A stretch of 35,087 bases of DNA. Source: Alphaproteobacteria bacterium (GTDB lineage: Bacteria; Pseudomonadota; Alphaproteobacteria; Sphingomonadales; Emcibacteraceae). Positions 1-35,087 of the stretch are shown here, in pieces. The position numbers and the translations under genes are program-made. The stretch is taken from positions 1-35,087 of the forward strand of contig NVTJ01000012.1 in assembly GCA_002401545.1 (NCBI GenBank). The letters run 5' to 3'. The notes beneath the pieces are model-generated. The model had not been told where the DNA came from and did no database searches. It worked only from the letters and a program-made list of their open reading frames with translations. The stretch's first letter is position 1. Every line of letters begins with the position of its first letter.

Positions 1-1536
1 TCGCAGGAAATATCCGAAAACTGTGATGCCTCGGAAAACAGGCTGGAAAACATCAGCCAGACCCTCTCGGAAAAACAGACCGCCCTGACCGAGACCCTGA
101 CCGGACTTTCCCGTGATGCTGACCAGATATGCGATAAAATGGATAAACAATCCACCGTCATTGCCGAATTAAGCCAGAAAACATCGGAAGAATCGACAAA
201 AATTACTGCCACCCTTCTGGCCCAAAGTACCAACCTGTCAACGGTTGCGGCAGAAGCACTGGCGCTGACAACAGAAAGCGGCGAAGCATTCCAGATTCAA
301 GCGGATGCCATGTCCGGTAAACTTGCAGAAACCCGCGATCTTATCACAGATCAGACAAGTGAATTCACCGATAAGCTGGAAGAGACTGTTTCATCACTGG
401 AATCCCAGTCAAGGCGGGTGGATGAGGCCGTCAGGATGACCACGGAAAGCCTGAGCGAAAATACCGGACGAATGAACGAACATTATGATTCATTTGAACA
501 TTTGACCGAACAATTTCGTTCCCGGATTGACCATTCTGAAGTTCAACTTAAATCCCGGCATGATGATCTCGTCAAAAGTCTTTCCGAAGTGGCGGAATAT
601 CTGGACAACTCACTGCAGAATCTGAAAGAGCAGACCGGTTCTCTCGGGGAACATGCGCAGGAAATCATCGGCAGCATCGTTGAGCAAACCGAACAATTGT
701 CCAGCCATATTGACCATATTCGCGACCAGACGGAAAATACCATCCACAATATTCAGGAAATGGGCGAAACTGTCAGCCATCAGTTCACCGCAACCGATGA
801 ACAGGCCGCCGCCCTGTCGGAAAACTGGTTACGAACAGCGTCACTTGTTGAAAACCAATGTTCGGATACCCTGTCAAGACTGGATGGTCTGACTGAAAAA
901 CTGGTGGAACTTGAGAAAGAAAATTCATCGGCAGCCCTAACGGCACAAAGCAACGTCTCAGACGTGGCGAACCAGCTGGAACAGGCCTCGGAAAGTATTT
1001 TTATGGCCTCTGCCAGTGCCATGGAAGCTGCCGATGAAACCAATAGGGCAATAGACGAACATGCCGAAAAATTCCAGCAGCTTATCAACGCCCTTCAGCT
1101 TTCCAATAAAAGTATCCTGATTGATGCCGAAGCCATTGAACAGAAGAACCGGGACAAGAGTGGAAACCATTTCTCAGCTCTGGCAGCCAGGGTTATTGAA
1201 CAGCTCCAGTCCCTGTCCATCGACATCAACCGCTATTTTGAACATGATGTGCCGGACAAAGTCTGGCAGTCCTATGTTGATGGCGACAAAAATACTTTCA
1301 TTCGGCGGCTTAAAAAAGTGACCAGCAGGAAACATACGGCAGCCATACGTGAAAAATACAGATCCGACCCGGAATTCCGTAAATATGCGTTGGAGTATAT
1401 CCAGATTTTTGAAGATCTTATGTCCCAGTCCATGACCTCAAAAACCTACAGCACCTTGAGTGTGGCCCTGATTTCCTCGGAAACCGGCAAAGTTTATCTG
1501 GCCCTGGCTCAGGCCATGGACAGATTTTCTTCCTGA
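1..1536 (+). CDS. Large coiled-coil protein, 5'-truncated by the window edge
   Basis: Frame 1 is open from base 1 (SQEISENCDASENRLENISQTLSEKQ...), so the ATG at 139 is probably internal. The protein is a long Ser/Thr/Glu/Gln-rich heptad-like helix with a compact C-terminal domain (SLSIDINRYFEHDVPDKVWQSYVDGDKNTFIRRLKK...GKVYLALAQAM). Confidence 0.8.
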   Translation, partial: SQEISENCDASENRLENISQTLSEKQTALTETLTGLSRDADQICDKMDKQSTVIAELSQKTSEESTKITATLLAQSTNLSTVAAEALALTTESGEAFQIQADAMSGKLAETRDLITDQTSEFTDKLEETVSSLESQSRRVDEAVRMTTESLSENTGRMNEHYDSFEHLTEQFRSRIDHSEVQLKSRHDDLVKSLSEVAEYLDNSLQNLKEQTGSLGEHAQEIIGSIVEQTEQLSSHIDHIRDQTENTIHNIQEMGETVSHQFTATDEQAAALSENWLRTASLVENQCSDTLSRLDGLTEKLVELEKENSSAALTAQSNVSDVANQLEQASESIFMASASAMEAADETNRAIDEHAEKFQQLINALQLSNKSILIDAEAIEQKNRDKSGNHFSALAARVIEQLQSLSIDINRYFEHDVPDKVWQSYVDGDKNTFIRRLKKVTSRKHTAAIREKYRSDPEFRKYALEYIQIFEDLMSQSMTSKTYSTLSVALISSETGKVYLALAQAMDRFSS

Positions 1537-1540
1537 ACTA

Positions 1541-2662
1541 TCATGCGGCCTGATTATTCTTTTTCGGTGACCCGAGTTTGGTGATGAAATAATCCAGATT
1601 TTCCGGGTCAAAATCATCCTCACAATTGGTCAGCATCCGCTCCAGCATCCGTTGCTGAAAACGGTCCCGGTCCTCACTGGCGCTGGTTTCCATATCCTTT
1701 GCCACATCCAGAGCCGACAGTACAATCGGCAGCATTTGGGGCGACAGATTACATTCCCGGTAGATGGCCGTAAGACCCATATCGCCCCGGTCATGTATCA
1801 ATTTATAGGCATTGCTCACCGGAATGCCGCATAGTTTGGCAAGAGCCGCCTCAAAGAACACCACATCCCCCATACAAATAGCCCGGAATATTAATGTTTC
1901 GGTCAGGCGGCCATGGTCATGGAGCTGTTCCACCAGCTTTCTCACATCCATAACATCCGCGTTATCACCCAGCAGACTGACCGTTGCTCTCTCCCGCGCA
2001 CTCAGAAACAGGTCCATGACCATATCCGGTGTCATTTCATGATGGGTAACCAGATGGTCCCGCACTTTTTCAGATACGAGGGATACCAAACGTTCGGCAA
2101 CACTGATGGGCAGTTGCCCACGGTTGGCAAGCGAATCGCTAACCGCCTCTGCCTCACCAAATTTATCCATGACCTTGCCCATGGTTTCTTCCTGAAGTGT
2201 CGCACCTTCGTTAGAGACCAAAGTGGCAATCACCTCTTCATTATCACTATTTTCCACAATGGCGTCGGTCAGGTCGGCCGACAGGCTTTCCCGGCGCGCT
2301 ATGGCTATCTGACCTTCCGCCCCTTTGCTTTTAACAATTTCCATCAGGTCGTCATCGGTCAGGACTTCTGAAAATTCGAGCATGGGTCCTGCCACACCAA
2401 CCACATCATTGGCCAGGGAAACAGCAACATCATGGGGAACATCGGGGTTATTCTTCAGACTTTCAGACAGGGCGGTTCGGACGCGCACTTCCGCATCCTT
2501 CACCATAATCTTGAAAATATCCTCGGCGATTTTACGTTCGCTGTCGCTCAGTTTTCCAGTGTTAAATTTATTGCTGACTTTTATGGCAGCTTCCGCACGG
2601 TTCTCTGCTGTGGGATTAGTCAGTAATGATTGTATATCCGAGCTTGTTAAATTATCAGTCAT
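1541..2662 (-). CDS. DUF2336 domain-containing protein
   Basis: HEAT-like helical protein (ENRAEAAIKVSNKF...LSDSERKIAEDIFKIMVKDAEVRVRTALSESLKNNPDVPHDVAVSLANDVVGVAGPMLEFSEVLTDDDLMEIV) typical of DUF2336. Start chosen at MTDNLTSS; the ORF extends to 2734. Confidence 0.85.
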   Translation of the reverse strand: MTDNLTSSDIQSLLTNPTAENRAEAAIKVSNKFNTGKLSDSERKIAEDIFKIMVKDAEVRVRTALSESLKNNPDVPHDVAVSLANDVVGVAGPMLEFSEVLTDDDLMEIVKSKGAEGQIAIARRESLSADLTDAIVENSDNEEVIATLVSNEGATLQEETMGKVMDKFGEAEAVSDSLANRGQLPISVAERLVSLVSEKVRDHLVTHHEMTPDMVMDLFLSARERATVSLLGDNADVMDVRKLVEQLHDHGRLTETLIFRAICMGDVVFFEAALAKLCGIPVSNAYKLIHDRGDMGLTAIYRECNLSPQMLPIVLSALDVAKDMETSASEDRDRFQQRMLERMLTNCEDDFDPENLDYFITKLGSPKKNNQAA

Positions 2663-2873
2663 TGAATCCATTGCCTTTAATTTTAAACAGATTACGGTCA
2701 GGCATCTGCCAGTACCCCCCGCGATAAGGCACAAAAGAGCCTGAGCAGGTATATTTCGATGTCCTATTTTTCATAAAAGAGGTTAAACTGTCGTTAATTT
2801 ACGCTATAAGAATTAACATAATTGAAAAAAATGATTATATTTCTGCATTATCCGTAATTTTCAGGGGATATTT

Positions 2874-4436
2874 ATGATTACCAGACTAAAAAGAATCTTC
2901 ATCAGCGTGGCTGTGCTTGTCCTGTTTATTCCCGCATCGGCTCATGCGTTCGATATGAAGGAAATTGATAAAGCCCTCAATGAATTCATCCAGCCTTTCA
3001 CCAGCCTTTATTCTACAATTGTATTTACCCCCATTGAAATAATGGGACAAAATATGCCTATCATTGTTTTATGGCTGGCGGCCGGCGGCATATTCTGCAC
3101 CATATATTTTAAATTCATTAATTTCCATGGCTTCAAGACGGCCCTGAAAATCGTTCGCGGTGATTATACCCGTAAAGAGGATGCCGGCGAAGTTACCCAC
3201 TTTCAGGCCTTGTCTGCGGCCCTGTCCGGCACTGTCGGCCTTGGCAATATCGGCGGGGTAGCTGTGGCCATCAGCCTTGGTGGCCCCGGTGCCACATTCT
3301 GGATGATTATTGTAGGCCTTCTGGGCATGTCAACCAAGTTCGCCGAATGTACGCTGGGGGTGAAATACCGCGAAGTCCACGAAGACGGCTCCGTTTCCGG
3401 TGGCCCCATGTATTATCTGAAACATGGCTTTGCCGAGCGTGGTATGCCTAAATTTGGCATGGTTCTGGCAGTCTTCTTCTCCATCTGCTGTATCTTTGCC
3501 TCCTTTGGCGGCGGCAATATCTTTCAGATAGGCTTAACCTCGGACTTTATCTCACAGCTTCCCGGCACCAATGGTGTTCTGGAAAATTACCGCTGGGTTC
3601 TTGGCCTTGTCGTTGCCACCATCGTCGGTTTTGTCATCATTGGCGGCATTAAATCCATCGCCAGTGTTACCGCCAAGCTGGTTCCGACAATGTGTGTGCT
3701 TTATCTGGTCGCTGCAACCGCCATTCTTTTTGGTTTTTATGAACGTATCCCGGACGCCTTTATGGCAATCATAGATGGTGCCTTCACACCGGAAGCCGGA
3801 TATGGCGGCATCATCGGTGTGATGATACAGGGTATGCGCCGGGCCACTTTCTCCAATGAAGCCGGAATTGGTTCGGCCCCTATCGCCCATTCTGCAGTAA
3901 AAACCAGCGAGCCAGCCACAGAAGGCCTGGTATCCCTGCTGGAGCCTTTCATTGATACCGTGGTTGTCTGCACAATGACCGCATTGGTCATTGTCATCAC
4001 CCAAGTCTATACCCCGGGCGAAGGCGGTTCCACCTTTGAAGGGGTCATGCTGACGTCGAAAGCCTTTGAAACAATGTTTTCCTGGTTTCCGTATATATTG
4101 GCGGTTGCCGTTTTGCTGTTCGCCTTTTCCACCATGATCACATGGTCCTATTACGGATTGAAAGCATGGACATTCCTGTTTGGAGAAAGCAAAACCATGG
4201 AACTTACCTATAAGTTAATCTTCTGCTCTGTGACCGTTATCGGCTCCACCATGAGCCTTGCAGAAATCGTTGATTTTTCTGATGCGGCCAATTTCTCCAT
4301 GGCAATCCCCAATCTGATTGGCGTATTTGTCCTTGCCCCTGTTGTCCGACAATGCCTGACGTCTTTTACCGACAAGATTAAAAGTGGTGAAATCACCTCC
4401 AACCGGGAAGTGGAAGCCCTTGAAACAAGCAATTAA
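2874..4436 (+). CDS. Sodium:alanine/glycine symporter (AGCS family)
   Basis: Multi-TM protein with AGCS-like segments (ALSGTVGLGNIGGVAVAISLGGPGATFWMI, RRATFSNEAGIGSAPIAHSAVKTSEPATEGLVSLLEPFIDTVVVCTMTALVI) and an N-terminal signal-like segment. Confidence 0.93.
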   Translation: MITRLKRIFISVAVLVLFIPASAHAFDMKEIDKALNEFIQPFTSLYSTIVFTPIEIMGQNMPIIVLWLAAGGIFCTIYFKFINFHGFKTALKIVRGDYTRKEDAGEVTHFQALSAALSGTVGLGNIGGVAVAISLGGPGATFWMIIVGLLGMSTKFAECTLGVKYREVHEDGSVSGGPMYYLKHGFAERGMPKFGMVLAVFFSICCIFASFGGGNIFQIGLTSDFISQLPGTNGVLENYRWVLGLVVATIVGFVIIGGIKSIASVTAKLVPTMCVLYLVAATAILFGFYERIPDAFMAIIDGAFTPEAGYGGIIGVMIQGMRRATFSNEAGIGSAPIAHSAVKTSEPATEGLVSLLEPFIDTVVVCTMTALVIVITQVYTPGEGGSTFEGVMLTSKAFETMFSWFPYILAVAVLLFAFSTMITWSYYGLKAWTFLFGESKTMELTYKLIFCSVTVIGSTMSLAEIVDFSDAANFSMAIPNLIGVFVLAPVVRQCLTSFTDKIKSGEITSNREVEALETSN

Positions 4437-4440
4437 TAAT

Positions 4441-4475
4441 CAACGAAGGGGAGACTATTTGTCTCCCCTTCGTTG
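4441..4475 (+). terminator. Strong hairpin downstream of the AGCS symporter
   Basis: Perfect 15-bp inverted repeat CAACGAAGGGGAGAC-TATTT-GTCTCCCCTTCGTTG just after the stop codon. Confidence 0.75.
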
Positions 4476-4595
4476 AAATACATATTTTTGCCATTATTAA
4501 ATAATATTACCGTGCCAAACCAAAGAAAGCTTGAATTCTCCTCGTGATTCGTTACAAGATGGGGGAATTATCCGATTATTATAAAGGAATTATTC

Positions 4596-4976
4596 ATGAA
4601 ACGTATTTTTTTAATATTGTCAATATCCGCCATAACGGCTCTATCATTCTCAATGACTTCATTCGCCGAGGGTGACGCGGTAAAAGGGCTGAAGGTTTTC
4701 AAAAAATGCAAAGCCTGTCATACCGCAGATGAAGGCGGTAAAAACCGTGTTGGTCCAAACCTGTTTGGTATTGTCGGCAAGAAAGCCGCCCAGAGAGAAG
4801 GTTATAAATATTCCAAAGCCATGATCGCCTCCGGCCTGACATGGGATGAAGCCACTCTGGATACTTATCTGACCAAACCAAGAGCATTGGTCAAGAAAAC
4901 AAAAATGACTTTCGCAGGCCTTAAAAAAGACAAACAACGGGCTGATATTATTGCTTACCTGAAAACGCTACAGTAG
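4596..4976 (+). CDS. Class I cytochrome c (c2-like), periplasmic
   Basis: Signal peptide followed by CKACH heme motif, GPNLFGIVGKKAA, and downstream KMTFAGL Met ligand region. Confidence 0.93.
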   Translation: MKRIFLILSISAITALSFSMTSFAEGDAVKGLKVFKKCKACHTADEGGKNRVGPNLFGIVGKKAAQREGYKYSKAMIASGLTWDEATLDTYLTKPRALVKKTKMTFAGLKKDKQRADIIAYLKTLQ

Positions 4977-4993
4977 TTTTTATGAAATATTAT

Positions 4994-5027
4994 AAAAGCA
5001 CCGGTGTCTTAGGATTCCGGTGCTTTT
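4994..5027 (+). terminator. Rho-independent terminator after cytochrome c
   Basis: AAAAGCACCGG ... CCGGTGCTTTTTT: 11-bp stem followed by a T run. Confidence 0.85.
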
Positions 5028-5189
5028 TTGTATAATATGTCTTTACGGCCCTTGAATATTTGACTCTAAATTCATAAATATAGCCCATTCCGCTTGGGCC
5101 CGCACACGCAAAGGTAACATATTTATGATTTTACCTGTTAACCGAAACGTCATAAATTAGAGACTATACATTAGGACACGCTTGAAAGA

Positions 5190-5927
5190 ATGGTAATGGA
5201 AATGGAAGAAAATACCAGAATAGGCATCTTGCCCCTGAACCCTGAAAGATTGGCCAGACAACTGTTTATGGCCATATTTTCAACAATCCTTCTGTTAATT
5301 GCCCTTTTGTGGAGCGAAAATCTTCGGGCAGAGAATATCAATGAAGATCCCGCCATACAGCAGGAAGTGGCTGAATTCATTCAGCATCTTGCGGACAAGG
5401 CCCTGACCAGCCTAAAGCAGGACGACGCTTCTCTGGCGGATCAGGAAAGTCGTTTTACCAAGATTCTGTCGGAAGGCTTCAATGTGGACTATATCGGGAA
5501 AATTTCTCTGGGCCGGTACCGGAAAAAAGCCTCTCCCGAAAATCTGAAAAATTATTATGCCCTGCTCCCTGAATATCTGGTCAAGGTTTATACCAGTCGC
5601 CTCACCAAACTGAATACTCAGGAAGTGCGCGTGGGAAAAGTCCTGCCCAATGGCAAACGGGATATGTATGTCAGGACAAAAGTGATCAGCTCTGACAATA
5701 AAACATTTGATGTTGACTGGCGTGTCCGGCCAAATAAAAAAGATGAAGATGCCAGTCACGTCTATAAAATTATTGATGTGAAAATAGAAGGCATCAGCAT
5801 GGTCCGTACCCAGCGGGACGACTTCTCTTCCAGAATTACTGAAAGCGGTATATCCGGTTTGATCAGTTTTATGCAGGCCATTGTTGACGGCCCGACACTG
5901 GTGGCAGAAAATAATAATGCGGAATAA
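5190..5927 (+). CDS. MlaC/Ttg2D-family toluene-tolerance/phospholipid transport protein
   Basis: Signal/TM N-terminus, then FTKILSEGFNVDYIGKISLGRYRKKASPENLKNYYALLPEYLVKVYTSRL...VDWRVRP...YKIIDVKIEGISMVRTQRDDFSSRI, typical of the MlaC family. Confidence 0.88.
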   Translation: MVMEMEENTRIGILPLNPERLARQLFMAIFSTILLLIALLWSENLRAENINEDPAIQQEVAEFIQHLADKALTSLKQDDASLADQESRFTKILSEGFNVDYIGKISLGRYRKKASPENLKNYYALLPEYLVKVYTSRLTKLNTQEVRVGKVLPNGKRDMYVRTKVISSDNKTFDVDWRVRPNKKDEDASHVYKIIDVKIEGISMVRTQRDDFSSRITESGISGLISFMQAIVDGPTLVAENNNAE

Positions 5928-6015
5928 ATCAAGCAACAACAGAATCACTAAGCGGGCTTAATTGACCTTTATGCTCTTTGGCGATATGTTATGAAATAAA
6001 TTATGTGATAACCTG

Positions 6016-6063
6016 AAAAAACCGTAACAACTGAACCCATCAAAGGGTTTGTGGCGGTTTTTT
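6016..6063 (+). terminator. Large hairpin terminator between the mlaC-like gene and DUF4170
   Basis: AAAAAACCG...AACCC-ATCAAA-GGGTTT...CGGTTTTTTT: nested complementary arms and a 7-T run. Confidence 0.75.
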
Positions 6064-6083
6064 TGATTCGAAAGATTAAGAAA

Positions 6084-6302
6084 ATGGCTGATACTCTGTT
6101 GCACCTGGTATTTGGTGGAAAAGTCAATAACCCTCAAACTCTGGATTTTAGTGATGCGGAAAATCTGGATATTATCGGAATTTTCCCCAACTATAAAAAA
6201 GCCTATGAAGCCTGGAAAGGGGCAAGTCACGCCAATGTGGACGACGCCCTGACAAAATATGTCGTCGTCCATCTTCACAGGTTTATGGAACCGGAAAAAT
6301 AA
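6084..6302 (+). CDS. DUF4170 domain-containing small protein
   Basis: 72 aa, MADTLLHLVFGGKVNNPQTLDFSDAENLDIIGIFPNYKKAYEAWKGASHANVDDALTKYVVVHLHRFMEPEK. Matches the small alphaproteobacterial DUF4170 family as I recall it. Confidence 0.8.
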   Translation: MADTLLHLVFGGKVNNPQTLDFSDAENLDIIGIFPNYKKAYEAWKGASHANVDDALTKYVVVHLHRFMEPEK

Positions 6303-6378
6303 TTACGGGAAGTAATTGTCAACGGCGTTAGCGATATATATGGGTCGCCAACGCCCTGATCTTCATCATCCTCGGACC

Positions 6379-7014
6379 CTAGAAAGTATAGCCAAAGCCA
6401 ACACCAAATATCCAGGGGTCAATATCAACATCCGCCGTGACGGCACCGCCGTTAATCTTAACATCCGTATTCAGCCAGACCCTTTTCACATCAACATTAA
6501 AAGACCATTTGTCATCAATTTTGAAGTCAAATCCAGCCTGCAGGAGAAGCCCAAATCCATCATTATAGTCAATGTCAGCGATGGTGCCGCCGGGTGCGCT
6601 CTCGTCATAATAAAATGTATAATTCACCCCCGCGCCAACATACGGACTTAAGTTACTTTTCGGTGTAAAGTGATATTGCAATGTGAGCGTTGGTGGCAAA
6701 AGCATGACGCTGCCCAGTGACGCAGAGGCACCAAGTGCCGTATTCAATGCGGTTACATGATGTTTGCTTGTAGCAAGAATAAGCTCAACACCAATATTAT
6801 CTGTCACAAAATAAGTGAAATCCAGTTCCGGCACGATGTCATTGTTAATACCGACAGTTCCGCCGATGGAGGTTGTCGCATCTTCATTGGGCACCACATA
6901 GATAGCCCGACCACGCATCATGAAATCACCCGCTTCCTTTGCCATAGATACAGAAGGCAGGCCAGCAATCACAAGGACCGTCACACTTATCGTTTTTAAG
7001 AAAGTATTTTTCAT
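6379..7014 (-). CDS. OmpW family outer membrane protein
   Basis: Signal peptide, beta-barrel with GGTVGINNDIVPELDFTYFVTDNIGVELILATSKHHV...LLPPTLTLQYHFTP...PYVGAGVNYTFY...DPWIFGVGFGYTF. Confidence 0.93.
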   Translation of the reverse strand: MKNTFLKTISVTVLVIAGLPSVSMAKEAGDFMMRGRAIYVVPNEDATTSIGGTVGINNDIVPELDFTYFVTDNIGVELILATSKHHVTALNTALGASASLGSVMLLPPTLTLQYHFTPKSNLSPYVGAGVNYTFYYDESAPGGTIADIDYNDGFGLLLQAGFDFKIDDKWSFNVDVKRVWLNTDVKINGGAVTADVDIDPWIFGVGFGYTF

Positions 7015-7076
7015 TTTCGTTTCCACCTGTTGATAGTTACAAGTGAAACTTTTAATGAAGTGAGCAGTATCTAACA

Positions 7077-7090
7077 TTGATTTGCATCAA
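7077..7090. promoter_or_regulatory. Perfect FNR/FixK/Anr-type box upstream of ompW
   Basis: TTGAT-TTGC-ATCAA, an exact TTGAT-N4-ATCAA match, about 63 bp upstream of the ompW start codon. Confidence 0.7.
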
Positions 7091-7176
7091 TAAATATTAT
7101 TATTAAACATATCAAACAAAAGATGTTTTCAGGATATATGTTTAAAGTCTGTCTGTTTTAATTTGACCCACAGCCA

Positions 7177-7208
7177 AAAGCCGTCCGGTTTTGACACTGG
7201 GCGGCTTT
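7177..7208 (-). terminator. Probable terminator downstream of rpsD
   Basis: On the minus strand AAAGCCG...CGGCTTTTGG: 7-bp stem and short T run, located 40-70 bp after the rpsD stop. Confidence 0.5.
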
Positions 7209-7247
7209 CAAATTGTTCTTCTAGAGCTTACAAAAGCATTGCAGATA

Positions 7248-7865
7248 TTAGCGGGAATAGAATTCCACAATAAGATTTGGTTCCATTTGCACAGGATAAG
7301 GAATTTCGTCCAGCACGGGCACCCTGAGGTAAGTCACTTTCGTACCGTTATTTTCCAGAGCCAGATATTCAGGAATATCACGTTCGTTTGAAGCAATACC
7401 CTGCAGAACCATGGGGATCTGACGTGATTTTTCACGAATCTCAACCACATCACCGGCTTTCACCCGGTAGCTAGGGATATTCACCTTTTTGCCATTCACA
7501 GTCACATGACCATGATTGACGAACTGACGGGCGGAAAAGACGGTGGGGACGAATTTAGCCCGGTAAACAAGCGCATCCAGACGGCTTTCCAGAAGACCCA
7601 CCAGAAACGCACCCGTGTCACCACGCATACTGTTGGCATCTTTATAAATGCGTTTAAACTGTTTTTCAGTAATATCGCCGTAATAGCCTTTCAGCTTCTG
7701 TTTTGCCCGCAACTGAATCCCGTAATCGGACAGTTTGCTGCGACGCCCCTGACCATGCTGGCCCGGACCATATTCGCGGGAATTTACCGGAGATTTAGGA
7801 CGGCCCCAGATGTTTTCACCCATGCGGCGGTCAATTTTATACTTGGCTTGTGTACGTTTTGTCAT
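7248..7865 (-). CDS. rpsD: 30S ribosomal protein S4
   Basis: Full-length S4 sequence ([63 protein letters not shown]... ). Confidence 0.98.
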
Positions 7866-8107
7866 TTTATAGAATCGCTTCTGTTAAATTGTTGAAATCA
7901 GCGCCATGAAATAAGATATTTCCTACTCCATGCAACCCGAGATTTTCACCCGAGTCATTCACGATGGCCGGAATATAGTGAAGGGCACGGGAAAGTCAAC
8001 ATAGTTTTTTAATTGGCCTCAGTCGCCGGCGCTCACGCTTAGGCTTCCCTCGCATTAGCCCGGACGGCCAGTCGGCCTTGCCTCAGCCCTTCATGGGCCT
8101 CGGAAAT

Positions 8108-8935
8108 TTATTTACCCTGTTTCTTGGCCAATTCGGCCTTTTCCGCAAGCCAGCCCGGTCCGCCGCCGGTGGCAAGCGCCTTGATAACGCCGCGCAGGGT
8201 GCTGACTTCTTCATGGGTCAGGTCAGCGCGTTTGAAGATATTACGCAGGTTCCGCTTCATGATGGAGCGGCGCTGATCATGGCGGAAATACCCGGCCTCT
8301 GTCAGTTCGGTCTCCATGTGATCAAACAGCTTTTGCAGGTCATCGGACGATGCGGGTCTGGTCTCAAGCTGCGGGGTATATTGGTCCGGCTGCTCAGAGC
8401 CGGTCTGAAACCATTCATAAGACATCAGGATCACCGCCTGCGCCAGATTTATCGATGCAAAAGCCGGATTAAGCGGCACAGATACAATAGCGTCACATAA
8501 TGCCACATCATCATTCTTTAGCCCGGCCTTTTCCGGCCCGAACAGCAAGCCAAATTTCTGCCCCCCACCACAATGTGACCGCATGAGGCTTGCACATTTA
8601 TGGGGCGTGATCACCGTCTTGATCATATCGCGGCGTCTGGCGGTAGTAGCATAAACATAATTCAGGTCGGCAATGGCCTCTGCGGTGGTCTCATACACCT
8701 GTGCCTTATCCAGCACAATATCTGCCCCCGCCGCCGCCGGCACCGCATCCGGATTGGGCCAGCCATCGCGGGGGCTAACCAAACGCAGGTCAGTCAGCCC
8801 GAAATTATACATAGCCCTGACCGCCTTGCCGATATTCTCACCAAGCTGCGCCCCGATCAATATGATCGCGGGGCCATCTTCGTGAATAATTTCATTTTCC
8901 AAACTGTTGGTTCCAGCCAAAGTGATCTCCTTCAC
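8108..8935 (-). CDS. trmJ: SpoU/TrmH-family RNA methyltransferase, TrmJ-like
   Basis: AIILIGAQLGENIGKAVRAMYNFGLTDLRLVSPRDGWPN, FGLLFGPEKAGLKNDDVALCDAIVSVPLNPAFASINLAQAVILMSYEW. Confidence 0.88.
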   Translation of the reverse strand: MKEITLAGTNSLENEIIHEDGPAIILIGAQLGENIGKAVRAMYNFGLTDLRLVSPRDGWPNPDAVPAAAGADIVLDKAQVYETTAEAIADLNYVYATTARRRDMIKTVITPHKCASLMRSHCGGGQKFGLLFGPEKAGLKNDDVALCDAIVSVPLNPAFASINLAQAVILMSYEWFQTGSEQPDQYTPQLETRPASSDDLQKLFDHMETELTEAGYFRHDQRRSIMKRNLRNIFKRADLTHEEVSTLRGVIKALATGGGPGWLAEKAELAKKQGK

Positions 8936-9045
8936 GGCCCCTATTATAGTATAGTGAAGACTTTCTCAAGTGAGAGAATGGCAATGTCACCCTGAATTCA
9001 GTTCAAGGTCCATGTTTGCTATAGACTCCATTGTTCCAACCAACC

Positions 9046-9396
9046 TTAAAAGGCATTGTCCAGATAATGGCGTACGGCGTTCTGGACATGGCGGAAACGG
9101 TCACCGCCCAGATTCTTGCCGCCGTACCAGCGGGTGACCACAATGATATGATTGTGCAATTTTTCCCGCTCAAGCATTCGGATGATGATCATGCCAGCTC
9201 CGGCTTCCCCGTCGTCATTCTTGAGCGGAAGGTCCCCATAAAGGAAAGCCCAGCTATTATGGGTTGCCTTGGCGAATTTCTTCTTTCGGCAGAGCTGTTT
9301 GATAAAGGCCTTTGCCTCCACAGCGGAGTTGCACGGCCCGCCGGAAACCGAATATTTAGACCCCCGGTCCCTAATGATACCATCAAATATACGCAT
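9046..9396 (-). CDS. IMPACT/YigZ (UPF0029) family protein
   Basis: 116 aa with KKFAKATHNSWAFLYG...DDGEAGAGMIIIRMLEREKLHNHIIVVTRWYGGKNLGGDRFRHVQNAVRHYL, characteristic of the UPF0029 N-terminal domain. Confidence 0.85.
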   Translation of the reverse strand: MRIFDGIIRDRGSKYSVSGGPCNSAVEAKAFIKQLCRKKKFAKATHNSWAFLYGDLPLKNDDGEAGAGMIIIRMLEREKLHNHIIVVTRWYGGKNLGGDRFRHVQNAVRHYLDNAF

Positions 9397-9444
9397 AAGA
9401 TGCTATAAATGGATTTGCCAAAGAAAGTCAAGTTTTGGGGAATA

Positions 9445-9479
9445 TGGAAATCAATTGACTCTGACCCCATTGATTCTCT
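9445..9479. repeat. Left copy of a 35-bp inverted repeat
   Basis: atggaaatcaattgactctgaccccattgattctc. Its reverse complement matches 10721-10755 at 31/35 positions by eye. Confidence 0.85.
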
Positions 9480-9548
9480 TAAAATTGGTTCATTCCCCAT
9501 TAGATTAAACGAGTGAGGTGGTCCCGGATTTTTGCACAGTCTGTTAAG

Positions 9549-9610
9549 GGAATCGATGGGGTCAGGAATCGATGGGGTCAGCAGGAATCGAGGAATCGAT
9601 GGGGAATCGG
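9549..9610 (+). repeat. Short degenerate direct-repeat array (GGAATCGATGGGGTCA units)
   Basis: Two perfect abutting 16-mers (9549-9564, 9565-9580), a truncated unit ggaatcga (9584-9591), ggaatcgatgggg (9592-9604), and a trailing aatcgg. Confidence 0.85.
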
Positions 9611-9614
9611 GCGG

Positions 9615-10707
9615 ATTCCACTCCCAAGTGCGACAGTGGGGGTTCAAAGTAGGACATAGTTTACGTAACTGATAGAATGAGGTTTCTGACATCTTATTCA
9701 TTCAAGGAGCAAACCATGTCCTATAGCCATCTTAACGCAAAAGAACGTCATACGCTGATGTTTCTTTCCCAATATCATCTCAGTGCCCGGGAGATCGGTC
9801 GCCGTCTGGGTCGTCATCATAGCAGCATCGCCCGAGAACTGCGTCGTAATGTCCATATTTGCGGCAACTACAGAGATGATTCTGCTCATCAGGAAGCAAA
9901 GGCCCGGCGCAAACAGCCGCGCCACTTCCGGAAACGCTCAAACCGGCCATTGACCGACTATGTTTTGGGTCGCTTACAAGAAGACTGGTCACCCGCAACC
10001 ATTGTTGGTCGTCTGAAAGTCGACTTTCCACGCAGTCGTAAAATGCGTCTCAGCATCGAAGTGATCTATCAGTGGATTTACCGGGATGCCACTCAGGGTG
10101 GCCTGCTGTATCGGCATTTGTTGAGACACCATAAAGGGCGCAGAAGACAAGGGCTTTACGGCCTGTGCCGGGGTCTCATTCCGGGCCGGATCAGCATCCA
10201 TGATCGCCCGGAAAGCATTGCCAGGCGCATACGTTTTGGTCACTGGGAAGGCGATACGGTGGAGGGAGAGAAAGGCACAGGTGGCATTGCCACCCATGTG
10301 GAACGCAAGAGCCGATTGCTCATCGCAGCCAAGCTCACGGACAAGCGGGCAGAGACTTTTACCGGGGCCACAATTAGGGCCTTTAGACACATTCCGCCTA
10401 AGTGGCGCAGGACATTGACTGTTGATAATGGTGGGGAGTTCGCTGGGTTTAAAGTAATCGAGGCAGCAACAAGAATGACTGTCTATTTTGCTGATCCATA
10501 CGCCCCTTGGCAGCGCGGCACCAATGAGAATACCAACGGTTTGCTACGTCATTATTTCCCCAAAGGTATCGATTGGCGCGGCGTGAGCGAAAAACAGCTT
10601 GCGGTGGCGGTGGATAAACTCAATAATCGACCCCGAAAATGCCTCAAATATCAGACGCCAAACGAGGTCTTTCTAAAGAACACAGGTGGCGCACTTGCAA
10701 CTTGAAT
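9615..10707 (+). mobile_element. IS30-family insertion sequence
   Basis: Intact IS30 transposase bracketed by candidate imperfect terminal inverted repeats: left ATTCCACTCCCAAGTGCGACA (9615-9635), right, read as reverse complement, ATTCAAGTTGCAAGTGCGCCA (10687-10707). The CAAGTGCG core is identical. Exact ends uncertain by a few bp. Confidence 0.85.
9716..10705 (+). CDS. IS30 family transposase
   Basis: N-terminal HTH (LSAREIGRRLGRHHSSIARELRRN) and DDE core (HWEGDTVEG, LTVDNGGEF, YAPWQRGTNENTNGLLRHYFPKG). ATG at 9716 preceded by an aaggag SD. Stop codon lies in the right IR. Confidence 0.96.
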   Translation: MSYSHLNAKERHTLMFLSQYHLSAREIGRRLGRHHSSIARELRRNVHICGNYRDDSAHQEAKARRKQPRHFRKRSNRPLTDYVLGRLQEDWSPATIVGRLKVDFPRSRKMRLSIEVIYQWIYRDATQGGLLYRHLLRHHKGRRRQGLYGLCRGLIPGRISIHDRPESIARRIRFGHWEGDTVEGEKGTGGIATHVERKSRLLIAAKLTDKRAETFTGATIRAFRHIPPKWRRTLTVDNGGEFAGFKVIEAATRMTVYFADPYAPWQRGTNENTNGLLRHYFPKGIDWRGVSEKQLAVAVDKLNNRPRKCLKYQTPNEVFLKNTGGALAT

Positions 10708-10720
10708 TCACCTGGGGTCA

Positions 10721-10755
10721 GGGAATCGATGGGGTCAGAGTAAATTGATTTTCAT
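10721..10755. repeat. Right copy of the 35-bp inverted repeat
   Basis: gggaatcgatggggtcagagtaaattgattttcat. It contains a full GGAATCGATGGGGTCA unit at 10722-10737, between the IS30 right end and the RAYT gene. Confidence 0.85.
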
Positions 10756-10802
10756 TTCTATCTATGTTATCCTCCGATTTTAACTCATTAGGGGATATAC
10801 TC

Positions 10803-11531
10803 ATGGCTCGGCTGGCCCGTTTAAACCTCGCCAACGTTCCTCAACATGTGGTGCAGCGCGGCAATAACCGTCAGGCAACTTTCTTTGCCGATGAGGATTA
10901 CGCAGTATATCTGGATAAGCTGAAAGAATATGCCGATAAATATCAAGTCGCCATACATGCCTATGTCCTGATGACCAATCATGTCCACCTGCTGTTGACG
11001 CCGTCCACCAAGACGGGGGTAAGTCAGATGATGCAGGCTCTGGGCCGCTATTACGTGCGCTATATTAATCAGACCTATCATCGTTCCGGCACGTTATGGG
11101 AAGGACGTTATAAATCGACCTTGGTTGACAGTGAAGCCTATTTTCTGTTGCTGAGCCGATATATTGAACTCAACCCGGTTCGGGCTGAAATGGTGGATCA
11201 TCCGGCGGAATACCCTTGGAGCAGCTATCATGGTAATGCTACGGATAAGGATATTGCGCTTCTCTCTCCCCACAACTGTTATAAGGCCCTGGATAAGAAT
11301 GATGTGGATAGAAAGGCTGCGTATGCTGCGCTGTTCAACGATCATATTTCAGAGAAAATAATCGAAGAAATCCGCCATGCTACCGAAAAATCATGGGTGC
11401 TGGGTGACAGTCGGTTTAAACAACAAATAGAGCAGGCAACCGGGCGCCGAACTTCTCCCACTCCGCGCGGTGGAGACAGAAAATCAAAAGAATTTAAAAA
11501 GGCTCAAAAAGAGAAAAGGCAAGACAAGTAA
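10803..11531 (+). CDS. REP-associated tyrosine transposase (RAYT; Y1/HUH, IS200-like TnpA_REP)
   Basis: MARLARLNLANVPQHVVQRGNNRQATFF...HAYVLMTNHVHLLLTP (HUH motif HVH)...GRYYVRYINQTYHRSGTLWEGRYKSTLV...SRYIELNPVRAEMV...YPWSSY. Confidence 0.95.
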   Translation: MARLARLNLANVPQHVVQRGNNRQATFFADEDYAVYLDKLKEYADKYQVAIHAYVLMTNHVHLLLTPSTKTGVSQMMQALGRYYVRYINQTYHRSGTLWEGRYKSTLVDSEAYFLLLSRYIELNPVRAEMVDHPAEYPWSSYHGNATDKDIALLSPHNCYKALDKNDVDRKAAYAALFNDHISEKIIEEIRHATEKSWVLGDSRFKQQIEQATGRRTSPTPRGGDRKSKEFKKAQKEKRQDK

Positions 11532-11604
11532 ATTTTGGCCTTTTCATCCCGACCTGTGTAACCGCGTTAAGTGAACATCACCTCTTGACAAAAGAATATA
11601 AATA

Positions 11605-11619
11605 GAACATAACTAAAAC
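11605..11619. promoter_or_regulatory. Candidate LexA (SOS) operator, alphaproteobacterial GAAC-N7-GAAC type
   Basis: GAAC-ATAACTA-AAAC, one mismatch from GAAC-N7-GAAC, 34 bp upstream of the lexA start and downstream of a TTGACA -35-like hexamer at 11585-11590. Confidence 0.55.
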
Positions 11620-11652
11620 AAATAGTGAAACATTTTGTCAGGAGGCCCTAAA

Positions 11653-12318
11653 ATGCTCACCAGAAAACAGCGGGATTTATTGCTTTTTATCCATGAAAGG
11701 CTTCAGGAAAATGGCGTGGCCCCCTCCTTTGACGAGATGAAAGATGCCCTGAACTTAAAATCCAAGTCAGGAATTCACCGGCTGATTGGCGCGTTGGAAG
11801 AACGGCAGTTCATCCGCCGCCTGCCCAACCGGGCGCGGGCATTGGAAATTTTGCGGCTTCCTGATAGCGAAGAACATACGGCCCAGGATAATTTGTTCAA
11901 GCCTGATTTTGGCAAGAAAGAAGTGGTTTCAGATCCCAACACCGTCGATATTCCCCTGCACGGCAGAATTGCTGCCGGGACGCCGATTGAGGCTCTGGAA
12001 CAATATGAAAATATCCCCGTTCCGGCCTCTATGGTTGGTTTTGGCAGCCATTATGCGCTGGAAATTGATGGCGATTCTATGGTTGAGGCGGGTATATTGG
12101 ACGGCGATACCATCGTTGTTCAACGGTGTGATACTGCGGACAATGGCACTATTGTCGTCGCCCTGATTGACGAGGAAGAAGCCACCCTGAAAACTCTCTA
12201 CAGAAAAGGCCCCGATGTGACATTGGAGCCCTCAAACCGGGACTTTAAAACCCAGATTTACCCGGCAGACCGGGTTCGGATACAGGGTCGGCTGGTTGGC
12301 CTGTTACGACAGTATTAG
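11653..12318 (+). CDS. lexA: LexA repressor
   Basis: [65 protein letters not shown] plus S24 peptidase domain ([27 protein letters not shown]). Confidence 0.97.
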
Positions 12319-12332
12319 CGGCAGAAAGAGGC

Positions 12333-13682
12333 TTATCGCCTTTCCCAACTTGTCCCCTCCGGCCCGTCAAGCAGGGATATGCCCTGTTCTGAAAGCTGAT
12401 TGCGGATGTCATCGGCACGGGCAAAGTCTTTATTCTTCTTGGCCTCAGCACGTTCTGTGATTAATTTTCCGATCGCCATTTCAGAAAGTGCGCTGTCATC
12501 AACAATACCATCAAACCAATCATCCTGTTCCAGAACCCCAAACAGATTGGCCGCTACTTTCAGCTGGCTCGCTGCCCCATCATCATTCACCGCCTTTTTT
12601 GCAAGACTGTTCAGTTCCGCAAGGGCTTTTGGCGTATTCAGGTCATCACGCAGCGCATCCAGAACAGCATTCGGCACCTTCACACCATCCGTATCCACGC
12701 CGTCCGTGAGGCGATACCAGCGGTCCAGTTGTTTCTGGGCCTGCCTGATACCATCGTGGCTGAAATCTACCGGCTGGCGGTAATGGGCGGACAGTAAATT
12801 CATGCGGATGGCTTCGCCCCTACCGGGAAATTCTTCCAGCAAATCATGGACGGTGATAAAATTACCCAAGGATTTGGACATTTTTTCGCCATCCACGGTC
12901 AGATAGCCGTTATGCATCCAGTAATTAGCCAGCGCGATGCCACCATGGGCGCAGCGGCTCTGGGCAATTTCATTTTCATGGTGGGGGAAAATAAGATCCA
13001 GACCGCCGCCGTGAATATCTATGGTATCGCCGAAGTTATCCTCGATCATGCAACTACATTCCAGATGCCAGCCCGGGCGGCCCCGGCCCCACGGGCTGTC
13101 CCATCCCGGTTGGGTCTCCGTGGACGGTTTCCACAGGATAAAATCCGCGGCATCTTTTTTATAGGACGCCACATCAACCCGCGCGCCAGCAATCATCTCA
13201 TCCAGTTTGCGACCGGACAGCTCGCCGTAATTGGACATGCTCGGCACGGAAAACAATGCATGGCCGTCTTTCTTATAAGCATAACCCTTGTCAATCAGGG
13301 TGCCTGTCATTGCGATCATCTGATCAATATAATCGGTGGCCTTGGGGGTTAAGTCCGGCGGTCCGGCATTGAGAGCGGCCATATCCGCTTCATAAATACG
13401 GGCGTATTTTTCGGTAATTTGCGAAATAGAGACACCGCTTTCCTGTGATGCTTCAATAATCTTGTCATCAATATCGGTAATATTACGGGCATAGGTGACG
13501 CGTTTGTAATCATGACGCAGCAGACGCACCAACAGGTCAAACACCACCACCGGGCGGGCATTGCCCACATGGGCATAATTATACACCGTCGGCCCGCAGA
13601 CATAGATCGTCACATGATCCGGGTTAAGGGGGGTGAAGTCTTCCTTCCGCCTGGTCAGCGTATTGTATATCCTGAGTTTCAT
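12333..13682 (-). CDS. cysS: Cysteine--tRNA ligase
   Basis: VYVCGPTVYNYAHVGNARP-type start, WHLECSCM, GGGLDLIFPHHENEIAQSRCAHG, KMSKSLGNF. Confidence 0.98.
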   Translation of the reverse strand: MKLRIYNTLTRRKEDFTPLNPDHVTIYVCGPTVYNYAHVGNARPVVVFDLLVRLLRHDYKRVTYARNITDIDDKIIEASQESGVSISQITEKYARIYEADMAALNAGPPDLTPKATDYIDQMIAMTGTLIDKGYAYKKDGHALFSVPSMSNYGELSGRKLDEMIAGARVDVASYKKDAADFILWKPSTETQPGWDSPWGRGRPGWHLECSCMIEDNFGDTIDIHGGGLDLIFPHHENEIAQSRCAHGGIALANYWMHNGYLTVDGEKMSKSLGNFITVHDLLEEFPGRGEAIRMNLLSAHYRQPVDFSHDGIRQAQKQLDRWYRLTDGVDTDGVKVPNAVLDALRDDLNTPKALAELNSLAKKAVNDDGAASQLKVAANLFGVLEQDDWFDGIVDDSALSEMAIGKLITERAEAKKNKDFARADDIRNQLSEQGISLLDGPEGTSWERR

Positions 13683-15016
13683 GCGGTTTTACCCTGCAAC
13701 CGCGCTCTGACAATTTCCGGGTTAATCAGGGGCAATAACAAGCCCATTTCCGGGCCGTGGTCCATGCCGGTGATGGCCTGACGCAGGGGCATGAATAAAG
13801 ATCTTCCCTTGGCCCCGGTCGCTTCCCTGACGGAACCGGTCCAGCTTTTCCACGTTGTTTCGCCCCACGGGGCAACGGGCAGAAGATCAGCTGCCTGAGC
13901 CGTGAAAGCCTGATCTTCTATCAACGGCACCAACGGTCCCTTAACGATTGCTTTCAAGGCCTTCATATCGCTTAGTTTATTGATATTCCCGCGGCAAATA
14001 TTCCATAAAATTTCATCCACATCACCCAGACGGTCCGCCACCACCGAAAAATCAGTCTGATGAAGGATTTTGGCGTTGAGAGTTTCAAGGTCTTTCGGAT
14101 CAAATTTTGCCGTAGAGCGGCTGTATTTGGCAAAATCAAAACCCGAAATCAATGGCTTTAACGACATCATTGGCTCTATGGCCTCAGAGGAACCAAGCCG
14201 GGCCAGCAGGCTGTTGATGCTCATGGCTTCCAGCCCGCCTTCGTCGCGGTAAGACTGAATACTGGCCGTGCCAAGGCGTTTTGACAGGCCCTCGCCTCCG
14301 GCCCCCGTCAACAGGGAGAAATGGGCAAAATGCGGCACGGCGGCACCCAAGGCCTCAAAAAGCTGGGTCTGAACCGCACTGTTGGCGGCATGGTCCTCAC
14401 CGCGCATGATGTGGCTGATGCCAAAATCAATATCATCCACCACCGATGGCAGGGTATAGAGGAAACTACCATTTTCCCGAATCAGGATTGGATCACTGAG
14501 GGCGGCAAGATCAAAACTCAAAGGGCCTTTGACCAGATCATTCCATTCAACACGCGCTGGCAGATTAAGCTTGAACCGCCAGTGGGCTTTACGACCCTGT
14601 TTCTCATAAGCCGCAACTTCCGCATCAGTCAGCTTTAGTCCCGCCCGGTCATAAACCGGTGGCTTGCCCTGCCCCAACTGGATTTTACGCTTCAGATCCA
14701 GTTCCAGACCCGTTTCATAACAGGGATAGAGGCGGCCACCTGTTTTCAGTTTTTCAACAACCTGATTATATCGCTCAATACGGTCTGACTGACGCGCAGT
14801 CGCGTCCCAGTCAAGCCCAAGCCATGTGAGATCCCGCTCAATGGCCTCGGCAAATGCCTGTGTCGAGCGTACCACATCCGTATCATCAAGACGCAGAAGG
14901 AAACTTCCGCCCATCTGGCGGCAAAACAGCCAGTTCACAAGGGCGGTGCGGATATTGCCCACATGGAGCAGTCCGGTGGGGCTGGGGGCAAAGCGGACTT
15001 TTACAGCTTTTGTCAT
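13679..15016 (-). CDS. gltX: Glutamate--tRNA ligase
   Basis: VRFAPSPTGLLHVGNIRTALVNWLF, GEDHAANSAVQTQLFEALGA, LSKRLG. 4-bp overlap with cysS. Confidence 0.97.
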   Translation of the reverse strand: MTKAVKVRFAPSPTGLLHVGNIRTALVNWLFCRQMGGSFLLRLDDTDVVRSTQAFAEAIERDLTWLGLDWDATARQSDRIERYNQVVEKLKTGGRLYPCYETGLELDLKRKIQLGQGKPPVYDRAGLKLTDAEVAAYEKQGRKAHWRFKLNLPARVEWNDLVKGPLSFDLAALSDPILIRENGSFLYTLPSVVDDIDFGISHIMRGEDHAANSAVQTQLFEALGAAVPHFAHFSLLTGAGGEGLSKRLGTASIQSYRDEGGLEAMSINSLLARLGSSEAIEPMMSLKPLISGFDFAKYSRSTAKFDPKDLETLNAKILHQTDFSVVADRLGDVDEILWNICRGNINKLSDMKALKAIVKGPLVPLIEDQAFTAQAADLLPVAPWGETTWKSWTGSVREATGAKGRSLFMPLRQAITGMDHGPEMGLLLPLINPEIVRARLQGKTA

Positions 15017-15028
15017 CTGTTATCTCAT

Positions 15029-16684
15029 TTATAATCGGGCATTGCGAAAACCGTTGGTAATCGGGTAACGACGGTCACGACCAAAATTGCGGCGGGTTAA
15101 TTTAACACCGGGTGGGGCCTGACGCCTTTTATACTCTGCGATATACAGCAGATGTTCTATACGTGCAACAGTCTCAATGGCATGCCCCCTTGCCACGATG
15201 TCCTTAACGGTCATTTCCTTCTCGACCAGGCATTCCAGAATATCATCCAGCAATTCATAAGGCGGCAGGCTGTCTTCATCCTTCTGGTCGGGTTTAAGTT
15301 CCGCTGTGGGCGGTTTGGTGATGATATTTTCAGGCATGACCTGACCCTTTGGTCCCAAGGCACCTGTGGGATGGTTTTCATTGCGCCATTCGCTGATGGC
15401 AAAAACATCGGTTTTATAGAGGTCTTTTATCACCGAATAACCTCCACACATATCACCGTATAATGTGGCATAACCCACCGACATTTCCGACTTGTTGCCC
15501 GTGGTCAGCAGCATATATCCGAACTTGTTGCTGATCGCCATCAGAAGGACCGCACGGGTTCGGGATTGCAGATTTTCTTCGGTGGTATCGTCTTCTGTGC
15601 CCGCAAATTGCCCGGCAAGCATTTTATCAAAAGCCTGCACCGCCGGTTCTATGGGGATATTGTCTATGCGGGCGCCGATCCAGTCCGCACACAGGGCGGC
15701 ATCCCGCAGGCTTTCCTCGCTGGTATATTTTGACGGCATCATCACAAGGTGGACATTTTCCGCCCCCAGAGCATCCACCGCCACAATGGCGGTGATGGCG
15801 CTGTCTATGCCGCCGGACATGCCGATCACCACACCGGGAAAATGATTTTTCTGAACATAATCCTTTAACCCGGTGATCATGGCCTGATAAATGGCGGCAT
15901 GGCCTTGCGGCACGTCATGAATATCCGTGGCCAGACACCGCATCACGCCGTCCTGCCGCACCCATTTCGTATGGCTGGTCGTCTCAGACCAGCCTGCCGA
16001 GCGCTGCACCAGATCACCACCCTTGCCAAGGGTAAAACTGCCGCCGTCAAAAACCAGCTCATCCTGCCCGCCAAACTGGTTCACATAAATCAGCGGCAGG
16101 CCGGTTTCCCTGACCCTGCCCTGCGCTATTTTGATCCGCCCCTGCGGTTTCCCCATTTCAAAGGGGGAGCAATGGGGGGCTATGAGAATTTCTGCCCCTT
16201 TGTCCGCCAAATGGCCCGGAATGGTGGCATACCACATGTCTTCACAGGTCATGATGCCCAGCTTCACCCCCCTGAAATTCACCGGGTCCGGCAGGGGGCC
16301 ACTGGTAAAAACACGCTTTTCATCAAAAACGCCGTAATTGGGCAGATCAACCTTATGACGGATGGCGGCAATTTTGCCATTATCCAGAAGAATTGAGGAA
16401 TTATAGAGCTGACCACCCTCCCGCCAGCAGGAACCGATTAACATGGCCGGGCCACCGTCTGCGGTAACGGCGGCCAATTGGGCGACCCTGTCCATGGCGG
16501 CCTTCTGGAAAGCACCTTTCAGGACGATATCCTCCGGCGGATAACCAATCAGACAAAGCTCATTATAAACAACCAGATCAGACGCTCCGGCAGCGGTGCG
16601 GGCGGCAATGATCTTGTCATAATTGCCCGAAAGGTCCCCCACGGTCGGGTTCAGACTCACAAGTGCAATTTTCAACTGATCCAT
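15029..16684 (-). CDS. nadE: Glutamine-dependent NAD+ synthase
   Basis: N-terminal nitrilase-like domain (MDQLKIALVSLNPTVGDLSGNYDKI) and NAD synthase domain (VIGMSGGIDSAI, TTGNKSEMSVGYATLYGDMCGGYSVIKDLYKT). Confidence 0.97.
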   Translation of the reverse strand: MDQLKIALVSLNPTVGDLSGNYDKIIAARTAAGASDLVVYNELCLIGYPPEDIVLKGAFQKAAMDRVAQLAAVTADGGPAMLIGSCWREGGQLYNSSILLDNGKIAAIRHKVDLPNYGVFDEKRVFTSGPLPDPVNFRGVKLGIMTCEDMWYATIPGHLADKGAEILIAPHCSPFEMGKPQGRIKIAQGRVRETGLPLIYVNQFGGQDELVFDGGSFTLGKGGDLVQRSAGWSETTSHTKWVRQDGVMRCLATDIHDVPQGHAAIYQAMITGLKDYVQKNHFPGVVIGMSGGIDSAITAIVAVDALGAENVHLVMMPSKYTSEESLRDAALCADWIGARIDNIPIEPAVQAFDKMLAGQFAGTEDDTTEENLQSRTRAVLLMAISNKFGYMLLTTGNKSEMSVGYATLYGDMCGGYSVIKDLYKTDVFAISEWRNENHPTGALGPKGQVMPENIITKPPTAELKPDQKDEDSLPPYELLDDILECLVEKEMTVKDIVARGHAIETVARIEHLLYIAEYKRRQAPPGVKLTRRNFGRDRRYPITNGFRNARL

Positions 16685-16698
16685 AGTCCCTAATCTCT

Positions 16699-18087
16699 TT
16701 AGGCCTGCACGGTTTCAGTCCGTACTTGCTGTGCGAGAGCCTGACGTTCCTCTTTTAGACTTTCTGCGATCAAAAAGGCAAGCTCAAGTGACTGGCTGGC
16801 ATTTAGCCGGGGATCACAGAAAGTGCGGTAACGATCGGCAAGCTTTTCATCGGTGATTGCCTCGGCGCCGCCTGTACATTCCGTCACATCCTGCCCCGTC
16901 ATTTCAACATGCACCCCGCCGGCATAGGTTCCTTCGGTCCGGTGTACCCGGAAAAAACGGCGTATTTCCGCCAGAACCTGATCAAAAGGCCGGGTTTTAA
17001 ACCCGGTTGAAGACTTGATGGTATTGCCATGCATGGGGTCAGAAGACCACACAACCTGACAACCCTCTGCCACAATTCGGCGGATGACGGGGGGCAGTTT
17101 TTCTTCCAGAAGATCGGCCCCCATGCGACAGATTAAAGTGATCCGTCCCGCCTCATTCCGGGGATTAAGCTTGTCCAGAATGCGAATCAAGTCATCCATA
17201 TCCGTTGTCGGCCCGACCTTGACCCCAAGCGGGTTGCCGATACCGGACAGGAATTCAATATGGGCCTCATCCAGAATACGGGTACGGTCACCAACCCATA
17301 ACATATGACCAGAGGTGTCATACCAGCGCCCCGTGGTGCTATCCACCCGGGTCAGGGCTTCCTCATACCACAGCAGAAGAGCCTCATGGGAGGTATAGAA
17401 ATCTGTGCTGCTGATTTCACGGGCATCCGCATCCACACCGCAGGCCCGCATAAAGCCAAGAGCTTCGTCAATACGATTAGCCATGTCGGCATATTTGTCC
17501 GCCGCCGGACTATTCTGGACAAATTCCAGATTCCATTGATGCACCTTATGCAGATTGGCATAGCCGCCCTGGGCAAAGGCCCGGAGCAGATTCAAGGTTG
17601 ATGCCGACTGGCTGTAGGCCCGGAGCATACGTTTCGGATCGGGAATACGCGATTCTGCGGTAAATTCCAGTCCATTGATAATATCGCCCCGGTAACTGGG
17701 CAGTTCCACCCCGTCAACGGTCTCGAAATCACCGCTACGCGGCTTGGCGAACTGACCCGCCATGCGGCCAACCTTGATCACCGGACAGGCGGCGGCAAAA
17801 GTCATCGCCACGGACATCTGCAGCAGGACCCGGAAAGTATCCCGGATATTATCCGCATGGAATTCGCCAAAACTTTCCGCACAGTCACCGCCCTGCAGTA
17901 AAAAAGCCTTGCCTTGGGCAACCTGTCCCAACTGCGCCGTCAGGCGTCTTGCCTCACCGGCAAAAACCAGCGGCGGGCATATGGCCAGTTCTGCTTCCAC
18001 TTTTTCCAGCTCTGCCTGATCCGCATATTTTGGCACCTGCCGGATTGCTTTTGTGCGCCAACTGCCGGGTGTCCAGGTCTTACTCAT
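16699..18087 (-). CDS. 3-deoxy-7-phosphoheptulonate synthase, class II
   Basis: [23 protein letters not shown]...[13 protein letters not shown]...[14 protein letters not shown]...[27 protein letters not shown]...[15 protein letters not shown]. Confidence 0.97.
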
Positions 18088-18204
18088 AATTCCATCCATT
18101 TTTAACTTGATTAAAGCACCATATAAGACCCTTCACCGGGCAACACCAGAGAAAACAACCGCCAAAAGGTAATTTCTTCCAAAGAATACAGTTTCAATAA
18201 AATA

Positions 18205-19554
18205 TTATTTCATCAGAACAAATTCTTCTGCCGATGTCGGATGAACCGCGACAGTGGCATCGAACTGTGCCTTTGTGGCCCCGCATTTCATGGCAATGGC
18301 AATCCCCTGAACGATTTCAGCGGAATCCGGCCCAATGATATGAACACCGATCACTTTATCGGTGGATTTCTGAATGATCATCTTCATCAGCGACCGTTCA
18401 GGCCGTCCACTGAGCGTGAATTTCATAGACCTGTATTCAGACTTGAAAACCTGAATATCATCACCGAATTTCTCCACAGCCTGTGTTTCGGTCATGCCAA
18501 TGGTGCCAAGGGAAGGTTGCGAAAAAACAGCCGTCGGAATATTTTCATAATTGACCAATGTGGGCGTATCATTGAACTGGGTGGCGGCCAGTGCGGCCCC
18601 TTCCTTGATCGCCACAGGGGTCAGTTGGATTTTACCCGTCACATCACCAACCGCAAAGATATTATCCACCGATGTTTTATAGTTCTCATCAATGATAATA
18701 GCGCCGCCCGGTTCCATATCCACACCAAGTTCTTCCAAACCCATATTTTTTGAGTTGGGTGCCCGGCCTGTAGCATACATCACCGCATCCACAGCCAGGG
18801 TGGAGCCGTCTGTCAGCGTCAGAGTTAAACCATCATCAGTCTTGATAATTTCAGTAACATTGGTCTGAACCCGGACATCAACACCCTTTTTGCCCATTTC
18901 TTCATTCAGTTTGCCGGCAATATCAAGGTCAAAACCGCGCAATATCTGGACACCCCGGTACAGAAGATGCATTTCGACGCCCATGCCATTAAAAATCCCG
19001 GCAAATTCAACGGCAATATAGCCCCCGCCGACGATGGCCATTCTTTTTGGTAATTGTTCCAGATGAAAAGCTTCATTGGAGGTTATGGCATGTTCAATCC
19101 CCGGAACATCCGGCATCTGCGGCCAGCTGCCTGTGGCTATCAGGATTTTATCTGCCGTGACGGTGCGGGTTCCCTCCGCCGATGACAATTCAATAGTATG
19201 GGCATCCAGCAGCCTGCCACGGGCCTGTATAACCTCCACATTATGATTTTCCAATGTCTGGAGATACAGCCCGTTCAGACGGTCAATTTCCTTGTCCTTT
19301 GCCGCAATCAACGTGGACCAGTCAAAAGCCTGATCCGCCCCAGACCAGCCGAAACCTTTTGAATCGCTGAAGTGGGAAGAATATTCAGAGGCATAAACAA
19401 ACAGTTTTTTTGGCACACAGCCCCGGATGACGCAGGTGCCACCAACCCTGTAATCCTCACATATGCCGACCTTTGAGCCGTAAGTGGACGCCATACGGCT
19501 GGCCCGGACCCCGCCGGACCCGGCGCCAATGACGAAAAAATCATAGTCGTACAT
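18205..19554 (-). CDS. gor: Glutathione-disulfide reductase
   Basis: FAD domain GAGSGGVRASRMA, redox active site GGTCVIRGCVPKKLFVYASEY, C-terminal AVHPTSAEEFVLM. Confidence 0.97.
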   Translation of the reverse strand: MYDYDFFVIGAGSGGVRASRMASTYGSKVGICEDYRVGGTCVIRGCVPKKLFVYASEYSSHFSDSKGFGWSGADQAFDWSTLIAAKDKEIDRLNGLYLQTLENHNVEVIQARGRLLDAHTIELSSAEGTRTVTADKILIATGSWPQMPDVPGIEHAITSNEAFHLEQLPKRMAIVGGGYIAVEFAGIFNGMGVEMHLLYRGVQILRGFDLDIAGKLNEEMGKKGVDVRVQTNVTEIIKTDDGLTLTLTDGSTLAVDAVMYATGRAPNSKNMGLEELGVDMEPGGAIIIDENYKTSVDNIFAVGDVTGKIQLTPVAIKEGAALAATQFNDTPTLVNYENIPTAVFSQPSLGTIGMTETQAVEKFGDDIQVFKSEYRSMKFTLSGRPERSLMKMIIQKSTDKVIGVHIIGPDSAEIVQGIAIAMKCGATKAQFDATVAVHPTSAEEFVLMK

Positions 19555-19680
19555 GTCTTAATTTCCCTGAATATGGTTTCGAACAAGTCGTTAATTTAAG
19601 GTCATACATAAAATTATCAAGTGACGGATAGCAAGAATAGTTTATAGTAGGTTGTCTAGTTTAATCGTAAAAATTGGGGA

Positions 19681-21150
19681 ATGCCCGTGAAAAACAAAAA
19701 ACTTTTAAGCCTTGGCCTTATCGTCGTCCTGTTCCTGGGCATCACCCCCTATTTTGTGGGCAATATGGCCCGGGGAAATATTGAAAAACAAGCTGCCCTC
19801 CTATCTCAAATACCAGGATATACCCTCAAAATCCACGCCTATGATCAAGGATGGTTTACCTCCCACGTCGCCATTTCCTATGGCTTTGACGAACATACCC
19901 TGAATATTTTAAAAGATTCAAAGGATGTGGACCAGAATTTCTTTGATCTCCTGAACCGTGGACTTACTCTTGACTTAACGGTGGCCCATGGCCCCGTTAC
20001 ATTCCAGAATGGTCTTAACTTTGCCCTTCTTACCCTGTCCGGTAAATTACAGGATATTGATAATGAGGCTTACCGGGAATTCAAGGCAAAAACCAAAATC
20101 GATAGCCTGGCAAAGACTTTTGTCTCGGTTTCCTATGGCGGAACAACAAGCATCAAGGCCCACAGCCCCTCTTTTAAAGCAGATTATACGGCTATTTCCG
20201 GCAAAAAACTGATCATCCATTCCGCCGGTATGGAGATGCAGGCAACCATAAATGCGGCCCTTGATGAATATGATGCAGATATGCACATGGATGAACTAAG
20301 TATGGAGATAGATGACAGCACTATCGTCTTGAATAAAATGAACATCCGCACAAGTGGTTTCAGGATAAATGATTATATCTGGTCCGGAAAAGGCAGCACT
20401 TCAATAGGGAAATTCAGCATTATTTCCCCGAAAGACTTATCTTTCTCTCTCCGGAATTTAAACACCGATTATAATTTTAGCCGGGAAAGTGATGCCGCCC
20501 TCGCCTTTCATGGAACATTCAATGTTAAAACCATAAATGCCAATAAAACAGACCTGAAAGATATTCAGTTGAGCTTCGACCTGAAGCATCTTGATATTGA
20601 AGCCTTAATTGATTACGTAAAATCCATTAAGGGAGCATACCAGAGCCAGAATGAAGAAATACCGACGCCGGAACAAACCGCGGCCAATATTCAGGTGATC
20701 ACCACCCGTGTGGGTCAAAAACTGATCAAGGGATCGCCAGAGCTTATTGTTCATAATTTAAATTTTTTAATAGGGGAAGGTTACTTTGAAAGTGACGGTA
20801 AAATGTCCATTAACGGTAAAGACCTCGACAATATTGAGCTGTTATCTGATCCCGTTACCCTCAACAAAAGACTTGCCGCCACGGTTAAAATCAAATTTAA
20901 CGAAGCCCTCGCACGGGCATTGACCACGATAGGGGTGGAAGCGCAACTGGCCGCAGGCGGCGTAAGTGTAAACAGTTTACCAACAGAGCAGCTTGAGCAA
21001 ATGATCAATGTTCAAACCTCTGCGGCCTTGCAAACTTTTATCGCACAAGGCTATATCCAACTGAAAGACGATGTATATTCGGCCCACCTTCATATGAAAG
21101 ATGGACAGGGATTGATAAATGGAAAGCCTCTGCCCATTCCGGGATTATGA
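19681..21150 (+). CDS. DUF945 (YdgA-like) family protein
   Basis: N-terminal TM anchor then GNIEKQAALLSQIPGYTLKIHAYDQGWFTSHVAISYGF; DUF945-like long beta-rich protein. Confidence 0.82.
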   Translation: MPVKNKKLLSLGLIVVLFLGITPYFVGNMARGNIEKQAALLSQIPGYTLKIHAYDQGWFTSHVAISYGFDEHTLNILKDSKDVDQNFFDLLNRGLTLDLTVAHGPVTFQNGLNFALLTLSGKLQDIDNEAYREFKAKTKIDSLAKTFVSVSYGGTTSIKAHSPSFKADYTAISGKKLIIHSAGMEMQATINAALDEYDADMHMDELSMEIDDSTIVLNKMNIRTSGFRINDYIWSGKGSTSIGKFSIISPKDLSFSLRNLNTDYNFSRESDAALAFHGTFNVKTINANKTDLKDIQLSFDLKHLDIEALIDYVKSIKGAYQSQNEEIPTPEQTAANIQVITTRVGQKLIKGSPELIVHNLNFLIGEGYFESDGKMSINGKDLDNIELLSDPVTLNKRLAATVKIKFNEALARALTTIGVEAQLAAGGVSVNSLPTEQLEQMINVQTSAALQTFIAQGYIQLKDDVYSAHLHMKDGQGLINGKPLPIPGL

Positions 21151-21182
21151 GCGGGCTGCCCGATACAGAATGCTAAAGAAAA

Positions 21183-21500
21183 TTATGACTTTGGCAACCG
21201 GGATCCAACATTGCCCAGCACATCCGCGACCTGCCCCGTTGGCATGGAAAACTCAAGGCCGACAAAACCATCCTCGGACCAGGCGACTATCGCCGGAATA
21301 TGGGGACTGTTTTTGACCTTGAGCCACACATCACATTTGGTCTTCAGGGGAAGATCAAGCTTTAGCCTGACCCCGGTCAGCGACAGATCATAGGCAACAC
21401 ACTCAAATTCATAGTCCCCGGTATCCAGCATGGCTTTCAATAATACATGCTGACGGGCAAACCGCCGACGGACTTCTACTTCTTTATTGACCTTACTCAT
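21183..21500 (-). CDS. PilZ domain protein
   Basis: RRRFARQ (RxxxR) and YDLSLTGVRLKL (DxSxxG) c-di-GMP-binding motifs. Confidence 0.87.
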   Translation of the reverse strand: MSKVNKEVEVRRRFARQHVLLKAMLDTGDYEFECVAYDLSLTGVRLKLDLPLKTKCDVWLKVKNSPHIPAIVAWSEDGFVGLEFSMPTGQVADVLGNVGSRLPKS

Positions 21501-21640
21501 ACATATACTCCATCTTTATCAAAGAAAGTAAAAACAGTTCATCAATATAGCGCAGGATATCTGGCGGGCAAGCTAAAAAATCCGGGCAACCTCTTATGCG
21601 CTGACCTTCATATAGAATGTATCACTGACAGAAACTGATT

Positions 21641-21973
21641 TTAGCTTAGCCCATTGGCAAGGCTGCCCAGGTTCATTCTCACTTTTTCAGGGTTTTCCTG
21701 AAAGCAAAGCCCCATAAAACCATCCGCAGACCAGATCACCCGGGCCGTCTGCTTCAATTTATTTTTCATCTGGACAAAAACACTTGTTCCCTGCTCAACC
21801 GGCAGGTCAACTTTCAACCGTATTCCCCCCAGCGAAATATCATACGCCATACAATCAAAATCAAAGCTGCCAACCCGTAATACCGCAGATTGAATGACTG
21901 TTCTTCTGTTATGTTTCCGCATCGTGCTCAACACGGATCTGACATCTCTGCTGATCATTTCACCTTCTTCCAT
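21641..21973 (-). CDS. PilZ domain protein
   Basis: RKHNRR (RxxxR) and YDISLGGIRLKV (DxSxxG). Confidence 0.87.
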   Translation of the reverse strand: MEEGEMISRDVRSVLSTMRKHNRRTVIQSAVLRVGSFDFDCMAYDISLGGIRLKVDLPVEQGTSVFVQMKNKLKQTARVIWSADGFMGLCFQENPEKVRMNLGSLANGLS

Positions 21974-22078
21974 TCTTATGGGTATTTATTATCTTTATAC
22001 CGCGAAACACTAGCAATATTATATGAGTATCGTTAATAAATGATAAAAGCAGATGTTGGGAGGCAGAAGCTGTTAACG

Positions 22079-23401
22079 TCACCTCTGTTTTGCCGAACGG
22101 CCCTTTCGCTGATTTCCCGCCGATTTGGCCCCATGGGATTGCGGTTGATTCAGGCGGCGATTGGGCTTGTGTTTACCGGAATTAGACCGGCGTTTTGGCG
22201 CGCCCCGCTGGCTATGGTTTCTTGTATCATCCTCCCCACGACCATGAGCAGGGGCTTCGACACCTTCAAAATGATAAGGATGATCCACCATCAGAGGGAT
22301 TTTCTGGCGAATAATCTTTTCAATATCCCGCAAATAGGCCCGTTCCTCATGATCACAGAAAGACAGTGATATTCCCGTGGCCCCCGCCCGTGCCGTGCGC
22401 CCGATACGGTGGACATAGCTTTCCGGCTCATTGGGCAGGTCAAAATTGATCACATGGGTCACGCCGTCCACATCAATCCCCCGCGCCGCCACATCCGTTG
22501 CGACCAGGGCCCTGATCCCGCCCGAGCGGAATTCATTCAGGGCCTTTTGGCGGGCATTCTGGGACTTGTTGCCATGAATGGCCCCGGTAGAAATACCCAG
22601 TTTTTCAAGATGCTTTGCCACCCTGTTGGCTCCGTGCTTGGTACGGGTAAAGACCAGAACACGTCTGATTTTTTCGTCTTTAAGCATATGGGAAAGCAGA
22701 TCACGTTTGCGGCTTTTAGGCACCATGAGCACGTGCTGTTCAACCTTTTCCGCCGTGGTCGCCCCCGGCGCGACCTCAATACGAATGGGCTTGTGTAAAA
22801 TGGACCGCGCCAGCTTTTCCACACTTGCCGGCATGGTGGCCGAAAACATGAGCGTCTGGCGCACCTTCGGCAGATAGGCAAGAATCTTCTGAATATCACG
22901 GATGAAGCCCATATCAAGCATCCGATCCGCCTCATCAAGCACCAGATATTCAACCTGCCCCAGATTGATATGACGCTGATTGGTCAAATCGAGCAGCCGT
23001 CCCGGTGTGGCAATCAGAATATCAACGCCGGGCAGCATGGACTTGATTTGTGGTTTGGATGACGCACCGCCATAAACCAGAGCAATACGTAAATGCAGGT
23101 ATTTGGCATAGGCACGAATATTCTCGGCAATCTGAACCGCCAGTTCACGGGTCGGTGCCAGGATCAGAGAACGGGCAACTTTCGGCGAGCGCTTGCCCTC
23201 ACCTTTCAACAGCATCTGAATAATCGGCAGGGAAAAAGCCGCCGTTTTACCGGTACCCGTCTGGGCAACCGCAATCAGATCATTTCCTTTAAGGATATGA
23301 GGAATAGCCTGATTCTGGATCGGCGTCATATCCTCATAACCCCCCTCCGCCACAGCACGAAGGATGGCTTCCCGCAGGCCGAGTTCCGCAAATTTTCCCA
23401 T
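22079..23401 (-). CDS. DEAD-box RNA helicase (RhlE-like)
   Basis: AVAQTGTGKTAAF, VLDEADRMLDMGF, MFSATMP, HRIGRTARAG; basic C-terminal tail. Start at MGKFAELGL or the upstream ATG at 23431. Confidence 0.95.
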   Translation of the reverse strand: MGKFAELGLREAILRAVAEGGYEDMTPIQNQAIPHILKGNDLIAVAQTGTGKTAAFSLPIIQMLLKGEGKRSPKVARSLILAPTRELAVQIAENIRAYAKYLHLRIALVYGGASSKPQIKSMLPGVDILIATPGRLLDLTNQRHINLGQVEYLVLDEADRMLDMGFIRDIQKILAYLPKVRQTLMFSATMPASVEKLARSILHKPIRIEVAPGATTAEKVEQHVLMVPKSRKRDLLSHMLKDEKIRRVLVFTRTKHGANRVAKHLEKLGISTGAIHGNKSQNARQKALNEFRSGGIRALVATDVAARGIDVDGVTHVINFDLPNEPESYVHRIGRTARAGATGISLSFCDHEERAYLRDIEKIIRQKIPLMVDHPYHFEGVEAPAHGRGEDDTRNHSQRGAPKRRSNSGKHKPNRRLNQPQSHGAKSAGNQRKGRSAKQR

Positions 23402-23545
23402 GTATGTATATTTTCCAGTTATTTCGATCATGAAAGCATAAATTTAATGCCTTCCATTGACAAGCAAGGGTATATATACGAGGAAATCAAGCGTGGCAAG
23501 TATCCGTGGATATATTGTGATGCGACAACAGAATGGAATGAATTT

Positions 23546-24736
23546 ATGGGTTTGCGGCCTGATACATTAATTGTGGTTATATTATTAACCCTGCTGACGG
23601 CTCTTGGGCCGATTACAACGGATTTATATCTACCCGCCCTGCCCGCCATTCAGGAATTCTTCCATACGGATGTGCCGACTGTACAGCTGACCCTGAGTGT
23701 TTACATGGTAGTTTTCGGCCTGTGCCAGATTTTCTACGGACCGCTGTCTGATCGCTTCGGGCGCAAGCCGATCATTCTTGTCGGCACATTGATATATCTT
23801 TTTGGCTCTGTTGTATGTGTGCTTGCTCCCAAAATCGAGATTCTCATAGCCGGGCGCATTTTACAGGCCCTTGGCGGATGCGCAGGTGTCATCCTTGCCC
23901 GGACCATGGTGCGCGATATATACGGCCAGTCACATTCTGCCCGGATTTTATCCTATATGGGAACGGCAATGGCGCTGGCACCGGCACTGGGGCCGATCAT
24001 CGGTGGTTATCTGACAATTATTTACGGCTGGCAGGCCAGCTTTGTCATTCTGGCAGTTTTTGGCGGCATATGTGTCCTTGGCATAATATTCATATTGCAG
24101 GAAACCAATCAATATAAAGACCCTCATGCCATCCACCCAAGGCAAACGCTACGCAATTTTATGACCCTGCTCCATGACCGCAGCTACACCGGTTATCTGC
24201 TGATTATAACCTTCAGCTACAGCGGTCTGTTCGCCTTCATCTCTGGTTCTGCCTTTGTTTTCATCAAAATATTAGGACTGAGTGCGGACCAATATGGCTA
24301 TTGTTTTACCACCGCTGTTGTCGGTTATATGATCGGAACCCAGATAGGGGGACGTATTGTCGGCACCATAGGCATTGTCCGTATCGCCGGCATTGGCGCC
24401 TTAACATGTGCCATCGCCGGTATTTCAATGCTGATAATGGCGATAATACCTGTTGTTCATGTGGCGGCTGTTCTCGCACCTATGGTCCTTTATATGACGG
24501 GTCTGGGCATGACCTTTCCCACCTCGCTGGCCGGGCTGATCGGGCCATTCCCCAAAATGGTCGGTGCCGCCTCTTCGCTGACGGGATTTATTCAGAATAG
24601 TTTTGCCGCTTTTGTCGGCCTTATGGTCGCCCACAGTTTCAACATGACCCAACTTCCCATGGCCATCGGCATTTGCCTCATGGGCGTTGGCGCATGGGCC
24701 AGTTACCGTCTGCTGATTCACAAAAGCACCCCCTAA
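23546..24736 (+). CDS. Bcr/CflA family MFS multidrug efflux transporter
   Basis: LTALGPITTDLYLPALPAIQEFFHTDVPTVQLTLSVYMVVFGLCQIFYGPLSDRFGRKPIILVGT. Start chosen at MGLRPDTL; the computed ORF extends to 23093 through antisense helicase sequence. Confidence 0.93.
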   Translation: MGLRPDTLIVVILLTLLTALGPITTDLYLPALPAIQEFFHTDVPTVQLTLSVYMVVFGLCQIFYGPLSDRFGRKPIILVGTLIYLFGSVVCVLAPKIEILIAGRILQALGGCAGVILARTMVRDIYGQSHSARILSYMGTAMALAPALGPIIGGYLTIIYGWQASFVILAVFGGICVLGIIFILQETNQYKDPHAIHPRQTLRNFMTLLHDRSYTGYLLIITFSYSGLFAFISGSAFVFIKILGLSADQYGYCFTTAVVGYMIGTQIGGRIVGTIGIVRIAGIGALTCAIAGISMLIMAIIPVVHVAAVLAPMVLYMTGLGMTFPTSLAGLIGPFPKMVGAASSLTGFIQNSFAAFVGLMVAHSFNMTQLPMAIGICLMGVGAWASYRLLIHKSTP

Positions 24737-24745
24737 GGGGTTTTA
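24728..24745 (+). terminator. Weak terminator after the MFS gene
   Basis: ACCCC-CTAA-GGGGT followed by TTT and a nearby T-rich tract (tttatatttttt). Confidence 0.45.
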
Positions 24746-24891
24746 TATTTTTTCCTCAAGTTTAAATTTTTCTGTATGATGGAAAATTCAATTTGCAACA
24801 TTGGTTCCCTGCCTGTGGTCACTCTTTGTACCAACGGCAAAATCGTGAATAAAATTCTGGGATCACCTTAAAGTAAATATCAGAGGTAAAG

Positions 24892-27800
24892 ATGAAGATT
24901 GCCACACGTATCCTGATTATCTTTATAATAATTCTTGGCCTTCTCACCGCATTGGTTATTGCAATGGGCCAGTTGGCAGACAGCCGAAAGCAATCCGACG
25001 CAACAACCGCCCGGCTGTATTTATATCACGGTCTGGCGCACCAACTGCGACAAAGTTCTGATGACCTGACCAGAATGGCCCGGACCTACGTCATGACCGG
25101 AGATAATATATACAAACAATATTATAACGAAATCCGGGCGATCCGGGACGGAAAGAGGCCACGTCCAGAGAGATATCAGGGTTCTTACTGGGATTTGGTA
25201 ATAGCCAATAAACAAAAAATACCATCACGTGGCATTTCTATCTCCCTCATTGACCTGATGAAAAACGCCGGCATAACGGTTCAGGAACTGGCCGTAATGG
25301 AAAGGGCAAAAAGAAACTCCGATGATCTGAGCAAAAGGGAAAAAATTGCTTTTGCCGCTCTGAAGGGGCACTTTCCCGATGATACAGGGAAATTGACTAT
25401 TCAGGGCAATCCCGACCCGGCACTTGCCCGCGAGATTCTCCATAATGCCCAATATCACAAGGCTAAAGCGGAAATCCTGCTACCCATCAGAGAGTTTCTG
25501 GGGCTTATCAACAAACGTATTGGCATTGAAATAGCTCAAAACAAGACAGAAGAGAATTTGTATCGGACAATCACTACCCTGTTGGTGGTGACAACCATAT
25601 TATTCTCCCTGTTGGCGTTTTTCTACTTCAGGATAAAAGTCGTCAGACCGATTGTATCACTGTCGAACGTTGCTCAGCGTATTCTGTCCGGTGACTTGAA
25701 TGAACGGGCTGCTGTCAGGGGAGGAGATGAAATTGGACATCTCAACAGTGCTTTTAACAAGATGATAGAGGAGAGAATCCAGATTGAATTTGAATTAAAA
25801 AGTAATGAACAGAGTCTCCGAACAACGCTGAACTCCATCGGCGATGCGCTGATTGCCACCGATATCTACGGCAATATAATACGCATGAATCCCGTTGCCG
25901 AAAAATTATCCGGTTGGCTGGCAAGTGAAGCCGAAGGCAAACCGCTGACCGAGGTTTTCCATATCATCAATGCTACGACCAGAAAAACTGTCCGCAATCC
26001 GGTCAACAGCGTGCTGGGAGAAGGCAAGGTCATCGGCCTCGCCAACCACACCACTCTGATCGCAAAGGACGGGACAGAACATCAGATTGCTGATTCCGCA
26101 GCCCCCATACGGGATGATGATGGCGACATTACAGGTGTGGTTCTTGTCTTCCGTGATGTCACGGAAGAATACGCCATTCAGGAACAGCTCCATAAAAGTG
26201 AGGAACGTTTTAAAAGACTGTTTAATCATGCGGAGGTTTCCATCTGGAACGAAGACCTGACAGAAGTTCAGAAAACCCTGAACAAACTGCGCGAAGATGG
26301 CGTAACAGACCTTCGCCAACATCTGGAGGACAACCCGCAAACTGTCTGGGATATGACCGCCACGGTCAAGGTGGTTCAGGTCAACAAAGCAACATTAAAA
26401 CTGTTTGGGACAAAGCCCGGTGATAAATTTATCCAGAATATCGGCAAGACCTTTGGGCCAAATACAATTAAAGTTTTCACCGATATATTATGTTCTATTT
26501 GGAACCGGGAAAATATTTTTCGTTCCGAAGCAGATTTTCAAACGCTGGACGGCAGAACCATTAACACAATCATTTCTTTCCAGATACCACAAACAGATGG
26601 GGATTTTAAGACTGTTCCGGTAAGCGTCATGGATGTCACTCAGATCAAGACGGCACAGGCGGCACGAAAAGAAAGTGAAAAACGTCTGTCCCTGCATCTG
26701 GAACAATCACCGCTTGGGGTGATCTCATGGGATACAAATATGACCTGCATCCAGTGGAACCCTGCCGCTGAAAAAATCTTTGGCTATACACAGGAAGAAG
26801 CCTTGGGAAAACATGGCATAGAGCTGCTGGTTGCCAAAAAACTCAAAAGTGAAATGTCCCAATATGCCAAACAGATGATGCAACAGAGCGGAAGCACCCA
26901 TAAAATCAATGAGAATATGACAAAAGATAGCCGGACCATCATTTGTGAATGGTTCAATACCCCGTTAATAGACGAGGAGGGGATGGCCATTGGTATCACT
27001 TCCATGGTTCAGGATATTACCAAACACAAGGTGATTGAGGATGAATTGAGAAAACTGTCAAGAGCGGTGGAACAAAGCCCTGCCGCCATCCTCATTACAG
27101 ACACGGAGGGCACCATCGAATATGTCAATCCCAAATTTGAAGAATCCACCGGCTATAACGCAAAAGAAGTTATGGGCAGAACCCCCCGTTTTCTCAAGTC
27201 AGATGACACCTCGGAAGCACAATATAAAACGCTGTGGGATACCATCACCGCAGGCAAAAAATGGCGTGGCGAGTTCCCTACCAAACGAAAAGACGGCAGC
27301 ATTTTCTGGGAATTCGCCTCTATTTCCCCTATTACAGCCGAAGATGGAACAATCACTCACTTTCTGGCGATCAAGGAAGATATTACGGAACGAAAACAGC
27401 TTGAAAATCACCTGCGCCGATCACAAAAAATGGAGGCAATCGGGGAGTTGGCCGGCGGCATAGCCCATGATTTTAACAATTTACTTGGTATCATCATCGG
27501 CAACCTCGATCTCATGAAACGTAAAGTTGAGGAAGGAAGCAAGTTAGAGAAACATCTGGAGAAAGCCCAGAATGCAGCCCTTCGAGGGTCTTCGCTGACC
27601 CGCCGTCTGTTAAATTTTTCCCATCAGGCACCTGAAATTGGCCGTCCGGCGAATATAAATAATATCATCAGAAGTCTGGAAGACCTGGTCGGCAAATCCT
27701 TGACCAGAAAAATCACCCTTGAGACGGTTCTGGCCGATGGGTTGTGGACGGTCGCGCTTAATTCAGGGGATTTTGAAGATATGATGATTAATCTTTCGCT

Positions 27801-28554
27801 CAACGCCCGCGACGCCATGCCAAAGGGGGGACGGTTGATCATTAAAACCCGCAATATAGTCATTAATCACCAAATCACCAATTATGAGGGAAAGCTCGAG
27901 CCTGGCGACTATGTGGAAATTACCATAAGCGACACCGGGGTCGGCATGGCGAAAGAAATATCCGCAAAAATTTTTGACCCCTTCTTCACAACAAAAGAAA
28001 AAGATAAAGGTACCGGCCTTGGGCTGGCAATGGTATATGGCTTTATCCAGAGAACGAAAGGGCATATTTCTGTCCACTCCGAAGAGGGGGTTGGCACTAC
28101 ATTCAAAATTTTCCTGCCACGGTCACGGGATATGACAAGACGTGTGAAGCATCCTGTCACGATTAACGAAGTCATACCGGGCGGCACTGAAACCATCCTC
28201 ATCGTTGACGACGAGAAGGAGCTCACCCTGATCGCAAAGAATATTTTAGAAAACCTGGGATATACCGCAATTTGCGCTTATAATGCCGATGAGGCGCTTC
28301 AGTGCCTTGCCAACAATAAAATTGACCTCCTGTTTTCGGATATTATCATGACGGGATCGCTTAATGGTTTTGATTTCGCAGAAACAGCAACCAGAATCTA
28401 TCCGGAATTGCAAATATTATTAACCTCAGGTTTTACGGGAAATATGCAGACCACTGAAGAAACCGGAAAGTGGGAGGAAAAAATAATTGTAAAACCTTAC
28501 CGCAACGTTGATCTCGCCAACCGAATTCGGCAAACTCTGGATAAAAAGGGCTAG
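24892..28554 (+). CDS. Hybrid sensor histidine kinase (2 TM, HAMP, multiple PAS, HATPase, REC)
   Basis: TM segments near residues 5-25 and 225-245; HAMP; several PAS/PAC blocks; GELAGGIAHDFNNLLGIIIGNLDLM phosphoacceptor; TGLGLAMVYGF; C-terminal receiver TILIVDDEKELT...LLFSDIIMTG. Confidence 0.95.
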   Translation: MKIATRILIIFIIILGLLTALVIAMGQLADSRKQSDATTARLYLYHGLAHQLRQSSDDLTRMARTYVMTGDNIYKQYYNEIRAIRDGKRPRPERYQGSYWDLVIANKQKIPSRGISISLIDLMKNAGITVQELAVMERAKRNSDDLSKREKIAFAALKGHFPDDTGKLTIQGNPDPALAREILHNAQYHKAKAEILLPIREFLGLINKRIGIEIAQNKTEENLYRTITTLLVVTTILFSLLAFFYFRIKVVRPIVSLSNVAQRILSGDLNERAAVRGGDEIGHLNSAFNKMIEERIQIEFELKSNEQSLRTTLNSIGDALIATDIYGNIIRMNPVAEKLSGWLASEAEGKPLTEVFHIINATTRKTVRNPVNSVLGEGKVIGLANHTTLIAKDGTEHQIADSAAPIRDDDGDITGVVLVFRDVTEEYAIQEQLHKSEERFKRLFNHAEVSIWNEDLTEVQKTLNKLREDGVTDLRQHLEDNPQTVWDMTATVKVVQVNKATLKLFGTKPGDKFIQNIGKTFGPNTIKVFTDILCSIWNRENIFRSEADFQTLDGRTINTIISFQIPQTDGDFKTVPVSVMDVTQIKTAQAARKESEKRLSLHLEQSPLGVISWDTNMTCIQWNPAAEKIFGYTQEEALGKHGIELLVAKKLKSEMSQYAKQMMQQSGSTHKINENMTKDSRTIICEWFNTPLIDEEGMAIGITSMVQDITKHKVIEDELRKLSRAVEQSPAAILITDTEGTIEYVNPKFEESTGYNAKEVMGRTPRFLKSDDTSEAQYKTLWDTITAGKKWRGEFPTKRKDGSIFWEFASISPITAEDGTITHFLAIKEDITERKQLENHLRRSQKMEAIGELAGGIAHDFNNLLGIIIGNLDLMKRKVEEGSKLEKHLEKAQNAALRGSSLTRRLLNFSHQAPEIGRPANINNIIRSLEDLVGKSLTRKITLETVLADGLWTVALNSGDFEDMMINLSLNARDAMPKGGRLIIKTRNIVINHQITNYEGKLEPGDYVEITISDTGVGMAKEISAKIFDPFFTTKEKDKGTGLGLAMVYGFIQRTKGHISVHSEEGVGTTFKIFLPRSRDMTRRVKHPVTINEVIPGGTETILIVDDEKELTLIAKNILENLGYTAICAYNADEALQCLANNKIDLLFSDIIMTGSLNGFDFAETATRIYPELQILLTSGFTGNMQTTEETGKWEEKIIVKPYRNVDLANRIRQTLDKKG

Positions 28555-28557
28555 GCA

Positions 28558-29745
28558 ATGAATGGCATAAAACTCCTTGTTGTTGACGATGAGACTGATT
28601 TCGCGGCATTTGTAGCAGAGGTGGCTGAGGAAATGAACTTTGAAGTCCTGTCCACAGACAATCCGGCAGAATTTTCCACACTCTACAGTGCTGATATTAA
28701 TATAATTGTGCTTGATTTATTCATGCCGGCCACTGATGGCATTGAATTGCTCCGTTTCCTCTATAAAAACAAGAGCAAGGCTTCCATTGTATTTATGAGC
28801 GGCAAGGATAAAAGCGTACTTCGTTCGGCAAAAAAACTTGCCCAGGAACAGAAGATGACCGTGCTCGGGATACTGCAGAAACCATTCCGGGCAGAAGAAC
28901 TTGAAAAACTTCTCCTGAGCTATGTTCAACATTCCCATATCCAGAATTATGACATGAATGAATTTCCCTCACTGGAGGAATTGCGGCAAGCGCTGGAAAA
29001 TAAGGATATGTTTCTGGTTTATCAGCCACAGATCAACCTCGTCAGCCGCAAGGTTATCGGCGTCGAAGCCCTCATCAGATGGAAGCATCCCGTCGGCGGG
29101 GAGGTGCCAGCCAGTTATTTTATTCCCTTTGCCGAAGAGAATGATCTGATAAATGACATCACTTCATTTACGACTAAAACTGCCATCAGACAGATGTGCA
29201 TATGGGACAACAATGGCTTTGACCTGCAAATGTCCATAAATTTCTCTCCTAAAGTACTCGATAATCTTGACCTGCCCGAGAAACTGGCCGCTTACGTCAT
29301 TGAAATGGGGGCTGACATATCCAAAATCACCATAGAGGTTACGGAAACAGCCCTGATGTCAGACGTCACCCGTTATATGGATATACTTGCCCGCCTGCGC
29401 ATGAAGGGTTTCCATCTTGCTGTTGATGACTTTGGCACCGGCCATTCCTCGCTCCAGCAGCTTGTCCGTGCGCCTTTCTCTGAGCTTAAAATTGATCAGA
29501 TGTTTGTCCGGAACATGGACAGGGACCAGGAATGCCGGACTATTGTGGAAATTTCAATCCTGCTGGCCCATAAACTTGGAATGCATGTGGTTGCCGAGGG
29601 AATTGAAAATGAAAATATCTGGAATATTCTTCGTGATCTGGGCTGCGATGAAGGACAGGGATATTGGATGAGCAAACCCATGACTGCCACGGGAATCGAC
29701 CGCTGGATGACAAAATGGTCTTCCCAACAAGCCCGATTCCAGTAA
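28558..29745 (+). CDS. REC-EAL response regulator, predicted c-di-GMP phosphodiesterase
   Basis: Receiver KLLVVDDETDF...IIVLDLFMPATDG; EAL domain VEALIRWKHP, EVTETALMSD, AVDDFGTGHSSL, KIDQMFVRNM, VVAEGIEN, QGYWMSKPM, so catalytic motifs appear intact. Confidence 0.95.
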   Translation: MNGIKLLVVDDETDFAAFVAEVAEEMNFEVLSTDNPAEFSTLYSADINIIVLDLFMPATDGIELLRFLYKNKSKASIVFMSGKDKSVLRSAKKLAQEQKMTVLGILQKPFRAEELEKLLLSYVQHSHIQNYDMNEFPSLEELRQALENKDMFLVYQPQINLVSRKVIGVEALIRWKHPVGGEVPASYFIPFAEENDLINDITSFTTKTAIRQMCIWDNNGFDLQMSINFSPKVLDNLDLPEKLAAYVIEMGADISKITIEVTETALMSDVTRYMDILARLRMKGFHLAVDDFGTGHSSLQQLVRAPFSELKIDQMFVRNMDRDQECRTIVEISILLAHKLGMHVVAEGIENENIWNILRDLGCDEGQGYWMSKPMTATGIDRWMTKWSSQQARFQ

Positions 29746-29986
29746 CAATTTCAAAATATTAGATTGATTTTTTATGACATCTAACATAAAAGCATATATT
29801 GAGTTACGTTGATTCTCCTTTTTGAGGATATAAAATAGAATTCCACGCAGAGCCTCTTTGAGGTTTTGGACCGTTAAAATGGTTCTTCCTGTCTGTTTCT
29901 AGAGCTTCAATGACTGGACTTATACGAACTCTTGAACGCCCCGCATAAAAGGGAAATATTATATACAGACACTAAGGAAGCTAAAA

Positions 29987-30193
29987 ATGGCTACTGGCAC
30001 AGTTAAATGGTTTAACACAAACAAAGGATATGGCTTTATCGCTCCTGATAATGGCGGCAAAGATGTATTCGTACATATTACTGAACTGGAGAAATCCGGC
30101 ATTCGTCAATTGGACGATGGACAAAAAATCAGCTACGAAGTAGCAGAAAACAGAGGCAAAGAAGCAGCCGCCAGCATTCAGCTGATCGACTGA
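29987..30193 (+). CDS. Cold-shock protein, CspA family
   Basis: 68 aa, MATGTVKWFNTNKGYGFIAPDNGGKDVFVHITELEKSG: RNP1/RNP2 cold-shock domain. Confidence 0.97.
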   Translation: MATGTVKWFNTNKGYGFIAPDNGGKDVFVHITELEKSGIRQLDDGQKISYEVAENRGKEAAASIQLID

Positions 30194-30245
30194 AGACCCA
30201 CCGGGGTCATCTCTTAATCTATATAAAGAGACGTCTATTTTAAGG

Positions 30246-30273
30246 ACGCGCTACAGGTGAATCTGTGGCGCGT
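30246..30273 (+). terminator. Hairpin downstream of csp
   Basis: ACGCGCTACAG-GTGAAT-CTGTGGCGCGT (11-bp stem, one G-U pair) followed by TTGCTTTTGTTT. Confidence 0.65.
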
Positions 30274-30401
30274 TTGCTTTTGTTTGTTCACGTAAACTCA
30301 CCTTATTCAACCATATTGCAAAACCATTATCACAACTTAACCTTTTATTAAATTCTATTAACTATCCTGCAGGTAGTATTTATTTGGCGAAAGATTAAGG
30401 C

Positions 30402-30767
30402 ATGACGACATTATATTCTGATATTGGAGGGGCGCCTGCTGTTAATGCGGCAGTTGACTTGTTTTACGATAAGATTTCCGGCGAATCCACCCTGGACCCC
30501 TTTTTTGTGGATATGGATAAAATCAGGCAAAGAGGTAAGATGAAAAAATTTCTGACTTTGCTGATGACGGGTCAGACTGAAAATTCATCTGACTATATGC
30601 GCCGTTCTCATTCTCACCTCATGGAAAAGGGCCTGAACGACAGTCATTTTGATACGGTCGGACAGTTGTTAAAAGAAACGCTGGAAGAATTAAATATACC
30701 GGGAAATTTTATCGCCCAAATCCTGGGGGCCGTTGAAGGGCTTCGTGATCCGGTTTTAAATCGATAA
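30402..30767 (+). CDS. Group 1 truncated hemoglobin
   Basis: MTTLYSDIGGAPAVNAAVDLFYDKISGESTLDPFFVDMDKIRQRGKMKKFLTLLMTG...RRSHSHLMEKGLNDSHFDTVGQLLKETLEEL. Confidence 0.93.
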   Translation: MTTLYSDIGGAPAVNAAVDLFYDKISGESTLDPFFVDMDKIRQRGKMKKFLTLLMTGQTENSSDYMRRSHSHLMEKGLNDSHFDTVGQLLKETLEELNIPGNFIAQILGAVEGLRDPVLNR

Positions 30768-31006
30768 ATAGACCTGCCGCCATTATTGTATAAAGTCTGT
30801 GGACAAAAAATATCCTGAAAATACCTGCCCCCTTATCTCCCGGAAACAAGGGGGCGACCCTTACCTTGAATAAAATTCCCCTAACCCCCAATTGACATCA
30901 AACAGGTCGCAACGATATTAATTTCATATTAAGGCAATGTTGGTAATAATATTGAAAAAATATAAATCAGTTATATGATACGGATAAATGCAATGAAAGA
31001 AAATCC

Positions 31007-31573
31007 ATGATTATGGCTAAAAAAAAACTGATCGGCAGCCTGTTTCTCATTCTATTGTCAACGGTGCTCTCCCTGGCAGAGGTCGGACGAAAAACGCCCA
31101 ACCTTGAGGGTACAATCAGTGCGGGTCCTTATTATAACCCGGCATCAAAAAGTTATTTTGAATTATTCAGAATGCAACGTCTGCCCGGAATGCAAACCAG
31201 ATGGTGGGGGGCGCAACTGCTCGCCGAAGAAAAAATTTTCAACAATACCCGGGGCCGACTTGCCATCGTGCGGGATTTGGATACCCATCAATTTATTTTA
31301 CGAAACTTTCTGGGCAAAAATTACTGGATAGGATTACAGTATTTTTGCAATTCCAGAGCCTTGAAATGGGTTGATGGTACGGATGCGGCACAATCAAAGT
31401 TTTCTGCCTGGGACAGCCAGTGGTCCAACACCGATATCCGTTGTGCGAATATGAATTATATGCCTGTCCACTATACGACAGCAACTATAACACAAGGCTT
31501 AAGATGGCGGGCATCCGGACCCAACAAAGGCTATCCAATGTATCTTGTTGAATATCCCACAGGCAAAGAATGA
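31007..31573 (+). CDS. Secreted protein with C-type-lectin-like domain
   Basis: Signal peptide, then CTLD-like pattern: GRLAIVRDLDTHQFILRNFLGKNYWIGLQYF...LKWVDGTDAAQSKFSAWDSQWSN...CANMNY...LRWRASGPNKGYPMYLVEYP. Confidence 0.75.
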   Translation: MIMAKKKLIGSLFLILLSTVLSLAEVGRKTPNLEGTISAGPYYNPASKSYFELFRMQRLPGMQTRWWGAQLLAEEKIFNNTRGRLAIVRDLDTHQFILRNFLGKNYWIGLQYFCNSRALKWVDGTDAAQSKFSAWDSQWSNTDIRCANMNYMPVHYTTATITQGLRWRASGPNKGYPMYLVEYPTGKE

Positions 31574-31581
31574 CACCGATA

Positions 31582-32487
31582 TTACTTTATAATCTTTTGC
31601 CCAAATGACAAGAAACTGCTCAGGGAATAGATCACAAGAGCCCCCCAGATGAAGCCGAAAGCAACCATATGGGTCGTGGTGAAGGCCTCTTTCCACAAAA
31701 AAACGGCAAGCAACAGGCTTATGGACGGCGCGATATACTGCAATAACCCTATGGTTGAAAGTGGTAATCTTCTCGCCGCCGATGTGAATAAAACCAATGG
31801 GACAGTGGTTACGACACCGCTAAACACAAGCATGAATAAAGTATAACTGTCATGATCAATAACTTCAGCTGAGGCAAATACATTCAGATAAATCAGATAC
31901 AAAACAGCAACCGGCAGCAGGATGAGCATCTCAATCCACAGGCCCACAATCGCACCGATCAGGATTTTTTTCCTGGTTAGGCCATACAGGGCAAAACTTG
32001 TCGCCAGATACAGGGCTATCCAGGGAAACTCCCCGCCTTCAATGATCATGTAAAACACCCCGATAGTCGCCAGACAAACGGATAACAATTTGATTCTGCC
32101 CAATCTTTCTCCCAACACAAGCATACCAAGTGCAACATTCATCAAGGGATTGATGAAATAGCCGAGAGCCGCCTGCAGCACATTATCATTGGCTACGGCC
32201 CAGATATAGACCAGCCAGTTGGAGCTGAGCAAAATTGCTGAAAACAGGAGCATTAACAGCAATTTCCTATTTGTAAAAACCTGCCGGATTTCCTGTATAA
32301 ACTGGGGAAGACTGCGTCTGAAAAACAGTAGAAAGATCAGGAATACAAATGACCAGATCATCCGGTACCCAAGGAATTCCATTGCCTTTACATGGGATAA
32401 TTCCTTAAAGTAGATTGGCAGCAACCCCCAAATTATGAAGGCCCCCAGGCCGTAAGCTACGCCTGCTGTATTATTTTTTTCAAGCAT
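31582..32487 (-). CDS. rarD: EamA/DMT family transporter RarD
   Basis: GVAYGLGAFIIWGLLPIYFKELSHVKAMEFLGYRMIWSFVFL...SSNWLVYIWAVANDNVLQAALGYFINPLMNVALGMLVLGERL...QYIAPSISLLLAVFLW. Confidence 0.95.
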   Translation of the reverse strand: MLEKNNTAGVAYGLGAFIIWGLLPIYFKELSHVKAMEFLGYRMIWSFVFLIFLLFFRRSLPQFIQEIRQVFTNRKLLLMLLFSAILLSSNWLVYIWAVANDNVLQAALGYFINPLMNVALGMLVLGERLGRIKLLSVCLATIGVFYMIIEGGEFPWIALYLATSFALYGLTRKKILIGAIVGLWIEMLILLPVAVLYLIYLNVFASAEVIDHDSYTLFMLVFSGVVTTVPLVLFTSAARRLPLSTIGLLQYIAPSISLLLAVFLWKEAFTTTHMVAFGFIWGALVIYSLSSFLSFGQKIIK

Positions 32488-32695
32488 GATTACTTCACAG
32501 TTATAAAAAAGACTTCCAGCCACTGGTATCGGATTATCAATGAAAAATCAACGATGTCGTAATGGTTATCTTTTCATTGCCCCGAAAGTCGATATTTACC
32601 TGAAAAAATTGAAAATAAAAAAATCTTTAACTTTTTCCTCCTATATATTATTATTGCTAGGTGTGAATGATCCAAATTGAGGTTTTCCAAACAAT

Positions 32696-33439
32696 ATGAG
32701 ATTGGGCCTATTTACAATATCCATAGTTTTATCCGGGATTTTTATTCCCGTTTATCAAGCCAGTTCCGGAATTATAAAATCAACTGACGGGCTGAAAACC
32801 AACTATGAAATACATCATAGAATTATTATCTATAACAGCCTGTCAAGCTACCGGAATATCAATGATAAAATGCCGGGGAACGAACAGAATATTATAAACG
32901 TTCCCTATGGGGCCGACAATTTTTTTGTGGGCAAGGATATAGAATCAAGATATTTACCGGAAACCAAAGACACGAAACCAAGCCGGTTTCCCATCAGTAT
33001 TTCAAACCTTAACGGAATTTACGCCAACAGCCTGTCAACAGACCTGCTTCTTGGACATGACCACGAGAACCACTATCAGGAATTACAGGTTGGCTCCTTT
33101 CTGGACAATTTCAAAAATGAACCCCTGCTGCAAACCATATATTTCTCATCAAAAGACCTGATGTTCAGTTACAGGAGAAAAGTTGCGAATATCCTGCAGC
33201 TTGGATTTGATATGGATGCTAAAGATTATAAAATATCCGGCCGTTCCGGAGAAAAAATGTCGTGGAAAAATAACCCGAATGATAAGGAAAGGTCAAGAAA
33301 AGAACATCTCCTGAAACAGAAATCCGGCAGCTTTTCCATGATGGTTTCAGAATCATATGAAACTATTTTCCTGGTTATCTTAACAATATTCGGAGCTATA
33401 TATATGAGTTTTCGCTATATTCTGAATAAATATATCTGA
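32696..33439 (+). CDS. Hypothetical protein, N-terminal signal and C-terminal TM anchor
   Basis: 247 aa ORF; MRLGLFTISIVLSGIFIPVYQASS signal-like start and C-terminal ETIFLVILTIFGAIYMSFRYILNKYI hydrophobic helix with basic tail; no family recognised. Confidence 0.7.
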   Translation: MRLGLFTISIVLSGIFIPVYQASSGIIKSTDGLKTNYEIHHRIIIYNSLSSYRNINDKMPGNEQNIINVPYGADNFFVGKDIESRYLPETKDTKPSRFPISISNLNGIYANSLSTDLLLGHDHENHYQELQVGSFLDNFKNEPLLQTIYFSSKDLMFSYRRKVANILQLGFDMDAKDYKISGRSGEKMSWKNNPNDKERSRKEHLLKQKSGSFSMMVSESYETIFLVILTIFGAIYMSFRYILNKYI

Positions 33440-33456
33440 CAAAGGAACAGAATTTC

Positions 33457-34299
33457 TTACTTTTCACCCTGTGATATAATACCTGATAAGTCAGCGGTCA
33501 GAATTTTTCCTTCCATGGCCCCCAGCCAATCAAGTCCGGCACGCAATTTAACATTCTCGCCAAGAACAATCATCGCCGGTGCCGTCAGCTTTGCTGATGC
33601 CACATCCTCCGCCGCATGGGCCAATGTCGTCTCCAGCACAACTTGATCTGCCGTCGTTGCCTTGCTTATTATGGCAATTGCTTCATCAGGACGCCGCCCC
33701 GACCTGAGGAATTGCTGACACATTAAATCAATCCGGCTCAAAGCCATATATACCACAATCACAGGAGAAGATTTGGCCAGAGCGTCCCAGTTAATATCCT
33801 TTGACAAGCCACCGCCCTCTCCATGAGCCGTCAGGAAGGTAACCGCAGAATTTGTATGACGATCCGTGAGGGGTATCCCCGCATAGGCAAGCCCGCCAAT
33901 GCCCGCCGTAATTCCCGGAATCACCCGAAAGGGAATATTCGACTTTACCAGATAACGCGCCTCTTCCCCGCCACGTCCGAAAACAAAGGGGTCTCCCGCC
34001 TTGAGCCTCAGGACCTTTCGGCCCGCTTTGGCATGCATCACCAGCCGTTCAGATATATCCGCCTGCTTCAAAGAAGGTTTCCCGCCCCGCTTTCCGGCAA
34101 ATTCGAGCGCTTTGTCCCGACCAATCAAATCCAGAATTTTCTGACTGACCAGAGCATCATAAATGATAATATCCGCCTGTTGCATCCCTTTCAGCGTCAA
34201 CAATGACAAAAGTCCCGGATCGCCGGGGCCGGCACCGGCCAGCCATACCCAGCCAGATTCCATATCCGGTAAATTTTTCAATATATCTTCCATGCGCAT
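33457..34299 (-). CDS. cobA: Uroporphyrinogen-III C-methyltransferase (SUMT)
   Basis: VWLAGAGPGDPGLLSLLTLKGMQQADIIIYDALVS...GKRGGKPSLKQADI...VLRLKAGDPFVFGRGGEEA...VIPGITAGIGGLAYAGIPLTDR. Confidence 0.95.
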   Translation of the reverse strand: MRMEDILKNLPDMESGWVWLAGAGPGDPGLLSLLTLKGMQQADIIIYDALVSQKILDLIGRDKALEFAGKRGGKPSLKQADISERLVMHAKAGRKVLRLKAGDPFVFGRGGEEARYLVKSNIPFRVIPGITAGIGGLAYAGIPLTDRHTNSAVTFLTAHGEGGGLSKDINWDALAKSSPVIVVYMALSRIDLMCQQFLRSGRRPDEAIAIISKATTADQVVLETTLAHAAEDVASAKLTAPAMIVLGENVKLRAGLDWLGAMEGKILTADLSGIISQGEK

Positions 34300-34500
34300 T
34301 TCTTAACCTGTATTTATCATCCCCGGAAACAGCCATTGTTACATGACCCCGGCATCATTGTAAATTTCAACGAAACATGTTACCATATTCTTATATATAT
34401 CACCGAAAATTGATTTGAGTGTTCCTTGCATTAACCATATAATTAATCAATTAATAACTTTTATATCCTACTCTTTTTAGCATAAATGATGTCCTAACAT

Positions 34501-34515
34501 TTGCATTAAATGCAA
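34501..34515. promoter_or_regulatory. Perfect palindrome in the prkA upstream region, candidate operator
   Basis: TTGCATT-A-AATGCAA: perfect 7-bp arms around a single central base, in an AT-rich intergenic region. Confidence 0.45.
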
Positions 34516-34699
34516 CATATGGGGAGGGAAGTCGCGTAGACCGCTGATTTTCCCTTAACAAATCCGGACACAGCAGGTTTACAACACTTCCCTTCTGACC
34601 ATTGTCGGAACAGATTCTCGAGCGCAATTTCATGCTGCTCTGAACAGTCCTTTTCTGAACTGGCAAGACCCTTAAACCCGCTATATCAAGGAGCTGCCC

Positions 34700-35087
34700 A
34701 TGCCCGCCGCAGAAAATATATTCGACCTTTATTCAAGTCAATATGCCGAACAGAAAGAATCCGAACTTTCCCTGAGGGAATATCTTCGGGGGTGTCGTGA
34801 AAATCCCATAATGTATTCCACCGCCGCCGAACGCATGATCCATGCCATCGGTGAGCCGGAAATGATCGATACCTCGCGGGACGAGAGATTCGGACGTATT
34901 TTCATGAACCGAACCCTTAAACGCTATAAAGGGTTCGGGGAATTTTACGGCATGGAAGAGACCATAGAACGCATGGTGGGCTTCTTCAAACATGCCTCCC
35001 AGGGGCTGGAAGAAAGAAAACAGGTTCTTTATCTGCTGGGGCCGGTGGGTGGCGGCAAGTCATCACTGGCGGAACGGCTCAAGGAAA
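34700..35087 (+). CDS. prkA: PrkA family serine protein kinase, 3'-truncated by the window edge
   Basis: MPAAENIFDLYSSQYAEQKESELSLREYLRGCRENPIMYSTAAERMIHAIGEPEMIDTSRDERFGRIF...YGMEETIERMVGFFKHASQGLEERKQVLYLLGPVGGGKSSLAERLK (Walker A). SD aggag at 34689-34693. Confidence 0.93.
   Translation, partial: MPAAENIFDLYSSQYAEQKESELSLREYLRGCRENPIMYSTAAERMIHAIGEPEMIDTSRDERFGRIFMNRTLKRYKGFGEFYGMEETIERMVGFFKHASQGLEERKQVLYLLGPVGGGKSSLAERLKE

Follow-up and report, generated by a model that had tools for sequence, protein, structure and literature searches.

The window analysed here, a stretch of 35,087 nucleotides from an alphaproteobacterium of the family Emcibacteraceae, carries an IS30-family insertion sequence enclosed by a pair of inverted repeats, directly upstream of a RAYT transposase gene. 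What are these outer repeats, and to which of the two mobile genes do they belong? The original prediction regarded them as the REP-type structure of the RAYT gene, interrupted by IS30. A different class of element is also known. TIRtrons or TIRYTs consist of a RAYT-like gene with flanking inverted repeats of consensus GGGGWSAS, as described by Di Nocera, De Gregorio and Rocco 2013 (PMC3733652). We consider it likely that the outer repeats are terminal inverted repeats (TIRs) of TIRYTs, the right arm being the upstream end of the RAYT element and the left arm a solo end, and that IS30 later hit a ladder of truncated ends; cleavage aided by pairing and local copying may have shaped the locus.

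The inverted pair, its ladder and the two transposase genes

A match of 31/35 between 9445-9479 and the reverse complement of 10721-10755 had been claimed, and a recount in the same frame returned the same figure. A repeat search places the arms at 9444-9479 and 10720-10755 (36 nt, 89%, that is 32/36). In 60 dinucleotide-preserving shuffles of region 9000-12600 (3.6 kb), the best 35-nt inverted match scored at most 26 (mean 24.1); the value for the actual pair is 31. The left arm (9444-9479, minus strand) has its core, GGGGTCAGAGT, in the 9457-9467 region, and its outer side points rightward, to IS30 and the RAYT gene. No partner TIR was found to its left within the window. By direct reading, a truncated end copy lies outside and next to this arm (~9491-9509, minus strand, reading TTTAATCTAATGGGGAATG on that strand). 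The right arm (10721-10755, plus strand; core 10730-10740) is located 73 nt 5' of the likely start codon of the RAYT gene (-73), where homologous loci have their canonical upstream TIR. A second inverted match, shorter than the main pair and including flank, joins 9461-9482 to 9544-9565 (22 nt, 91%). This match, the copy at ~9491-9509 and five truncated tandem end copies between the arms had been missed by the original prediction.

The RAYT gene (10764-11531, plus strand) is an intact ORF of 255 aa as listed, with a likely start at 10803. The protein matches Pfam Y1_Tnp (2e-17) and NCBIfam REP_Tyr_transpos (73.9 bits, slightly below the cut-off of 80). H73, H75 and Y133 are invariant among 15 homologues. 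The structure model has a pLDDT of 85, and its best PDB match is 4er8, the TnpA_REP-REP complex. Homology and predicted structure identify the protein as a HUH/Tyr single-strand nuclease. The model contains helices at 180-192, 197-209 and 216-226, and no Pfam domain was found in the C-terminal part. A C-terminal helix-turn-helix extension is a feature of Y1 transposase subclass 2.1 (PMC6006769).

The insertion sequence spans 9610-10712 (1103 bp, plus strand). Its imperfect terminal repeats match each other at 17/23 positions, with GGCGGATTCC starting at 9610 and GAATTCACC ending at 10712; the ends carry GGCGGATTCCACTCCCAAGTGCG and GGTGAATTCAAGTTGCAAGTGCG. The transposase gene (9677-10705, plus strand, 342 aa) is an intact ORF scoring 283 bits against NCBIfam NF033563 (IS30; cut-off 80). 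Transposase and terminal inverted repeats together are the features of the IS30 family. As had been predicted, these ends are nested within the outer pair, so that the outer repeats are not the IS ends. No clear target duplication (2 bp in IS30) was seen in the flanks, AATCG on the left and TGGGG on the right. Further copies of the IS30 ends were found in G005, G013, G017 and on contig C135 of the window genome (G000); these other copies are fragments.

The element has landed among truncated copies of the RAYT end that are arranged head to tail as a ladder. Five such tandem copies, with a common locus-specific flank, lie upstream of the right arm. They occupy 9548-9609 (plus strand; GGGAATCGATGGGGTCA, GGAATCGATGGGGTCAGCA, GGAATCGA, GGAATCGATGGGG and AATCG) and 10713-10720 (plus strand; TGGGGTCA), the latter being the remainder of the rung split by IS30. 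When the flanks of IS30 are joined, GGAATCGATGGGG and AATCG run directly into TGGGGTCA and then GGGAATCGATGGGGTCAGAGT, which nearly restores a rung, one base short of the others. IS30 thus split a rung, and the proposed insertion of IS30 into a RAYT-associated repeat is supported by the interrupted array. The first rung is flanked by TTAAGGGAATC, which resembles TTAAGAGAATC beside the left arm; a target-like flank is thus common to the two ends.

At either end of an intact element, the core is read inward. Both arms of the window turn their outer side to IS30. Because the outer side of the left arm faces the RAYT gene, this arm cannot be the other end of the RAYT element. Judged from their orientation, the arms are ends of two elements, the right arm being the upstream end of the RAYT element and the left arm a separate solo end in opposite orientation. 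A search for the core downstream of the RAYT gene found no TIR at its 3' end, so this copy may no longer move as a unit. It is best called a truncated, one-ended TIRYT derivative with IS30 in its ladder. The downstream TIR is likewise missing in the closest relative, G005 (73% identity). Upstream of the G005 RAYT gene, a solo TIR faces the gene and the same IS30 is represented by its left tip; the flanking genes are different. This arrangement suggests that the composite of solo TIR, IS30 and RAYT is older than the window genome.

The repeat as a terminal end of RAYT elements

The core was searched at 35 RAYT loci, upstream, downstream, in opposite orientation and ~1 kb away. It is found upstream of the gene in 18 loci, mostly 70-90 nt before the ATG, and inverted downstream in 19, mostly between -15 and +30 of the stop codon. 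Fourteen of the 35 have it at both gene ends, including G006, G007 and G029 from the family of the window. Controls gave 2 upstream and 2 downstream matches in opposite orientation, and 0 in windows ~1 kb off. In 12 additional Pseudoalteromonas loci, some of them re-sampled from the first 35, the core was present upstream in 11 and downstream in 11. This fixed place at the gene shows that the repeat bounds an IS-like RAYT element as its terminal inverted repeat. The core GGGGTCAGAGT fits the published TIRYT consensus GGGGWSAS, as does GGGGTCAG, found in both arms and in the homologues. Copies also occur elsewhere, single, paired or clustered, as in TIRYTs; the TIRs on both sides that define these elements are represented in the window by the upstream one alone. 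PMC6006769 ties the TIRYT arrangement to Y1 transposase subclass 2.1, which it matches to group 1 of the RAYTs in Bertels et al. 2017. The window element is probably close to this TnpA-Y1 subclass 2.1.

The window genome, 74% complete, contains three good core copies: the two arms and one on contig C135. Core copies are present in 15 of 33 family genomes (reversed-core control, 0), with up to 8 copies per genome in the genus and up to 26 in Pseudoalteromonas. The many intergenic copies that had been predicted are therefore seen in several relatives (up to 26) and not in the genome itself (3). The repeat is neither confined to the window, as the 15/33 family genomes show, nor a companion of IS30: RAYT loci carrying the repeat and lacking IS30 were found in relatives, with the core at its fixed place. 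The outer pair is tied to RAYT by this fixed place and by co-occurrence. To that extent the original prediction was right; the pair is not a REP, nor the two ends of one unit.

TIR-like sequences were observed at contig ends of the window genome (C83:2-20 and C21:101-119; L007, L004). Such repeats may interrupt the assembly, so that the copies of this genome may be undercounted. In G006, inverted core pairs occur on C80 and C98, with ~114 bp between the outermost core bases. The C98 pair is a 114-bp TIR miniature element (C98:2726-2839; L038 ~1470-1620) that breaks an Rhs-like frame (...GNPFRYTGRRL, then stop). An identical 114-bp copy is found at C80:17262-17375 with different flanks. Other end-repeat families fitting or resembling GGGGWSAS were seen in the same genus (GGGGGACACAATA, GGGGACAGTGTACATATTT and ACCGTAATACAAAAGTAAACTGTCACCGTAAT, the last beside a 36%-identical RAYT; at L149:1590, L152 ~1440-1480, L028:2482 and L031/L051/L055).

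RAYT relatives were drawn from the family, public genomes and plasmids. Those from public genomes belong to Bowmanella, Pseudoalteromonas, Colwellia, Methylophilaceae, other Betaproteobacteria, Salinisphaerales and a delta MAG; phages gave a single match, weak and partial. A Pseudomonas aeruginosa plasmid record (NZ_CP116719.1; L168) contains three RAYT copies of 44% identity amid polymorphic-toxin-type cassettes. The present TIR core was not found in that record.

Ladders of truncated ends and clustering near the gene

Similar ladders are present in alpha-, beta- and gammaproteobacterial loci, also at loci without IS30. Using 153 non-redundant ends, we found 18 with an upstream copy of their 10 flank bases plus GGG. 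Within-genome swaps, taken as the null, gave a mean of 5.5 and a maximum of 9. Rung flanks match their own locus at 3.50 of 6 nt, versus 1.81 when shuffled (maximum 2.60 in 2000). The flanks being locus-specific, rungs arise in place and not via new insertions.

Head-to-tail, locus-specific rungs are also what ordinary replication slippage or tandem duplication predicts. In that case the ladders would be passive and unrelated to RAYT, and the identity of the TIR would stand. We regard this origin as possible, though not the one we would choose. The ladders lie on the outer side of the TIR ends, the inner-side control of the same test giving 2 against 18. By inspection, most rungs stop inside GGGGTC(AG). 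Unrelated genomes, isolates among them (Bowmanella, Colwellia and Pseudoalteromonas sp. THAF3), have ladders as well. Our preferred reading is that the ladders are products of the RAYT reaction.

The second pattern concerns where TIR copies accumulate. It was found in Pseudoalteromonas; the window genome has 3 copies. CAAWGGGGTCAGAGT is present in 17 of 61 Pseudoalteromonas genomes, whereas the control gave one match in all. A RAYT gene of at least 60% identity occurs in 8 of the 9 genomes with at least three copies, versus 1 of the 52 others (Fisher p = 2.7e-8). In those eight genomes, 52 of 101 TIR copies, the gene's own ends excluded, are located within 20 kb of the RAYT gene, versus 0.77 expected. 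Per-genome P values range from 9e-3 to 6e-25. The genes around RAYT are ordinary (DEAD helicase, pseudouridine synthase, thioesterase, spermidine synthase), and the TIR copies are mostly between genes.

We infer that this clustering reflects local spread of TIR copies. Alternatively, an old cluster may have been inherited, or the region may simply tolerate insertions. The RAYT locus is indeed orthologous in at least three species (G047, G069 and G097, with the same upstream neighbour), and the eight clustered genomes are thus not independent. However, TIR copies are at differing places among the species compared. In G085, G093 and G036, the RAYT gene has other flanks and the clusters are still present. 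The ordinary character of the surrounding genes also speaks against an old or tolerant region, and we hold this alternative to be rather doubtful. Local spread remains the explanation that we favour.

TIR copies crowded within ~20 kb of the RAYT gene, mostly between ordinary genes, were noted at L110 (G036 C40:1-15000), L126/L127 (G035 C55), L141 (G037 C64), G047 C4 and G069 C13. The idea that TIRs belong to defence or toxin islands was discarded, the genes round RAYT in G036 and G035 being ordinary. Five Pseudoalteromonas species (L204-L212; G047, G086, G097, G069, G036) have either a RAYT element or a TIR right behind one conserved gene, whose 3' end reads ...WHIIKVLYRT. This spot is possibly an insertion hot spot.

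Possible target pairing and relation to known systems

From these patterns we infer that pairing guides the choice of target, that the clustering results from local copying, and how ladders arise. As a HUH/Tyr transposase of single strands, RAYT is likely to recognise GGGGTCAGAGT and would cleave beside it at a target resembling ATCAAT. Pairing of the ATCAAT-like target with the inner ATTGAT would help cleavage. RAYT would then copy or move ends, mainly to nearby sites, and ladders would be left behind where the reaction aborts at an end already present. In this way, five truncated head-to-tail copies of the type flank, target and GGGG(TC(AG)) would have accumulated at the RAYT end of the window, and an IS30-family element would have inserted into one rung afterwards.

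The outer bases next to the core are ATCAAT in the window, ACCAAT in G036, GATCAA in Bowmanella and AAAA in G042, and they are complementary to the inner bases. Across clades this complementarity has a z of 7.3 versus shuffles, a value that overstates the number of independent events because the sequences are related. Locus by locus, no pairing signal was seen within the family of the window, in G036 or in most genomes. The cross-clade signal could come from terminal palindromes borne by the element instead of target choice. In young copies the similarity drops abruptly at -8, and the MITE pair of G006 differs at -4 to -6, as would be seen if the outer bases derived from the target. No clean empty site was found among orthologous Pseudoalteromonas sites, where intergenic DNA has diverged too far between species for the exact junction to be read.

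As a tentative generalisation, TIRYTs might spread their ends mostly within ~20 kb of their own gene, choose targets by ATTGAT/ATCAAT pairing, and add one rung with each aborted reaction. If true, ladders would be a readable record of RAYT activity, and IS30 would use them to land. From this locus and its relatives come a consensus end whose place at the gene is fixed and candidate target and guide positions. The two measurable traces, near-gene clustering and truncated-end ladders, offer a direct way to test cleavage, targeting and local spread.

The window element is a degenerate TIRYT, a known but little-studied kind. Like the TIRYTs/TIRtrons of PMC3733652, it has a RAYT-like Y1 gene, inverted repeats unrelated to GTAG REPs and fitting GGGGWSAS, and further repeat copies at other genomic places, alone, in pairs or in groups. 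Unlike them, the window copy has the upstream TIR alone. The ladders and the near-gene clustering are what this locus and its relatives add. No description of end ladders or of clustering within ~20 kb, and no mechanism for TIRYTs, was found in the available parts of PMC3733652 and PMC6006769, subscription literature lying outside the search. A literature text search for the motif letters gave only unrelated matches among the matches listed.

With REPtrons (E. coli TnpA_REP, PDB 4er8), the element shares the transposase fold, which is the best structural match, and a repeat tied to the gene. This link, and inverted pairs elsewhere such as those on C80 and C98 of G006, could favour the original view of GTAG-type REPs (REPtron or REPIN) broken by IS30. 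We find that view very unlikely and reject the REP assignment. No GTAG tag adjoins the arms in the sequence, no stable hairpin was found in them (folding z 0.19 and -0.53), and the three copies of the own genome contrast with the usual >100 of GTAG REPs. The core matches the TIRYT consensus instead.

The Y1 fold is also that of the IS200/IS605 family (IS608, ISDra2), with which the TIRYT ends may share base pairing between guide and target next to the ends (PMC8266576). IS200/IS605 elements use as guide a tetranucleotide that lies, at each end, 5' of a stable hairpin. In contrast, the TIR end is only weakly self-complementary, and a single sequence, inverted, acts at both ends.

Finally, five other IS families are known to include elements that target REPs, for example ISPsy8, ISPa11 and ISPpu9 (PMC1525189), and IS30 inserts preferentially into near-palindromic hot spots or its own ends (PMC9333248). 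In G000 and G005, IS30 DNA is near a TIR (~60 bp or less) in 5 of 8 places, although two of the loci counted, the window and that of the G005 RAYT, are possibly not independent. This is far more than the ~0.001 per place that we estimate for genomes of 2-2.7 Mb with 3 to 8 TIRs. At ~136 kb of G005 C9, a TIR directly adjoins IS30 coding sequence (CCAAAT followed by AGGGTCAGAG), so insertion may go both ways. IS30 scraps of ~30-160 bp, some in mosaics, are scattered across genomes of the genus (L159, G005 C1:23253-23412; L152, L153, L154, L163). The five places could also be taken to mean that IS30 owns the repeats and the ladder, as target or insertion by-product, with RAYT adjacent by chance; this reading is very unlikely and is rejected because TIRs flank RAYT genes across several classes and in genomes with no IS30 nearby, and ladders exist without it. 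A specificity of IS30 for the ladders of TIRYT ends is only suggested, the copies being few. As with the REP-targeting ISs of PMC1525189, the window IS breaks a RAYT-associated repeat that the joined flanks nearly restore; unlike them, it belongs to the IS30 family, absent from those five, and has no clear target duplication. This IS30-family element is thus a candidate addition to the ISs landing in RAYT-associated repeats.
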